From: Halobacteriovorax sp. JY17 | Lineage (GTDB): Bacteria > Bdellovibrionota > Bacteriovoracia > Bacteriovoracales > Bacteriovoracaceae | NCBI RefSeq assembly: GCF_002753895.1 | Contig: NZ_NJER01000003.1 | Coordinates: forward strand, 1-64,000 | Reading direction: 5' to 3' | Length of the DNA stretch: 64,000 nucleotides | Shown: piece after piece, positions 1 through 64,000 of the stretch | How the letters are laid out: every line of letters begins with the position of its first letter | How positions within the stretch are numbered: the stretch's first letter is position 1 | Made by a program: the position numbers and the translations under genes | Notes under the pieces: generated by a model | Seen by the model: the letters and a program-made list of their open reading frames with translations, nothing else | Databases searched by the model: none | What the model was told of the DNA's origin: nothing

Positions 1-159
1 GCACGGGTAATTCTCCTTTTAAATTTGTTTGTTGCAGAAGAATTTTATCAGATTGAAATATCCGTGCTTATCTTGATCTTTTTAGTCTTGATTCATCGTG
101 TTCCACTGTCTAACGAGAAGAGCCGTTGTTGCCATTGTAAGAGGAAATTAAACAATTGA
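1..159 (+). CDS. C-terminal tail of a possible membrane protein (partial)
   Basis: An open frame runs from the window edge to a TGA at 157-159, 52 codons without a stop in AT-rich DNA. The peptide is hydrophobic around residues 22-34 (VLILIFLVLIH), which looks like a last membrane helix, followed by a basic tail holding a CCHC cluster. The start lies outside the window, so no family can be named. The length is short enough that chance openness cannot be excluded. It overlaps the remnant at 152-466 in another frame by a few bases. Confidence 0.35.
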   Translation, partial: ARVILLLNLFVAEEFYQIEISVLILIFLVLIHRVPLSNEKSRCCHCKRKLNN

Positions 160-466
160 GTCTAGAGCAAATGCAACACTGAAAAGCGAAAATATTAAAA
201 ATTTTTCTAATAATAGACAGGCCTTACTTTTTCTTCAACGAGATCGAGCAGATTACTTTGTAACAGAACTTAACATAGGAAAAGAAGAAGCAAAGAATTA
301 TTCAGATATATACAATGTTGGTACTGTAGAAAAAATTGATATTTATACTTATCTACACAAGAAACATATAGGCCTCATTCACAGAATTGAACAAGGAATC
401 AAATCACTCAAAAAAAGCGGTAGATTAAAGGAAATTGAGCAAAAGCATAAAAAATCAGTGAAGTAG
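152..466 (+). pseudogene. Decayed SBP_bac_3-like periplasmic binding protein (C-terminal remnant)
   Basis: The frame after the TAA at 149-151 reads about 104 codons to a TAG at 464-466. The peptide contains LLFLQRDRADYFVTE and ends in a helix-rich stretch around GIKSLKKSGRLKEIE, which resembles the last third of family-3 solute-binding proteins, where a leucine-rich helix precedes a conserved R-x-D. No ATG, GTG or TTG with a ribosome-binding site opens this frame, and the N-terminal two thirds of the domain (about 140 residues) are missing. I read it as a truncated gene. Two intact relatives of the same broad family lie at 6065-6847 and 13157-13861. Confidence 0.45.
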
Positions 467-490
467 GTTTCAAATATTAGTGCGAAAAAA

Positions 491-2349
491 TTAATTCCAT
501 CCTAAGGATGTCTGAGCTTCAAGAAATTCAAACATTTTCTTATATTCATCTACTCGCTCAGCAATAGAACCACCCGTATGCCCTTGTCCATCCATCATAT
601 AAATAAAGTGTGGCATATCTGAGGACTTGAGTTTCTCTATAAAACTATGCATGGTTGATGGAGGAACTCGACTATCCTTGGTTCCGTGTGTAATAAAAAT
701 GGGAGCTTTTAGTTCTTTAAAGTAATTGATAGGAGATCTCTCTATATAGAGATCTTCATTTTCTTCATAAGGCCCCAGCATATATACAAGCCAATCGGGA
801 ATATTGGATGTTTTATAAAAATCAATTAAATCAGAAAACCCTGCCCAACAAATACCAAAGCCGAAGGGATAATGTGATTCTTGTCCTTTAAAGTTTTCGG
901 GAAGAGTTAGTGCCCGTAGAGTTGCATACCCACCATGACTTCCCCCTTCAAGGCCTATCTGAGAAGGCTTAAGATTAAACCTTTTCTCCAAAAACTTTGC
1001 TCCCCATAAGAGGTCGAGAATTTCGCTTCCACCAAGATCTCCCCTAATCTTCTCTTTCCATTCTTTACCATGTCCCCAACTTCCTCGAACTGCTGGACTT
1101 AATCGGACAAAACCTAATTCAGCAAAAATTTGATAATTCCCATTATAGTAATTCCCCCCTCCATAGAATGAAGTAATTACTGCCCCCTTAATCTCTCCTT
1201 TGGGAATAATCACATAGGCTGGAATTTCCAATCCATCATAAGAAGGATAAGTAATATATTCATAAGAAGATTGAATTAATAGTTCAGCCCCTTTCTTAGA
1301 GAAAGAAAGATCAAACTCACAAACCCATTTAGAATTTGTTAACTTATATAGACTTCTCTTTGGAGTTTGCCGTGATGCGACTCTCCAATCCAAATAAAAT
1401 CTTTATTATAAGTACTGAAAGAAATTTCTCCATCAAGAGTTAAGTCACAGTCTAATTGTCTTATTTGCCCAGGGAACTCTTCTTTGTAAGTAAGAATAGA
1501 AGTCTTGCCTTCATTAGGTCTTTTTATTGTAGAAATAAAATAGCGAATCCCTTCAGAAACATTATAATCAAAGCCATCTGTTAGGTAATTCACATTGGTA
1601 AGTTTTAAAACTTTCTTCTCTATAAAATCATAGTAGTATAAATTTTCATAACCGCTTTTATCGGAAACAAAGTAAAAACCTACTTCGGTATCAACCTCGT
1701 TTTCTAATAGGTAAAACAAACCACTTTCAAATTCCTTTGGAATAATTACTTCTTTTGTTCCTTCTTTAATATTAACTAATGAGAAATTATTATTTGTTCT
1801 TTCATTATTTCTATCAACATTAAGAATTAAATATTCTTTATTCTTCGAAGGAATCACTCTCCCCCATCCAACTCGGTACTCATCATCCTCATCGTTAATA
1901 ATAAACTTACTTTCTCCATTACTAAGATCTAGAGAGTAAATATCATTTCTAAAAAGCCCTACTTCATTCTTCTGTCTTGAAGAAAAAAACGCAATCCCTT
2001 CATCAGTAATATGGATGCAAGCTGTATATTCATTACTTGTAATTTGATTTATTTCTTTGGTTTTAACATCAATAGAGAAAATATTAAAATTTTCTTGATT
2101 ATCTCGGTCTGAAATTAGGTACAATTTGTCATTGAGAACTCGAAGAGGTCTACAACTGCGCATATTGAAATCAATATTCGAAAAAAGTTCTCCTTCCTCC
2201 AAAGAGGAATGCTTCTCTCTATCAAAGAGATATAACTTCTTCTCACCCTCTCTTTCATACATATAGAGAAATTTCGAAGAATCTTCTAAAGAAGTAAATT
2301 CTGAAAATGGGAATGCCTCTAGATACTTTTGTGTAAAATGTTTTTCCAT
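491..2349 (-). pseudogene. S9 (prolyl oligopeptidase) family serine peptidase, frameshifted
   Basis: Two overlapping frames together make one S9 peptidase of about 635 residues. The upstream part (2349 down to 1339, 336 aa) is a beta-propeller with repeated strands of the 'IFSIDVKTKEINQIT' type. The downstream part (1393 down to 491, 300 aa) is an alpha/beta-hydrolase catalytic domain with nucleophile Ser in GGSHGG (about residue 152), Asp in HGTKDSRVP (about 240) and His in GQGHTGG (about 272). The junction ASRQTPKRSLYKL, typical of S9 linkers, lies in the second frame, so a -1 shift is needed within about 1339-1400. A TAA closes the second frame just upstream, and no canonical slippery heptamer is visible. 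Neither half has a signal peptide, so the enzyme would be cytoplasmic. A true mutation or a one-base sequence error are both possible. Confidence 0.8.
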
Positions 2350-2392
2350 ACGCTATTCTATAAAGGCTTTACCACTATTTCAACTTTAAGAT

Positions 2393-2830
2393 TTATTTTA
2401 CAAGTTTAAGATATTCTTCAAGTCTTTCTTTATTCATAGAAATTTTCTTCTTATGGACCTCGGCAAATTTCTTTGCTTCTAAAAGATTTTTGGCCTTTCC
2501 GACTTGAATAACTCCTACCATGCCCATAGCATAGTGATTCTTGCATTCAAAGATATAGACACCTTCTTTTTCAAATTTCACAACGACTTCTTTATCTCCT
2601 TTCATCTCCCAAGTTTCAGCTCCTTTAGGAGTAAAAACAGATCGTGGGATATGTCCTTTTGTAGACGGAAGAAACGTAATTGAATCTCCAACTTCAATCT
2701 TTAAAAATGCTGGAGAAAATATCATTAAGCTTCTTTCCTGTCTGTTAAGCATTTCAACTTTATGAGACTTTGAATAAGAAGAAAATGAAACGAAAAGTAA
2801 TAGAAAGATAATAAAGTTTTTTTTAATCAT
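2393..2830 (-). CDS. Pseudoazurin (type I blue copper protein)
   Basis: This 145-residue exported protein has a signal peptide (hydrophobic residues about 5-20) and a cupredoxin fold. The copper ligands fit pseudoazurin: His60 in KGHIP, then Cys96, His99 and Met104 in CKNHYAMGM, with the Cys-x2-His-x4-Met spacing of the family. Pseudoazurins carry single electrons in the periplasm, classically to nitrite or nitrous oxide reductase and sometimes to peroxidases. Neither reductase is in the window. The gene lies downstream of the catalase-peroxidase on the same strand, but a terminator at 2841-2869 separates them. A lysine-rich extension of about 30 residues follows the cupredoxin domain. The true electron partner is unknown. 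Confidence 0.88.
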   Translation of the reverse strand: MIKKNFIIFLLLFVSFSSYSKSHKVEMLNRQERSLMIFSPAFLKIEVGDSITFLPSTKGHIPRSVFTPKGAETWEMKGDKEVVVKFEKEGVYIFECKNHYAMGMVGVIQVGKAKNLLEAKKFAEVHKKKISMNKERLEEYLKLVK

Positions 2831-2840
2831 AGCTATCCAT

Positions 2841-2869
2841 AAAAAATGGCCCAGTATATTTACTGGGCC
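2841..2869 (-). terminator. Factor-independent terminator after the catalase-peroxidase gene
   Basis: A perfect 9-bp inverted repeat, GGCCCAGTA (2848-2856) and TACTGGGCC (2861-2869), with a TATT loop. On the minus strand it is followed by a run of six T (complement of 2841-2846), so it ends the transcript from 5108. It stands between katG and the pseudoazurin gene. Confidence 0.85.
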
Positions 2870-2879
2870 TACTAAATAT

Positions 2880-5120
<2,241 letters not shown>

Positions 5121-5336
5121 TTATAATTTAAAAATTAAATGGTCCCTAATTATCGTTTAATACCAAGGCTAAATACAATCTATTTCCTCTATCAAAAGAT
5201 AGAGAGCCTCTATCAGAGGGAGGAAGTATTAAGATTTCTTGAACATTCATTAGTTGATAATTTCATTAGGATTTATTCTAAAGCGTGGAAAGCCTTATTT
5301 TTCTTGTTTAGATCATTTGGTAATATATAATAAGTT

Positions 5337-6068
5337 ATGAGTAAAAATGAATTAATTCTTTGGTTGGGAGACTCCCACGTAGAAACGATATCTATAAGGT
5401 GTTTCTTTATATGTAGATTACTTAGTTACTGCGAAGTAGACTTTGAAGTAAAGTGGGTTAAGCTTCCAGAAGAAGCAAAGAAACTCGATATCGAAGCAAA
5501 GCTTATACCTATTTTAAACATGGGTGGTAAGAAGTTAACTTGTCCTGAGATTATTGAGTTTTGCAGAGTACGAATAAATAAACTTGATAAAGAATTACTT
5601 TTTCCAGATTATAGTTTAGTTCAAACGATTACTTTTCAATGGGCCACTACGACACTTCTAGGTCTCTATGTTAATTACGTCTATACATGTGACCAGACTC
5701 GCCAAAGATTCTTTAAAGACTTTAAAAATTCACATTCAGAGATTAATGATAAGAACTTACATCAAATTTCTCAACTCATGTCTCAATGGGTTGATCATTG
5801 CGCAAGTATCAACATACCAAAAGAAGAGTATGACAATCATGTCTTTCAATTATTAGAGCACTTTGATAATCAATTGAAAGATCATGATTTCTTTTTTGGA
5901 AATGTTATTTCAGCAACAGATATCGCTATTTTCAGTTTCGTTTTTCTTATATGTAATCCTCACATTCACAAGTTCAAAGAAAAGGTCAGACAATCGAAAA
6001 ATCTTTTTCAATGGAGCAAGAGAATGGACCACCTTACTCAGCACGAATATAGAAAATATAGAATTTAG
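5337..6068 (+). CDS. Glutathione S-transferase-like protein
   Basis: The 243-residue protein has the two-part layout of a GST. A thioredoxin-like N-terminal region (residues about 5-85) includes CEVDFEVKWVKL and a KLIPILNMGGKKLTCPEIIEF stretch that matches the 'P-x-L...S/T-x-x-I' glutathione-binding segment. An all-helical C-terminal domain follows, with FFFGNVISATDIAIFSFVF, the N-capping/hydrophobic staple motif of GST_C. It probably conjugates or reduces small electrophiles in the cytoplasm; the substrate cannot be told. Its end overlaps the convergent gene at 6065 by 4 bp. The upstream gap (5109-5336) must hold the promoters of this gene and of katG. No strong Shine-Dalgarno is visible before the ATG. 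Confidence 0.68.
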   Translation: MSKNELILWLGDSHVETISIRCFFICRLLSYCEVDFEVKWVKLPEEAKKLDIEAKLIPILNMGGKKLTCPEIIEFCRVRINKLDKELLFPDYSLVQTITFQWATTTLLGLYVNYVYTCDQTRQRFFKDFKNSHSEINDKNLHQISQLMSQWVDHCASINIPKEEYDNHVFQLLEHFDNQLKDHDFFFGNVISATDIAIFSFVFLICNPHIHKFKEKVRQSKNLFQWSKRMDHLTQHEYRKYRI

Positions 6069-6847
6069 ATTTTATATTTAGTACTAATTTTTAGAAGCTT
6101 TCCATTTGAAATGAGAGATTTAAATTCCTTATCAATAATTTTCTTTAATTTTTTTGAAAAGCTAAAGTTCTTATTTATTAGCCAAAAAAACTCTTCCTTC
6201 TCTGCTCCCTTAATTACTGAATATGAAATATCTGAGTACTCTTTGAGAGTTGGTAGTACTCTCTTTAAAACTTCAAGTCGGGTCAAGCCAATTTTACATC
6301 TCTTAGCACTTACAAGATCAATTATTCGCCCTAGTGCTTTTGATAATCTCTTTACTTCTTTACTTGGAATTCCAAAGTTTTTATATGTATATCCAGATTG
6401 ACCACATATTGGAGAATTCTTTAAAATTAAATCAGCTGTTTTCATCATTAATTTTTTATCATCACTTTTATGAAAGAAGTAAGCTGGAGTCATTCTATAT
6501 ATTGGAGTCGTTAAAAGATAGTTTCTTTCTCTTTCTTCGTTTGAAGCCGCGTCTAAAACTAAGTGAATATTTCCATCAATGGCATCCTTAAGGCAACGTT
6601 GCCAAGGTTTTATGACAAATTTAAATTTTATATTATTTTTCTTAAAGATCTCTTCAATAATATCTCTATTGTAGCCAGAGAATTCATAACCATTATTTCC
6701 CTCTGATTTAATGGGATTAGAGTAAGGCACCCATCCAGTATCCTCTGCACAGATATTAATAACCTGATCTTTTGGAATTACTGAGTCCGCGCCAAAAGCG
6801 CTAGAAGTGATAGAAAGTAAAAATAGAATAAAGCCTAATCTAATCAA
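6065..6847 (-). CDS. Periplasmic solute-binding protein, SBP_bac_3-like
   Basis: A 260-residue exported protein with a signal peptide ending near SSAFGA (residue 20). The mature part resembles family-3 solute-binding proteins: an opening strand INICAEDTGWVPYS, a GYNRDIIEEIF helix, a KPWQRCLKDAIDGNIHLVLDAASNEER region typical of the ligand lobe, and a lysine-rich C-terminal helix. Such proteins usually bind amino acids, but no permease or ATPase gene is nearby, so it may be a sensor or scavenger. It starts with TTG, supported by GAGGAT about 10 bases upstream. The ligand is unknown. Confidence 0.72.
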   Translation of the reverse strand: MIRLGFILFLLSITSSAFGADSVIPKDQVINICAEDTGWVPYSNPIKSEGNNGYEFSGYNRDIIEEIFKKNNIKFKFVIKPWQRCLKDAIDGNIHLVLDAASNEERERNYLLTTPIYRMTPAYFFHKSDDKKLMMKTADLILKNSPICGQSGYTYKNFGIPSKEVKRLSKALGRIIDLVSAKRCKIGLTRLEVLKRVLPTLKEYSDISYSVIKGAEKEEFFWLINKNFSFSKKLKKIIDKEFKSLISNGKLLKISTKYKI

Positions 6848-7025
6848 AAACTAATCCTCAAATTATTAAGTGAAACTCTAAATAAATATATATTACTCTA
6901 CTTTTCTCTATCAGGTTTAAAAAAAGATAGAAATTAGTATAAAGATTACCTAAAGAAACAGATTTCTTTACCAATTACTGTAGAAAGTTTACCTTCAGGA
7001 AAACTTGATAAAATAGGGGTAGAGC

Positions 7026-7511
7026 TTGAAAACGATCTTCATTATATTAATAACTTACTCAAGTATCATAACTGCAAGTGAGGTATCTCCTCAGGCCAGT
7101 GATATGAAATTTATCACAGATTTTACAACTTTCTCATGCAAGAGTTTTAGCGATAAAGTCAGTGCACCAGATGATATAGTCGACCTCCAAGTTGAATACA
7201 CAAAACTTGGAATTTCAAGCTCAACTCGTCGAGTTTTAATTGATATAAAATCTCTAGATGGAGACTGTTTTTATTCTGCAGATTATTCAAGAATAAAGGG
7301 AACAACTCAACTAAACTTTGAAAAATCCTACATGACGAAGACTACAAAGTGCTCTACCTTAAAAGATAAACTAGATGAAATTATGAAACCAGGATTTAAA
7401 TATAGAATAAAGTTCAACGCTTATATCTCAATGTTATTTCTAAAAAAAATGAAAGGTCAGTGTGAAGATGTAAGTGGAAATAACTTAATCGAATTTCAGT
7501 GGATATTATAA
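7026..7511 (+). CDS. Small exported protein, unknown family
   Basis: I do not recognise this 161-residue protein. It starts with TTG at 7026, preceded by a GGGG-rich ribosome-binding site, and begins with a signal peptide (MKTIFIILITYSSIITA, cleaved near residue 17). The mature part has four cysteines (in FSCKSF, GDCFYS, TTKCST and GQCEDV), probably two disulfides, and alternates short beta-like stretches such as VLIDIKSLD and YRIKFNAYIS. This suggests a small disulfide-bonded beta-rich periplasmic or outer-membrane-associated protein. It stands alone, facing the RND operon, with a shared terminator at 7512-7538. Confidence 0.7.
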   Translation: MKTIFIILITYSSIITASEVSPQASDMKFITDFTTFSCKSFSDKVSAPDDIVDLQVEYTKLGISSSTRRVLIDIKSLDGDCFYSADYSRIKGTTQLNFEKSYMTKTTKCSTLKDKLDEIMKPGFKYRIKFNAYISMLFLKKMKGQCEDVSGNNLIEFQWIL

Positions 7512-7538
7512 AAGAAAAGGCCCGATGGGCCTTTTCTT
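7512..7538. terminator. Bidirectional factor-independent terminator
   Basis: A perfect 12-bp inverted repeat, AAGAAAAGGCCC (7512-7523) and GGGCCTTTTCTT (7527-7538), with a 3-base loop. The A-rich and T-rich arms make it work on both strands. It separates the convergent genes ending at 7511 and 7537, and its right arm overlaps the RND stop codon. Confidence 0.88.
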
Positions 7539-10500
7539 ATTTTACAAATTTCTCTTTTCCACTAATTCTACTTATAAAATCCTTTGCCTTATAAACAAGT
7601 AAGTGGACTACTGGAACGAGAAAGTAAGTAAAGATAATTGAACCAATCATCCCTCCAATAATTACTGCTCCCATCGCAGACTTAATTTTATCTAGTGCAA
7701 ATAACTGAGGAAGAGTTCCTGCAATAATCGCAATTGAAGTCATTAAAATAGCTTTTAATTTTTCCTTTGCTCCAAGCCAAATGGCTTCTCGAACTTCTAC
7801 TCCTTCTACTATTTTCTGCTGAGCATACTCAATCATCAAGATCGCATTGTTTACAGCAAGACCAACAACCATAACCATTGCCATCATCGATCCAATATTA
7901 ACCGTTTGATCCGTAAAGAACATCAATGTAATAGACCCTAGAAAAGATGTTAAAATCGCAGACCCAATAGATAAAGGAAAAACAAAGGAATCAAGAACTG
8001 CAACAAGTAACATATACGTTAAAACCACAGCAAGCATAAATGCCTTTCCAAGCTCTCTAGAAGATTCGGACTGATTCTCAGCATTTCCAGTATAGGCATA
8101 CTTAATACTTGCTGGAAGTTTTGCTTCTTCAAATTTAACAGAGAGCTCCTTCATAACTGTACCAGTATTAGATTTCGCAAGATAACCATTCAACTGAATA
8201 ATACTCTCCTTATCTCTTCTCTTTAATGGGGAAGTTGCCTCTGTAAACTTCACCTCACCAAGTGTTGCAATAGGAATAAGTCCATCTTTTCCGTGAATCA
8301 AGAAAGAATCAAAATCTTCAACATTCTTTTTAAAGTCATCACCCAGAGTTACGTTAATGTCGTATTCCTCTCCATCCTCTTTATAAACAGAATCATCATT
8401 TCCATTAACAAGACCTCTAATAACTTGCCCAATCTGAACATTTGTCAAACCTTGTCTGATAATCTTTGAAGAATCCGGATTAAATTGAATTTCCATTTTT
8501 GGGACGCGGTAAGAACTCTGAACGGAACCAAAATATCCACTATTTGCCATAATTTCTTTCATCTTCTCTGAAGTCTTAACCATCTCAGAAAAGCTACTTC
8601 CAGTAACATCAATCGTAACATCGCCAACATTCCCAGAGCTTGAGCTACCACCAGAGAGAGTAATCTCAGCTTCAGGAATTTTAGTTAAATCAATTAAAAG
8701 ATCACTCATAAGAACATCATAACTCTTAGCTCTCTCACTGGCAGGAACTAAGCTCACGCTAACTCTTGCCTTCTCTTCACCATCATAACCAATGTCAGCC
8801 AATGTACTTTTTACTTCTGGGTAATCTTTTAGAAGCTCATCAACTTTAGCCACAACAGTTCCTGTTTTCTCAACTGGAGTACCATCAGGCATTACAATTG
8901 AAACAGTATATTCATCGCGGTCAGACTTAGGAACAAACTCCGAACCTAATCTACTCCCAGGAAAAACAATTGAATAGAAAACCGCAAGAGCAATAAGTGT
9001 TGTGAGAATAGGCCAATCCATCATTTTATCAAAAAACCACTTATATTGTTCTGTAAGCCAAGCAATGAATTTATCCGAAAGGCGGGCAATTTTTGGAAAA
9101 GGTCCCTTTAAAGTAGTAGGGTCTTTCAGGAGAATCGAGCAAAGCATTGGAGTCAAAGTAACTGATGCCATTATTGAAAATATTGTTGCGTACACAACAG
9201 TCATTCCAAACTGAACCATGAATTGCCCCACAATTCCTCCCATGAATGCAAGAGGAGTGAAAACAACAAGATTTGTACCAGAAGAAGCAAAAATTGCTAA
9301 GAGAACTTCCTTTGTTCCATCAATAGCTGCATCTTGAGAATTCTTCCCTTGTTGAAGATGTTTATAAATACTTTCGATAATAATCAAAGCATTCGCAATA
9401 AGAGTCCCAAGACAAGTACCAAAAGCAAGCAATGTCATCATATTTATTGAGAAGTCAGACATGTCCATTATAAAAAATGTTGAAATAATAGAGGTTGGAA
9501 TAACTACTGCAGCGATAACCGCACCTCTCCAGTCCCCTAAGAAAACAAGTAAGATAACAATGGTAAGCACAATACCGAGTAGAATACTTTGAATCGTACC
9601 GATTGTATTATCTAAAGTAATCCTAGTTGTATCAACTGCAACTTCAAGTTTCATTCCTTCTGGCAGCTCCTTCTTAATTACTTCTAATTCAGTTTTTAAA
9701 GTTTTAACAATTTTAACAGCGTCACCATCAGATAATTTTTTAACAGCTATACCAACAGTGTCTTTACCATTAAATCTCGCGATAGAATCAACGTCTTTAT
9801 AACTATCAGTAACTCTTCCCACTGATGAAAGTTTAATTGTTCGCCCTTCTTTAGATACTATAGGAAGATTTTCAATATCTTTGACGCTTGAAAATTCACC
9901 TACAAATCGTACACTAACTTTTGAATCTTTCTTATTAATTGAGCCACCAGGAACATTGAGGTTCTTTCTGGCCATTGAATTGATGACATCTTCAATAGAG
10001 AGATAATTTTGAATTAGTAAATTATTATCTAAATCAACATTAATCTCCCTCTCTCTACCTCCAAAAATATCAACAGTGGCGACGCCATCAATTGCCGATA
10101 GTCTTGTCTTCAACTTCTTATCTGCAAACTCATATAGCTCTGTTAAGTTATGCTTATCACTCATAAGAGATAGGTTTGCTATCGGTTGAATGAGAGGGTC
10201 AAATTTTGCAATAATTGGTCGGTCTGCACCATCAGGAAAGTCATTAATAATTGCTTCAACTTTATCTTTAACCTCAATCGATTTAATATTAACATCAGCT
10301 TCAATTAAAAATTGAATAGTAACAACTCCATAACTATCACGCGCCTCTGATTGAATATTTTTAATTTGAGAGATTTCAGAAACAGCATCCTCAACTCTCT
10401 TTAGCACTTGAGTTTCAATTTCCTCAGGAGAAGCTCCGCCATATACAGTTTGCACGGTTATAATAGGAAACTCAACCTTAGGAGTTGGCTCAATAATTAA

Positions 10501-10587
10501 ATTACCAACAGAGACAAGACCCATCACCATAAAAATGGCAATAAAGATGATTGTTGTTGCTGGACGTTTTACAAATATTTCAATCAT
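7537..10587 (-). CDS. RND-family efflux transporter lacking the TM4 aspartates
   Basis: At 1016 residues this is a full-length inner-membrane RND pump of the HAE1/AcrB type. It opens with MIEIFVKRPATTII, has two large periplasmic loops and 12 membrane helices, and keeps the YGGASPEEIE and TPMLCS signatures. The energy-coupling residues are changed. The TM4 motif, normally G-x-L-V-D-D-A-I-V, reads GTLIANALI, so both aspartates (AcrB Asp407/Asp408) are Ala-Asn. The TM10 Lys940 position is Asn (GLAVNNAIL) and the TM11 Arg971 position is Lys (KLKAILMTS). The gene is last in the marR-tolC-adaptor-RND operon, 3 bases after the adaptor stop. It is either an RND member with another coupling mechanism or a non-pumping homologue; the open frame argues against decay. 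Confidence 0.9.
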   Translation of the reverse strand: MIEIFVKRPATTIIFIAIFMVMGLVSVGNLIIEPTPKVEFPIITVQTVYGGASPEEIETQVLKRVEDAVSEISQIKNIQSEARDSYGVVTIQFLIEADVNIKSIEVKDKVEAIINDFPDGADRPIIAKFDPLIQPIANLSLMSDKHNLTELYEFADKKLKTRLSAIDGVATVDIFGGREREINVDLDNNLLIQNYLSIEDVINSMARKNLNVPGGSINKKDSKVSVRFVGEFSSVKDIENLPIVSKEGRTIKLSSVGRVTDSYKDVDSIARFNGKDTVGIAVKKLSDGDAVKIVKTLKTELEVIKKELPEGMKLEVAVDTTRITLDNTIGTIQSILLGIVLTIVILLVFLGDWRGAVIAAVVIPTSIISTFFIMDMSDFSINMMTLLAFGTCLGTLIANALIIIESIYKHLQQGKNSQDAAIDGTKEVLLAIFASSGTNLVVFTPLAFMGGIVGQFMVQFGMTVVYATIFSIMASVTLTPMLCSILLKDPTTLKGPFPKIARLSDKFIAWLTEQYKWFFDKMMDWPILTTLIALAVFYSIVFPGSRLGSEFVPKSDRDEYTVSIVMPDGTPVEKTGTVVAKVDELLKDYPEVKSTLADIGYDGEEKARVSVSLVPASERAKSYDVLMSDLLIDLTKIPEAEITLSGGSSSSGNVGDVTIDVTGSSFSEMVKTSEKMKEIMANSGYFGSVQSSYRVPKMEIQFNPDSSKIIRQGLTNVQIGQVIRGLVNGNDDSVYKEDGEEYDINVTLGDDFKKNVEDFDSFLIHGKDGLIPIATLGEVKFTEATSPLKRRDKESIIQLNGYLAKSNTGTVMKELSVKFEEAKLPASIKYAYTGNAENQSESSRELGKAFMLAVVLTYMLLVAVLDSFVFPLSIGSAILTSFLGSITLMFFTDQTVNIGSMMAMVMVVGLAVNNAILMIEYAQQKIVEGVEVREAIWLGAKEKLKAILMTSIAIIAGTLPQLFALDKIKSAMGAVIIGGMIGSIIFTYFLVPVVHLLVYKAKDFISRISGKEKFVK

Positions 10588-10590
10588 AAT

Positions 10591-11253
10591 TTACTCCACC
10601 TTCTTAATGACTAAAACTTTTTGTTCGTCTTTTAAGTATCTCTGATCACTAACCACTATTTCGTCTCCAGCTTCAAGGCCAGATTTAATTGCGTAGTAGT
10701 CATCATTGTTTCCAGAAAGAACGATGTCTCTTAGTGTGACTTTATTTTTATTCTCTACAATGAAGACATGTGCTTTCCCACCTCTTGTTGAAACTGCTGC
10801 TCTTTTAACTACAACTGATTTTTCAAGGTGTCCTATCTCCACTTGAATAACAAGAGATTTCTTAGCGATTATATTTTTAGAAAATGTAATCTCAACAGTA
10901 TACAACCCCGATAATTGGTCAACTTCTTCTGAAATGAATGAGACCTTTCCATTATAAATAACATCATCTCTTGTAATTCTTGCTATTGCTCCAATTTCAA
11001 GTTTTGATGAGACCTGAGGAGCGACAAGAGATCTAACAACACGATTTCTTGCTCTCACTCCAGTTAAAGTGACTGTATTTGACAATGATCTTCGACTTGC
11101 CACTTCAGTAAAAACAGGAACTCCATTTTCTTCCCAATACTTATAGAGAGTAGGAACATCTTTATTATTTGCCTTCTTTACTTCCGCAGCTTTCCAAAAA
11201 AGCCCCCCGGTGTAAATGGCAACGGTAATTAGTAAGAATAATACTTTTTTCAT
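10591..11253 (-). CDS. Short membrane-fusion (periplasmic adaptor) protein of an RND system
   Basis: A 220-residue protein with an N-terminal membrane anchor or signal (LFLLITVAIYTGGLFW). It keeps the beta-barrel domain of periplasmic adaptors (around KLEIGAIARIT to LSGLYTVEITF, residues about 85-125) and the membrane-proximal domain (VVKRAAVSTRGGKAHVFIVE to GLEAGDEIVVSD, about 148-208). The usual lipoyl domain and alpha-helical hairpin between the N-terminal strand and the barrel are absent, which explains why it is about 150 residues shorter than HlyD/AcrA-type adaptors. It starts in a TAATG overlap with the upstream outer-membrane gene, so translation is coupled. How such a protein would contact TolC is unclear. 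Confidence 0.75.
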   Translation of the reverse strand: MKKVLFLLITVAIYTGGLFWKAAEVKKANNKDVPTLYKYWEENGVPVFTEVASRRSLSNTVTLTGVRARNRVVRSLVAPQVSSKLEIGAIARITRDDVIYNGKVSFISEEVDQLSGLYTVEITFSKNIIAKKSLVIQVEIGHLEKSVVVKRAAVSTRGGKAHVFIVENKNKVTLRDIVLSGNNDDYYAIKSGLEAGDEIVVSDQRYLKDEQKVLVIKKVE

Positions 11254-12551
11254 TACTTACCCCTCTCAGGACTTGTCGTCGTAAGTCGTTCTATGTCAAT
11301 AATTGTATTTAAAATTTCGAACTTAGTTCCTGCATAGCTAATTCTATTATTTGTTAAGAGTAGCTCACTATCGTTTAGTTGAAGCTGTGAAACTCCACCA
11401 GTAGCGAATGCCCCAAGAGATACCTTATATGATGAAAGAGCTAATTTAATGGCCTCTAATTCAGATTCAAGTTTTCTCTCTAAACTTTCTTTTTGCTTAT
11501 AGAGCTTTTCTAATTGAACTTTTTGATTTCTCTTTTCTTGAGTAAGCTGTAACTTTGCAATTCTTACTTCTGTTCTTCTGACTTGAATAGCATCATTCTT
11601 ACTACCACCGAATGGCCAATCGAATGTGAACATTAAACCAAATGTTAAATCTTCTTGTTCTTTGATTTTGTCTCCAAGAAATCCGTCTTTATAATTTGTC
11701 GGTGAAAATGTCGCGAAAGCATTAAGCGTAGGCATTCTATTGGATTTTTCACTTTCAATAGAAAGCTCTCTTAACTTTAAGTTCTCATTTAAGATTTTCA
11801 CGTCAAGATTATTTTCAACATTACTCGCATTTGAATCATCACGGAGAGAAATCTCTCTTAAAGATTCTTTTTCAAATCTAACTTCACTTCCTTCTTCAAT
11901 GGCCAAAAAATTTAGCAAATCAAGTTTCGCGAGATCAAGGTTTTTTTCCGAGTCAATCAGAAAAGGTCTTCGGCTTGCAATATCAGCCTGCATTTTTAGA
12001 TTATCATTACGACTAATTCGTCCGTACGAAACTCTTTTCTCAAGAGTTTTCTTATTTTGGTTTGCATTCTTAAATGAGTCTTTTGAAGCTTTAAGTAAGT
12101 CATTGCTATACAAAACTCTATAGTAGAGCTTTCTGGCAGTATTTTTTACGTCAGCTTGAGTTACAAGAGACTTCACTCTACTTAGTGACTCACTACTCTT
12201 TGCAATATCAATTGCACTACTTAGTTTGCCGAAAGTGTAGACAGGTTGAGTGACTCCAATAGAGCCTTTCTCATTCCAGTCGTAAGCATTTGGAGCAGCA
12301 CTTCCCTTACCTCTAGTTTTTTGAATTTGAGCCTGTAGTGAAAGAGTTGGATATAGAGATGAAGTCGAAGCTTCGACTTTTGATTTTGCGATTTCAATTT
12401 CAGCGCTTGAAATTCCAATGGCCTCATTTCTCTTTAAGGCCATTTCAATAACTTTTTCTTCATTTAGACTAATTACATCGGCGCTAACAGAACTAGATAC
12501 TAATAAAGAAAGAGTCACGGTCAAATTAAACTTATTCATTTTAAACATCAT
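11253..12551 (-). CDS. TolC-family outer-membrane efflux channel
   Basis: A 432-residue outer-membrane factor with a signal peptide ending in VSSSVSA. The mature part has the two OEP repeats, mostly long amphipathic helices (MALKRNEAIGISSAEIEIAK; KLQLTQEKRNQKVQLEKLYK) interrupted by short beta strands (PTLSLQAQIQK; LTFGLMFTFDWPF). It would form the trimeric outer-membrane duct of the efflux system whose other parts follow at 11253 and 10587. Two adjacent ATG codons at 12551 and 12548 follow a GGGGGAG site; 12548 has the better spacing, and MNKF at 12539 is a further option. The gene overlaps the end of marR by about 11 bp, so the two are co-translated. Confidence 0.88.
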   Translation of the reverse strand: MMFKMNKFNLTVTLSLLVSSSVSADVISLNEEKVIEMALKRNEAIGISSAEIEIAKSKVEASTSSLYPTLSLQAQIQKTRGKGSAAPNAYDWNEKGSIGVTQPVYTFGKLSSAIDIAKSSESLSRVKSLVTQADVKNTARKLYYRVLYSNDLLKASKDSFKNANQNKKTLEKRVSYGRISRNDNLKMQADIASRRPFLIDSEKNLDLAKLDLLNFLAIEEGSEVRFEKESLREISLRDDSNASNVENNLDVKILNENLKLRELSIESEKSNRMPTLNAFATFSPTNYKDGFLGDKIKEQEDLTFGLMFTFDWPFGGSKNDAIQVRRTEVRIAKLQLTQEKRNQKVQLEKLYKQKESLERKLESELEAIKLALSSYKVSLGAFATGGVSQLQLNDSELLLTNNRISYAGTKFEILNTIIDIERLTTTSPERGK

Positions 12552-13005
12552 GTACTCCCCCTTTACTCATACACGATTCGATGTACTCTAATTGTTCTAA
12601 TAATTTCGTTTTCTCTTCAGAGCTAAATTTTGACATTATTTCAGCAGTCATCTCAAAGTATTTTGGAATGACTTTATCAAGAACGTTCTTTGCCTTATCT
12701 GTGAGAACTAAAGTTCTTGCTCTCGAATCTGTCGGATCAATTCCTCTTACGATCAGTTCTTCCTTTTCAAGTCTTGAAATAAGTCCGGACATATTGGCCT
12801 TAGAAACGAAGAGTTCTTCAGCAATCTCTGTTGCTTTAAGTTCGTTATTATTTGAAAACTTCAAAACAAAGAGCACATCCATTTGAGGCTTCGTTAAAGA
12901 AAATTCACCAATAGACTTCGTAATCATCTTATCTAGATGGCTAACTGTTCTGGCCATCCTTGCAATGATATTTATGTCTTGTCCTTCCAAACTTATTCTA
13001 CTCAT
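12541..13005 (-). CDS. MarR-family transcriptional regulator
   Basis: A 154-residue winged-helix regulator. The DNA-binding part covers about residues 35-105: LTKPQMDVLFVLKF, LKATEIAEELFVSKANMSGLISRLEKEELI (helix-turn-helix) and RGIDPTDSRARTLVLTDKA (the wing with the D-x-R signature of MarR proteins). The flanking helices form the dimer interface. It is the first gene of the efflux operon and lies directly below a pair of palindromes at 13018-13051, the natural site for autorepression that a bound drug or metabolite would relieve. Its ATG follows an AAGGTG ribosome-binding site. Confidence 0.92.
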   Translation of the reverse strand: MSRISLEGQDINIIARMARTVSHLDKMITKSIGEFSLTKPQMDVLFVLKFSNNNELKATEIAEELFVSKANMSGLISRLEKEELIVRGIDPTDSRARTLVLTDKAKNVLDKVIPKYFEMTAEIMSKFSSEEKTKLLEQLEYIESCMSKGGVHDV

Positions 13006-13017
13006 ACTTACACCTTA

Positions 13018-13051
13018 GTTAACATCTTAACTATAAAGTTAACATGTTAAC
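13018..13051. promoter_or_regulatory. Tandem MarR-type operator upstream of the efflux operon
   Basis: Two related 14-bp palindromes stand just before marR: GTTAACATCTTAAC (13018-13031, one mismatch) and GTTAACATGTTAAC (13038-13051, perfect). Their centres are 20 bp apart, two helical turns, so two dimers would bind the same DNA face. A candidate minus-strand promoter (TTGAGC, then TAACTT) runs through the second palindrome, so occupancy should block RNA polymerase. That the MarR protein binds here is inferred from position and symmetry. Confidence 0.75.
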
Positions 13052-13156
13052 GATTTGGGCTCAATTTAATTTTTTAGAAAGAGTTAGTTAAGATAGATAA
13101 CTAGCCTTTAAAATCAGATACTTAATAAATTTATGAACGATTAACAAGGTTGAACA

Positions 13157-13861
13157 TTATTGAAGTAAATCTTCGAGGCTCTTATAGTTCCCTGATTCAA
13201 TAACAGAAGTATTAGCCTTTTTGATTTTTTCTTTATTGGTATTACTCATTTTCTTACTTACGTGAATCCAATTTTTTTGATTATTTAAAGTGAAGATATT
13301 AAAGCTATTTTCACTCTTAATATTGTTCATTCTTAAAAAATATTCAAAAGCAGCTGATGAAACAACGACTAAGTCCACCCTATTAAGTAGAAGCATATGC
13401 AAAGACTTATTGTAATCTTGAACAAAGACTTGTCCTGGTTTTTCAAGGGCATCAAATTCTTTGGAATACTTTGCTCCTCTAATTAAAGCTATTTTCAAAC
13501 TACCTATCTCTTTAAGACTTTTAATCTTAATTGCCTTCTTAGTTATTAAATAGTTTATATTCCCAAGAGTCGGAGTTAGCGCAGAAAACTCCCCACGATA
13601 CTTTTCTGATGGGTAGAATACGCCTAAGTCAACTTCCCCATCCTTAAGTAGCTTTATAGCCCTCGCATAAGGAACCAACGTATAAGTAAATTTTAATCCT
13701 GATCTCTCTTCTATTTTCTTACATAACTTATAGACTACTCCGTCTAAGTCTCCTTTTTCATTTATGTAGCTATAAGGGGGAACATCAAAAAGAGCGACAC
13801 GTACTTTAGCAAAAGAAGTAAAGACTATAAAAAATAAGAAAAGAGAAAGTAATACTTTCAA
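13157..13861 (-). CDS. Periplasmic solute-binding protein, SBP_bac_3-like
   Basis: A 234-residue exported protein with a signal peptide (MKVLLSLFLFFIVFTSFA). The mature part follows the family-3 binding-protein pattern: VRVALFDVPPYSYINEKGDLDGVVYKL at the start, LVPYARAIKLLKDGEVDLGVFYPSE in the first lobe, then KSLKEIGSLKIALIRGAKY and LLLNRVDLVVVSSAAF in the second lobe. It likely binds an amino acid or similar small acid in the periplasm. No ABC permease or ATPase is next to it, and it has its own transcription unit between the efflux operon and the exporter at 13938. Confidence 0.75.
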   Translation of the reverse strand: MKVLLSLFLFFIVFTSFAKVRVALFDVPPYSYINEKGDLDGVVYKLCKKIEERSGLKFTYTLVPYARAIKLLKDGEVDLGVFYPSEKYRGEFSALTPTLGNINYLITKKAIKIKSLKEIGSLKIALIRGAKYSKEFDALEKPGQVFVQDYNKSLHMLLLNRVDLVVVSSAAFEYFLRMNNIKSENSFNIFTLNNQKNWIHVSKKMSNTNKEKIKKANTSVIESGNYKSLEDLLQ

Positions 13862-13937
13862 GTATTAGTCCTAAGAAAGTTGATGACCACTATGTTTTAC
13901 CATAAATATACAATATTTACTACTCGCGAATAAATTT

Positions 13938-15107
13938 CTAACCTTCAGACTTAATACCAAAGAAATAAAGAAGAAAAGTTAAACTATTAAAGACTAGTAA
14001 AGTCGTAACAAGTGGCCAAGCAGTTCCATTTGCAAACACAGTAACAAGAACTGACCCAAGAGATGAAACACAGAACTGAATACTTCCCATCATTGCTGAT
14101 GCAACAGCGGCCCTCTCATGCTGAAACTCTAGCGCCTTCGCAGTAATATTTGGAATAATAAACCCTATAGAGCCGATGGAACAAAATAAAGGAACAAGAA
14201 AGAATGGCAGACTTAGATGAAAAGTTACGGACAAGAAAGTACATAAGGCTGCAAATAATGCGAAGATAGAAGCTTTCTCTAGGATAGCATCAATTGAGTA
14301 CGTATTTAATAGTCTTGCATTTACCTGAGAGCAAACAATGAAGCCAAATGCATTTGCTCCAAAAATAATTGGATATGTCCCCGTAGAAACTTTAAAAATA
14401 TTTAAGAAAACAAAGGCGGAACCGGCGATATAAGAGAACATGCCTGCTGTAATTGTTCCACTTACAAGTGCAGCAATTATAAACTGCCTATCTTTCAATA
14501 AATGAAAGTAATTTACAAATCCTTTTTTGAGAGGAACACTATTTTTCAATGTTTCGGGAACTTTGAAGATAGAACCTACAAGAGTTAAGCAGCCAAAAAG
14601 AGCTAGGAAAATAAAAATCATTCTCCAATTAAATAACAAAAGAATCTGAGTGCCTAAAACAGGAGCAATAACAGGAGCGACCCCCATAATGAGAATGACA
14701 AGAGAGAATACTTTTGCAGCCTCTCTTGGCTCGAACATGTCTCTTATTATAGCTCTAGTGATAACCATTCCAACACATGAACCAAGAGCTTGAATAAATC
14801 TTAGTCCAATTAATGTTTCCAAGTTTTGAGCAAATGAAATAAGCACTGAAGTTATAATAAATATTATAATTCCAAATAATAATGGTTTCTTTCTTCCAAA
14901 TCTGTCAGAAATGGGTCCATAAATTAGCTGACCGATTGAAAGGCCTGCAAGAAACGATGTTAGAGAGTATTGTATATCTTCGGTTGCGACTAAGAGATCC
15001 TTCCCAATCTCAACAAAAGCCGGAAGATATAGATCAATTGTCATTGGCCCAAAAGCCGCCAAGGCACCTAGAGTAATGAGAAGTGATTTTTCAATATTTT
15101 TAGACAT
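13938..15107 (-). CDS. Bcr/CflA-type multidrug exporter (MFS)
   Basis: A 389-residue inner-membrane transporter with about 12 hydrophobic helices. The first helix carries GPMTIDLYLPAF, the signature of Bcr/CflA drug:proton antiporters, and the loop between helices 2 and 3 has GQLIYGPISDRFGRKKP, motif A of the major facilitator family. A second family mark is RAIIRDMFEPREAAKV near the middle. It probably exports toxic compounds such as chloramphenicol-like drugs or dipeptides; the substrate cannot be told from sequence. It is a single gene with no regulator attached. Confidence 0.9.
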   Translation of the reverse strand: MSKNIEKSLLITLGALAAFGPMTIDLYLPAFVEIGKDLLVATEDIQYSLTSFLAGLSIGQLIYGPISDRFGRKKPLLFGIIIFIITSVLISFAQNLETLIGLRFIQALGSCVGMVITRAIIRDMFEPREAAKVFSLVILIMGVAPVIAPVLGTQILLLFNWRMIFIFLALFGCLTLVGSIFKVPETLKNSVPLKKGFVNYFHLLKDRQFIIAALVSGTITAGMFSYIAGSAFVFLNIFKVSTGTYPIIFGANAFGFIVCSQVNARLLNTYSIDAILEKASIFALFAALCTFLSVTFHLSLPFFLVPLFCSIGSIGFIIPNITAKALEFQHERAAVASAMMGSIQFCVSSLGSVLVTVFANGTAWPLVTTLLVFNSLTFLLYFFGIKSEG

Positions 15108-15173
15108 GAAAAAACACTACTCCTCATCGCTGAGCAATACTAGATAAATTAAGGTGAATTTTTTCTTAAAAGT

Positions 15174-15668
15174 TTACTTTTTGCTGAACAATTTTTTTGC
15201 GTCTTTTCTTCGAATATATAAAGTTTTATTTACTCGAGCTACTACTTTATTTTCTTCATCAAGTATTTCAACTGCATACTTAGGTTCAAAACTAAATGAT
15301 CGTAAACATTCTTTCTTAATAGTTTCAATTTCATCTAGAGAAGTTTTAAAAACCACACGAACCTCCCCCTTTGCTGGTATCACATAGTCTATACTAGCCC
15401 CCTTATCCCAAACGATGTGCTCATCCTTTAAATGATGGAGAAGTATAAACATAAGAAAAGGATCACACATAGAGTAGAGAGAGCCTCCAAAATGTGTTCC
15501 AACATAATTTGTGTTGAAAAACCTCTGCTTCATCCTGACTTCTACTTCAGTAAAAATCTTATTAATAGACTTAACATAAATTCCAGCTCCAAGATATGGG
15601 GGCCAAAATCTTATTAATTTCAAAATTGTGCGAGGCTCTATAAAGTTAATTAACATAATTAAGTCCAC
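15174..15668 (-). CDS. DUF4442 hotdog-fold protein (thioesterase-like)
   Basis: A 164-residue protein of the DUF4442 family, which adopts the hotdog fold of acyl-CoA thioesterases. The diagnostic part is NYVGTHFGGSLYSMCDPF, where the G-T-H-F-G-G turn precedes the central helix, followed by strands GASIDYVIPAKGEVRVVFKT and a closing RVNKTLYIRRK. A role in acyl-thioester handling is inferred from the fold; no substrate is known. It has no signal peptide, so it is cytoplasmic. It is monocistronic and divergent from the gene at 15717. Confidence 0.8.
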   Translation of the reverse strand: MDLIMLINFIEPRTILKLIRFWPPYLGAGIYVKSINKIFTEVEVRMKQRFFNTNYVGTHFGGSLYSMCDPFLMFILLHHLKDEHIVWDKGASIDYVIPAKGEVRVVFKTSLDEIETIKKECLRSFSFEPKYAVEILDEENKVVARVNKTLYIRRKDAKKLFSKK

Positions 15669-15716
15669 TACTAGTTATTTATTTTAATTCCAAACTTTAG
15701 TTACTATAATCCAACC

Positions 15717-16613
15717 ATGAAATTATTTCTACTCCTCCTTATGTTTGGCAATACGTATTCTTCTGAATACTTGCACTTAGTTCCTCACCTTCAAAAAGAT
15801 GAAGCGACTTTAACAGTGTCTTCAAGTCTCTATGCTGAAGAAAAGACATATGAGAAAGATCTTCAAGTGATTGATCTCACAAATCAAGAAGGATATGTTC
15901 AGACTCTTAACTATAAGAGAGCAACTAGCGAGCGGCTAACTTATGAAATCGAAATACAAGCATTAATAAGTGGTAAGTATAACGAAACTTATTCTGGCCC
16001 ATTGAGTTTTATATCAGACAAGAGAGATCAGAGTCACGGAATTAAAGAGCCTGTAGGAAAACTCTATTATTGGTTTCCAAGTAGCATTAAGAACTTTGAT
16101 CAGGCTCTATTCGCTTCATATAGACCGAAGCTCTATGAGCCTAAGGCTCACCAGTTCTTCAATGGTAGACATGAAATAACGTTAAGCTACTTATATAAGT
16201 ACCAAGAGAGTATTTTTGAAATTAGTGGTGAAGTTTTTTCTACAATTTTCGGAAAAAAGGAAGTAAGGCTAGATTCTGGAGCAGAAGATACTATTGATAG
16301 TTTTACTGAAGTTGGTCTAAAGTTCACTCCAGGGCTTATATTTGAGGCCTTCTCTATTCACTTACTTACTTCCTACTCTTCTATGACTGACTACAATACT
16401 AGAAATCAATTCTTTGAAAGATATAGCGACAAAGGCTACGCTGTTGAAATTGGAGGTAAAATCAATTGGAGAATCCTAAAGAACCAAGGATTGTCTTTTA
16501 GTTATTTAGAAAGAGAGTCTTACTTTAATTCAATTGAAGAAGACCTTTCAAGAAATATAGAATTTGAAATTGATAGTGAAGAATATAAATTAAGCTGGTG
16601 GATTCTCTTATGA
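15717..16613 (+). CDS. Exported protein, probable outer-membrane beta-barrel
   Basis: A 298-residue protein of no family I can name. It begins with a short signal peptide (MKLFLLLLMFGNTYSS). The mature part alternates polar and hydrophobic residues in many short stretches (YEIEIQALISGKY, HEITLSYLYKY, IFEISGEVFSTIFG, FTEVGLKFTPGLIFE, KINWRILKNQGLSFSYLER), as expected for transmembrane beta strands, and it has no cysteine in the barrel-like region. It is coupled by an ATGA overlap to the PAP2 gene, so the pair are co-translated and probably work in the same envelope process. Confidence 0.68.
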   Translation: MKLFLLLLMFGNTYSSEYLHLVPHLQKDEATLTVSSSLYAEEKTYEKDLQVIDLTNQEGYVQTLNYKRATSERLTYEIEIQALISGKYNETYSGPLSFISDKRDQSHGIKEPVGKLYYWFPSSIKNFDQALFASYRPKLYEPKAHQFFNGRHEITLSYLYKYQESIFEISGEVFSTIFGKKEVRLDSGAEDTIDSFTEVGLKFTPGLIFEAFSIHLLTSYSSMTDYNTRNQFFERYSDKGYAVEIGGKINWRILKNQGLSFSYLERESYFNSIEEDLSRNIEFEIDSEEYKLSWWILL

Positions 16614-17320
16614 AAATATTTTCAACAATACTTCTACTACTTAGCTCTTTAAATTCATTTTCAAAAGACCATGCATGGTACAGTGACTTTATAAGTCCTG
16701 TGACGACTGACGCTAAGTACATTACCATGGGAGGCCTCGCTGCAACTCTTATGGTCTATTCAAATAAATCTCACAGAACTTACAGAAAGAGAGATTCACT
16801 AGATCAAGCGAAACCATTTAAAGACTACGGTATAGTTGGAGATATAATGGGTAGGGGCCTTCTAAATGCCACCTACGCCATAGGTTTTCTTGCTCACGGG
16901 TACTTTGCCGAAAATGATAATAGTTTGCGCAGTGGAGAGCATATGGCCAAAGCCTCTTTATATGCAACATCTCTAGTTATGGTCACAAAATTCTTAGTAA
17001 GTGAAAGACGACCAGGCTATCCAGATGATGATGACTCTTTTCCTTCTGGTCACGCTGCGGGATCGTTTGCTTTTGCCTCTGTCGTAGCGGCAAGACACGG
17101 TTGGTACTGGGGTGGAGCTGCATACTCCGTTGCAAGTTTTATTTCAATAAGTAGAATAAATGATGACTTTCATTATCTCCACGATGTTGTGGCAGGAGCA
17201 ACAATAGGAGCCGCATTTGGCTGGGGAACCTATTACAACTACAAGTCAGGTAAACCTTACTTTCTAGCTCCAATACTTGTCGATGATGGTGGAGGATTAA
17301 ATATAAGCTGGAGTTATTAG
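16610..17320 (+). CDS. PAP2-family phosphatase, exported
   Basis: A lipid- or acid-phosphatase of the PAP2 superfamily, 236 residues from the ATG at 16610, chosen because it makes an ATGA overlap with the previous gene and starts a clean signal peptide (MKIFSTILLLLSSLNSFS). The three catalytic motifs are present in order: KFLVSERRP (K-x6-R-P), FPSGHA (P-S-G-H) and SRINDDFHYLHDVVAG (S-R-x5-H-x3-D). The histidine of PSGH and that of the third motif form the phosphohistidine site. Few long membrane helices are visible, so it may be periplasmic or peripheral. It could dephosphorylate phosphatidic acid or undecaprenyl pyrophosphate. Confidence 0.9.
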   Translation: MKIFSTILLLLSSLNSFSKDHAWYSDFISPVTTDAKYITMGGLAATLMVYSNKSHRTYRKRDSLDQAKPFKDYGIVGDIMGRGLLNATYAIGFLAHGYFAENDNSLRSGEHMAKASLYATSLVMVTKFLVSERRPGYPDDDDSFPSGHAAGSFAFASVVAARHGWYWGGAAYSVASFISISRINDDFHYLHDVVAGATIGAAFGWGTYYNYKSGKPYFLAPILVDDGGGLNISWSY

Positions 17321-17697
17321 AACTTTAAAATCGCTTCAACTTTCTCCATAAGTCTCTGCCTGTTAAATGGCTTTACTAAAATATCCTTCACACCTATTTT
17401 CATGGCCAAGAGAGTTTCTTCTTTTGTTAAGCAACCTGAAATCAAAAGTACTCTTATTTTACTAAGTTTAAAAGATTTTTTAAGATTCTCTACAAATTCA
17501 AGTCCTGTTCTATTTGGCATTGATTTATCTACAATAATCAAATCAAACTCTTGGTTATTTAACTTCATCATTCCTTCGAGAGCATCTCTTGCAAGAACAA
17601 CATTGCTAAATCTTGAAGACATATCCAAGAATATTTTTATTATCTTACAAATTTTCTCTTCATCATCAATCACAAGAACATTAAACTTCTTCTTCAT
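17317..17697 (-). CDS. Single-domain response regulator (receiver)
   Basis: A stand-alone receiver of 126 residues with no output domain. It has the acidic pair in VLVIDDEEK, the phospho-acceptor Asp57 in LIIVDKSMP, the conserved Ser in VLLISG and Lys in DILVKPF. Such proteins act by phosphorelay or by binding a partner. The ATG at 17697 has a GGAG site seven bases upstream and overlaps the end of the kinase gene by 17 bp, which ties it to that kinase; a TTG at 17709 is less likely. It ends in a 4-bp convergent overlap with the PAP2 gene. Confidence 0.92.
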   Translation of the reverse strand: MKKKFNVLVIDDEEKICKIIKIFLDMSSRFSNVVLARDALEGMMKLNNQEFDLIIVDKSMPNRTGLEFVENLKKSFKLSKIRVLLISGCLTKEETLLAMKIGVKDILVKPFNRQRLMEKVEAILKF

Positions 17698-19198
17698 GAA
17701 TATCTCCAATTACAATATCAAGCTTATTTAAAACATCATCTCTCGTCAGAGGAGTATTAATAGTATCTTTAATTTTTATTTTCTCATTCTTAGATTTATC
17801 TCCACACTTATATAACTCTAAATTCTTATTTTTCTTCAGTAGAATATCTATATTCTCCTTCAAGAAAAGAGATTCCCCAACAATAACTTTAGAAATATTG
17901 ATATTTGAAATTAGTGCTTCAGACTTTGCAATACTTCTTGATAAGAGGAAGAATCCGCCACTCTCATCGTTAAGTTTTGCATAGAAGTTTAAGTTACTAT
18001 AGTCCTCATCAATTACAAGTACTTTCACATCATCAACTTCATCTAAATTTGAAACTCGAGTCTCTAATTCAAGATAATTACTCAATTCTGCAGAAGGAAG
18101 CTCAATTGAAAAGATACAACCATCAGATGAATTGGCTTCAAGTCTTAATTCTCCCTGATGTTCCTCTACAATTTGAGTCGATAAAGAAAGACCCATACCT
18201 GTCCCTTCCCCCATTTCCTTCGTTGTAAAGAATGGATTAAATATAAAGTTAACATCTTCCTCAGCAATACCACTTCCAGAATCTTTCACTGAAATAATTA
18301 AAGTATCGTTGTCGTCAGACGTAGTAGCATAAATTGAAACTTTCTTAATCTTACTTTTAGATTGTACAACAGAATCAAGGGCGTTTTTTAAAAGATTAAC
18401 CAGAACTTGCTCAATGGCCAATTCGTCAACATATGCGGAAATATCCATATCAGAAAGAACTTCTAGATCAACTTCTTGTCTTTCAAAAGAAGATGATACA
18501 AGTGTTACAGATGACTCTATCAAACTCTTCACAGAGATAAATTGCTTACACTGAACACCTTCATGAACAAACTTCTTCATATTTAAAGTAATTTTATTAA
18601 TTCTAAGAAGAGAGTTTTGAATGTTGGAAATCGCTTCGACTATATCTTCCCTTGAGCTTAGAGATTCTTGATTTTCAAGAAGAATTTCTAAAATTTCAGT
18701 ACTACCAGAAGCAATTGTTAGTGGATTACTTATTTCATGGGAAATACCTGCTGATAACTCTCCTATACTTTTAAGCTTATCCGCTAGAACAAGTTGTTTA
18801 TAAGAAACCTTCAACTCTTCCACTTGTTTTCTATACTTATCATAAATTGATTTCTCAATTGATAAGTCATTTATACAAATAAGTATTTCATCTTCAGAAA
18901 TAATATTTACCTTCATTACACAATTAAAAACCTCTTCAGATTCAAAGAACTTTACTTGCCCTTCTTTACTCACGACAGAGCGCTTCTTCTCTGTGACCTC
19001 TAAAATTTGATCTGTAATATTTATTTTATTATCAACGGATACAAATAGATTACCCACATCAGAAATTTTCTTCATTTTCCTAGGAGAAAGCCCCGAAAAG
19101 GTTGAAAAGTAATGATTATAGTAAACAATCTCTAGCTTCTCGTTAACGATTAACACAGGTTCAAAAAGTTGGTCTAAATATTTCATTTCTTCATCCAT
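17681..19198 (-). CDS. PAS histidine kinase with a degenerate receiver tail
   Basis: A 505-residue soluble kinase. It has an N-terminal PAS-like domain (residues 7-115; LIVNEKLEIVYYNHYF), a coiled linker, a HisKA domain with phospho-acceptor His154 in GISHEISNPL, and an HATPase domain (about 255-370) with N box LLKNALDSV, G1 DSGSGI and G2 GTGMGLSLS. The last 130 residues begin VKVLVIDEDYSN like a receiver, but the phosphorylated Asp-x-x-M-P stretch is replaced by SKVIVGESLF, so it is probably not phosphorylated. No membrane helix is present. It lies between the STAS gene and the receiver in one operon and likely phosphorylates that receiver. Confidence 0.9.
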   Translation of the reverse strand: MDEEMKYLDQLFEPVLIVNEKLEIVYYNHYFSTFSGLSPRKMKKISDVGNLFVSVDNKINITDQILEVTEKKRSVVSKEGQVKFFESEEVFNCVMKVNIISEDEILICINDLSIEKSIYDKYRKQVEELKVSYKQLVLADKLKSIGELSAGISHEISNPLTIASGSTEILEILLENQESLSSREDIVEAISNIQNSLLRINKITLNMKKFVHEGVQCKQFISVKSLIESSVTLVSSSFERQEVDLEVLSDMDISAYVDELAIEQVLVNLLKNALDSVVQSKSKIKKVSIYATTSDDNDTLIISVKDSGSGIAEEDVNFIFNPFFTTKEMGEGTGMGLSLSTQIVEEHQGELRLEANSSDGCIFSIELPSAELSNYLELETRVSNLDEVDDVKVLVIDEDYSNLNFYAKLNDESGGFFLLSRSIAKSEALISNINISKVIVGESLFLKENIDILLKKNKNLELYKCGDKSKNEKIKIKDTINTPLTRDDVLNKLDIVIGDIHEEEV

Positions 19199-19203
19199 AT
19201 GTT

Positions 19204-19671
19204 CTATTTAATAAATTGAAAGTACTGCTCTTCAATAGCATCAAACTCAAGCTCCTCACCTGCGCAATCAGGGCAATTGGCAGAAGGAGCTTTACTATTA
19301 ACAATATCACTCACCTTTAAATGTATCTTAAATTCTTTGTCACAAGACTCGCAGTAGTAAGGGGCATAGAAAGATTCTATCGTTGCTCCTTCTCTTATAA
19401 ATCCATGAACCATATTTACTTGTTCAACTATTATTTGACGGCAGTTTCTATACGTTAATTTTGCACTCTTATCTACAGACTCTAAGAAATTCACCCACTC
19501 TCTAATACCGCAAGAGTTTATCAAAGAGACTTCTTCGAAATCAAAAACAACCTGCCCCTTAATTTTATCCTCTAAAGAGGAAAAATTTGAGTCCTCATCA
19601 ATAAGTCCTGAAAATATAACAACTAATGTATCCTCAACTTGATTCGTAGTGATCTTTAGACCTTCACTCAT
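19204..19671 (-). CDS. STAS-domain protein with a C-terminal zinc ribbon
   Basis: A 155-residue protein. Residues 1-100 form a STAS-like fold (anti-sigma-factor antagonist type): VVFDFEEVSLINSCGIREWVNFL keeps the pattern D-x2-x-I/L-x-S-x-G-I-R in which a Ser is phosphorylated by an anti-sigma kinase and dephosphorylated by a SpoIIE phosphatase. Residues about 107-145 add a zinc-ribbon-like CESC...CPDC pair. It starts in an ATGA overlap with the SpoIIE-type gene before it, so it is the expected substrate of that protein's phosphatase and kinase domains. The zinc ribbon is not part of classic SpoIIAA/RsbV proteins. Confidence 0.78.
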   Translation of the reverse strand: MSEGLKITTNQVEDTLVVIFSGLIDEDSNFSSLEDKIKGQVVFDFEEVSLINSCGIREWVNFLESVDKSAKLTYRNCRQIIVEQVNMVHGFIREGATIESFYAPYYCESCDKEFKIHLKVSDIVNSKAPSANCPDCAGEELEFDAIEEQYFQFIK

Positions 19672-22250
19672 GCTTCTTCCTTTACTTCAAAATAATGAAA
19701 CGATGTAACTCTTTCTTTATAGGTTTTAAATCTCTTATTTTTTTCGATTATGCAAATGACTTCTGTTCTCTTACCGGGATGAGTTCTAACAATGAATTGA
19801 TTAGAATATGAAAAGGCAAGAAATAATCCCAACCCAGCTCCACCATCCTTATTTTGATGCTCCCTTTCTCTAAAGCTTCTTTCCAGATTGTTTATTATCA
19901 CTTCTCGATTAAGTCTTCCCGTAAAATCTATAACACAGATAGCGATATGGTTCGCCCCAACTGCCAAAGAATAATCAATGGATTCAGACTCACTTAGAAC
20001 AGGAGTCTCACTTCTCTCCATAGTTGATCTCTTATTAAAAAGCTCTCCTTCACCCGAGTGGTAAATGGCATTTGTTAACAATTCATTACTAATAATTTTC
20101 AGGTAATCAATAGGACTTTCAAAATATCCATCCACATCAAGAGTTCCTAGAAGGTTATTTATTTTTAAAAAGTCTTCCTTAGACTTTACTGTCGTATTAT
20201 GAAATCTATACTCATCTAAATATTCACCAAGAGATAAATTACTTTGGCAGTTATTCATGTTATGTAAAATTTCAGAAGCTAAATCCTGTGAATTTCTTCC
20301 AACTAAATGATTTAGTTTTGGATTATTTTTTAAAGTTAAAACATTCTCATTATCCGAGAGATTAGAGATATAAAAAGTATTTTCGAGGTTGACCGCTTTA
20401 TCGGTGACAAGAATGGGAGCATTTAATAAAATTTTCTTCTTCAATTCACTTTCCAACTCATCATCAGAGATGCTGAACTCAACTCCTCCGCTCCCACAGT
20501 TGACTGAAACACTAACAATCGTTATGTCGTCATCAATAGGGCATTCTTCGTAGAAATCAAATGCGTCCTGAACAACACTCTTTCTGAAGTTTGAATTATC
20601 TTCACTCATATGGCCATTTAAAGACTTTAAAAACCGTCTCTGTCCATACTCTTTTTCAGATTTATTCTTAGATTCTAAAATCCCATCTGTAAAAAATAAA
20701 ATTCTATCGACACTGCTTAAATCTAAATATTCGTCTTTATAATCACCTTTCTCTTTATGACCAAGACGAGGACCAATACTTCCAAGCAAAGGTTTAAAGT
20801 TATTCTTTTGACCTAGACTAATATCCTTCCCTACAAATAAGGGAGGGTTATGTGAAGCATTTGCATATATAACCTTACCTTTCTTTTTATCCAAGACACT
20901 GCAAAATGCCGTCATTAACATTTTCCCTTCTAGACACTGAATAGAAGTATTCATAAATTCTAAAACAGCAGCGGGAGACTTCAGAATATCTCGTCCATTT
21001 TGTTTTAAATTCTCAAGGCAACAATGTGCCGTTGCAGTTAAAAGGGCGGCAGGAACACCATGTCCAGTAGCATCAGTAATAAGAAGAACAAGCCTATCTT
21101 CATCTTCAACATAGCCCCACCAATCTCCTCCACACTCACTTGCTGGCTTATAGAATGATGATATAGAAAATTCTTTTAACGAAATCTCTTCCTCAGGAAA
21201 GTATGTTGATTGTACATATTTTGCAGTTTCGATTTCATTCTCAAGTCTAGCCTTCTCTTTCATCTCATCCATATAGCGAAGAATTTCCTCACTCATATAG
21301 TTTATAGAATCACCAAGGGCTCCAATTTCATCACGGGAATGGATATCAGCCTTCTTATTAAATTCTCCTTTTGAAATTGAAAGAGTCAAATCATAGAGTT
21401 TTTCAATTGGTGACGTGAGAGACCTTGAAAAAAGTAGAGCAATAAAACCAGAGAGAGAGAGAACTACAAGACCAAACACTTTTGATTTTCCAATAAGATA
21501 ATCGTTTACCTTATAGGCTTCACTTCTCAAGATTTCAGTTATAAATACAAGGCTATACTTTGTATTGAATTTAAAAGATAGAATTTTAGGACTACCTTTA
21601 TCAACAACGATAGTCGCCTCTTTAAGCTTACTCTCTAAGATTTCATCTAGATAACTCTCTCTAGAATTTCCCCAAAAAGGTGTTCCATCTAAATTTAAGA
21701 TATACGATTCATACTGCGAAAAAGAAGATGAAATCTCTTCTAACTTTGTCGTATTTAAATACATTAATAAAGTTAGACCACTTTCTTTATTCTTATACTT
21801 TAAGAATAAGAATGAAGTAGATTCATCATTTATAATCCTAAATCCTTCTCTATTTTCCTGGGAGTAACTTTTAATAATTTTCTTATACTCTTCTACTGAA
21901 AGGCCAATATCTTCTATTTTGCTAATATTATAGAAAGTATCCTCTTTCCCTTCTGACGAAATAAGCTCCAAGTGAAAAACATCTTCATAACCAGAAAGAA
22001 TATTTTTGATTTTATCTTTAGGCATATAGCTAAGGATATGTAGTTTTTCAAACGATGAATTAAGATAACTCTCCATTCTCTGATTGAAAGAGACATTTGC
22101 TTCACTACTATTTCCATAGATATAGGCAGACTTATCTTTTTCAAAGAGTCCAAGAGCAAAAATAGCATAGAGAGAAATAGAACTTACCAACAAGCCCGTC
22201 ATAATCACTATTAATTTCACCTTTAGAGGAAAAACTACCCTTCTACTCAA
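19668..22250 (-). CDS. Membrane SpoIIE/RsbU-type phosphatase fused to an anti-sigma-kinase-like ATPase
   Basis: An 860-residue inner-membrane signalling protein. It has a first membrane helix (about 13-35), a periplasmic sensor of about 220 residues, a second helix (about 258-275), a HAMP domain (LTSPIEKLYDLTLSISKGEF), and a PP2C/SpoIIE phosphatase with the metal-binding CGGDWWGYV and ITDATGHGVPAALLTA motifs. The C-terminal region (about 700-850) looks like the GHKL ATPase of RsbW-type anti-sigma kinases, with NELLTNAIYHSGE (N box) and GGAGLGLFLAFSYSN (G2). Both opposed activities on a STAS substrate are thus in one chain. It starts with TTG after TGAGG, is first in the operon, and is divergent from the FecR gene. 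Confidence 0.88.
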   Translation of the reverse strand: MSRRVVFPLKVKLIVIMTGLLVSSISLYAIFALGLFEKDKSAYIYGNSSEANVSFNQRMESYLNSSFEKLHILSYMPKDKIKNILSGYEDVFHLELISSEGKEDTFYNISKIEDIGLSVEEYKKIIKSYSQENREGFRIINDESTSFLFLKYKNKESGLTLLMYLNTTKLEEISSSFSQYESYILNLDGTPFWGNSRESYLDEILESKLKEATIVVDKGSPKILSFKFNTKYSLVFITEILRSEAYKVNDYLIGKSKVFGLVVLSLSGFIALLFSRSLTSPIEKLYDLTLSISKGEFNKKADIHSRDEIGALGDSINYMSEEILRYMDEMKEKARLENEIETAKYVQSTYFPEEEISLKEFSISSFYKPASECGGDWWGYVEDEDRLVLLITDATGHGVPAALLTATAHCCLENLKQNGRDILKSPAAVLEFMNTSIQCLEGKMLMTAFCSVLDKKKGKVIYANASHNPPLFVGKDISLGQKNNFKPLLGSIGPRLGHKEKGDYKDEYLDLSSVDRILFFTDGILESKNKSEKEYGQRRFLKSLNGHMSEDNSNFRKSVVQDAFDFYEECPIDDDITIVSVSVNCGSGGVEFSISDDELESELKKKILLNAPILVTDKAVNLENTFYISNLSDNENVLTLKNNPKLNHLVGRNSQDLASEILHNMNNCQSNLSLGEYLDEYRFHNTTVKSKEDFLKINNLLGTLDVDGYFESPIDYLKIISNELLTNAIYHSGEGELFNKRSTMERSETPVLSESESIDYSLAVGANHIAICVIDFTGRLNREVIINNLERSFREREHQNKDGGAGLGLFLAFSYSNQFIVRTHPGKRTEVICIIEKNKRFKTYKERVTSFHYFEVKEEA

Positions 22251-22338
22251 ATTTGCCTCACTACATTATCATTACATATATGATTATCTCTCTAAGTAGT
22301 GAAAAATTAAAGACGGGCAAAAGCTCCATTAGAATGAA

Positions 22339-25326
22339 ATGAATTATAAGAAACTTGATTACTTTCTTCTACCTTTCACCTTTCTGTGCTTTCTTGTAAG
22401 TACATACTTTCTAGTTGCCGATCAAATTATTTCAAACCTTACTCAAATAAATTCGATTGGAATTATTACTTCAAAAACAAATACTGTAAAAACTAAGAGA
22501 GGAGATAGCCTCTTTTGGAGTAATGCACACAATGGTGGAAAGCTTGATCAAAGTGATAAGATTTATACTCATGAAAACTCAGAAGCTAAAATTGAAATTG
22601 AAAATGGCCCTAAGCTCAATATTTCAGAGAATACACTATTATCCTTATCTCAATTTTTAAAAAATAAAGAAATCACTGTATCAAAAGGCTTTATTGTTGC
22701 TGAGCTAAGTAATGAGAGAGAAGAATTCAAAGTAAAACTTGGTGAGAAAATTGTAACTTTAAATAGTAAGAGCGCGAAGGTACGAATCTCAACATCTAAG
22801 AATAACTCTTCCGTTTCCATTCTTGATGGACAAGTGGAAATAAAAGAAGACAAAAACATAACTAAAGCTAAAAAGGGTCAAGTCATAACAAAAGTAGAAA
22901 ATGAAGAAATACAGGTTAGTGACATTACTGCAAATCTAATATCCCCTACAATTAACGAAGATGTCTTTCTAAAGGAGAATAGCCCTAGTGTTAACTTCAA
23001 GTGGACAGGTGAAGAATCTGGTGTTTTACAGATCTCCAAAGATTACTCATTCAGAAAAGTTTTAATTTCAAAGAAAACTGTAAACTTTCAAGATAGAATT
23101 GTACTAAATCCAGGAAGGTATTTTTGGAGAATAAAAGTTAAAGAAAAGAAAAGTATAGTTCAATCATTTACCGCTATTCCAGAAAGATCGACTACTCTTA
23201 CCTCTCCTAGTGCTAATACTATATTTCCTTACCGAGAAAGAAGTCCTCAAATACTTTTCAATTGGAAAGATTCATTCTTTACGAGTTTTGAAGTTTCCAT
23301 TAATGATAATGTTCAAATTGTAAGAAATAGAGACTACTTAACAACCAACACTCTCCCTGAAGGAATATATAAATGGAAAGTCAGACCTCTGAATTCTGAC
23401 AAGTCACTTTGGTCAAAAGAGGCCATATTTACAATAAAGAGTCCTCCTCTACCAGAGTCACCAATCCTAATTGCGCCACTTAATAACCACGAAGTTATCC
23501 TCTTTCCGAATTCGAGGGCGGTTTTCAGATGGAGTGCTTCCAATCAAAAGAAATACCTCTTTCAGATATCTACAGACTCAAGTTTTGATAACATCGTATT
23601 TCAAGAAGAGACGATAACAAATAAATTAGAGATGAATATTAAGAAGTCTGGAAAATTCTACTGGCGAGTAAAGTCAATTGATAACTTACAAAGAGAAACA
23701 AATTTCTCTATTCCAAATGCGGTCTCCATTAATCTTTACGAAACAAATATGATACCAGCTTCTGGTGCAAAACTAGTGATTAACAAACCAAGTAAGAAAG
23801 TTGAATTTAAATGGAAAGACTTAAGAACTAAAGAAAATAAAAAAGTTGCATATACTTTTGAATTATCAAGAGATGATTCCTTTTCGACTATTGAAAAATC
23901 AGAGCTTGTAAAAACCAATTACATCGAAACCAGTATCCCCAAAATAGGTACATATTATTGGAGAACAAAGGTTGTAATCGAAGGAAAACCTCCATACTAT
24001 GGTGCCCCACAGCGAGTTACCATTAGCCCTACACCTCCTCCTTCAAAGCCGAAGATTCAAGATAAGTTAGAAGTAGAATTAAAAATTAATTACATAATTG
24101 ATGGAATAAAGAGAATTTTTTCAAGCTTTATGAATTTTCTAATACCAACGGTATCTGCAGCAGAAGTAAATACTTCGGCACAAATAAAATGGGATAAGAT
24201 TGCAGATACCAAGAAGTACTTTCTAGAAATTTACTTAGACAACGATTTAAAAGAAAAGATTTTAGAAGTTGAGCTATCTGAAAATGAATATACTTTAAAG
24301 AACTTCAAAGAAGGTACTTACTACTGGAGAATTGCGACACTGGATTTTTGGAATAGAAGAAGTGAATTTTCAAATCTATCAATACTTAGCTTAAAGTTAC
24401 CTGAAGTAGTAAAGAAAATATCAAAAGTATCACTTAATTTCCCTAGAAAAAACTTTTCATTTGAGGGGAAAAAGAAATTTATTCAATTTAAATGGAAGAA
24501 GTCACCAGAGGCCATAAAGTATCAAATTTATCTTTCAAAGAAATCCGATTTTTCATCCACTTATTTAATGAGAACAATAACTAAGAATCAATACTCTATT
24601 TCAATTTCTGCGGGTAAGTACTTCTGGAAAGTCGTCGCATTTAATAAGTACGATAGAAGTATAGAGAGTGACTCGAACTACTTCACGATTGCTCCCATAA
24701 AAGAAAAAAGAAACACAACTCTCCATACTAAATCAATTCCTGAATATAAGAATAAATCATTTCTTTATTTCCAATACGATATTGCTCTGTCTGAAATATC
24801 ACAAACTTACTCTAATTATTCTATATCAGCAAAAGACCCCATCTTCACTTCACTTGAATTAGGAGCACATCACCTTCTAAGTAAAGCGGCCCTAAATTTT
24901 AAGGTAAGAAGATTTTCAGGAAAAGTTTTTAACGAGGAAAGTTACGGTGTCTTAGCTCTTGAAACAAGTTATGAATATTCTATAACAAAGAACTTAGCTA
25001 CAACTCTAGGCCTATCTTTAAATAACTTCAAGAGCTATAGCAGAGAAAATAGTATCATTAAATCTAAGAGTAACTCATCTCTATCAGTACCCATTTCTCT
25101 TAGTTACAACTCATTTTTTAAAGAGAATAGAAATAGATTAACTCTCTCCTATTCAATTGGTTCTTTTTCAAAAATACTCATTCAAAATACATTTGATTTT
25201 AATTTTAAAGAGAAAAATTTCTTTAGTATTGGTGCAGGATTTGAAAGTTACAGTGCAAGTCTTGATGAAAGTGACTTTAAAATATCAAATATATTGGGAT
25301 CTCTTAGATATAATATTTCCTATTAA
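22339..25326 (+). CDS. FecR-domain protein with Fn3-like repeats and barrel-like C-terminus
   Basis: A 995-residue envelope protein. After an N-terminal membrane segment (FLLPFTFLCFLVSTYFLVA), residues about 45-195 form a FecR domain (VKTKRGDSLFWSNAHNGGKL; VSILDGQVEIKED). Residues about 200-790 hold six or more Fn3-like units, each ending in a Y-x-W-R/K motif (YFWRIK, YKWKVR, FYWRVK, YYWRTK, YYWRIA, YFWKVV). A hydrophobic FLIPTVSAAE stretch interrupts them near 610. The last 190 residues are strand-rich and may form an outer-membrane barrel. FecR domains outside sigma-factor operons often bind carbohydrate or act in surface structures. The 3' end overlaps the convergent glycine-rich gene by 42 bp. 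Confidence 0.85.
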   Translation: MNYKKLDYFLLPFTFLCFLVSTYFLVADQIISNLTQINSIGIITSKTNTVKTKRGDSLFWSNAHNGGKLDQSDKIYTHENSEAKIEIENGPKLNISENTLLSLSQFLKNKEITVSKGFIVAELSNEREEFKVKLGEKIVTLNSKSAKVRISTSKNNSSVSILDGQVEIKEDKNITKAKKGQVITKVENEEIQVSDITANLISPTINEDVFLKENSPSVNFKWTGEESGVLQISKDYSFRKVLISKKTVNFQDRIVLNPGRYFWRIKVKEKKSIVQSFTAIPERSTTLTSPSANTIFPYRERSPQILFNWKDSFFTSFEVSINDNVQIVRNRDYLTTNTLPEGIYKWKVRPLNSDKSLWSKEAIFTIKSPPLPESPILIAPLNNHEVILFPNSRAVFRWSASNQKKYLFQISTDSSFDNIVFQEETITNKLEMNIKKSGKFYWRVKSIDNLQRETNFSIPNAVSINLYETNMIPASGAKLVINKPSKKVEFKWKDLRTKENKKVAYTFELSRDDSFSTIEKSELVKTNYIETSIPKIGTYYWRTKVVIEGKPPYYGAPQRVTISPTPPPSKPKIQDKLEVELKINYIIDGIKRIFSSFMNFLIPTVSAAEVNTSAQIKWDKIADTKKYFLEIYLDNDLKEKILEVELSENEYTLKNFKEGTYYWRIATLDFWNRRSEFSNLSILSLKLPEVVKKISKVSLNFPRKNFSFEGKKKFIQFKWKKSPEAIKYQIYLSKKSDFSSTYLMRTITKNQYSISISAGKYFWKVVAFNKYDRSIESDSNYFTIAPIKEKRNTTLHTKSIPEYKNKSFLYFQYDIALSEISQTYSNYSISAKDPIFTSLELGAHHLLSKAALNFKVRRFSGKVFNEESYGVLALETSYEYSITKNLATTLGLSLNNFKSYSRENSIIKSKSNSSLSVPISLSYNSFFKENRNRLTLSYSIGSFSKILIQNTFDFNFKEKNFFSIGAGFESYSASLDESDFKISNILGSLRYNISY

Positions 25327-26439
25327 GAAAAGCAGAACTATAGATAGAAAGCTAAAGAGAATTCTCTCTTTCTCTGTTAGACCAACTGACCCACAGGCAA
25401 TAGAAGAATCATAACTCGCCTGTCCTATGGCAGAGCTTCCAGAAATAGTAATGGTATTAATAACAGCTGCAGGATTAGTTGTTCCTGTTCCAGTAATCAC
25501 ACCATCTAGATCATCGTAGCGAACTCTACCACTACCTCCACTTCCCCCATCATTATCACTAGCAAAAGTTCCATTTCCCCCACTTCCACCTAACGCGGAT
25601 ACTGGGCCATTAATTCTAATGTCACCTTCAGCTTGAAGAAAGATCGCTCCACCAGAACCGCCGCCGCCGCCGCCACTCACATTCCCAGACCCATCTCCAC
25701 CATTTCCACCATTAGCAGAAATTCCACCTGCTGCTTCAACAGTAATATCATTTTTTGCACTTATTCTAATGGCACCGCCTCCACCACCGCCGGCTCCACC
25801 GGAGTGCTCTACAGATCCAATGTTAAACACACCACTGCTTCCAGCACCTCCGCCGGCTCCTCCCACAAAGAGAGTTTCAAAGTTTGACTCTGGAGCATAA
25901 CTACTTACACCTGCAGCGCCACCTGCAACACTACCACCTAAATCATCCTTTCCATCAGCACCTACCGTTGGTAAAATAGCTGTGCCAAACCTTGCGCCAC
26001 CACCACCAGCTCCACCAGCATCTACAACACCACCAATATGACTAGTTATACTTCCACCTAGGCCTTCTCCATTATTTCCACCACTAAGACCATTATTTCC
26101 AGCAACTATTCCTGTGGGGCACAACCCTCCACTATAACCACCTGCTCCAGCAATTCCTCCAACAGATGCTGCAGTATTGGCTCCATTTCCACCATTTCCA
26201 CCATTAATTGAAATCGTTCCAGTGATAGTCACTGAGCTTAGAGATTTTATTGTTAAAACTTTAGAGCCCGTTACTGAGAGTGTAGAAATAATTGCAGAAG
26301 AGCAGTTATAGGTATCTTTGATATCAGTGTTGATGCCTGCATTTAGATTGCAAGCACCGTCACTGCCATTTCCAAAGTCAGCAGCAAAAGAAGTTGAACT
26401 CAGAAATAAAATAAAAATTAGGGACTTTATAATAGTCAT
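25285..26439 (-). CDS. Glycine-rich exported protein with C-terminal membrane anchor
   Basis: A 384-residue protein with a signal peptide (MTIIKSLIFILFLSSTSFAA). The mature part is dominated by GGNGG, GGAGGGG and GGGGGSGG clusters set between short strands such as ITGTISING and DIRINGPVSA, the pattern of a repetitive parallel beta or polyglycine structure. It ends with ERILFSFLSIVLLFLIGNIISKRSQYI, a hydrophobic helix followed by basic residues, reminiscent of C-terminal sorting tails of the PEP/IPTL-CTERM kind, though without their exact signal. It is probably displayed on the surface. Its stop lies inside the end of the convergent FecR gene. Confidence 0.8.
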   Translation of the reverse strand: MTIIKSLIFILFLSSTSFAADFGNGSDGACNLNAGINTDIKDTYNCSSAIISTLSVTGSKVLTIKSLSSVTITGTISINGGNGGNGANTAASVGGIAGAGGYSGGLCPTGIVAGNNGLSGGNNGEGLGGSITSHIGGVVDAGGAGGGGARFGTAILPTVGADGKDDLGGSVAGGAAGVSSYAPESNFETLFVGGAGGGAGSSGVFNIGSVEHSGGAGGGGGGAIRISAKNDITVEAAGGISANGGNGGDGSGNVSGGGGGGSGGAIFLQAEGDIRINGPVSALGGSGGNGTFASDNDGGSGGSGRVRYDDLDGVITGTGTTNPAAVINTITISGSSAIGQASYDSSIACGSVGLTEKERILFSFLSIVLLFLIGNIISKRSQYI

Positions 26440-26483
26440 ATCTCTATTATAAAGAACCCTACAATTATGACAAGAATATAAGC

Positions 26484-28169
26484 TTATTGAATTTTTTCTA
26501 TTTTCATTTGTGTATAAATCTCATCGTCCCCAAATGTTGCAGCGATACCAAATCCTACAATTGTCCTAGAGGTTGTGCATCTATGTAAAACTTGAAAAGC
26601 ACTTGCTTCTGTTACAGTGACAATTCCCATGAAGTCAGAGTTTGAAACACTTCCATAAGTCGTATGTGACCTCTGAGTTGAACCGATGAGAACGTCTTCT
26701 CCCGTTGTCATATTTCTAAGTTTAGCTTTATGAATATTGTCAAAATACCCCGGAGCAACACCTTCAATATGATAGGTCCCTGGAGATAAGAACATCTCAT
26801 TTCCAGAAATAGATACAAATGAAGAATCTCCCTCGATTGTATTTAGATCTCTCTGTAAGTAACTTCCAGCTGTACAATCACCACCATGAGTCCCATTGGG
26901 CTTTATATCCTTTATGTATGCAATCTTTCTCTCTATCCCAGACTCAGGAATTAGTGATGCTGCAATTTTTCCATCAACGCCTACTTGAACAATTTTTCCT
27001 GCTGTTGCACCTACATCAACAGCAATCACACCCTCTCCATCAACTATACTTCCAACAATACCAACTCCAGCAGAAAGGTCAACGTTAGCGTCTTCACCTT
27101 TATCGCCTTTTTCACCTTTTTCACCTTGAATACCTTGTGCTCCATCAAGTCCGGCAACGCCAGCAACACCTTGTGGACCTTGTGGTCCAACTGCCCCTGT
27201 ATCACCCTTGTCACCTTTTAAACCTTGGCTACCTGCTACACCTTGTGGTCCCTGCGGTCCCTGTGGTCCCTGTGGTCCAACTTCCCCCTGTGGTCCTTGA
27301 ACGCCATCCACTCCAGCAGGTCCTTGTGGCCCAGTAGCGCCTACATCACCTTTGTCCCCTTTATCACCTTTTAGCCCTTGTGCTCCATTTACACCGGCAA
27401 TACCTTGAGGTCCCTGAGGACCAGTTGCGCCAGTATCACCTTTATCACCTTTATCACCTTTAAGTCCTTGAGCTCCGGTAGCACCCTGAGGTCCCATAGG
27501 TCCAACTGCTCCAGGAAGACCAGCTTCACCTTGTATACCAGGGGCTCCATCTGCCCCAGCAATACCTTGAATACCTTGTGGTCCTTGTTCACCTTGCTCA
27601 CCTTTTTCTCCCTCAATCCCACTAGGTAGATCAGAAGGCACCCAAAGGTTTCCGTCGAATTGAAGAACCTGTCCAACAACTGGATTGATACCTTCAAACT
27701 CTATTCCCTCTACAACCGTTTCAGCTTCCTCTACTAAGAAATTAGCTACGACCGAAAAGTTTCTAGAAGAAATTAAAGTTCTTCCTTCTAGTCTTAAACG
27801 AATTTCTTCGCTTACAGTTCTAACCTTGCTACTGTCATACCCATCATCACAATTTTCTAAATAGAGTTTATAATCCCCAGTTAGTAATTGAGCCAGAGGC
27901 AATTTTTTTGGAGTATAAGTACATACCGCGCTATTATCTAGCTCTACATAGACCTTATACTTCCCAAGAGTTCCTCTCGCATTCTTCATTCTTATGTACC
28001 TAGGAATTTGAACAAGGCCACTTATAGATAAAGAGTTCTCAGGAGTTTGATAACTAACAGACAAGGAAACTCTCTCCTTCCTGTTATGTTTCTTTGTAGA
28101 ACTTTTAGCTACAGCATTTGTGCCAGTAATTAGTGCTAAAAGTAGAATACTCATTTTGAAGTTTTTCAT
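26484..28169 (-). CDS. Exported collagen-like protein
   Basis: From the ATG at 28169 (AGGTGA six bases upstream) the protein is 561 residues with a signal peptide ([21 protein letters not shown]). An N-terminal domain of about 165 residues precedes 58 uninterrupted Gly-x-y triplets (about 27090-27611), rich in GPQ, GDK and GEK. After it comes a C-terminal beta-rich domain of about 200 residues (from about 390) with [18 protein letters not shown] and [12 protein letters not shown], which resembles the trimerising C1q/TNF-like heads of bacterial collagens. Lys and Asp residues can form interchain salt bridges, which replace hydroxyproline in bacteria. It is likely a trimeric surface fibre. A TTG at 28187 is a less likely start. 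Confidence 0.92.
27090..27611 (-). repeat. Collagen Gly-x-y coding repeat with a 10-triplet superrepeat
   Basis: 58 consecutive Gly-x-y codon triplets inside the collagen-like gene. A higher-order unit of about 30 residues is visible: [14 protein letters not shown] followed by [10 protein letters not shown] occurs twice, and a shorter copy begins [11 protein letters not shown]. The DNA is repetitive enough for slippage or recombination to change the triplet number without breaking the frame. Confidence 0.9.
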
Positions 28170-28302
28170 AAGTTCACCTACGTACAATTTGATAGCTGAC
28201 TTCTATTCTAAGGTAATTAACAAGATTTCTTATGAATTTATAAAAATCTTAAACTTATACAAGATAAGGCACTGATTTTATTAATATTAATTTTAAATAT
28301 CT

Positions 28303-28320
28303 CTTATTATTTATAATAAG
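28303..28320. promoter_or_regulatory. Perfect palindrome in a divergent promoter region
   Basis: CTTATTATTTATAATAAG is an 18-bp inverted repeat (8-bp arms, 2-base centre) in the 284-bp gap between the collagen-like gene (minus) and the Hpt-receiver gene (plus). The rest of the gap is AT-rich with no other clear element. It could be an operator acting on either gene; chance in AT-rich DNA is possible. No regulator in the window is linked to it. Confidence 0.35.
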
Positions 28321-28453
28321 GACTTAGCCCCTCCTACCTATAATTGTTGGCGAGATCTTAACTAATTCATTAATTTCTCCATCTAAACATTATCCTCAAA
28401 TTAATAAGCTATTATTGTCTAAGCTCTAAATAAAATTAACCGATAGGAAGGAC

Positions 28454-29236
28454 ATGGAAGAATTTGAAATTGAATTAAAGCAATCAACATTAAATGAACT
28501 CGAAGATACAATGAATGAGTTGATTGATTTGTTGCGCCCAGAGAATTTTAAGAGCCTTGATATTGACGCTATTTTTAGATCGGCCCACAGTCTTAAGGGT
28601 AATTCGAAAGCTGCAGACTTTCACACAATTGCCTCGGTAACACATTCAATGGAAGATTTACTAATCAAGAAGAAAAATGAAGAGCAAAAGGTTTCAGAAT
28701 CTTTCTTTGATCTACTGCTTACTTTTAGTGATCAAATACAAAGCTCTATAGAAGAGCTAAAAAAGGATATTACTCTTATGCCAGATTTTGATGATCTTGA
28801 AGAAAAAATTAATTCTTTTACAGAGGATAGTTCTTTTGAAAAATCAAGTCTTCGAAAGCTCTTACTCGTTGATGATGATATTGATATATATAATATTGTG
28901 AGTAAGTACCTTGGTGAAAACTTTGAAATTGATTACGTCTCCAACGCTGTTCAAGCAATTGAAGACTGTAAAATTCAAGATTATGATTTAATTATTTGTG
29001 ACTACAAAATGCCTGTAATGAATGGTCAAGAGTTTGCTCTCTACCTTCGTCAAGGCTCTTCGAGAAATAAACTAACACCTATGATTTTTCTTACTGCATT
29101 CTCTCCTAAACTATTCAGTCAAAAATCAATTTGGGAAAATGTTTTCTTTATGGATAAGCCTATCAAGAAAAAGAAGTTAAAATATTATGCGACGTGTGCT
29201 CTTCAACAAATTCATCAAGACCTGAGGGCTTCTTAA
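28454..29236 (+). CDS. Hpt domain-receiver fusion protein
   Basis: A 260-residue soluble phosphorelay protein. Residues 1-115 are a histidine-phosphotransfer domain with His45 in FRSAHSLKGNSKAADF. Residues 135-255 are a receiver with acidic LLLVDDDID, phospho-acceptor Asp183 in LIICDYKMP, Thr in IFLTAF and Lys in MDKPIKK. A protein with both stations can relay phosphate between kinases and regulators. It has no kinase or output domain and is transcribed alone, so its partners are elsewhere. A GGAAGG site precedes the ATG. It converges on the patatin gene with a 1-base gap. Confidence 0.9.
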   Translation: MEEFEIELKQSTLNELEDTMNELIDLLRPENFKSLDIDAIFRSAHSLKGNSKAADFHTIASVTHSMEDLLIKKKNEEQKVSESFFDLLLTFSDQIQSSIEELKKDITLMPDFDDLEEKINSFTEDSSFEKSSLRKLLLVDDDIDIYNIVSKYLGENFEIDYVSNAVQAIEDCKIQDYDLIICDYKMPVMNGQEFALYLRQGSSRNKLTPMIFLTAFSPKLFSQKSIWENVFFMDKPIKKKKLKYYATCALQQIHQDLRAS

Positions 29237-29237
29237 A

Positions 29238-31382
29238 TTAGAATTGAAGCCCCGCCATTACTGAGAGATAAACCGGCCTCTTTGTATCACCATCATTTAA
29301 AGGTAATGTACTTAAAACAATTTCAGATCTAATCGTTTCAAATATCGTAAGGTTAAAAACACCAGAGACTAAGAAATCTGAACACCTAGAAAAGTCATTC
29401 GTAGATCTTGAGTTAATTGGGCACTTACCTACTTCAAGCTCATTCTTCGTTGAAAATTGATATCCGGCCCTAATTCCAAAACGATACTGTAAAAGTGGTG
29501 TCGAGAAACTCGTTGGCTCTGCATACAACCCAAAGTAAGGAACAATTCCTAGCCCCGAAACTTCTGGACGATAAATTAAATCAATTCCTGTTAACATTAA
29601 TCCAAAACCATATCTCCAATAGAGAGATGATAGCTCTGACGAAGACATTACTGATGAAGAACCTATATTAAATGAATTATTTCCCACTAATAGATAATTT
29701 ATCTTCTGTTTTGGTGAATAAAATAAGTAATTCATCAAAGGGGAAGCAAGTTGATTCATAAGAATCCCATGGTCTCGTGGCTGATTTTTTGCCGAATATT
29801 TCACAGCCTTTGTCATCTTCTCCTTCACCTTAACAAGCGCAATATCAGAACCTCTCCCCTTCGCATCTAAATCTTTAAATCTAAACTCATAGTGCCCAAG
29901 TCGCCTCATAATATAGCTTAACTGTGACTCATCTTTATATTTCTTCCAGCTCTTATCCCAGTTTTTATCGAATACTTCTGGGCCCTTTCCACTCTGTGCA
30001 ATCTTACATATTTTATTTTCAACAACTTTTCCTTCTAAAACATTAGCACAATTATTAAATAAGCTTTCAATTGATACTTGAAATAGCGCCGAAAAATTCT
30101 CAAATTTAGAATCTATTATTTTTGAACAATAATTAATTGTTTCATAATGATTATTAAATACAGCATCTAAGCACTCAAGAGCCAGCATATGCTCGCTATA
30201 TTGATTTAACTCAATTGCACTCTTGGGTTCATATTTACTTATACTAGCTCTCTTTGCATCAAGCATCCCCATATAGAAATCAAATATTCTAAAATCTTCT
30301 TCAAAAAATCCAAAGAAACCATACAAAGGCTCAGAAGCAAGTGGCATTGTTCCCTTTAACACATAGAGCTGATCATTTACTCTAGGGTGATTTCTTAGAA
30401 AATCTGAAATCTGCCCACCACGCGAAGAAGTTATAAAATTTTGAATAAATTTAAAAAAGTCTTGAATAATTCCTGGATCAATATTTGAAAAATCATCTTC
30501 ACTTCTGATTGGATAATCTTTAATCGATGGATCAAAGTAAATGAAGGTTGTATCTTTCTCTACAGAGTCATTCTTTGCGATACTATAAGCAAGATCAAGA
30601 GGAGCATTATTAAAGATTCCACCATCTAAAAACAAGTCTTTCTCTATTGCTTCTTTTAAACAGGTAGTAATTTGAGGATTATGAACCATACAATAGTTTA
30701 AAGACATTGGCTCAAAAGCAATAGGAAAACTAGATGAAGCAAGAAGAGCATTCTTAATGAGAGAAAAGTTATCGAATCCGTCGAGGTTAAACGGTAAAAA
30801 CATCTGACTACCAGTCTCTTTTAAATATACATTTTCCACAAGAGGACTCTTTCCCTCTCCACGACCAGTCATTTTAAAAACTAAATACTCCTGAACACGT
30901 GTATATTTTAATTTTGAATTTTCTTTTAATTCATAGGGGGTTTTCCTCGTAATCGTCATTCCCAAAGTTGAAGAGCACCCCTTTTTTAAACCACTCTTCC
31001 ATCGATCCTCGACATTATCAAAGAGGTCTTCTAAAGAATTTCTCTGCAGTAAACTATTCGCTCCAGAACCTCTCTTTATAAAGAACTTATCAAAATTTAA
31101 AGGTATCCAACTCTTCCAAAATAATGATTTTTGAGGAAGATCAGGTAGATCTGAACATCTTTCAATTGCAGTGATAAAAGAATTAATTGCACCTGCAGAA
31201 GCACCTGTTATGATTAGATTTTCGTCCCTTCTCTTAGGTAAATTCTTCTCTAAATACATCGAATAGTATAAGAAACCTGCCTCGTAAACCCCAAGAGAAA
31301 CACCACCACTTGTAGTAAGAGATAATCTCGCCATAGAACTAATAGAAAATGTAAGTAGTAAAAAACAAAAGACGTTCTTCAT
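29238..31382 (-). CDS. Exported patatin-like phospholipase with barrel-like C-terminus
   Basis: A 714-residue protein with a signal peptide (MKNVFCFLLLTFSISSMA). The patatin domain covers about residues 20-290: oxyanion loop SGGVSLGVYEAG, nucleophile Ser62 in GASAGAINS, and catalytic Asp253 in LFLDGGIFNNAP. Patatins hydrolyse acyl chains from phospholipids. The last 170 residues are strand-rich and end VYLSVMAGLQF, with the terminal Phe that marks many outer-membrane barrels, so it may insert in the outer membrane and present or release the lipase outside. It starts right after the xdhC stop (TAAATG) and may be co-transcribed with the xdh operon, though the functional link is unclear. Confidence 0.88.
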   Translation of the reverse strand: MKNVFCFLLLTFSISSMARLSLTTSGGVSLGVYEAGFLYYSMYLEKNLPKRRDENLIITGASAGAINSFITAIERCSDLPDLPQKSLFWKSWIPLNFDKFFIKRGSGANSLLQRNSLEDLFDNVEDRWKSGLKKGCSSTLGMTITRKTPYELKENSKLKYTRVQEYLVFKMTGRGEGKSPLVENVYLKETGSQMFLPFNLDGFDNFSLIKNALLASSSFPIAFEPMSLNYCMVHNPQITTCLKEAIEKDLFLDGGIFNNAPLDLAYSIAKNDSVEKDTTFIYFDPSIKDYPIRSEDDFSNIDPGIIQDFFKFIQNFITSSRGGQISDFLRNHPRVNDQLYVLKGTMPLASEPLYGFFGFFEEDFRIFDFYMGMLDAKRASISKYEPKSAIELNQYSEHMLALECLDAVFNNHYETINYCSKIIDSKFENFSALFQVSIESLFNNCANVLEGKVVENKICKIAQSGKGPEVFDKNWDKSWKKYKDESQLSYIMRRLGHYEFRFKDLDAKGRGSDIALVKVKEKMTKAVKYSAKNQPRDHGILMNQLASPLMNYLFYSPKQKINYLLVGNNSFNIGSSSVMSSSELSSLYWRYGFGLMLTGIDLIYRPEVSGLGIVPYFGLYAEPTSFSTPLLQYRFGIRAGYQFSTKNELEVGKCPINSRSTNDFSRCSDFLVSGVFNLTIFETIRSEIVLSTLPLNDGDTKRPVYLSVMAGLQF

Positions 31383-32171
31383 TTAATTTCTCTTTGAAGT
31401 TTTAAAGAACTTATCTTTATGCTCAATAAGCTGGGCCATTATACTGACAGAGATCTCAACGGGAGAATTATCACCTATTGGTGCTCCAAGAGGACAAATA
31501 AAATCAAAATTTGAAATTCCCGTAGCCCTTAATTCTTTTTCCATACTATTTCTCTTTGCTATAGATCCGATAACTCCCAGAAAAGGAAATTTAAAACCAC
31601 CGGAGAGAATTTCATTTAAAATAGGGACATCCTTCCCATGTCCCATTGTCATTAAAACAACAAAGCTATTCTTTGGAATATCTTTTACATGATCTCTCAT
31701 ATCTTCAAGATGAATGAGTTTCACTCCTTCAAGATCTGAAAACCTCTCTATCCATTCGGCCCTATTATCTACAATTGTTAAATTACAATTTAGCTTAACA
31801 AGGAACCGGCAAAGGCTCTGGGAAATATGTCCCGCCCCAAAGACTGTAATATTCCAAGGGTTGCGATTAAAGACTTCAAAATAAACCGAGACAACTCCAC
31901 CACAAGTCATCCCAATATCTTTTTGTAAATTTATATTATTAAATTCAAAAGACTTGATTTCACTCACAGCGAGGAGTTCTAGAGATCTCTTTATTGTATA
32001 ATTCTCTAGCTTTCCTCCACCAATTGTTCCTACAAATTTTCCATCAGGAAAAATAACAATCTTAGCCCCTTGGTCTTGGGGAGCGCTACCTCTAGTATCA
32101 ACAAGCGTCGCGACACAGAAACACTTTCCTTCTGAATCTAATTTAGAAATTTCTTGTAATAAATTATTCAT
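31383..32171 (-). CDS. xdhC: XdhC-type molybdenum cofactor insertion protein
   Basis: A 262-residue member of the XdhC/CoxI family, which binds molybdopterin cofactor, helps its sulfuration and delivers it to xanthine dehydrogenase. The N-terminal signature CFCVATLVDTRGSAPQDQGAK and VGTIGGGKLE, the Cys in DIGMTCGGVVSVYFE and the C-terminal Rossmann-like part (ITVFGAGHISQSLCRFL; FVVLMTMGHGKD) are all present. It overlaps the end of xdhB by 8 bp, so it is translated with its client. The order xdhA-xdhB-xdhC is the common one for bacterial xanthine dehydrogenase operons. Confidence 0.93.
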   Translation of the reverse strand: MNNLLQEISKLDSEGKCFCVATLVDTRGSAPQDQGAKIVIFPDGKFVGTIGGGKLENYTIKRSLELLAVSEIKSFEFNNINLQKDIGMTCGGVVSVYFEVFNRNPWNITVFGAGHISQSLCRFLVKLNCNLTIVDNRAEWIERFSDLEGVKLIHLEDMRDHVKDIPKNSFVVLMTMGHGKDVPILNEILSGGFKFPFLGVIGSIAKRNSMEKELRATGISNFDFICPLGAPIGDNSPVEISVSIMAQLIEHKDKFFKTSKRN

Positions 32172-34473
32172 CTAATAGAGTCACAATTTCCTCACATGTA
32201 GCAGGAAGTTTTAATTTAGAAGCATTTTCTGGTTTCACATAGTAAATAGCATCTTTAATGGCATTCCAAACAGAATTCCCCAAAAGAAATGGTGGCTCCC
32301 CAACGGCCTTTGACCTATGAACACAGACATCGTTTGTATTATTTTCAATCAGATCGATATTAAAAATTCTAGGAGTATCTTGAATACTTGGAATTTTATA
32401 AGTTGTTGGTGAATGAGAAAGAAGCACGCCCTTGTCACTATAGACAAGGTTTTCAGCAGTGACCCATCCCATTCCTTGTACAAATGCTCCCGAAACTTGT
32501 CCCATATCAATACCAGGATTAATAGATCTCCCAAGGTCCATCAGAATATCTGACCTTAGGACTTTCGTCTCACCAGTAAAGCGGTCTATTAAAACTTCAC
32601 TTACCGCCATACCATTGGTGTAATAATTAAAGGCCTGCCCCTTACCTAGCGCCTTATCAAATCCAAGACCTGGTGTTTTATAAAAAGCATAGTCTCCCAT
32701 TGAAACTCTATTAAAGTAGGCGATAGAAACTAACTCTTTCAAAGTAAGAAACTTTCCTGTTTTCGTATCAGTCACTTTTGAGTCTTCAAAAATAATATGA
32801 CTTAAGTCTTTACTATTATCGACTTCAATCTCATCGGCCGGAGTTAATTCACCTTGCATATGGGTATAGAAAACAGAGGTAAGTCTCTGCTTTATTTTAT
32901 TACAAGCTATTAGTGTCGCCATTCCATTAAGGTCTGACCCACTTGAAGCTGCCGTTGGAGAGGTATTATGATTCTTCTCCGTTGATGTTGGCATAACTTG
33001 AACTTCAACGGCAGGGATTCCGAATGCTCCGGCTGCAATTTGCTGAATCTTTGTATTTACCCCTTGTCCCATTTCAGTTGCGCCAGTAGAGACCTGCAGA
33101 GTTCCATCAAGATGCATATTAACAAGAGCATTAGCTTGATTTAAAAACCTAGCGGTAAAAGCAATTCCAAATTTAGTTCCCGTTACAGCAATTCCCTTTA
33201 AATGAGTAAGTGAGTTTTTATTAAATTCATCTATCTCTTTTCTTCTCTCTAGATATTTAGAAGAGGACTTAATTTTTTCCATAATTTCTGGAAGAGTATT
33301 GTGATCAACGAGTTGTCCATAAGGCGTAGAGAGATCTTCGCCGCGGTAAATATTCTTCTCTCTAATTTCGAGAGCATCTTTCTTTAGGTGATGTGCGATC
33401 TCTTCGATAACACTTTCAATTGTTGCATTCCCCTGAGGACCACCAAATCCTCTAAAGGCAGTATTGGAATGAATATTTGTCTTACAAACTCTGCCTAAAA
33501 TTTCAACATTTGGAAGATAATAACAGCCATCACTATGAAGCATCGCTCTTTCAAGTATCGATTCAGAAAGATCTGTATAAGCTCCACCATTCGAAAAGAG
33601 TTTAATCTTATATCCTAAAATCTTACCCTCTTCATCAAAGGCAACTTTCCAAAAATTCTTAAACGGATGCCTCTTTCCCGTAACCCTCATATCATCATCT
33701 TTATTAATAATCATTCGAGCAGGTCTTTTTAATTTCTTAGCACAAAGAGCGACAAGAGAAGCAAATGGAGCTGCTTGAGATTCTTTTCCACCAAAGCCTC
33801 CCCCCATTCTCTTCACCACACAGACAACTTGATGATAGCTAAGCCCGAGAGACTGAGCAACAACGTGTTGCGTTTCGCTCGGATGCTGTGAAGATGAGTG
33901 TACCTCCATTTGATTATTTTCTAATGGCAGAGCTGCACATGCATGACTCTCTAAATAGAAGTGCTCTTGCCCACCATTTTCAAAAACACCTTCTAAAGTA
34001 TGAGGAGCGGAGCTAAATGCCTTGTCTAAATCACCTCGAGAAATTTTCTTCTCTATCGTTAAGAAATCCTCGTTATCAATTGATTTTTGTAAACAGAGAG
34101 TTGCTTCTAATTCTTCAATATCAAGTTCTATTAATTTCTTAGCTTTTTCAATTGCTTTATAGTTTTCAGCAGCAATCACGCATACTGGTTCATACTCATA
34201 AGAAATAATATCATCAACTAGAATGGGTTGCTCTTTAACAATTGCTCCCCATCTATTATTAGCAAGATCTTTATGCGTATAGATTCCAAGAACTCCTGGG
34301 ACTTTCAATGCTTTCTTTAAATTAATACCTTTAAGTTTTCCATGAGCGACAGGTGCCCCCAAGAAACCACAGACCATTTCATTTTTAAGAAAAGGTCTAT
34401 CATCAATAAAAATTGACTCTCCACTCACGTGAGTCCGAGCAGAATCATGTGGGATATTCTTACCAACAGTCAT
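32164..34473 (-). CDS. xdhB: Xanthine dehydrogenase, molybdopterin-binding subunit
   Basis: A 769-residue large subunit that binds the molybdenum cofactor and oxidises hypoxanthine and xanthine. Family marks include GQEHFYLESHACAA, MGGGFGGKESQAA (substrate Glu region), NTAFRGFGGPQG (substrate-orienting Arg), ATEMGQGVNTKIQQIAA (cofactor binding) and VGEPPFLLG with the catalytic Glu. These active-site residues match xanthine dehydrogenase rather than aldehyde or CO dehydrogenases. It begins in a TAATG overlap with xdhA. The enzyme is cytoplasmic; it could salvage or break down prey or environmental purines. Confidence 0.95.
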   Translation of the reverse strand: MTVGKNIPHDSARTHVSGESIFIDDRPFLKNEMVCGFLGAPVAHGKLKGINLKKALKVPGVLGIYTHKDLANNRWGAIVKEQPILVDDIISYEYEPVCVIAAENYKAIEKAKKLIELDIEELEATLCLQKSIDNEDFLTIEKKISRGDLDKAFSSAPHTLEGVFENGGQEHFYLESHACAALPLENNQMEVHSSSQHPSETQHVVAQSLGLSYHQVVCVVKRMGGGFGGKESQAAPFASLVALCAKKLKRPARMIINKDDDMRVTGKRHPFKNFWKVAFDEEGKILGYKIKLFSNGGAYTDLSESILERAMLHSDGCYYLPNVEILGRVCKTNIHSNTAFRGFGGPQGNATIESVIEEIAHHLKKDALEIREKNIYRGEDLSTPYGQLVDHNTLPEIMEKIKSSSKYLERRKEIDEFNKNSLTHLKGIAVTGTKFGIAFTARFLNQANALVNMHLDGTLQVSTGATEMGQGVNTKIQQIAAGAFGIPAVEVQVMPTSTEKNHNTSPTAASSGSDLNGMATLIACNKIKQRLTSVFYTHMQGELTPADEIEVDNSKDLSHIIFEDSKVTDTKTGKFLTLKELVSIAYFNRVSMGDYAFYKTPGLGFDKALGKGQAFNYYTNGMAVSEVLIDRFTGETKVLRSDILMDLGRSINPGIDMGQVSGAFVQGMGWVTAENLVYSDKGVLLSHSPTTYKIPSIQDTPRIFNIDLIENNTNDVCVHRSKAVGEPPFLLGNSVWNAIKDAIYYVKPENASKLKLPATCEEIVTLLDE

Positions 34474-35927
34474 TAATTTATCCCCCTAGAAGTTCCGAAA
34501 CTCTCTTCTGTGTAAAATTTTAAAAGAAGGTTCTTACTCAAAATTCTTCTAAAGTTTGCACTACCTCTTACATCATCTATAGGAGTTACTTCTGACTTTA
34601 AAACTGTCGCGGCTCTCTCGAAAATACTCTTTTCAAATGGCTTACCAATAAGTTCTGTTTCAGTCTTTAAAGCTCTCATCACAACTGGGCCAACCCCACC
34701 AATGGCAATAGACATTTCTTTGACCATCTTATCTTCGATGCGATATCGAGAGGCAAAAGTTACAATAGAAATATCCATATCTTTCCTATTGCTTGTTTTA
34801 TAAAGCTTAATTTTTTCATCTTTTCCAAGAAGAGGAATCTTTATTCCTTTTATAAATTCATCATCCTTCATGTCTAATTGCTTATAGCCAAGATAGAAAG
34901 AATTAATATTAACTTCTCTCTCTCCACGAGGACCAATTAGAACTACTCCTGCATTCGCCACCATAAGAAAAGGAATAGAATCTGCAATAGGAGAAGCGTT
35001 AGCGACATTCCCAACAAGAGTTGCTCTATTTTTAATTTGCGGAGAGGCAAAGATATGTATCATGTGAGTAAATTCATAGAACTCGTTTCGAAGCTCTTCC
35101 TCTATTTGGTGAAGATTAACTCTCGCTCCAATAAACACATCATTCTTATTTTTAATGATCTCATTCATCTCTTCTATATTATGAAGACCAGTAATGGACT
35201 CAGGATCAAAGCCTCTCTTGTTATAGAGAACTCCTATATCACTCGCACCGGAGACAAATATTGTCTTTGAATTTTTATTTTTATCAATTGCACTCTTTAA
35301 AGTAGTAGGAAGAAAAACTTCATTTGTCTCAGTCTTTATGAGCGCATCCAAACTTACATCTTCTCTAAGAGTCTTTAAAATTTCTTTGGAATTGAACTTC
35401 TTTGTTAGTGGTTCAAATTTCTTTAAGTCAATATCTAGTCCTGCTTCAATAATAGATTTATATCCAGTGCAACGACATAAGTTTCCAGTTAAACTATTTT
35501 TAACTCTTCTCTCATCAATTACTTTCCCTTCCCGCAGATGTGACTCTACTCCAGCATTTAGAGCGCAAACAAAACCCGGAGTACAGAAACCGCACTGCGC
35601 TCCGTGATTTCTAACCATTGACTCCTGAACTTCATTTAGCTCGTCATCATTCTTCAATCCTTCAACAGTTATAATATGGCTTCCATCCAGAATATGCATA
35701 AAAGAAATACAGGAATTAACTGGAACGTATTCAAAATCATCATTTTTAAGCTTATGCACATTTCCTATAATTACTGTACATGCTCCGCAGTCTCCCTCGG
35801 CGCAAACGACTTTTGTTCCGACAAGACCTCTCTCATATCTAAGAAAGTCAGATAGAGTCATGAAAGCTTCTTCACCTTTGATACGGCGAGGCTCCCCATT
35901 TATAAAAACCGATATATAATCTCTCAT
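34473..35927 (-). CDS. xdhA: Xanthine dehydrogenase, iron-sulfur and FAD subunit
   Basis: A 484-residue small subunit that takes electrons from the molybdenum site to NAD. Residues 1-80 are a plant-type 2Fe-2S ferredoxin domain (VCAEGDCGACTV). Residues about 90-165 are the second 2Fe-2S domain (CGFCTPGFV; LCRCTGYKSI). An FAD domain fills about 195-375 (TIFVSGASDIGVL; RATLVGNVANASPIADSIPFL), and the C-terminus is the CO-dehydrogenase flavoprotein-type end domain. All eight cluster cysteines appear present. It is the first gene of the xdh operon; an interrupted inverted repeat (35993-36018) lies 66 bases upstream. Confidence 0.95.
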   Translation of the reverse strand: MRDYISVFINGEPRRIKGEEAFMTLSDFLRYERGLVGTKVVCAEGDCGACTVIIGNVHKLKNDDFEYVPVNSCISFMHILDGSHIITVEGLKNDDELNEVQESMVRNHGAQCGFCTPGFVCALNAGVESHLREGKVIDERRVKNSLTGNLCRCTGYKSIIEAGLDIDLKKFEPLTKKFNSKEILKTLREDVSLDALIKTETNEVFLPTTLKSAIDKNKNSKTIFVSGASDIGVLYNKRGFDPESITGLHNIEEMNEIIKNKNDVFIGARVNLHQIEEELRNEFYEFTHMIHIFASPQIKNRATLVGNVANASPIADSIPFLMVANAGVVLIGPRGEREVNINSFYLGYKQLDMKDDEFIKGIKIPLLGKDEKIKLYKTSNRKDMDISIVTFASRYRIEDKMVKEMSIAIGGVGPVVMRALKTETELIGKPFEKSIFERAATVLKSEVTPIDDVRGSANFRRILSKNLLLKFYTEESFGTSRGIN

Positions 35928-35992
35928 TAAAATTTCTCCAATTATTGAAGAATTATTATCACATAAAGTGCATTGATTCGTTAATCACTATC

Positions 35993-36018
35993 TGCACCTT
36001 ACACCGATGCGCGGTGCA
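35993..36018. promoter_or_regulatory. Interrupted inverted repeat between xdhA and the pseudouridine synthase gene
   Basis: TGCACC (35993-35998) and GGTGCA (36013-36018) are exact inverse copies 14 bases apart, with a nested CACCG/CGGTG pair inside (36002-36016). It is notably GC-richer than its surroundings and lies in the 133-bp divergent promoter gap, so it may be an operator for the xdh operon. No regulator gene is adjacent. Confidence 0.35.
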
Positions 36019-36060
36019 ATTTAACTTCACAATAACTTAAACTTAGGATAAGTTTCACTA

Positions 36061-36828
36061 ATGCTAGAAGAAGAAGTTGAAATTATCCCACCAGAGCCTA
36101 TAGAAATCCTCTTTCAAAATGAGGAAGTTATCATTGTCACTAAGCCTTCGGGCCTCCTGGTTCACCCATACTGGAAAGAGACCAACGAGAAAGACAATTT
36201 AATGAGAAGGGTTAGAGATCAAATTGGCCAGAGAGTTTACCCTATCCATAGGCTTGATAGACCAGTTTCAGGCGCCCTAATGTTTGGGTTAAATGGAGAT
36301 ATCGTTAAGCGCGTTCAAGAACACTGGCATGATAAATTAAAGGTTCATAAGGAATACCTCGCACTTGTCTTTGGAGAAATTCAAGAAGAGGGTATTTTTA
36401 ATTTCGCTCTTTCAAATGAAAAGAAAATTAAACAAGAAGCACTGACAAAGTATCGTCCACTCACCACCAGTGAGCGAGCAACTCTCATGCAAATAACTAT
36501 AGAAACTGGTCGGACTCACCAGATAAGAAGACATTTCTCGAGGTCAAGTCATCATCTCATCGGAGATACCAAGCACGGAAAGGGAAAAATAAATAACTAC
36601 TACCGTGAAACACATGGCTTTCACAGAATCTTTCTTCATTCCTATCGATTTAAAATTGATTTAGATTTCTTAAAAGTAGAAGTCGAGTCTCCCTTACCAA
36701 AAGAACTGAAGGAATTACTCACAACAATCAATATCGACTATTCAAATATCCCTACTTGGAAAGAAGTGGAGAGCAATCTATCAGGGGATTTTTCTCAGTC
36801 CAAGGATCGCGAACCTTTAATTGAATAG
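36061..36828 (+). CDS. TruC-like pseudouridine synthase (RluA family)
   Basis: A 255-residue RluA-family enzyme that turns a uridine in tRNA (position 65 for TruC) into pseudouridine. The catalytic Asp66 lies in YPIHRLDRPVSG, and RTHQIRRHFSRSSHHLIGDTKHG is the second family motif. There is no N-terminal S4 domain, as in TruC and unlike RluD. The TruC match rests on overall length and the HRLDRPTSG-like motif; another tRNA or rRNA target is possible. Its last 77 bp overlap the convergent gene at 36752 in the opposite direction. Confidence 0.85.
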   Translation: MLEEEVEIIPPEPIEILFQNEEVIIVTKPSGLLVHPYWKETNEKDNLMRRVRDQIGQRVYPIHRLDRPVSGALMFGLNGDIVKRVQEHWHDKLKVHKEYLALVFGEIQEEGIFNFALSNEKKIKQEALTKYRPLTTSERATLMQITIETGRTHQIRRHFSRSSHHLIGDTKHGKGKINNYYRETHGFHRIFLHSYRFKIDLDFLKVEVESPLPKELKELLTTINIDYSNIPTWKEVESNLSGDFSQSKDREPLIE

Positions 36829-37195
36829 ACTCAGCGTCTAATAAACTCATATCTGCAATATCTGCGTTTCTATCATTGCAGTTGTATTCAGCAATTGTTC
36901 TAATTTCTTTTGCATCACAATTCTTCTTACTATAAAGCTTAATAGTTTTTGCAGATAGTTTTTGAGCGTTCTTAAAATCAACGCGGTCAAGATTTGAATT
37001 AAACACATAAGTTCTTGGAGGTCTGACTATTTCTTTAACAGCAACAGAGAGAAGACAGCGGTAGTTCTTAGCTTTCACAGGAACTGACTTGGTAACTTTT
37101 CCTGCCAGACAAATTGCTGGAGGATTGTGAGGATATTCGCACATTGCAAAGGAATTACTCACAAATAGTAATAAGCATAAAAGTACTTTCATCAT
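36752..37195 (-). CDS. Small cysteine-rich exported protein, unknown
   Basis: An unrecognised 147-residue protein with a signal peptide (MMKVLLCLLLFVSNSFA). The mature part has six cysteines (CEYP, AICLAG, RCLLSV, KNCDAKE, YNCNDR, IDCSPL), consistent with three disulfides, plus proline- and lysine-rich stretches. It starts in a TAATG overlap with the exported EEP-fold enzyme gene, so the two are co-translated and may form a pair, such as an enzyme and its partner. The 3' end overlaps the convergent pseudouridine synthase gene by 77 bp, an unusually long overlap; codon patterns and the signal peptide support both genes. Confidence 0.65.
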   Translation of the reverse strand: MMKVLLCLLLFVSNSFAMCEYPHNPPAICLAGKVTKSVPVKAKNYRCLLSVAVKEIVRPPRTYVFNSNLDRVDFKNAQKLSAKTIKLYSKKNCDAKEIRTIAEYNCNDRNADIADMSLLDAESIQLKVRDPWTEKNPLIDCSPLLSK

Positions 37196-38898
37196 TACTT
37201 GTTGCTACAGCTCATAGAGATTGGATAATGATCACTAATAATTTCTTTATAAACTCTATAGAAGGTATTATTACTTAACTGAGAAAGAAATACTCTATCT
37301 CTAAAGTAATTCAAACGTTGTTCAATTTTTGAATCATCTTTAACAATTTCACCTTTCTTAATTGTGTAAACCTTATTTAGCTCAGACTTTAGTTTTGTAA
37401 GCATTTTATTCATTTGTCTTTCGCCAGTCTTTGTTAACTGGTAATCAAGACTTGAAACCATGCTTTCACCTAGCTCTTCATCTTCTGGATAAATTTGTTC
37501 AATTTCTTTATCTTGATCTTTTATTCTCTTAGATCGAACAATGTAGTTTTCACTAATATAGTCATAAACATAACCCTCTAAGTACTTAAGCCTAGAAGTA
37601 TCATAGTCATCATTACTCTTTCGACAATTCAAGAAACCATTCTTTGGTAGGATAAAATGATCATAGTTACTGGCCATAGCATTTGTAGGAATTCCTCTAG
37701 AGTTTTCTTTTGCAAGACTAAGACTAGTTTCAACGTCTATTAAAAGCTCATGTTCACCAGTCTCTTTTAATAAATTGCTCCAGTATGGATTATCTGCAGT
37801 AAGATTCATATCTCCAACATACATGACATCTTTTTCTTTATAGTTCTTCTTAAGCTTCTCCATCAACTCCATCAATATTTTAGCTTCCGCAAAACGTGCA
37901 TAATTAGTTGAATCAAGCCCCACTCCTAGATCTTTATAATCAGAAACTCCAAATGAAGGTCTTAAAATATTTTCCATATCCTCTCTATCTTCAACGGGAT
38001 GAGGAGAAGTAAAGACAACATGTGAAGCTAGAATTGAAAAATCAAAATTACCACTTTTAAAGCTCGCAAGAAGTGGCCTTCTTGAAAAAACATGAGAAGT
38101 TTCTCTTCCCATAAATGATGCTCTTAAGTTTGGAAAACAAGCATACTTCTTAGCTGTTACATTTGAATACGTTTCTTGGCAGTGTTCATTCGTAATTGGT
38201 TTAACACTGCGGCCTCTATAATAAAAACCCGTCAATTCTTTTACATGTGTTGGTTTTGCTGAGTCTCCTCTTGGACTTAAGATCAGTGACCAAGAGCTAT
38301 CTAATTTTCTAAGCTCACTTAAAACCTTTAAATATCCTGGTGACCTATAAAGAGATGGGGCTTTACTGATTGTATCTGTAACTATAGCAATCTTTGCTTT
38401 AAGGGCCTGGACTTTATCTAGGTCACCATTTCGATTGGCCTGACTTAACTCTTTCTTCAAAGATCTAAGTTCTGCAGGTCCTTCATTGATAGCATCAACA
38501 ACTTCTTTATTATTTTTTGCATCTAAACTTACTAATGGCAGTAACTCTAAAGCTCCAACGATATCAGAGTTATTAATAATTTTTGCAATTAATTTATAGT
38601 CTTTATACCCAGAGTTTTGAGAACCCGGATGCCATAGGTTGAATCCACCAATTCGAACTTTACCATTACGAGTGGCCAAGGATTGAGAGTATTGCTTATC
38701 AGAGTTTGAATTATAGTGTTGATATAGAGTTCCACACTCCACATCATACTCACCATCAACAAGATAGATCTTATTATTAGAGCATTCTTCTTTAAGCTCA
38801 GCTATTGCTGCTCGATCTGCCTCAACTGTTTTAGCAAAACTAGAGTTCAAAAGAGCGAAGAATAAAAATATGCATAACCTGCAACTTATCTTGATCAT
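37195..38898 (-). CDS. Exported endonuclease/exonuclease/phosphatase (EEP) fold enzyme
   Basis: A protein of 567 residues from the ATG at 38898, chosen because GGAG lies seven bases before it and a signal peptide follows (MIKISCRLCIFLFFALLNSSFA). The EEP/DNase I-like catalytic residues can be traced in order: Asn in IGGFNLWH, Glu in VGALELL, His in ILASHVVFTSP, Asp-x-Asn in YVGDMNLTADN, Asp in ASNYDHFI and the last Asp-His in IISDHYPISM. The family includes metal-dependent nucleases and phosphodiesterases. A helical insert of about 80 residues follows the Glu motif. Export fits extracellular or periplasmic nucleic acid breakdown, useful to a predator; the substrate is not proven. Confidence 0.78.
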   Translation of the reverse strand: MIKISCRLCIFLFFALLNSSFAKTVEADRAAIAELKEECSNNKIYLVDGEYDVECGTLYQHYNSNSDKQYSQSLATRNGKVRIGGFNLWHPGSQNSGYKDYKLIAKIINNSDIVGALELLPLVSLDAKNNKEVVDAINEGPAELRSLKKELSQANRNGDLDKVQALKAKIAIVTDTISKAPSLYRSPGYLKVLSELRKLDSSWSLILSPRGDSAKPTHVKELTGFYYRGRSVKPITNEHCQETYSNVTAKKYACFPNLRASFMGRETSHVFSRRPLLASFKSGNFDFSILASHVVFTSPHPVEDREDMENILRPSFGVSDYKDLGVGLDSTNYARFAEAKILMELMEKLKKNYKEKDVMYVGDMNLTADNPYWSNLLKETGEHELLIDVETSLSLAKENSRGIPTNAMASNYDHFILPKNGFLNCRKSNDDYDTSRLKYLEGYVYDYISENYIVRSKRIKDQDKEIEQIYPEDEELGESMVSSLDYQLTKTGERQMNKMLTKLKSELNKVYTIKKGEIVKDDSKIEQRLNYFRDRVFLSQLSNNTFYRVYKEIISDHYPISMSCSNK

Positions 38899-39031
38899 AA
38901 GATCTCCTTTAATAACAAGGACGACCAAGATACCTCAGAGCTAACTTTTTAGCAAAAATATAAAGTTTATAACATATTGAAAATTCGAAATACCCTGTCA
39001 GGAATACATTAGTTTTTGAAATATAATCTAT

Positions 39032-42000
39032 TTATTCGTCATTCTCAGACTGGGCCTTTTCAAGTAAGAGCTTGAAATGATTAAGCCTAGTATTTTTGGT
39101 GTGCTTAGCCAGTTTCTGCCCAACAACTTCAGGAAGGAGTATATGCTTAGTATAGTAGTTAATTGCCTTTCCACCAGATTTGGTAGACCTTAGGGTTTCC
39201 CAGCTAAAATCCTTATCATCATAGAAGAAGAACTTTGTTATGGCCCAGTGAGAGTCATTATCATTTTTTAAGAACTCACTTGCGGCCGTAGCAGCAAATC
39301 TCTCGGCAAAGCCACCATCAGAGTCATCCTTAACAATAAGGTTTGCAACAATTTTAAGAACTTTTCCCTCAGCAGCTCGAGACGCCTTACCATTTGTAAT
39401 CAATGGAAGTAAGTATTCACTCTTTATCATATCTAAATTTTTTCTTGTATCTTCACTACCGTCTCTAAATAAGCGCTTAAAGTCATAGGCGGAAGTCATC
39501 TTACCTGCTTGATATCGAAGCTGCCTATACTTAGACTTCATTCTATTCCATTGTACTTTTTGCTTATCATTAAATTGATTATAACTTCTCTTATTAAAAC
39601 GACTTAAGAACTCGAGCTCTTCCCTCTTCTCTTCCTTTAAAAGATAGTCATCAAATAGCTTTGAAACATTTTTTGCAACAACCGCGTAGGCCATAATATC
39701 AGCAAGGCGAGTTGTCTTAAAAAAATCTTTTATATCACTAAGCTTCACTGCTTTATCCTGCTTATTCATCCATTGAAGCGCTCTTTTAAGTTCACTTCTA
39801 AAAACGACAAGTTCGGTTTCCATAGACTCCTTATCAAAGATAAGTCCCTCAGCTAAATATTCTCCTAGAACAGATATGAGATTTGCTAAGGCTTCCGTAC
39901 TAAACTCGCCTGAAACAATTGTTTCTCTAATGTCAGCAGAAGGGTTAATTTCATTTATCATTCCCCTTTTTCTAGAGAGAATTAAAATTTCATTTAAAAG
40001 CTCATTATCAAAGACTGCTGTTAAGATATTTCTATTTTCTTCAACAGAGAATTTTGAAGATAGGTTTTGAGAACTTGGGATTTTGTTTAAAATAAAGTTG
40101 CGAAATGAATCAAATAATACTTTATCAATATTTTCACTACACTTCTTTGCGTAATCACTTACCCAGTTTTTATGAAATACATTATCATTCCCAACTACTG
40201 AAATAAGTATGTTTAAGTTCTCTTTCTCAGCGCTTGAACCGTATTTAAGATTTTCTAAAACACTTCCGCTTCCAACCTTAAAATGGCTTTTTCTAAAAAT
40301 TGAAATAAGATCCGTCTCATTAGACGAGCTCTTTAGCGCGTCTAAGTATTTGTCCTTCATTTTTGAACTAATAACATCAGATTTCTTAATTTCACTTCCT
40401 ATTAAGAGAAACATATTTTCATGACAAATTTCACTCATCGATTCAGAACTTTCCCCTTTATCGTTTAATAGAGACTTGTTCTTTTGAATTTGTATTTCCG
40501 ATATATTCCTAGCAACATCAAATTCTGTAATAAGAAAACATCCCTTCATTTGACTTTCAAAATCGGATTCATCTCCCGACTGAGTAGGTATAAGTTTTAA
40601 GCACTCTTCAAAGTAATAAACGGGTGTTAAAATGTTATTCGCCTCAACAGAGGTTAAAGAAAAACTCTGTCCAACATCACTTTCAAGCTTCTGTTTCATC
40701 TCTTCAAAGAAGTTATTCTTCTTGGATAATCTCTTACATTTTCTTAGGTAATCACTAAATCGGATTTCTTCCCATTTTGGAGAATACTCATCTAAACAAC
40801 TTTGAAAACCTGAACTAGAACCAAGATTCTCTTTTTCATACAGCTCTTTTTCAAATGTTTTTAAGAATTGATTAGAGAAGAATTTAACTTTAAACTCGCT
40901 ATTTTTAACTCTTTGCTTATTAATATGAGATTCAATATTTCTATTTAAACTAAGTTTTGAGTCTCCTGCAACAGTAGAGAGAAGAGTCTTCTTTATTTCA
41001 CGTTTTTCTCTACTACTTATTTCTGAATTCTCCAATCTGTCTTCAATATAAAAATCCAAATAAGGAACGATGGCACTCTCTTCTATTTTAGATAGAACTC
41101 CTCTAAACTCAACAATACTTTTTAAGGAGCTAACCTCTTTTGAAATTTCTCTCTTGAGAACAGCTTCAAGGCTTCGAGATTTTTCTTCATTAAAAGAGTT
41201 ATAAGGATCTTTCCCTATAAGGAAGGAAGCGATCCCCGATGGAGCAACTTTCTTATAGGCCATCAACTGACAATCATAAGACTTTTCAACAAGAGAATTG
41301 GCAAGAGAAAGTAACTCATCTCCACTTGCTTTTTCCGATGAATAGCACTTATTATAATTTTCTTGAAAGACCCTCTTGTCTTCGTCATTAAAACGAACAC
41401 CGAGTTCTGGTGCTATTGACTCACTAATTCCCTGTAAATCTAGCTCTCCAGACTCTCTCTCAATAAACAGAAACGTCTTACTTAAACAGCTTTTCTTAGA
41501 TTCAACCGGACACAATTTGAATTCATTAATAGCTTTTACAAGTATATCCCTTGTAAGATTCTTTCTACGCCCTCTATCTTCTAGAAAAACTTCTAGAGCA
41601 GCTGGAATCTTTCTCTTAGATATTCTCTCTTCACAATTGTCTTTACTGTCTTTTTCTAAACAACTCGAGTGCTCTAACAAGATCTTCGTTCTTAAATTAG
41701 TAATAAGACTATCTCCAACTAAAAAAGATTGAAGTTTAAAATCATCATCGATACTTCTGGCCAATTCACTTGTAGATACATCTCTTTGGCTTTGTTCTAG
41801 ACATTGTCCAATATCTTTTACATCCACGACTAAAGGGATTTTAATCAGCCTAATATGTTCAACGTTTTGGAATAGCTCTCTTGAACTTAAACATGAAACA
41901 AGTCTTTCTTTAATAGCTTTTCCAGATAATTTTTCTTGAATAGATAGAAAATGATTCTTCTCGATATCTTCATTCAAAATCGTTTCAAGTTCAGAAATTT

Positions 42001-43021
42001 TTATACAATCGATTCTAGCTTGATCAAGAGTAATCTTAGAAGTTGAACTCTTTCTTGAAATAAGGCGATCATTCATACATTTAACAAATACTTCTTCGAT
42101 CTCAATAATATACTTAGACGAATTATAGAACTCTTTAAAATATAACTCATTATTAGTAATTGATTTAAAGAATCTTTCACTTCCATCAACTCGTACAACT
42201 TTTTCATGATTAACTTTATCATTTGAGAGAATAATTTCCCTCTTCGTATCTAACTTCGAAGCATACGTGTCTAAAACTTTCTTAGCACTCAACTTATTAT
42301 TATCTCTAAATACTTCTAACACGACTTTATTTGTGTTTTGAAGACCATTTTCTTTCTTCTTAAAAACAGTAATTGTATTTCGATCGTTCTTACTCGCCTC
42401 TAAAGTCATTAAATACTTCTCACTATCCTTAACATGATAAAAGTCTCCGTCTTTAATTATTTTTAGTTTGCTAATATCGCTCTTATTAGAGAAGAGTGAG
42501 AATTTTAAGATATTTAATTTATTATCAGCAATTGCACGAAGCTCTACAGGGCCTTTTCCTTCGATGTTGACTGTCGTCACAAAGAAGCTTCTTTGCTCTT
42601 TTAAATCCTCTTCAAGCTTTTGAGTTATTTCGCTTACGATTGGTGTTAGAGATGTTGCGGACTCCGGAGCGACATCAGCAAAAATAACAACATTACAACT
42701 TGAGCCGTCGAGATATTTTATATTTTCAACACTGGTTATTATTTCTTCGATTAAATTCTTTTTAAATTTTTTCTCTGTAAGAATTGTTGAAATAGAAGAG
42801 ATAACAGAGTCAATCTGTTCTACATCAGCTGCATCAAATCTCTCTTCTCTTTCCTTAGAGAAGAGACCACTCTTATACTTAATTAAAACTTTCTTATTTA
42901 GAGAGCTATAGTAGACTTCAACGTCTTTTGAAAAGCCATTACTTTCATACAGCTTCGTCCATACACTACCAAAAGAGTAAAGACTTACCAATAACGTAAA
43001 TAGTAGAAATAATGATTTCAT
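39032..43021 (-). CDS. Very large exported protein (1329 aa), unknown family
   Basis: I do not recognise this protein. It starts with a signal peptide (MKSLFLLFTLLVSLYSFGS) after a GAGGG ribosome-binding site, and the rest contains no further long hydrophobic helix, so it should be periplasmic or released. It is rich in Lys, Glu, Ser and Leu and almost wholly helical by eye, with about two dozen cysteines spread along residues 100-1000, several as C-L or E-C-L-K motifs, suggesting many disulfides. A more basic C-terminal region (from about 1150) includes KRSYNQFNDKQKVQWNRMK. Transcribed alone, it is divergent from the exported gene at 43188 and lies next to other orphan secreted genes. Confidence 0.78.
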   Translation of the reverse strand: MKSLFLLFTLLVSLYSFGSVWTKLYESNGFSKDVEVYYSSLNKKVLIKYKSGLFSKEREERFDAADVEQIDSVISSISTILTEKKFKKNLIEEIITSVENIKYLDGSSCNVVIFADVAPESATSLTPIVSEITQKLEEDLKEQRSFFVTTVNIEGKGPVELRAIADNKLNILKFSLFSNKSDISKLKIIKDGDFYHVKDSEKYLMTLEASKNDRNTITVFKKKENGLQNTNKVVLEVFRDNNKLSAKKVLDTYASKLDTKREIILSNDKVNHEKVVRVDGSERFFKSITNNELYFKEFYNSSKYIIEIEEVFVKCMNDRLISRKSSTSKITLDQARIDCIKISELETILNEDIEKNHFLSIQEKLSGKAIKERLVSCLSSRELFQNVEHIRLIKIPLVVDVKDIGQCLEQSQRDVSTSELARSIDDDFKLQSFLVGDSLITNLRTKILLEHSSCLEKDSKDNCEERISKRKIPAALEVFLEDRGRRKNLTRDILVKAINEFKLCPVESKKSCLSKTFLFIERESGELDLQGISESIAPELGVRFNDEDKRVFQENYNKCYSSEKASGDELLSLANSLVEKSYDCQLMAYKKVAPSGIASFLIGKDPYNSFNEEKSRSLEAVLKREISKEVSSLKSIVEFRGVLSKIEESAIVPYLDFYIEDRLENSEISSREKREIKKTLLSTVAGDSKLSLNRNIESHINKQRVKNSEFKVKFFSNQFLKTFEKELYEKENLGSSSGFQSCLDEYSPKWEEIRFSDYLRKCKRLSKKNNFFEEMKQKLESDVGQSFSLTSVEANNILTPVYYFEECLKLIPTQSGDESDFESQMKGCFLITEFDVARNISEIQIQKNKSLLNDKGESSESMSEICHENMFLLIGSEIKKSDVISSKMKDKYLDALKSSSNETDLISIFRKSHFKVGSGSVLENLKYGSSAEKENLNILISVVGNDNVFHKNWVSDYAKKCSENIDKVLFDSFRNFILNKIPSSQNLSSKFSVEENRNILTAVFDNELLNEILILSRKRGMINEINPSADIRETIVSGEFSTEALANLISVLGEYLAEGLIFDKESMETELVVFRSELKRALQWMNKQDKAVKLSDIKDFFKTTRLADIMAYAVVAKNVSKLFDDYLLKEEKREELEFLSRFNKRSYNQFNDKQKVQWNRMKSKYRQLRYQAGKMTSAYDFKRLFRDGSEDTRKNLDMIKSEYLLPLITNGKASRAAEGKVLKIVANLIVKDDSDGGFAERFAATAASEFLKNDNDSHWAITKFFFYDDKDFSWETLRSTKSGGKAINYYTKHILLPEVVGQKLAKHTKNTRLNHFKLLLEKAQSENDE

Positions 43022-43110
43022 TCTAATCCCTCGTTTTCCTTAACGGAATGTAGAGGGAAAAGCTGAAGACTTTCTTTAAAATTACAACGACTTAGCTCTT
43101 AAACTTTTCC

Positions 43111-43138
43111 TAAAGAAAACGCTAACCTATACCGATAT
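43111..43138 (+). promoter_or_regulatory. Possible flagellar-sigma (FliA-type) promoter
   Basis: TAAA (43111-43114) and ACCGATAT (43131-43138) are 16 bases apart, close to the sigma-28 pattern TAAA-N15-GCCGATAA but with one extra spacer base and two mismatches. It would start a transcript about 40 bases before the ATG at 43188. Weak evidence, given the AT-rich context. Confidence 0.2.
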
Positions 43139-43187
43139 GAAGGGAGAATGTTTTGAATTAGAGAAACCAATCACGAGGTCAGAGGAT

Positions 43188-44138
43188 ATGTTCCTAAAGA
43201 AAATTTTAACTTTATTACTACTACTTTCAATTACTTCTGCAAATGCAGGGGGAGGAAAACTTATTGATTTCCTTCTCTTCGATTCGGGAGTAGCAGAAAT
43301 TCTAACCAAGAACGGAGTTGACGCAATTGCAATTCCAAGAGTTAAGAGATACGTGGCCAACTCTCTTCAAGCATTAAGCTTTTCAGGAAAGAAGCCAACA
43401 AAAGCTCAGTTAAAAGAAATCCTCAATAGTCTTGGAGGAACTCCACAAGACTTAAGAATCAAGAACTCATTAATTGCCCTCTTGGATAAACCCGAAGATC
43501 AATTAAAAAAGAGCGATGTTGTTAATGCAATAAATAGTCTTATCTTCCTTGCCAATAGACATGGTAGTACAGGTTCAGCAATGCTTGCTTGTGCACAGTG
43601 TGTGAGTGATGTTCTAAGTAAGAATGGATTTAAGTTTACTCTTGAGGAAATTAATAATACCACTGCTAAGAAAGTACTCGATCAAACTCTTCCAAAGCAA
43701 CCAAGACAATTAACAAATTATATCAATACAAAAATGGCAAAGTACAACTTTGGTGATCTATCTAGAGTAAGTCCTAAAATGCTAAGACCAGAAGAAGAAA
43801 AGTCTCTAGGGTTATTTCTTGGACTTGCAGAAGCTGGAAACAAGCAACAGAAAGATCTAATTAATGCAGTTAGAGAATTTAGTACTGATCAAAATGGTGT
43901 GACAAACTTAATTGACTCAAGAAATCCACATACTTTTTGGAAGTTATTCAGTGAGGATATGGACGATGAGACTGTTGAAGGTTGGACAAAAATCTTAAAA
44001 GAGGCTAACGCAAGTGCTGATGGACAGACAAATAAGCAAGATGCCTTCTACGCAGCTCTAAAGAAAAGAGCTGGTGACGATGATTATATGAATGACCAAC
44101 TTGAATTTCTAAAGAAGAAGAATTGCTTCTTTAGATAA
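43188..44138 (+). CDS. Exported helical protein (316 aa), unknown family
   Basis: An unrecognised protein. The ATG at 43188 is preferred over 43137 because it starts a clean signal peptide (MFLKKILTLLLLLSITSANA) and has GAGG nine bases upstream. The mature part is helical, lysine-rich and low in aromatic residues until the end, with a CAQC pair near residue 140 that could bind metal or form a disulfide. A lone Cys lies four residues from the end (KKKNCFFR). It is divergent from the 1329-residue gene and convergent with the 1568-residue gene, so it belongs positionally to the secreted-protein block. Confidence 0.7.
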   Translation: MFLKKILTLLLLLSITSANAGGGKLIDFLLFDSGVAEILTKNGVDAIAIPRVKRYVANSLQALSFSGKKPTKAQLKEILNSLGGTPQDLRIKNSLIALLDKPEDQLKKSDVVNAINSLIFLANRHGSTGSAMLACAQCVSDVLSKNGFKFTLEEINNTTAKKVLDQTLPKQPRQLTNYINTKMAKYNFGDLSRVSPKMLRPEEEKSLGLFLGLAEAGNKQQKDLINAVREFSTDQNGVTNLIDSRNPHTFWKLFSEDMDDETVEGWTKILKEANASADGQTNKQDAFYAALKKRAGDDDYMNDQLEFLKKKNCFFR

Positions 44139-44149
44139 AATCACAACCT

Positions 44150-44183
44150 GAGAAGCTCTAAGTGAGCTTCTCTCTTATTTTTT
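44150..44183 (+). terminator. Factor-independent terminator
   Basis: A perfect 9-bp stem, GAGAAGCTC (44150-44158) and GAGCTTCTC (44164-44172), with a 5-base loop, followed by TCTTATTTTTTCT. It ends the transcript of the gene at 43188-44138, just before the stop of the convergent gene at 44184. Confidence 0.8.
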
Positions 44184-47100
44184 CTACATAAAATCAACAA
44201 CACCTGGGTCTCTACTTATAATTAAAACCTTTAATGCATTTACAAATTTGTCAAATTCTCCAACTGTACTATATTCAGAAAGCTCTCTCACTACTTTATA
44301 GGCCATATCTCCAAGCTCTTTCATTCCAAAGATCTCGTCAATAGGAGCTGATGACCAAATAACTTCCGCCAGGGCTTCTTCTCTTGCTCCTTCGGCCTTA
44401 AATAATAATTTCTTAATCGCTTCAGGAGTCATATCGACAAATTCTTTAAATGAAGCTTGCTTATTCTTTCCTAATTTCCCAATAAATCCATTCATCTGCT
44501 CTGGAGTTATTTTCTGTGATGCGAATGTGTGTACTCTCTTAGCAATAGCATCTTGAAACTCTCCCATCTCTTTTGCTATTTTGGCAGACTTTGTTGCAGA
44601 AGCAGATAGAATTGCTTCATCAACAGTCTTATCAAATGCCTTTAACGCTTCAAAAGTTGTTTCTGCTGCTACGTACTTTGTTAGGCCAAATGTCTCTCTT
44701 GCTGTAGCTTTTGTCGACTCATATACTAGTCTAACTCTAGCATTTAAGAACTTCTTCATAATGAGACCATCAGCAAGATCATAGACCGCTCCAGAAACTC
44801 TATTTACGAATGCCGATGAAGTATTCTTTAAAACTCCACCAGTATGAGGTCCGCCTTCAAGTAGAACCATATAAGGAATTTCTCTTTTTCTAACTGGAAT
44901 CTTTACAAAGATATCAGATAGGTCTTCCATATTTTTTAAAAGGTATTCTGTTAGATCATCACCACGAGCGGCAACATCATCTAGCCCTTTGATCATCTTA
45001 TTCATCTTTGCTCCATTCTTCGCCAATTGCTCAAAACGAAACTTTCTCATCCAATTTGTTCCCCAAAGATACTCACCTTTATTTGCCTTTCTCATAACAG
45101 CTCTTGCGTGAACAAGTTTGTCGTGAGAACTAAACCACTTCGTTGAATATGACTTAAGAAGTCTCTGTAGAGCTTTCGGATTGTGTCCAAAGTAGTCAGC
45201 TACAACTTGCGCTGTCTGCTTATTAATCATCTCTGGTGTCTCTCTAACGACAACGTTACTTGTATATTCAAAAATTTCATCCGCTCCCATCTTTGCATTC
45301 TTCTTAAATGGAGCAAGGATTTTTCCAAGCTTTTGAGTCATTTGAGTCATTGTTATTTTTCCTCTCTTAAAGAGGTGTTTTACATTTTCCATCTCACCCA
45401 TTGCATTCTTTACAGCTTCTTCAGAAGCACCACTTCTAACTAGCTCTTTAGAAATACTCTCTACAGCTCTTGAAGCTTCATCTGAATTTCTCCCTAATGC
45501 CTTTGCCAAGTCATCTTGTAGAGACTTAAACCCTAGTACATATCTAGCAAAGCTTACGTCTGCCTCAGTTGCTACAGTCTTTCCAGCAATTCCGGCCATT
45601 CTTGAAGCTTTCTTGAATCCAACTTTACCAGTATTTCTAAGCATTGTTCTGGCCGAGATATAAGTCATCTTTGAACCTACTTTAACCGATCTTCCAACAA
45701 CTCCAACCATAGGAATAAGAGAAACTGCTTCAAAGATTGCCCATCCCCAAGTTCTAGAAACTTCATCAGAACTACCCGAAGTAGCAAAACCCATATCTTC
45801 CATTCTCTTAACTTTTTCTTCATTCTTATCTGCATCAAGTTTACGATCAACTTCTCTATAAACAAGAGTCAACTGCATTGTTAGAGCTGATGTTCCCGCT
45901 GCAATCATAGCAATTCCAAGAGGTGCACAAAGACCACCTGTAACTCCAGTACAAGCAGAGCCAATGATAATAGCAGCTACACCTAAGAAACCTGCTCCAA
46001 GACCTAGCCACATATCAGTCCACTCTTCATCTGACATTGAATTGATTTTATCTAAAACATTTTCTGGTACTCCAGGAAGTCCTGCCAGTTGATTAAGTTG
46101 ATTTTGAGCCTTAGAAGTCGCATAAAATAGTGTCTTCATATCTTCATGTGTATTTGGCTCCATATTACAAAAATCATTGAGGTTATTTAAAACCTTAAGT
46201 TTTCTCACCTGTGCTGCTTCTCTTATAAGATCTTTAAAGATTGGAGTTTTTATTCCATTATCTAAAGAGAGGAAGTTCATCTTAGCTGAGAATTTATTGT
46301 CGATTCCATTTTCAGAAGAAAAATCTTCAAACATAGAGATTTGCTTATCTACATTTCCTCTATTCTTATAAAGATCTAGAAAGAATTGACCAATTTGTCC
46401 TTCATCACTCTCGAGAACATCATCAATTTCATCCCATGCTTCCCCAGAAATTCTTGAATTATACTTACCTTCATACTCTTCTACGTTATCTCTTGTTAAA
46501 AGAGTTTGATAAGAGAGGTCTTCAAGTCTTGAATAGTAACTCTTTCCTTTAAGTTCTGTTTGGAAAATATTTGAGTTTTCTTCATTCACTCTCTCAGCAA
46601 TATCATTCCAAAAGTAGTCTTTCTCATCTGTAGAAAGGATTTGATTGGCATAGCTTGGAACTAAAATCGTATTGATTTTAATCTTCTTTGCAGCTTTCTC
46701 TAGCATTTCAATATGCTTCTTTACATTATCTCTTTGAATTCTTGTTTCGCTAGAAACTCTCTTTCCTCTTCTTGTCTGAATATAATTTGGAGTTATCCCC
46801 TCTTCAACGTGCTCTAATTCATCAAGAGCGACCAAGTAGCTCAATCTCGCTGATGCCCAAGGATTTAAAGCTTGCATCTGCCCTGTGAGAAAATCATACT
46901 CATTCATAAATCCAAATGAAAAATCTGAGTTTCCACGATTTACATTCATATTCCAAATATATCCAAAAACTGGATAATTATTTTCTAGCTTCATTTCTTC
47001 TAATCTTCTAAGTGGAACAAAATCAGAAGTAGTCGTGAACTCTTTTAAGTAATCTGCCATTTGAGCAACAATATGCTTTCCTTTACCGTCCTTACAAATA

Positions 47101-48890
47101 TCGCTTCCTCTTCCAACATATTGGCAAGCTATTTGAGCGTCTCTGTAGGCCTTATCCGTCTTTACAACTTCTCTATTAGACTCTAAATAAAGAGCAATAT
47201 TTTTTAGTGCCCAATTTCTCCACACTGCGGCTCCATATAATGAAGGCATTTTAATCTTAGACTTATTCTTAGATAGCTTGTTAACAAGCCTTTCTGACAT
47301 TATTTCTGTATAGTGAGTAGCACCTTTTTTCTGCATTAATTCTGTTAAAAACAAAGAAAGATTTTGTCTTTGTGTATTGATCGACCCCATAGAACCATCT
47401 TTTAATTTTGTTTCATAAATTTTTTCCGCAGATGGTTTTTCAAAGAACTTCTGAAACTCAGTTCCAATATTATAAGTATAAGTTCTAGCGGCAGCATGCT
47501 TTCCACTTCTTCTATTATAGTTTGCTCTTGTCTTCCCCTTAAATACCTGCATTGCCTCAGGAAGTTTCATTTGAACAACTGTTTGGTAATGAGAAACATC
47601 GTCAATATCAGATTTTGTAAAGTGACTTCCGTCTCTAGCATTTCTAAGAGCACTCTTATATTCTTCAAATGGAAGTAAACCTGAGTATCCCATTTTTGTT
47701 GGGTCTTTATCTGCATTATCCATGAAGTATTCAAGATATTGATAGTTATTTAAATTAAAAGTAAGCCCATGCCCAGACATGATATTTTGAAGATAAGTAT
47801 CTCCCTGTCCTTCAACAAAGTTAAACTTAAATTTCTCAGGAAGACTTCCATTGAAGTGAGATTGACATGACTTTGGAATATCTACCGCGTCTTCATCACC
47901 TAGCATTGCTTGATAAATATAAACTTGAGACATCATCATATGAAGTGTAAACCACTTAAGAGCTCTTACATAATTTCTTTTTGTTGGTGTTTTAACAAGA
48001 GTTAGAACATCACGAGAGAGAACTTCACTTTCGTTGAATACGAGACGAGACTTTCCCCAAGACTCATCTAAAACAGATAAGTGGTACGGGTCAGTTTGCT
48101 CATCTGGTCCAAGAGTAATTAACTTTCTTTGATCAATTTGATCTTCATCGATTAAATCAGTTGGAAATTCAGGTAATAATGACTCGTAGAAGAATTTTCC
48201 ATCATACTCTCTATCAACATATGAACGCTTTGATACAACAAGATCTCTCATTGGAAGAAGTACTCCTCCAAGATACTTTACAAGTAGGTCTCTTCTAACT
48301 TCTTCTTCTACTTCATCGTCGTATAGGTATTTCTTTAATTCATCTTTTAAAGTTTTAGCTTTCTTACTTAAAGAAGTTAAAAGCTCATCTTTCGCTCCAA
48401 GAGAAGGTATTTGATCTTCTTTCTCTTCTTCTTCAAGCTTCATTACTTTTTCTGCAAACTTTTCTATATGACCTTTTACTCTTTTTGGAACACACTTTTC
48501 AGCTTCTTCTTTTGCCAAGTTTGCATCAAATGTATAAAGGTATTGACCACAAGAAGCCTCATTAATCCCCTTAACAATTTTCTCCCAATTACTTAGAGTA
48601 TTTTCATCATAAGCAACAACGTCTTGCGAATCAAAACCAAATAGATCTTCTTCTTCTGATTCTTCTTCATTAACTGCTCTCTCTAAAGTATCTACTTCAT
48701 CTGTATTACAAACGGCCTTCAGATCTTTTCCTTTAATCGAATCTTTAAAATCGCTAATTTCTTTTAATAATTCTTCAGTTGAAAATTTGTGAGGTATATT
48801 TGCCGAAGCAGGGACACGAAGTAGCGTCTCAGCGAAAGCTAATTGGAAAGAAATTAAGTAAATTAGTAGTGCAGAGATAAATCTCTTCAT
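44184..48890 (-). CDS. Giant exported protein (1568 aa) with internal hydrophobic segments, unknown
   Basis: Not a family I can name. It opens with a signal peptide (MKRFISALLIYLISFQLAFA) behind an AGGGG site. Residues about 20-950 are mostly soluble and acidic, with stretches of Glu and Lys. A strongly hydrophobic region at about 960-1000 (GLGAGFLGVAAIIIGSACTG...LGIAMIAAGTSAL) and a second near 1045-1065 (IFEAVSLIPMVGVVG) are glycine/alanine-rich, like the membrane hairpins of pore-forming or transported toxins. The last 500 residues are helical and lysine-rich. The layout fits a secreted effector or a membrane-inserting envelope protein. No immunity-like or secretion gene is adjacent. A hairpin (48899-48915) covers part of its ribosome-binding site. 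Confidence 0.78.
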   Translation of the reverse strand: MKRFISALLIYLISFQLAFAETLLRVPASANIPHKFSTEELLKEISDFKDSIKGKDLKAVCNTDEVDTLERAVNEEESEEEDLFGFDSQDVVAYDENTLSNWEKIVKGINEASCGQYLYTFDANLAKEEAEKCVPKRVKGHIEKFAEKVMKLEEEEKEDQIPSLGAKDELLTSLSKKAKTLKDELKKYLYDDEVEEEVRRDLLVKYLGGVLLPMRDLVVSKRSYVDREYDGKFFYESLLPEFPTDLIDEDQIDQRKLITLGPDEQTDPYHLSVLDESWGKSRLVFNESEVLSRDVLTLVKTPTKRNYVRALKWFTLHMMMSQVYIYQAMLGDEDAVDIPKSCQSHFNGSLPEKFKFNFVEGQGDTYLQNIMSGHGLTFNLNNYQYLEYFMDNADKDPTKMGYSGLLPFEEYKSALRNARDGSHFTKSDIDDVSHYQTVVQMKLPEAMQVFKGKTRANYNRRSGKHAAARTYTYNIGTEFQKFFEKPSAEKIYETKLKDGSMGSINTQRQNLSLFLTELMQKKGATHYTEIMSERLVNKLSKNKSKIKMPSLYGAAVWRNWALKNIALYLESNREVVKTDKAYRDAQIACQYVGRGSDICKDGKGKHIVAQMADYLKEFTTTSDFVPLRRLEEMKLENNYPVFGYIWNMNVNRGNSDFSFGFMNEYDFLTGQMQALNPWASARLSYLVALDELEHVEEGITPNYIQTRRGKRVSSETRIQRDNVKKHIEMLEKAAKKIKINTILVPSYANQILSTDEKDYFWNDIAERVNEENSNIFQTELKGKSYYSRLEDLSYQTLLTRDNVEEYEGKYNSRISGEAWDEIDDVLESDEGQIGQFFLDLYKNRGNVDKQISMFEDFSSENGIDNKFSAKMNFLSLDNGIKTPIFKDLIREAAQVRKLKVLNNLNDFCNMEPNTHEDMKTLFYATSKAQNQLNQLAGLPGVPENVLDKINSMSDEEWTDMWLGLGAGFLGVAAIIIGSACTGVTGGLCAPLGIAMIAAGTSALTMQLTLVYREVDRKLDADKNEEKVKRMEDMGFATSGSSDEVSRTWGWAIFEAVSLIPMVGVVGRSVKVGSKMTYISARTMLRNTGKVGFKKASRMAGIAGKTVATEADVSFARYVLGFKSLQDDLAKALGRNSDEASRAVESISKELVRSGASEEAVKNAMGEMENVKHLFKRGKITMTQMTQKLGKILAPFKKNAKMGADEIFEYTSNVVVRETPEMINKQTAQVVADYFGHNPKALQRLLKSYSTKWFSSHDKLVHARAVMRKANKGEYLWGTNWMRKFRFEQLAKNGAKMNKMIKGLDDVAARGDDLTEYLLKNMEDLSDIFVKIPVRKREIPYMVLLEGGPHTGGVLKNTSSAFVNRVSGAVYDLADGLIMKKFLNARVRLVYESTKATARETFGLTKYVAAETTFEALKAFDKTVDEAILSASATKSAKIAKEMGEFQDAIAKRVHTFASQKITPEQMNGFIGKLGKNKQASFKEFVDMTPEAIKKLLFKAEGAREEALAEVIWSSAPIDEIFGMKELGDMAYKVVRELSEYSTVGEFDKFVNALKVLIISRDPGVVDFM

Positions 48891-48898
48891 ATAAGTCC

Positions 48899-48915
48899 CC
48901 TATAAGTTATATAGG
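48899..48915 (-). promoter_or_regulatory. Hairpin overlapping the ribosome-binding site of the 1568-aa gene
   Basis: CCTATA (48899-48904) and TATAGG (48910-48915) are exact inverse copies around a 5-base loop. On the minus strand the 3' arm includes two G of the AGGGG ribosome-binding site, so the fold could limit translation. The stem is short and AT-rich, so the effect is uncertain. The rest of the 190-bp gap to 49081 shows only the terminator at 49046-49070. Confidence 0.25.
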
Positions 48916-49045
48916 CTTATATTTGCAAGTTGGGGGCCAAGTACATCTAGGAGAAGTTCAATAATTACGGCATGTTATTTTTTATAGGGTTGTGTAAATT
49001 TTAGACATGTTAGAAAAATAACACTTTAAGATACTGAAATAGCAG

Positions 49046-49070
49046 AAAAAAAGGGCCTAATAAAGGCCCT
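49046..49070 (-). terminator. Factor-independent terminator
   Basis: AGGGCCT (49052-49058) and AGGCCCT (49064-49070) form a 7-bp stem with a 5-base loop; on the minus strand six T follow (complement of 49046-49051). It ends the transcript of the gene at 49081-50037. Confidence 0.82.
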
Positions 49071-49080
49071 AAATAATCTC

Positions 49081-50037
49081 TTAATTCCAGCTATTGTCAA
49101 AATCCTGGTCCCATTCATCATCGCTTCCGCCATATCCATCATACCCATCATCGTATGAATCAGTGTATACATCTGAGTAGAAGTCATCGTTATAATCATA
49201 GTCGTAATCGTAAACACTTCCCTCTAGTTTCTCAGAACAGAAGTATCTATAGTCATTCGACCAATCATTCATTTGATCTCTTTGATTCGCGCATTGATCA
49301 TAACCAAAAGAGCATGTGTAGTTATAATATGTTCTCTCGACCGTGTTATTCCACCCGTCAACAAGCTCATAGTCACACGTATCGACATGGCTATATCTAT
49401 GTCTGTATCCGTTATACGAATACCAAGGATAACCATCATACCAAGAATACCCGTCATTCCAAGTAACTCTTACTCTTAGCCATCTATCCCAGTAGATATC
49501 TCTATAAGGAACAGATCTAAAATAATTTCTTCTAGAGTTCCATCTACTATCATGAGCTCTATTATACCGGTAAGTAGTATGAGCATGTCTTACGTATCTT
49601 TGACTTACTCTATTCCAATTTGGACGATGTCCATAACTTCTATAAGCAGATGTTCTTCTTACAAGATTGACTCTTGTAGGTCTTGTATTTCTATTTACAT
49701 TTGTTCTCGCAGGAGGAGTTCTATCGCCTCTTCCTCTATTAACTGTTGTATTATTATTTCTCTGAGGTCTTACAGTTCCCGTATTTCTTTGTGGTCTAGT
49801 TGTTCCAGAATTTCTTTGTGGTCTAGTTGTTCCCGTATCTCTTTGTGGTCTAGTCGTTCCTCTATTTCCTCTCGCGCTTCCACTATTAGAACTTCCCCTA
49901 TCACGATCACGGTTATTTCTCTTTAGCGACTTCTCTGAGCACGTCTCTACTGTAGAACAATCTTTTGCAAGCGTATTCTCTGCTCCAAAAACAAGAAGAG
50001 ATGACACTGCAAAACATCCTATAAAAAAATTCTTCAT
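49081..50037 (-). CDS. Exported low-complexity protein, Arg-rich then Asp/Tyr-rich
   Basis: A 318-residue protein with a signal peptide (MKNFFIGCFAVSSLLVFGAENTLA). Composition divides it into blocks. Residues about 35-170 are very basic, with four 9-residue repeats of the form G-T-T/V-R-P-Q-R-N/D-x and many Arg, Asn and Tyr. Residues about 170-240 are rich in Trp, Tyr and Arg (WDRWLRVRVTWNDGYSWYDGY). The last 55 residues are highly acidic and Tyr/Gly-rich (YDYDYDYNDDFYSDVY). Six cysteines lie outside the repeats. Opposite charges at the two ends suggest self-association, a matrix or coat role, or nucleic-acid or polysaccharide binding. I know no named family. Confidence 0.8.
   Translation of the reverse strand: MKNFFIGCFAVSSLLVFGAENTLAKDCSTVETCSEKSLKRNNRDRDRGSSNSGSARGNRGTTRPQRDTGTTRPQRNSGTTRPQRNTGTVRPQRNNNTTVNRGRGDRTPPARTNVNRNTRPTRVNLVRRTSAYRSYGHRPNWNRVSQRYVRHAHTTYRYNRAHDSRWNSRRNYFRSVPYRDIYWDRWLRVRVTWNDGYSWYDGYPWYSYNGYRHRYSHVDTCDYELVDGWNNTVERTYYNYTCSFGYDQCANQRDQMNDWSNDYRYFCSEKLEGSVYDYDYDYNDDFYSDVYTDSYDDGYDGYGGSDDEWDQDFDNSWN
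49755..49865 (-). repeat. Four tandem 27-bp repeats in the Arg-rich gene
   Basis: Four direct repeats of 27 bp encode G-T-T/V-R-P-Q-R-x-x. The DNA copies are nearly identical at the first three, so they look recently expanded and able to vary in number in frame. Limits are approximate. Confidence 0.75.
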
Positions 50038-50201
50038 TTAATTTCTCCCTAATAGATGATCAATTAAGAGCTTCATATCTAGGAAGTTAGAGAAAATAAA
50101 ATATTTTTTCTTTTATTTAAATGGTGGATGGTTTCTTACAGCGGCGCAACAAGGGATATTAATGACTTAGAGCGCTAACTTACAATTAGAAAAAAAGAAA
50201 T

Positions 50202-50225
50202 AAAAAAGGGCCTCAAAGTGGCCCT
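50202..50225 (-). terminator. Factor-independent terminator after the acyl-CoA ligase gene
   Basis: AGGGCC (50207-50212) and GGCCCT (50220-50225) make a 6-bp stem with a 7-base loop; six T follow on the minus strand (complement of 50202-50207). It lies just after the stop codon at 50233. Confidence 0.78.
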
Positions 50226-50232
50226 GATTTAA

Positions 50233-51894
50233 TTATGAATCTCTTAAATCTTTTCGAAGAATCTTTCCAACGTTAGACTTTGGAAGCTCTTCTCTGAACT
50301 CATAGATTTTTGGAACTTTGTAACCTGTCAGATTTTCCTTACAGAATTTCTTTAATTCTTCTTCAGTTAGTGAATCATCTTTTTTTACAACGAATAGCTT
50401 TACAACTTCTCCAGATTTTTCATCAGGAGATCCAACAGCGGCACATTCAAAAACTTTTTCATTAGAGCAAACAACGTCTTCAACTTCATTGGGATAGACA
50501 TTAAAGCCTGAAACGAGAATCATATCTTTCTTTCTATCGACAATTTTAAAGAAACCTTCTTCATTCATAACACCAATATCACCAGATTTAAAAAATCCAT
50601 CATCAGTCATAACTTTTTCAGTTTCATCGGGCCTATTCCAGTAACCTTTCATTACCTGAGGTCCCTTAATACAAATTTCTCCGATTTCACCTACAGCAAG
50701 AGTCTTTCCATCATCATCTTTGATAACAACCTCAGTTGATGGAACAGGTAAACCAATCGCTCCATTATAGTCCTTTAAGTCTAGAGGATTAATACATGCA
50801 GCTGGTGAAGTCTCAGTTAACCCATAGGCTTCAATGAGAGGGATTCCTGTGATCTTCTTCCATTTTTCAGCAACAGCTTTTTGAACGGCCATTCCTCCAC
50901 CTAGAGTTAACTTTAAAGAAGAAAAATCTACTTCTGAAAATTCTGGTGTATTTAAAAGACCATTAAATAGTGTGTTCACGCCTGTAATAGCAGTAAACTT
51001 CCACTTATTTAATTCTTTTACAAATCCCTTCATATCTCTTGGATTCGTAATAAGAACATTCAAAGCTCCTACTGTTGAAAACGTAAAACAGTTAGCTGTT
51101 AAACTAAAAATATGATAGAGCGGAAGAGGAGTAATTATAATTTCCTTACCATCTTCAGTAACTGGAGAAATCCAAGCCTTTGCCTGCATTAAATTTGCAA
51201 TGATATTATTATGAATAAGCTCAGCGCCTTTTGAAACACCAGTTGTTCCACCAGTGTATTGAAGAAAAGCTGTATCCTCTCTCTTGAGCTCTGGTCGAAT
51301 AAATTTCGTTTCGTCACCGGCACTCACGCATTCAAGAAAATCTTTTGTCCCCGAAATACTCCAAGCAGGGACCATTTTTTTAACGTTCTTTATAACAAAG
51401 TTTACTATCATTGATTTTGGAAAACCTAGCATGTCTCCAATCTTTGTTGTCAGAATATTTTCCACACCAGTGTTGGCAATAATTTCTTGTAGAATATGAG
51501 CAGAGTTCTCAAAGATAACGATAGTCTTTGCTCCAGAGTCATTTAATTGGTGCTCTAACTCTCTCGCTGTATAGAGTGGATTAACATTTACAGCGACCAT
51601 TCCTGCTCTTAAAACTCCAAAAAGGGCGACCGGGTATTGAAGAATATTTGGCATCATAAGGGCAACTCTATCGCCCTTAGATAAATTCAAGTCATTTTGT
51701 AAGTACGAAGCAAACTTTCGACTTTGTAAATCAATCTCAGAATAAGTAAGGGTCTTACCCATACAGTGAAAGCTGGGATTATTAGGGTACTTAGAAAAGG
51801 CATCCTCAAGAATGTCTGGGATTGAGTTATAAGATGATGTGTCAATGCTATGTGGCACACCTTTTTGATAATGATTAAACCATACACTTTCCAT
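50233..51894 (-). CDS. fadD: Long-chain fatty acid-CoA ligase
   Basis: A 553-residue AMP-forming acyl-CoA synthetase that activates fatty acids for beta-oxidation or lipid synthesis. The AMP-binding motif LQYTGGTTGVSKGAELIH, the LIEAYGLTETSP motif, the FFKSGDIGVMNEEGFFKIVDRKKDMI hinge and adenylate region, and the C-terminal Lys in KSNVGKILRKDL are complete. The length and the opening Y-P-x-x-P-S-F region match FadD-type enzymes. It is cytoplasmic or membrane-associated. The ATG follows GAGGG; a terminator follows at 50202-50225, so it is monocistronic. Confidence 0.93.
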   Translation of the reverse strand: MESVWFNHYQKGVPHSIDTSSYNSIPDILEDAFSKYPNNPSFHCMGKTLTYSEIDLQSRKFASYLQNDLNLSKGDRVALMMPNILQYPVALFGVLRAGMVAVNVNPLYTARELEHQLNDSGAKTIVIFENSAHILQEIIANTGVENILTTKIGDMLGFPKSMIVNFVIKNVKKMVPAWSISGTKDFLECVSAGDETKFIRPELKREDTAFLQYTGGTTGVSKGAELIHNNIIANLMQAKAWISPVTEDGKEIIITPLPLYHIFSLTANCFTFSTVGALNVLITNPRDMKGFVKELNKWKFTAITGVNTLFNGLLNTPEFSEVDFSSLKLTLGGGMAVQKAVAEKWKKITGIPLIEAYGLTETSPAACINPLDLKDYNGAIGLPVPSTEVVIKDDDGKTLAVGEIGEICIKGPQVMKGYWNRPDETEKVMTDDGFFKSGDIGVMNEEGFFKIVDRKKDMILVSGFNVYPNEVEDVVCSNEKVFECAAVGSPDEKSGEVVKLFVVKKDDSLTEEELKKFCKENLTGYKVPKIYEFREELPKSNVGKILRKDLRDS

Positions 51895-51960
51895 GAGACC
51901 CTCTGTATTAAAATTTATGTAATATATTGATTTTATAAAATCTTTCTAAATAAGTAATCT

Positions 51961-51990
51961 TTGGCAGAATTTTCTCACCTAATCTATAGG
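51961..51990 (+). promoter_or_regulatory. Sigma-70-like promoter for the RNA candidate
   Basis: TTGGCA (51961-51966, 5 of 6 to consensus) and TATAGG (51985-51990, 4 of 6) are 18 bases apart on the plus strand, giving a start near 51997. It lies in the non-coding gap upstream of several stem-loops and the terminator at 52123-52146. Confidence 0.4.
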
Positions 51991-51996
51991 ATATTC

Positions 51997-52146
51997 TAAA
52001 CTTTTTTTCTTGCCTACCAAAATCTCAGGTGGTAGAAATCTCACACTTTAAAAGAGTGTTGTCCTGAATAATGGATATCAGCACTTCACTCTTATAGATT
52101 TATTCTATACACACGCGTTTTAGCCTCCGGAATCGGAGGCTTTTTT
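51997..52146 (+). ncRNA. Candidate structured RNA ending in a terminator
   Basis: About 150 bases with no open frame of note. From left to right: stem CTACCA/TGGTAG (52014-52035); a 7-bp hairpin ACACTTT/AGAGTGT (52043-52059); and an alternative long rod in which AAGAGTG (52052-52058) pairs with CACTCTT (52087-52093) around an inner CTGA/TCAG, with symmetric mismatches. The two folds exclude each other. A perfect terminator follows at 52123-52146. It is either a free small RNA or a leader that attenuates the DUF5522 gene 41 bases further on. It does not match the 6S, SRP, RNase P or tmRNA motifs I know. Confidence 0.42.
52123..52146 (+). terminator. Factor-independent terminator in the intergenic region
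   Basis: A perfect 7-bp stem GCCTCCG/CGGAGGC with a GAAT loop (52123-52140) and a run of six T (52141-52146). No protein gene on the plus strand ends before it, so it must end the RNA candidate or act as an attenuator. Confidence 0.88.
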
Positions 52147-52187
52147 GTGTGCTTTACTCAAAAACTTACGCAGGCTATTATATATCT

Positions 52188-52418
52188 ATGAGCAAGAAAC
52201 TGACTGAAAACATAGACTACTATCTGAATGAAAACGGATTAATGGTTTTTACAGAGAAATACCATACTGAAAGAGGCCACTGTTGCCAGAGTGGTTGTAC
52301 TCACTGTCCCTATAATTTTAAAAATAAAGTTGATCCAACAATTCCATCAGAATTGCAAAATCCATGGAATGACGATGAAGATAAAATTGAAATTTACGAT
52401 GGGCCTATTGACGAGTGA
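52188..52418 (+). CDS. DUF5522-type small cysteine protein
   Basis: A 76-residue protein, starting at the ATG at 52188 rather than the GTG at 52149 because the family begins shortly before its core. The core FTEKYHTERGHCCQSGCTHCPYNF has the spacing C-C-x2-G-C-x-H-C-P-Y of DUF5522 proteins, which probably bind a metal through these cysteines and the histidine. The rest is acidic. It has no signal peptide. Its function is unknown. It overlaps the convergent GIY-YIG gene by 25 bp and follows the RNA candidate and terminator described above. Confidence 0.78.
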   Translation: MSKKLTENIDYYLNENGLMVFTEKYHTERGHCCQSGCTHCPYNFKNKVDPTIPSELQNPWNDDEDKIEIYDGPIDE

Positions 52419-52654
52419 ATAAGTTCTAACTTCTTCGCTCTACTAAACTGCTTAATCTCCCACTCTCTCTTTGAAGCAAGTGACCTGTTTTCAAAAGCTT
52501 CAGAATAAACAACTTCCTTTGGTGAATTTGATCTAAAGAACTTTGCTCCTTTCTTACTCGAGCAATGCTCTTTAAATCTTCTCTCTATATCTGTGGTGAT
52601 TCCTGTATATAATCTCCCCGATGTTGTTTCTATAATATAAACGAACCAGCTCAT
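52394..52654 (-). CDS. GIY-YIG nuclease-superfamily protein
   Basis: An 86-residue single-domain protein of the YhbQ/UPF0213 type. The signature strands FVYIIETTSGRLYTGITTDIERRFKEH contain both the 'GIY'-like VYI and the 'YIG'-like YTG elements with the catalytic Arg, and the later KEVVYSEAFENRSLASKREWEIK supplies the conserved Glu. Such small proteins are DNA nucleases or DNA-binding proteins of uncertain role. It begins in an ATGA overlap with the AlkC-type gene before it, so it is co-translated with a base-excision repair enzyme, which supports a DNA-repair link. Confidence 0.88.
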   Translation of the reverse strand: MSWFVYIIETTSGRLYTGITTDIERRFKEHCSSKKGAKFFRSNSPKEVVYSEAFENRSLASKREWEIKQFSRAKKLELIHSSIGPS

Positions 52655-53727
52655 AGAACTCTAAACTCAACTTTTGAACTTTCCTCTCCGTTCACTACTA
52701 TTGAGAGAAAGTGCTTTCCAGAATAATGCTTACGGGTCGTCATTTCTTTAAAACTTTGCTTTTTTAAAACCTCATAAGAACCTTTACTATATTCTCCCTC
52801 ACTGATTTTAAAAACTTTTGAATTATGACTTCCATTACTTTTTAAATAATAAATTTTATACTCTAGTCTTACTTTTGATTTCTTTGCGACATTAAGCTCA
52901 AAAGAAAAGTTCAAAGACAAACCAATATTCACCTTTCCATCTACTTTTATATTGCGAATAGCTAGATTCTTAGAATCACTATAACCAATAATTCTCAACG
53001 CTCTTAGATCTCCCTGCTTAAGTAGAGTTCTAAGTCCGTGTTTCACAATCCAGTCTGTATCTTTACTAACCCCATACCACTTCTTTGAAATCTCTAGAGC
53101 TAAATCTGGGTGATCCTTGCTAATATCATTTAAATTATTCGCTACACTCTTTCTAACGTAGAGCTCTGGATCGTCTTTTAAGTTTTCAAGAATTGGCAAA
53201 ATCAAAGAAGGATCTTCCTTGAAACTCTTTAGAGCTACTGCCCAAGGGAGCCGAGAGCGACACCCTTCGCTCGAAAGTCTTCTCACGTGATAATTCTTAG
53301 AGCGAGACCATGAGAGCATTTTCTTCATGACTTTATTTTTATCAGCAATAATAAAAGGCCTAATGGCAAACTCTGAAGATGAATACTTAGTAAGCTCTTC
53401 TAAAGCATCAAGTGATTTTGTAATATTCTCTGAGTCTCTCCCATACGTTTCAACATAATCAGGAAAGAACATTGCTTGATAACCACTAAATTTCTTAGAG
53501 GACTTAGTCAGTACGACAATGGACTTGTCATACTCTTTAGGAAGAACTTTATTTAAAGAAAAAGTGATTCTCTTCATTCTCATTTTAAGTTCTAATTTTT
53601 TCCAATCATTAGACAAAACAGTAGAGATAAATAACTTAGAGTTAAATGACTTGTAATTTCTCTTAAACTCTCTTGCTACTTCTTCTAGGTAATTTCTTGT
53701 ATAAACTTCTTTTAATAAATCACTCAT
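52651..53727 (-). CDS. AlkC-type DNA glycosylase with C-terminal Ig-like domain
   Basis: A 358-residue HEAT-repeat DNA glycosylase that removes alkylated bases (mainly 3-methyladenine for AlkC). HEAT-type helices fill residues about 1-255, with the family stretches HVRRLSSEGCRSRLPWAVAL and LYVRKSVANNLNDISKDHPDL. The last 95 residues (GLSLNFSFELNVAKKSKVRLEYKIYYL and SGKHFLSIVVNGEESSKVEF) are beta-rich and match the Ig-like domain of AlkC, which separates it from AlkD. The start at 53727 lies in a TAATG overlap with the hybrid kinase; the GTG at 53733 is a poorer choice. Confidence 0.86.
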   Translation of the reverse strand: MSDLLKEVYTRNYLEEVAREFKRNYKSFNSKLFISTVLSNDWKKLELKMRMKRITFSLNKVLPKEYDKSIVVLTKSSKKFSGYQAMFFPDYVETYGRDSENITKSLDALEELTKYSSSEFAIRPFIIADKNKVMKKMLSWSRSKNYHVRRLSSEGCRSRLPWAVALKSFKEDPSLILPILENLKDDPELYVRKSVANNLNDISKDHPDLALEISKKWYGVSKDTDWIVKHGLRTLLKQGDLRALRIIGYSDSKNLAIRNIKVDGKVNIGLSLNFSFELNVAKKSKVRLEYKIYYLKSNGSHNSKVFKISEGEYSKGSYEVLKKQSFKEMTTRKHYSGKHFLSIVVNGEESSKVEFRVL

Positions 53728-55502
53728 TAACACTCATCTAGTATTTTGGAAAAAATTTCTATATCAATTGGCTTCTCTATATAACCATCAAAACCAACTT
53801 CCCGAGCTTTTCTCTTATCCTCTTCCATTACATTTGCGGAGAGAGCTATTATCCGAGGTCGCTTCTCAGTCGTCCAATATTTATTTATAGTTTTAGTTGC
53901 TTCGTACCCATCCATAACAGGCATTTGAATATCCATTAATATCAGATCAAAACTTTCTTCATTTAAGGCTTCTATTGCAAGTTGACCATTTTCAACTATT
54001 TTATAATTATTATAACCAAGTTTCTCTAAAAGCTTTTTTACCAGTAACTGATTCACCTTATTATCCTCAGCTACTAAAATTCGTTTTCTATCATTTGCTC
54101 TCTCTATTGGTTTCTTCTTTAAAGTTTCAGCGACCTCTACAACAGGAGTGGGAGATTGGGCGGTAATCGTAAAAATGAACTCAGATCCTTTGCCTTCAAC
54201 GCTCTCAACACGAATCTCTCCCCCCATTGCCTCAATTAATTTCTTAGATATAGTAAGCCCTAATCCTGTACCTCCATACTTTCTTGACGTCGATACATCA
54301 GCCTGCTCAAATGAAAGAAAGAGTCTCGATAGAGCTTCTTCTGAAATTCCAATTCCAGTATCTCTTATTGAAAATTGAAGTTTAATATTAAGATCACTCT
54401 TTTGAAGTAATATAACTTTTACCTCAATAGAGCCTTTCTCTGTGAACTTAACAGCATTTCCAATTAAGTTTGTTAATACCTGTTTTAATCTAAGTGAATC
54501 TCCTGAAATTAATTCTGGAACATTTTCTTCTATGTCTACTTTAAGTTCAATTCCTCTAGAAGTTGTGATGTGATCAAAAATATGAATTGTAGAACGTGCG
54601 CAATTTCTTACATTGAAATTAGATCTTACGACACTTAATTTCCCCGCACTTATTTTAGAAAAATCTAAAATATCATTAATAATAGCTGCCAAACTCTCTC
54701 CGCACTCGCGGATATATTTAACTTGCTCCTTGGCTTCTTCTGGAAGTTTTATATCAGAGAGAATTCCAGTGAAACCTATGATCCCATTTAGAGGCGTTCT
54801 AATTTCATGACTCATATTTGCAAGGAAATTGCTTTTCAAGTTTGCAATGCTCTCGGCCTTTAACTTAGCTTCAACTAATTTCTTATTTGTATAATACGTT
54901 AAGGAGAATATAAATAAGGTAGAAAATATAAGCCCTGTGAAAAGTGCTACTTTAGCCCCTTCCCCACTCTCTTGAATTTTAGCCGTTGCCTCATTCTTTA
55001 ATTTCTTCTGATTCTCTCTTAACCATTTAAAGGCTTCAATGGCCGGACCATCATCAACTCTTACGCTTGAATCGATAGCTTCAATACTTGCTTTTCTTTT
55101 CTTCAATTCACGGGCAACTTCAATATTATTCTTATACTTTTCAATTGTTGAGTAGATATTCTCAATATAAAAAAGCTCTTCCGTAGTAACTGTTGGATTT
55201 TCTTTTAATTTATTCAGAATCCCCAAAGCTTCACTTAAAGAGTTATTAGCATCTCTTGAATACTTTTCATCCCCTCTTAAGATATAATTCTTAAAGGCAT
55301 GATGTGCCCCTCCAAATCCTAGCGTATCTTTCAATTCTGAAAAATATATTTCTCTTGAATCAACGCTTTTAAGGTAAGTCTTCCACTGTTGATCTATCTC
55401 TTCAATTTTTAAAAATTGATAGAATGCTACTGCAGAAAGAAAGAAAGAAATTAATAATGGAACTATCATTAATTTTTGCTGGTAGTTTTTCAAGAAGGCC
55501 AA
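53727..55502 (-). CDS. Hybrid sensor histidine kinase
   Basis: A 591-residue membrane hybrid kinase. Two helices (about 11-30 and 185-205) flank a periplasmic helical sensor of about 150 residues with LGFGGAHHAFKNYILRGDEKY, a stretch also found in chemoreceptor-type four-helix sensors. The cytoplasmic part has HisKA with His232 in NMSHEIRTPLNG, HATPase (DTGIGISEEALSRLFLSFEQ; GGTGLGLTISKKL) and a receiver with Asp524 in LILMDIQMPVMDG and Lys in YIEKPID. It is coupled by TAATG to the AlkC-type gene, an uncommon pairing of a sensor kinase with DNA alkylation repair. Confidence 0.93.
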   Translation of the reverse strand: MAFLKNYQQKLMIVPLLISFFLSAVAFYQFLKIEEIDQQWKTYLKSVDSREIYFSELKDTLGFGGAHHAFKNYILRGDEKYSRDANNSLSEALGILNKLKENPTVTTEELFYIENIYSTIEKYKNNIEVARELKKRKASIEAIDSSVRVDDGPAIEAFKWLRENQKKLKNEATAKIQESGEGAKVALFTGLIFSTLFIFSLTYYTNKKLVEAKLKAESIANLKSNFLANMSHEIRTPLNGIIGFTGILSDIKLPEEAKEQVKYIRECGESLAAIINDILDFSKISAGKLSVVRSNFNVRNCARSTIHIFDHITTSRGIELKVDIEENVPELISGDSLRLKQVLTNLIGNAVKFTEKGSIEVKVILLQKSDLNIKLQFSIRDTGIGISEEALSRLFLSFEQADVSTSRKYGGTGLGLTISKKLIEAMGGEIRVESVEGKGSEFIFTITAQSPTPVVEVAETLKKKPIERANDRKRILVAEDNKVNQLLVKKLLEKLGYNNYKIVENGQLAIEALNEESFDLILMDIQMPVMDGYEATKTINKYWTTEKRPRIIALSANVMEEDKRKAREVGFDGYIEKPIDIEIFSKILDEC

Positions 55503-55640
55503 CCTAGTGGAAATTTATTATTACTTATTTTAACACTCTAGAGCAAAAAAAAGGAAGGTCAATCTCCCCCTTACTGCTAGATTGAGATACTTATTTCAAA
55601 GTACTGATTTTCTGTATATGACAATTGGAGTATTTAGGAT

Positions 55641-55668
55641 AAAAAAATGGCCCCCATTTCTGGGGGCC
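55641..55668 (-). terminator. Factor-independent terminator of the minus-strand RNA candidate
   Basis: GGCCCCC (55649-55655) and GGGGGCC (55662-55668) form a perfect 7-bp, all-GC stem with a 6-base loop; on the minus strand seven T follow (complement of 55641-55647). The nearest upstream protein gene on that strand ends 209 bases away at 55878. Confidence 0.85.
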
Positions 55669-55870
55669 TATATATTTAAAAGTCGACGAATATGGCCCTC
55701 TAGACACAACACAAATAGGAAACCAACACAACTATAGAACCTGCCCCAATAAAGGAGCGTGGCCATCCCATCAACTTACATAAAAATTTTGAATGAGCAC
55801 TTATAGCGCAGACTGAAACTTTAATCTAGTAAAGTGTCTGCACTATAAAGAAATTACACGGACAATAAAA
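55641..55870 (-). ncRNA. Candidate structured RNA downstream of a small exported-protein gene
   Basis: The 375-bp gap 55503-55877 has no convincing open frame but holds a strong hairpin on the minus strand: 12-base arms at 55802-55813 and 55836-55847 that match at 11 positions, with an inner ACTTT/AAAGT stem (55818-55822, 55831-55835) and a 4-base bulge. No T run follows it, so it is not a terminator; the true terminator is at 55641-55668. The span could be a free RNA of about 230 bases or a long structured 3' tail of the gene at 55878. I see no clear promoter. The limits are approximate, and 55503-55640 shows no further feature. Confidence 0.38.
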
Positions 55871-55877
55871 TCGATTA

Positions 55878-56384
55878 CTACTTAACAATTAGAGCACCTA
55901 ATAGTGCAGCACCTGCAGCAAAGATAATTGAGTTAGCGGCTTTATCTGAAACACGATAACCACCTTTTGAATTTGCAGGGTTCTCTCTATCATAGTAAGG
56001 AATATCAGGCTCTCTATTTACATCATCCTCATCACTTATCCCTAGACTCTTTAGTTCAAAAGTTGTTGCAGATTTAACATCTAAGATGTGAACAAATCGG
56101 CTTGTCTCATTTATCTTTATATTCTTTTGTTTTGCGATAGCTTCAATCGTATATGTTTTCTTCATATTCTTTTGAATACTGGCTTTTAATTTACTATCAC
56201 TAATGCGAACAGGGTAAGCATAGCTCTTTCCCGCTTTATCCTTAATTCTAAAATAGAGATCAGTATCTACCCCTTGTATTCCCTTCTTAGTCACAAACTT
56301 TCCAGAAATTCTAAGAACTTCCTCACTTTGGGCAAATATTGTTAAATTCAATAGTAACGTTCCTATAACGATCAAAGCTTTCAT
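55878..56384 (-). CDS. Small exported protein with C-terminal hydrophobic tail, unknown
   Basis: An unrecognised 168-residue protein with a signal peptide (MKALIVIGTLLLNLTIFAQ). The mature part is beta-like and lysine-rich (VDTDLYFRIKDKAGKSYAYPVRIS), resembling a small carboxypeptidase-regulatory or immunoglobulin-type domain. An acidic linker (DEDDVNREPD) follows, and the protein ends in a short hydrophobic helix SIIFAAGAALLGALIVK. It has no cysteine in the mature part. It stands alone, divergent from 56577; the long downstream stretch holds the RNA candidate. Confidence 0.7.
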   Translation of the reverse strand: MKALIVIGTLLLNLTIFAQSEEVLRISGKFVTKKGIQGVDTDLYFRIKDKAGKSYAYPVRISDSKLKASIQKNMKKTYTIEAIAKQKNIKINETSRFVHILDVKSATTFELKSLGISDEDDVNREPDIPYYDRENPANSKGGYRVSDKAANSIIFAAGAALLGALIVK

Positions 56385-56576
56385 AATTCCCCTTAATTAA
56401 TTTTCTCTATTTTAGCTTATTCTAAGGAAAACAAATAGCCTAAATAGTGTCTATTTCTTATACAGCCCTGAAAATACTTTATACATAGTAATAGCTAACC
56501 TCTTAAAAAAAGGAGAGAAAGAATTGGCACAATCATTGCTCTATATATAGTAGAAATAGCAACTGGAGAGATTACA

Positions 56577-56945
56577 ATGAATACATTAAGAACAGTTTTT
56601 TTCACATTACTGACTTTATCATTTATGCAGGTAATCCAAGCTCGTGCAGCAGTTAACCCTAAGCTTGAATGCCATACGCCAAGAATGAAGAAGTCCTTCG
56701 TTATATTTAATAATAAGATTAGTTTCTTAGAAGAAACTGACAAAGGAAGAATGGTCGCATCAGCAAATGCGATGAGAACTAGTTATAAGAAAGATGGTTT
56801 TACAAAAGTCTTAAACTACTGGGGACAAAGACATGAGATACATATCGGAAATGTTAATAAGCTCTCAGAAATTAATGATTACTTAACAATAAGAACAAAT
56901 AAAGGACATGAGATCACGTACCCCCTTACGTGTTATCAGAGATAA
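56577..56945 (+). CDS. Small exported protein, unknown
   Basis: A 122-residue protein that I cannot assign. It has a signal peptide (MNTLRTVFFTLLTLSFMQVIQARA) and a GGAGAG ribosome-binding site seven bases before the ATG. Two cysteines, one in KLECHTP and one near the end in LTCYQR, could form one disulfide closing a small beta-rich domain. It is monocistronic and converges on the lipoprotein gene at 56983, with a shared terminator at 56944-56972. Confidence 0.7.
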   Translation: MNTLRTVFFTLLTLSFMQVIQARAAVNPKLECHTPRMKKSFVIFNNKISFLEETDKGRMVASANAMRTSYKKDGFTKVLNYWGQRHEIHIGNVNKLSEINDYLTIRTNKGHEITYPLTCYQR

Positions 56946-56972
56946 AAAAGCCCGCAAAGTGCGGGCTTTTTT
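56944..56972. terminator. Bidirectional factor-independent terminator
   Basis: AAAAAAGCCCGC (56944-56955) and GCGGGCTTTTTT (56961-56972) form a perfect 12-bp stem with a 5-base loop. It serves the genes ending at 56945 (plus) and 56983 (minus). Confidence 0.92.
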
Positions 56973-56982
56973 TTGTTAATTT

Positions 56983-57774
56983 TTAATTATTCCATTTAAA
57001 TTGATTCATGCTGTCCCCACCTTCCATCCTCGGAGGGATTTTGTAGTTTTCACAACCTGTAAGGGGTATGGATTTTTCACGTACAACTTTCGCCATTCCA
57101 TTAAGCTCTATAAAATTAGAAAGTTTTGTTTTTCTCTCTTTGTTATAAAAAGCTATATCGACGTAATAATCTCCTCTAAGCTCTGTTCCACCGTTTAAAG
57201 ATGTATTGGAGTAATTAAACTCTTCTACTCTCACAAGTAATCTCTCCTCTTCAACTGGCGAAAGACTTAGCTTTGAAGAGAAAGGTTTTGCATCACCTAT
57301 TTCTACTTTTTCAATTAAGTAATCATGCTTAAAAGCAGGACACGGAAAGTTAGCAAATCTCGCCGATACAGTTGAAGCTGAATAGAGAATTCTAAAGCTT
57401 CCTTTTTTAAGCTGATTAATTCTCATGGCATTCTTCTGTCCAGGTAAAATAATTGGAACATAGAGATAACCAATTGTTTCATTTCTCATCATTCCCTTTC
57501 TCTTAACTTTTACAATCCAACTATCAACGCCAAATTTATCTACAAAGAAGCGAAGGTCTTTCGATTCAAACTGAGGAAAAGAGAATGTAACCTGTACGCC
57601 CCTAGAGATTGTGATATTTCGAAGGATTCCGGCCTTCCAAATAATTGGATCGATATCAGTAACTCCAGACGGTGTTGGCCTTATAGAAACCCTCTCACCA
57701 TCGTAGACAACTTCGGACTTCTTCTGACACGAAAATAATAATGCTAGAGAAAGTAATAAGAGGATTTTCTTCAT
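56983..57774 (-). CDS. Lipoprotein, unknown family
   Basis: A 263-residue protein with a lipoprotein signal (MKKILLLLSLALLFSCQKK, lipid-bearing Cys16). The mature part is beta-rich (VQVTFSFPQFESKDLRFF; TIGYLYVPIILPG; RGDYYVDIAFYNKE) with two further cysteines (FPCPAF; TGCENY). The Lys at +3 of the mature form neither requires nor excludes outer-membrane sorting. Its start lies 9 bases after the stop of the mannose-6-phosphate isomerase gene, so the two may share a transcript. I know no family. Confidence 0.75.
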   Translation of the reverse strand: MKKILLLLSLALLFSCQKKSEVVYDGERVSIRPTPSGVTDIDPIIWKAGILRNITISRGVQVTFSFPQFESKDLRFFVDKFGVDSWIVKVKRKGMMRNETIGYLYVPIILPGQKNAMRINQLKKGSFRILYSASTVSARFANFPCPAFKHDYLIEKVEIGDAKPFSSKLSLSPVEEERLLVRVEEFNYSNTSLNGGTELRGDYYVDIAFYNKERKTKLSNFIELNGMAKVVREKSIPLTGCENYKIPPRMEGGDSMNQFKWNN

Positions 57775-57783
57775 AAGCTTCTC

Positions 57784-58722
57784 CTACTTAATAACGAGAA
57801 AAATTCCTTTCCCAGAAACTTTAAAATTATTAGTACCTTCAAGAGGCATTAGTGCTGCTTCATATTGTCTTAGTAAATATTTCTCAGAATTACGCTTAAT
57901 GGAAATCTCTCCTTCTAACACAAGTATAGAAGAGATTCTTTCTCCAAAGCTTAATTCTAATTCAGACTCTTCCACTTTATTATAGCTATATAACTCAAAA
58001 TCACTGAGTTCTAGAAGTTTTAGATCATTAGCAAATATATTATTTTGAATTTTAAAATTTAGAGGATGATTAAATTCCTCATCAAATCGGATAACATCGA
58101 GAGACTTATCAATGTGCAACTCTCTTGCCTCACCGTTTTTACCAGACTTATTCCCATCCCAAAGTCTATTCCAATCCCAAACTCTATAAGTAATATCAGA
58201 GCACTGCTGAACTTCAGCTAGAAATACATCTTTTCCAATTGCATGAATTGTTCCTGCGGGAACATAGAAGAAGTCCCCTCTACTGACTGGATAGAATTTT
58301 AAAGAAAGGGAGAGATCTTCTTTTTTTTCTAAAGATTCTTTCAAAGAATTTTTCGTGATCCCATTTTTCAACCCAAGATATATTCCTGCTCCTTCCTTAG
58401 CGTCTAGAATAACCCAGCATTCGGATTTCCCTTTTGAGTTTTCAAATTTTTGAGCATACTCATCCCCTGGGTGAACCTGAACAGATAGATTTTCTGATGT
58501 ATCAATAAGTTTAACGAGATAAGGAATTTCTTCTAGATTTGAAACTTCATTAAGTGGTCCGTAACTACTCAGTGATGGCCCGTCTTTATGTGCTGAAATT
58601 TCCCAAGTCTCTCCAACTGGATCTTGGCCTTCGCTCACTTCAATATTTTTTATACTTGAAAGCAGCGACCCTCCCCAAACTTTATGGGAAGCATGTGGTT
58701 TCAAAGGGATAATAGACTTCAT
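57784..58722 (-). CDS. manA: Mannose-6-phosphate isomerase, type I
   Basis: A 312-residue zinc enzyme that interconverts fructose 6-phosphate and mannose 6-phosphate, feeding GDP-mannose and surface sugars or mannose use. The metal-binding and catalytic stretches are present: LSVQVHPGDEYAQ (Gln and His), KSECWVILDA (Glu), FYVPAGTIHAIG (His) and VQQCSDITYRVWDWNR. The length fits the short bacterial form that resembles Bacillus ManA more than the about 390-residue enteric form. It is cytoplasmic and lies 9 bases upstream of the lipoprotein gene. Confidence 0.92.
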   Translation of the reverse strand: MKSIIPLKPHASHKVWGGSLLSSIKNIEVSEGQDPVGETWEISAHKDGPSLSSYGPLNEVSNLEEIPYLVKLIDTSENLSVQVHPGDEYAQKFENSKGKSECWVILDAKEGAGIYLGLKNGITKNSLKESLEKKEDLSLSLKFYPVSRGDFFYVPAGTIHAIGKDVFLAEVQQCSDITYRVWDWNRLWDGNKSGKNGEARELHIDKSLDVIRFDEEFNHPLNFKIQNNIFANDLKLLELSDFELYSYNKVEESELELSFGERISSILVLEGEISIKRNSEKYLLRQYEAALMPLEGTNNFKVSGKGIFLVIK

Positions 58723-58882
58723 TTATAACCTCTTAATATCATGATACTGATAACATGATTTCTTGTCACTTTTATGAGCTTTTTTTCTTACTTCTATTTT
58801 TCATTTCTTCCCTAACATGCTGAAAAAAGAAGAATATACCAAGTCTTCACTTTGTATTCAAAATCACGGGTTAAAATAACAC

Positions 58883-59563
58883 ATGGAAACTTTAAAACTT
58901 CCCGTTCTACCTATTCCAAATGTTGTTCTCTACGCTAGAACATCTCTACCTATTTATATTTTAGAGCCTGTTTATATAGATATGATCAAAACCTGTATTA
59001 AAGAAAATACTCCCTTGGCCATCAGTAAGGCCTTTGAGATTGATAGACATAGCCTCAGAGGTCGATACTCCCCCTCTACAATTTGTGGTTACGGTAGACC
59101 TATTATCTTAGAAGAAAATATTGATGGGACTTTAAAAGTTCTCATCAAGGCAATTGGCAGAGTTCGTCTCTTGAATATTGAGCAAAACCTTCCCTATCTT
59201 ATCTATCAGGCCGAAATATATTGTGACAGAATTGAATCTGAAAAACTTCACGGACCTCAAATTCAAAATTTGAAAAAATTATTAGATAATTGGTTAGAAA
59301 TAAATATTTTAGATTCATTTGAAAGAGAGACTTTTACAAACTCTCTTACTAGTATTTATCATGTTATAGATTATATTTGTATGTTCTTAGTACAAGATCC
59401 TGATCTAAGACAACTTCTCCTAGAGAATAATTCCCTCTTTGAAAGAGTTCAACTTTTAAATTCACTCTTTGAAAAGCCCTCTCAATTTGAAGAGAGCTCA
59501 ATCGTTGTTTCTGCAATAAAGAGATACGAGGAGATTGAAAAAACCTCTCGTATAGCACATTAG
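58883..59563 (+). CDS. Stand-alone Lon N-terminal (substrate-binding) domain protein
   Basis: A 226-residue protein made only of the Lon substrate-binding domain: LPVLPIPNVVLYARTSLPIYILEPVYIDMI is the diagnostic opening, then a central beta half (SPSTICGYGRPIILEENIDGTLKVLIKAIGRVRLL) and a helical half. It has no ATPase or protease region. Stand-alone copies are common in bacteria, and their role is unclear; protein binding or a cereblon-like fold is possible. Its end overlaps the convergent SEC59-type gene by 4 bp. Confidence 0.88.
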   Translation: METLKLPVLPIPNVVLYARTSLPIYILEPVYIDMIKTCIKENTPLAISKAFEIDRHSLRGRYSPSTICGYGRPIILEENIDGTLKVLIKAIGRVRLLNIEQNLPYLIYQAEIYCDRIESEKLHGPQIQNLKKLLDNWLEINILDSFERETFTNSLTSIYHVIDYICMFLVQDPDLRQLLLENNSLFERVQLLNSLFEKPSQFEESSIVVSAIKRYEEIEKTSRIAH

Positions 59564-60207
59564 AAAATTGGAATAACTAAATTAACAATAGTTAAACCTA
59601 AACCTGAAAGAACAGGAATTGTTAAGTTGTCATCAAAGAGAACACTACACAGCTCTGAAAGTGCTCCAATAGCCCCGGCCAAAATACTAAAGACCAAGAG
59701 ATCTACACCTGGCTTATAGAAATAGCTTCCGTATCCAAAAGTTAAAATATAACAAACTAAAAATCCTGCCACACAACCTTGAACTGATTTATTTGAAATG
59801 ATTTTATCTTTTCCATAAAGAATTCCGACAAAAGAACTTATAGGATCAGCGAAAATAAGAAATAAGATAGATAGAATCGCGACCTTCTCCTCAAAGAGCA
59901 GAAGAGAAATGGCAGCCCCAAGAGCATAGAATGGAAATCCACTCAAAGAATTCCTCTCTGATTCACGCATAAATGGTTTCATAAATTTTAAGACAATTGT
60001 ATTCACTGATGAGAAGTTTAATCTTACAAATTCAACTAATAGAGCAGCAATACCCAATATAAGTAGAAACATTCCTGTCTGAGAAGTGGCTAACCCAAAT
60101 TGATTATGAACAGAAAGACCGACTAGGCCAGTTCCCATATGCCACAACTTTCTTGTTAGATGAATTTCAGAGCGCAATGCCAACGTACTTCTAATATCTG
60201 TACTCAT
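59560..60207 (-). CDS. SEC59/DGK1/VTE5-type diacylglycerol or polyprenol kinase family protein
   Basis: A 215-residue integral membrane protein with about six hydrophobic helices. TRKLWHMGTGLVGL near the start, FADPISSFVGILYGKDKI in the middle and ELCSVLFDDNLTIPVLSGLGL at the end are marks of the family that includes CTP-dependent dolichol, diacylglycerol and phytol kinases and is related to phosphatidate cytidylyltransferase. It likely phosphorylates a lipid alcohol using a nucleotide triphosphate. The exact substrate cannot be told from sequence. It is divergent from the FlhG-like gene. Confidence 0.82.
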   Translation of the reverse strand: MSTDIRSTLALRSEIHLTRKLWHMGTGLVGLSVHNQFGLATSQTGMFLLILGIAALLVEFVRLNFSSVNTIVLKFMKPFMRESERNSLSGFPFYALGAAISLLLFEEKVAILSILFLIFADPISSFVGILYGKDKIISNKSVQGCVAGFLVCYILTFGYGSYFYKPGVDLLVFSILAGAIGALSELCSVLFDDNLTIPVLSGLGLTIVNLVIPIF

Positions 60208-60396
60208 AAGAGACCTCCTCTAAATCGAATGCAGTCTAGCGACCATTACTTAGACTGTCTATACCTCAGCAAAACATTCAACTATTTGTATTTACTTATA
60301 AAAACTTAACTAAAGACACGATTTAAACCACATAAAGCCTTACATATTGAAATTTCTTTTCTATAATTAAGAGAATTTTCAGGGATAGAAAAATAT

Positions 60397-61335
60397 ATGC
60401 AAAATACAACACAAGATGTTCACGACATATTAGACTCAACGCGAAAAACAAAAATCTGGGCCATTGGTGGCGGAAAAGGTGGCGTTGGAAAGAGCTTAGT
60501 TACAGCAAACCTCTCTATTTGTTTAGCGCTTATGGGGTATAAAGTTGTAACTATTGACCTAGATTTAGGTGGAGCCAACTTACACACATGTCTAGGAATG
60601 CCAATTCCAGAGAGAACCCTTTCAGATTATCTAACAAAGAAAGTGAGAGACTTGAGCGAAGTTGTTACTCAGACACCAATTCCAAATCTATCAATAATTA
60701 GTGGCGCTCAAGATGATGTAGGTATTGCAAACTTAAAACAAATGCAAAAGGCCAAGATCATAAGTAAGGTCACTTCCCTTGATGCTGACTACGTGCTCTT
60801 TGACTTAGGTGCTGGAACTACATTTAATACACTGGACTTCTTCATCTCTGCAGATCAAGGAATTCTAACAGCACTGCCAGAGCCAACGAGTATTGAAAAT
60901 ACATATCGATTTATCAAAAGTATTTACCATAGAAAATTAAATATGGTTGAAGACCTCTTAGAGGTCGGCCCACTCATTGACCAGGCCATGAACGCCAAAA
61001 TTTCACAGAACTCCACTCCTGCAGATTTAATCTCAAGAGTAATTGAAATCAATCCAGAAATTGGGCACAAGCTTAAGATGGAGATTGAAAGACTTTCTCC
61101 TAAACTCATAATTAATCAAGTAAGAACACAGGCCGATATAGACATTGGCTTTTCAATGAAAATCATTTGTAGAAAATACTTTGGAATCAATTTAGACTAT
61201 GTTGGATTTCTCGATTACGACGCCACTGTTTGGCAAAGTGTAAAACGAAGAAAACCTCTACTTATGGAATTCCCTAATTCTGCTCTAGTTAATAATTTTG
61301 ATAAAATTGTTCATAGACTTCTAAATATATCTTAA
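60397..61335 (+). CDS. FlhG/MinD-like P-loop ATPase
   Basis: A 312-residue member of the MinD/ParA family. The deviant Walker A motif IGGGKGGVGKSLVT, the DLDLGGANLHTCLG switch and DYVLFDLGAGT (Walker B with D-x-G-x-G) are all present, and RYFGINLDYVG-like VCRKYFGINLDYVG text near the end is typical of FlhG/YlxH. Such ATPases position polar flagella or other polar structures. There is no flagellar gene nearby, so a role in cell polarity or division of a polar organelle is inferred. It is the first gene of a plus-strand run, 16 bases before the next gene. Confidence 0.85.
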   Translation: MQNTTQDVHDILDSTRKTKIWAIGGGKGGVGKSLVTANLSICLALMGYKVVTIDLDLGGANLHTCLGMPIPERTLSDYLTKKVRDLSEVVTQTPIPNLSIISGAQDDVGIANLKQMQKAKIISKVTSLDADYVLFDLGAGTTFNTLDFFISADQGILTALPEPTSIENTYRFIKSIYHRKLNMVEDLLEVGPLIDQAMNAKISQNSTPADLISRVIEINPEIGHKLKMEIERLSPKLIINQVRTQADIDIGFSMKIICRKYFGINLDYVGFLDYDATVWQSVKRRKPLLMEFPNSALVNNFDKIVHRLLNIS

Positions 61336-61351
61336 GGAAGAGGTAATATAA

Positions 61352-62032
61352 TTGGAAAAGCAAAAAAACTATTATGATGTTCTCGAGATCCCTCCAACGG
61401 CTTCTCAAGAAGAAATACAACAAGGCTACGTTAGGGCTAAGAATGCTTACTCACTCGACTCTCTAGCTCTTTATTCCCTAATGACTAAAGATGAGTGTGA
61501 CTCAATTCTAAATCTCATCGAAGAAGCTTATAGCATTATTAGTGATCCCATGAAGAGACAACAATACGATGAAGCTCGTGGGCTTAATAAAGATTTCAAC
61601 TATCATGAAAGACTTAGAGCTTCCGATAATTTCAAACGTAATGATTCTCCAGACTCTAAGCTTGATGCTCAACTCGGAACAGACAAAACTCCAAACGAAG
61701 GTAATGTAAAAAGAATCGTTGCAAGTAAGAAGTTCGCTCTCGATTATCAAGAAAATCCTGAAATGGAAGAACGAATCACTCAAACAATTGACTATACAGG
61801 AGACTTTCTAAAGGAAGTTAGAGAGTACAAGAATGTTGATATTCTTAGAATGAGTGAGATGACAAAGGTCTCTAAGACATACTTAAAATATATTGAAGAT
61901 GAAGCAATTACAAAACTTCCTGCGACCGTTTACGTTAGAGGTTTTGTTTATCAATATGCAAAGTGCTTAAAGCTAAATCCAGAAATGGTTGCTTCTTCAT
62001 ATCTAAATAGAATTAAAGAATTAAAAGGATAA
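61352..62032 (+). CDS. Degenerate J-domain protein with RodZ-like HTH
   Basis: A 226-residue fusion. Residues 5-75 resemble a DnaJ domain (NYYDVLEIPPTASQEEIQQGY; AYSIISDPMKRQQYDEARG), but the His-Pro-Asp triad between helices 2 and 3 is replaced by Ser-Leu-Asp (NAYSLDS), so it should not stimulate DnaK. Residues about 150-220 are a RodZ-type helix-turn-helix (LKEVREYKNVDILRMSEMTKVSKTYLKYIEDE; LPATVYVRGFVYQYAKCLKLN). It has no membrane helix, unlike RodZ. Start is TTG with a GGAAGAGG site. It follows the FlhG-like ATPase, suggesting a joint role in cell shape or polarity. Confidence 0.82.
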   Translation: MEKQKNYYDVLEIPPTASQEEIQQGYVRAKNAYSLDSLALYSLMTKDECDSILNLIEEAYSIISDPMKRQQYDEARGLNKDFNYHERLRASDNFKRNDSPDSKLDAQLGTDKTPNEGNVKRIVASKKFALDYQENPEMEERITQTIDYTGDFLKEVREYKNVDILRMSEMTKVSKTYLKYIEDEAITKLPATVYVRGFVYQYAKCLKLNPEMVASSYLNRIKELKG

Positions 62033-62035
62033 CCT

Positions 62036-63019
62036 ATGCCTACTCCTCAAGATGGTGAAACATTTACTTTTACTATATCTGAGGAGGATAAAGAGAACTT
62101 TAAGCGTCTTGATCAATTCCTCTCTGAAAAGTTAGTAGATCAAAGTCGATCTTTTATAAAAATGCTCTATGAAAAAGGGCATATCACTTCTGAAAACTCC
62201 AAGAAGAAAATTGAATTAAAGAAATTTCCAGAGGTAGGAACAGTCATTAATGTTCTAGTTCCTCCTCCAGCACCTGCTGATGCTCAGCCCGAAAATATCC
62301 CTCTTGATATTCTCTTTGAAGATGAGCACCTTATCATTGTAAATAAAGTTGCCGGAATGGTTGTTCACCCTGCTCCTGGTAATTACACAGGAACCTTGGT
62401 CAACGCTATTCTCTTTCACTGCAAAGACTTAAAAGGAGTTGGAGATCAGAGAAGGCCGGGTATTGTTCATCGTCTCGATAAGGGAACTTCAGGTGTAATG
62501 GTGGTTGCCAAGAATCAAAAATGCCATGAGGGCCTTGTTGAACTCTTTAGCAGCCATGACATCGAAAGAAAGTATGAATGTATTGCTATGGGAAAGTCTT
62601 TTCCATCAGGCGGAAAACTCGAATCAAATATAGGAAGGCATCCTCAAAATAGATTGAAAATGTCAATCGATTCTAAAGTTGGTAAGCACGCTTTAACCCA
62701 CTACCGCGTCTTATGTCAGTATGACAAAATTGCTCATGTTGAATTGAAACTTGAAACAGGAAGAACACATCAAATTAGAGTTCACTTAAGTCAACTACTG
62801 CATAGACCTATTCTCTGTGACTCTCTCTACGGAAATCCAAAAGAGCATCTGCAAAGAGTTGGACCTGACTTAGCTAAAATAATTGGAAAGTATGAATATC
62901 CCTTCTTACATGCAAAAGAATTGGGATTTATTCACCCTATTACAAAAGAGGAATTGAACTTCCAATCTCCTCCTCCAAAAATATTTCAAGAGATACTTCA
63001 TCACTTAAATGGAAATTAA
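62036..63019 (+). CDS. rluD: 23S rRNA pseudouridine synthase RluD-like
   Basis: A 327-residue RluA-family enzyme with an N-terminal S4 RNA-binding domain (residues 22-85; RLDQFLSEKLVDQSRSFIKML) and the catalytic domain. Catalytic Asp148 lies in PGIVHRLDKGTSG, and VELKLETGRTHQIRVHLS is the second family motif. The layout matches RluD, which modifies uridines in helix 69 of 23S rRNA, although RluC/RluB-like targets cannot be excluded. It starts 3 bases after the previous stop and overlaps or adjoins the YfiH gene. Confidence 0.9.
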   Translation: MPTPQDGETFTFTISEEDKENFKRLDQFLSEKLVDQSRSFIKMLYEKGHITSENSKKKIELKKFPEVGTVINVLVPPPAPADAQPENIPLDILFEDEHLIIVNKVAGMVVHPAPGNYTGTLVNAILFHCKDLKGVGDQRRPGIVHRLDKGTSGVMVVAKNQKCHEGLVELFSSHDIERKYECIAMGKSFPSGGKLESNIGRHPQNRLKMSIDSKVGKHALTHYRVLCQYDKIAHVELKLETGRTHQIRVHLSQLLHRPILCDSLYGNPKEHLQRVGPDLAKIIGKYEYPFLHAKELGFIHPITKEELNFQSPPPKIFQEILHHLNGN

Positions 63020-63020
63020 A

Positions 63021-63605
63021 ATGATTCTTCCTCAGTACTCATATGAAACATTGGGATATGTATTTGAAGTCTGGGACCACCGACCAAAGATAGAAGGTCT
63101 CATTAGTGTTGATCAAGTCCACGGCAGCGCCATAAAAAATTTTCAAGAGATAGCCATAGACAGCGAGGCCGATGGAATTATATCCCTTGATGGCTCTCCA
63201 ATGGCAATTAAAACAGCGGACTGTCTTCCCGTGGCCTTCATTTCTAAAAGTGGTACTGCATTAATACATGCTGGCTGGAAAGGTCTTGAAAATAAAATCC
63301 TTTTAAGCGACGACATAAGAGACTTAAATCCAATAAAAATTCTTATTGGACCACACATAAGAGCAGGTAGCTATGAAGTCTCGTTAGAGTTTACAAAGAA
63401 TTTTCCAAATTCTAACAATTTTAAAGAGATTAACGGTAGAATACTATTTGATATGTCTAAAGAAGCTATAAATCAACTCGAAGAGTTCTACCCTCTGGCC
63501 GAAATAGTTGACTGCGAAATAGATACTTTTAACGATTCTCGTTTTTATAGTTATAGAAATGGTGACCTAGAAAAAAGAAATTGGAATATCTTAAGAAAAA
63601 TATAG
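63021..63605 (+). CDS. YfiH/PgeF-type polyphenol oxidase (laccase-domain) protein
   Basis: A 194-residue protein of the YfiH family, which clears mis-made peptidoglycan precursors (UDP-MurNAc-Ser) or acts on purine nucleosides. The metal-site motifs are VDQVHGS, KTADCLPVAFI (Cys), IHAGWKGLE (His) and DSRFYSYRNG. It is 40-50 residues shorter than the usual form because the N-terminal part between LPQYS and the DQVHG motif is reduced, yet all metal ligands remain. The ATG at 63021 is preferred because MILPQ matches the family start; 63009 is possible. It is in the run that includes RluD, its common neighbour in many bacteria. Confidence 0.88.
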   Translation: MILPQYSYETLGYVFEVWDHRPKIEGLISVDQVHGSAIKNFQEIAIDSEADGIISLDGSPMAIKTADCLPVAFISKSGTALIHAGWKGLENKILLSDDIRDLNPIKILIGPHIRAGSYEVSLEFTKNFPNSNNFKEINGRILFDMSKEAINQLEEFYPLAEIVDCEIDTFNDSRFYSYRNGDLEKRNWNILRKI

Positions 63606-63613
63606 GAGAACAA

Positions 63614-64000
63614 ATGGAAAAGAAATCATTCTACAAAAATGGGCCCTTCAATGCTCATATTATTTTAGGGGCCATCGCTATTGCAATGATTGGTGTATCA
63701 ATTTACTTAACGAATCACTACTTCGGAGTAAAGTTTCCAACTAGTATTACTGATGCTTCAGGTATGTGTAATATAAACTCTTTCTTCAACTGTGATACGA
63801 CAACCAACTCTCCGGCCTCTAATATTGCAGGTGTTCCTATTTCCATATTTGGAGTTTTAATCGGCGCATTCTTAATGGCAGGTTTTCTATTTAAAAATGA
63901 AGAAGTCGAAGGAACCAATCACCTTATTTTACTTGTTAATGGTGTTGGATGTTTAATTCTCTTTTTATACTCATTAATTGCTCTTGGTGGACTATGCCCA
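63614..64000 (+). CDS. VKOR-family membrane protein (partial, runs off the window)
   Basis: The first 129 codons of a membrane protein, too near the edge to be complete. After an AGGAGA site (63604-63609) the ATG at 63614 opens the frame, with membrane helices AHIILGAIAIAMIGVSIYL, VPISIFGVLIGAFLMAGFLF and LILLVNGVGCLILFLYSLIAL. The MCNINSFFNCDTTTNS segment with two cysteines and a serine-rich turn matches the loop of bacterial vitamin K epoxide reductases, which reoxidise disulfide-forming partners. The C-x-x-C quinone site is expected just after the last visible residues (GGLCP). It likely supports disulfide formation in the many exported cysteine proteins here. Confidence 0.85.
   Translation, partial: MEKKSFYKNGPFNAHIILGAIAIAMIGVSIYLTNHYFGVKFPTSITDASGMCNINSFFNCDTTTNSPASNIAGVPISIFGVLIGAFLMAGFLFKNEEVEGTNHLILLVNGVGCLILFLYSLIALGGLCP

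Follow-up and report, generated by a model that had tools for sequence, protein, structure and literature searches.

The D407/D408-K940 proton relay of AcrB-like RND pumps was lost once, on the stem of a single clade, and this loss is a lineage trait of one separate branch of AcrB-like RND proteins, not decay. A member of the clade is encoded in the window, i.e., the whole stretch of 64,000 nucleotides of Halobacteriovorax sp. JY17 DNA analyzed here, together with an adaptor reduced to a fraction of the usual architecture.

In AcrB-like pumps, Asp407 is regarded as a protonation site that cannot be dispensed with, and the cohesion of tripartite pumps is ascribed to the lipoyl and hairpin domains of their adaptors. 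A clade that lacks Asp407 and both of these domains while under purifying selection represents a natural experiment on the roles of the RND transmembrane domain and of the adaptor, and makes the question of energy coupling directly testable. The pump, shared by relatives of the predatory Bdellovibrio and by gut alphaproteobacteria with tiny genomes, presumably works on another principle or is not a pump of the usual kind.

The fold, the operon type and hairpin-less adaptors are already known. In the open-access papers searched, no description was found of a clade without Asp407 whose adaptors are cut to the anchor, membrane-proximal and beta-barrel parts, nor any account of relay-less RND pumps, truncated adaptors or Bdellovibrio RND pumps.

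The four-gene operon and its RND protein

The operon comprises four intact ORFs in one direction, overlapping or a few bases apart, in the order marR, tolC, adaptor and RND gene (Table 1). The earlier note had described an operon of open frames in which tolC and marR are kept, and the intact ORFs and their Pfam matches bear this out. The same order is usual in clade neighborhoods. In the loci read there was one RND gene per operon, with no second RND gene of the MdtBC type.

Table 1. Coordinates of the operon and of the residues discussed, with the basis of each assignment.
Feature	Position in window	Strand	Basis
Relay-less RND inner-membrane protein, AcrB fold	7537-10587	(-)	ORF, 1016 aa; Pfam ACR_tran E=1.4e-207, 692 bits
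K943, TM11 (AcrB R971); basic throughout clade	7759-7761	(-)	Alignment
N913-N914, TM10 (AcrB K940-N941)	7846-7851	(-)	Alignments
T438-N439, TM5, conserved polar pair; N439 clade-specific vs V/I/L in closest relatives	9271-9276	(-)	
Codons gcg-aat of A398-N399 (AcrB D407-D408)	9391-9396	(-)	Sequence and alignments
T395, TM4; clade-invariant; L/I/M in most outside pumps	9403-9405	(-)	Alignments
Mini-adaptor	10591-11253	(-)	ORF, 220 aa; partial TIGR01730 match; AF2 model
Adaptor N-terminal transmembrane anchor helix, residues 2-29	11167-11250	(-)	AF2 model
TolC-like outer-membrane channel	11253-12551	(-)	432 aa; Pfam OEP E 4.9e-44
MarR-family regulator	12541-13005	(-)	154 aa; Pfam MarR_2 E 3.6e-12
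Palindromic MarR-operator-like site GTTAACATGTTAAC-n6-GTTAAGATGTTAAC	13018-13051	(.)	15-nt inverted repeat, 93%

The operator-like palindrome sits just before marR, and its outer edge coincides with the end of the originally flagged stretch. The box GTTAACATGTTAAC is also found before marR in L072, with a similar box in L070, and its score was above that of all 200 shuffles.

Genes for two family-3 solute-binding proteins flank the operon at 6065-6847(-) and 13157-13861(-); both are kept beside it in the same-genus relative L070, not farther out. A small secreted-looking ORF (7026-7511(+)) is convergent with the pump gene, and an unassigned ORF of similar size occupies the same place in L041, L042 and L070. 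The window also contains two very long ORFs, 39032-43021(-) of 1329 aa and 44184-48890(-) of 1568 aa.

By its ACR_tran sequence family and its AcrB fold, the window protein is an AcrB-like (HAE) RND protein. Its AF2 model (pLDDT 82) keeps the porter, docking and TM domains, i.e., the full AcrB fold, with a TM-score of 0.89 to AcrB and Z about 51 over about 989 residues.

TM4 of the pump reads LGTLIANALIIIE, in which A398-N399 align with the Asp-Asp pair of solved RND pumps. The codons and this alignment confirm the replacement of the TM4 aspartates by Ala-Asn that had been noticed earlier. When compared with GX3DX6E, the TM4 motif of AcrB-like RND pumps (PMC5719797) with its titratable Asp at 407 and often another at 408, the segment GTLIANALIIIE retains the Gly and the Glu, and the Asp is gone. 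The position of Lys940 holds Asn913.

The relay-less clade, its retention and ordinary pumps

In the first search, the RND homologues from Bacteriovoracaceae-type genomes showed 45-90% identity, and those from metagenome assemblies of gut alphaproteobacteria, among them Candidatus Enterousia, about 38-40%. Among 63 distinct homologues aligned, neither relay position holds an acid in 62. The residues at 407/408 were S-N in 36 proteins, A-N in 23, and I-N, V-N, T-S and T-D in one each; reading the TM4 motif by pattern leaves out L097. The K940 position is Asn in 61 of the 63 and the R971 position is Lys or Arg in all of them.

In a maximum-likelihood tree of 66 proteins, 38 members of the relay-less clade fell on one side of a single branch with SH-aLRT 100, a value to be read with some care given the quick method and the long outgroup branches. 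A clade profile applied to 291 Bdellovibrionota genomes gave 1318-1672 bits for members and at most 776 bits for all others; the eight top-scoring outsiders read all carried D-D and the Lys.

The single T-D member (L163, genome G489) branches from within the clade, which makes a later origin the simplest view of its Asp at 408. In this protein, residue 439 is His, residues 913-914 are Ser-Thr and residue 950 is Ala. Joint change at 408, 439, 913 and 950 is as expected if these sites touch, and, judged from the aligned residues, the whole combination may be a compensatory set that arose inside the relay-less clade.

Two further records deserve mention. A contig labeled as a Clostridia MAG (L074) carries a Bdellovibrionota-type operon and is probably mis-binned or mislabeled. 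Genome G030 has two copies of the relay-less operon (L045 and L036), with RND proteins about 64% and 46% identical to that of the window.

Asp407 was kept in all 65 outside pumps read, which were taken from Bdellovibrionota, from spirochaetes and from those genomes of the alphaproteobacterial order that carry no clade member (two row pairs being the same gene). In the window genome, seven of the eight other RND proteins were read, all with Asp407. In the outside pumps, the D408 position is often G, S, N or A, and the K940 position often N or L. Loss of D407 is the diagnostic change; Asn at D408 or K940 alone is not, because each occurs in ordinary pumps that keep D407.

Part of the original description was adjusted by these controls. 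The Asn residues in place of D408 and of the TM10 Lys are present as described, but neither is diagnostic or unusual by itself. Likewise, the TM11 Arg is indeed Lys (K943), but the site is basic in every clade member.

The clade was found in Bdellovibrionota and in one order of gut alphaproteobacteria with genomes of 0.6-1.1 Mb, where 171 of 201 genomes carry a member; more than 180 genomes have a match in the clade score range. Of 398 genomes drawn across Pseudomonadota, two carried the clade, both belonging to the known alphaproteobacterial order. In a sample of 59 genomes searched with a general RND profile, nearly all alphaproteobacterial carriers were without another full-length RND protein, G306 being an exception. 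The pump is therefore retained where genes are shed, and since a second full-length RND gene is mostly absent, its function is probably important in these small-genome bacteria.

Two other readings were considered and rejected. Plasmid-borne mobile spread was examined by tblastn on plasmids; within the 5000 records covered, the pumps matched had about 30% identity. A heteromeric RND partner was found neither in the operon nor elsewhere in nearly all sampled alphaproteobacterial carriers.

Selection on the pump is strongly purifying. Its dN/dS lay between 0.03 and 0.12, except for a single near-identical pair at 0.14; that of the adaptor ranged from 0.06 to 0.22 where computable, one near-identical pair aside, with dS near saturation for several pairs.

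The loss of normally essential residues and the truncation of a partner could suggest a decaying or non-functional gene. This reading is refuted by the present data and is hardly credible, in view of one ancient origin, presence in more than 180 genomes, dN/dS of 0.03-0.12, intact frames and retention in genomes below 1 Mb. The window pump does not deviate alone as a pseudogene, its loss being shared by 62 of 63 homologues in one clade, and the proposal of a distinct RND subclass is supported.

The mini-adaptor

The match of the window adaptor to TIGR01730 is confined to the C-terminal portion of the profile (positions 199-321 of 322, below the model cut-off). Its AF2 model, with a mean pLDDT of 92.5, consists of the anchor helix followed by beta structure. 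Neither a lipoyl domain nor an alpha-helical hairpin is present in the sequence or the model of the protein, in agreement with the loss noted earlier for this 220-aa adaptor. The best fold match was BesA (4kks; Z 16.6, rmsd 4.3, 177 of 275 residues), and residues 43-218 match BesA, AcrA and MexA structurally. As modeled, the protein is made of the membrane anchor, membrane-proximal and beta-barrel parts of an RND adaptor (MFP/PAP).

A short adaptor was present in 85 of 85 clade locus records with an adaptor in reach (some genes having been fetched twice), and hence in every clade neighborhood read, so that short adaptors do travel with relay-less pumps. Their open frames span 196-276 aa from stop to stop and at most about 250 aa from the likely start, with the exception of L049. 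The adaptor of that locus (4522-4959(-), 146 aa) is the shortest of all and may also have lost the beta-barrel.

Adaptors of the outside pumps measured about 311-517 aa where recognizable. One seeming 219-aa adaptor beside a D-G pump (L187) was rejected: the gene is HAD-like and forms an insertion behind a long adaptor.

The transmembrane site, possible mechanisms and known systems

In AcrB, the substitutions D407A/N, D408A/N, K940A and R971A abolish activity (PMC5546932, PMC4359379). As D407A/N, D408A/N and K940A are all inactive, the standard proton cycle is unlikely in the clade. Several inactivating changes at once, combined with strong selection, argue that the clade couples differently or not at all.

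Conservation in the clade that its nearest relatives do not share was seen at T12 (TM1), T328 and T331 (TM2), T391, T395 and N399 (TM4), T438 and N439 (TM5), T468 and S475 (TM6), Q839, E845 and T857 (TM8), S881 (TM9), N913 (TM10), Q961 (TM11) and K969 (TM12). E405 (E414), S471 (S481) and, in most members, T950 (T978) are kept from AcrB. TM1, TM5, TM6 and TM8 are more conserved in the clade than in ordinary pumps, and TM4 and TM11 somewhat less. Within the clade, TM4, TM5, TM6 and TM10 make up a core of strong conservation. From these alignments, an uncharged Asn/Thr cluster (T395, N399, T438, N439, N913, N914) would replace the charged relay.

The earlier note had allowed that other acids might fill the relay position. 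In the sequence alignment, on which alone this point was judged, no clade-conserved acid was found at or beside the relay positions. Conserved acids in the TM helices are limited to E405, which equals AcrB E414 and is normal; Asp or Glu at 920, where ordinary pumps are acidic as well; and E837, E841 and E845, placed by alignment at the start of TM8.

Another reading is that protons still drive the pump by way of different residues, such as the pair E405-K943 (E414-R971 in AcrB) with water, or E845. The clade retains E405 together with a basic residue at 943, and E845 is invariant and clade-specific. However, E405 and the basic residue are found in ordinary pumps too, and mutants of D407/D408 are not rescued by them there (PMC5546932); by alignment, E845 lies away from the relay. 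Such a path was considered unlikely.

The favored reading is that of a conserved four-gene envelope export operon encoding a TolC-linked exporter whose cycle runs on the rebuilt neutral site; it was given close to an even chance, the probabilities of all mechanism readings being a judgement and not a measurement. The pump would assemble as a trimer with TolC, and a small amphiphile would be moved out of the periplasm under MarR control. The transmembrane cycle would not be driven by protonation of D407/D408; coupling or gating could take place instead at the neutral polar site T395, N399, T438, N439, N913, N914 and T950, perhaps with a different cation, Na+ being a possible ion.

With regard to Na+, 96 genomes in the alphaproteobacterial order were searched for NqrB/RnfD (PF03116); 94 had none and the other two gave weak below-cut-off matches; a Na+ pump of that type therefore gives no support to Na+ coupling there. 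In genomes near the window, NqrB/RnfD was present in nine of ten carriers but also in many non-carriers, and is therefore not decisive.

The AF2 model of the pump matched largely O-state protomers best in Foldseek, which is weak evidence as it concerns one predicted monomer. Against the favored reading, an O-state-like model could equally mean a frozen state. It would also suit an unenergized, ligand-opened conduit or facilitator, in which a neutral (protonated-like) pump lets periplasmic or membrane substrates flow down their gradient into TolC. Replacement of Asp by Asn or Ala mimics the neutral state, and the hairpin-less mini-adaptor suggests looser coupling to TolC. A passive conduit, however, should not need a TM core under strong constraint with new invariant Asn and Thr residues, nor does it fit easily with the sole full-length RND protein of most alphaproteobacterial carriers. 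This reading was rated as somewhat unlikely.

The same constraint argues for the favored reading: a mere anchor should drift in the TM region, whereas the relay region is instead kept with new invariant neutral residues. A sensor or scaffold, in which ligand binding by a non-transporting RND protein would affect the envelope or TolC, was judged quite improbable. It would account for the joint loss of the relay and of the TolC-reaching adaptor parts, but none of the porter, docking and TM domains has been lost, tolC remains adjacent in the neighborhoods read, and the MarR gene with its operator already provides the operon's own transcriptional sensor.

In terms of classification, the most unusual reading would be an RND subfamily in which the proton relay gave way to a neutral Asn/Thr ion-binding or gating site, and whose TolC-coupled export, with a minimal two-domain adaptor, is driven or just gated in a manner new to AcrB-like pumps. 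This description is put forward tentatively, with less than an even chance.

When compared with AcrAB-TolC/HAE-1 systems (AcrB, MexB, AdeB, MdtF), the clade has in common the full AcrB fold, ACR_tran, and an operon with adaptor and TolC. It retains the equivalents of E414, the basic R971 site, S481 and mostly T978. In contrast, D407 and D408 are replaced by A/S-N and K940 by N, identity is 20-23%, and the window pump stays under the cut-offs of the NCBIfam RND models matched (634 bits vs 1250 for the best). HAE-1 adaptors have the lipoyl and hairpin domains, whereas the mini-adaptor has neither.

BesABC of Borrelia burgdorferi likewise has a hairpin-less adaptor and a tolC-adaptor-pump operon (PMC2279261, PMC3807786). 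BesA keeps its lipoyl domain (PMC3807786), which is absent from the mini-adaptor, and the clade therefore differs from the BesABC type. Spirochaete pumps with adaptors of similar length (311-331 aa) keep Asp407, BesB itself being outside the sample.

Ordinary D-N, D-S or D-G RND pumps share with the clade an Asn at the D408 and/or K940 positions. They keep D407, as did every one of the 65 read, whereas the relay-less clade does not.
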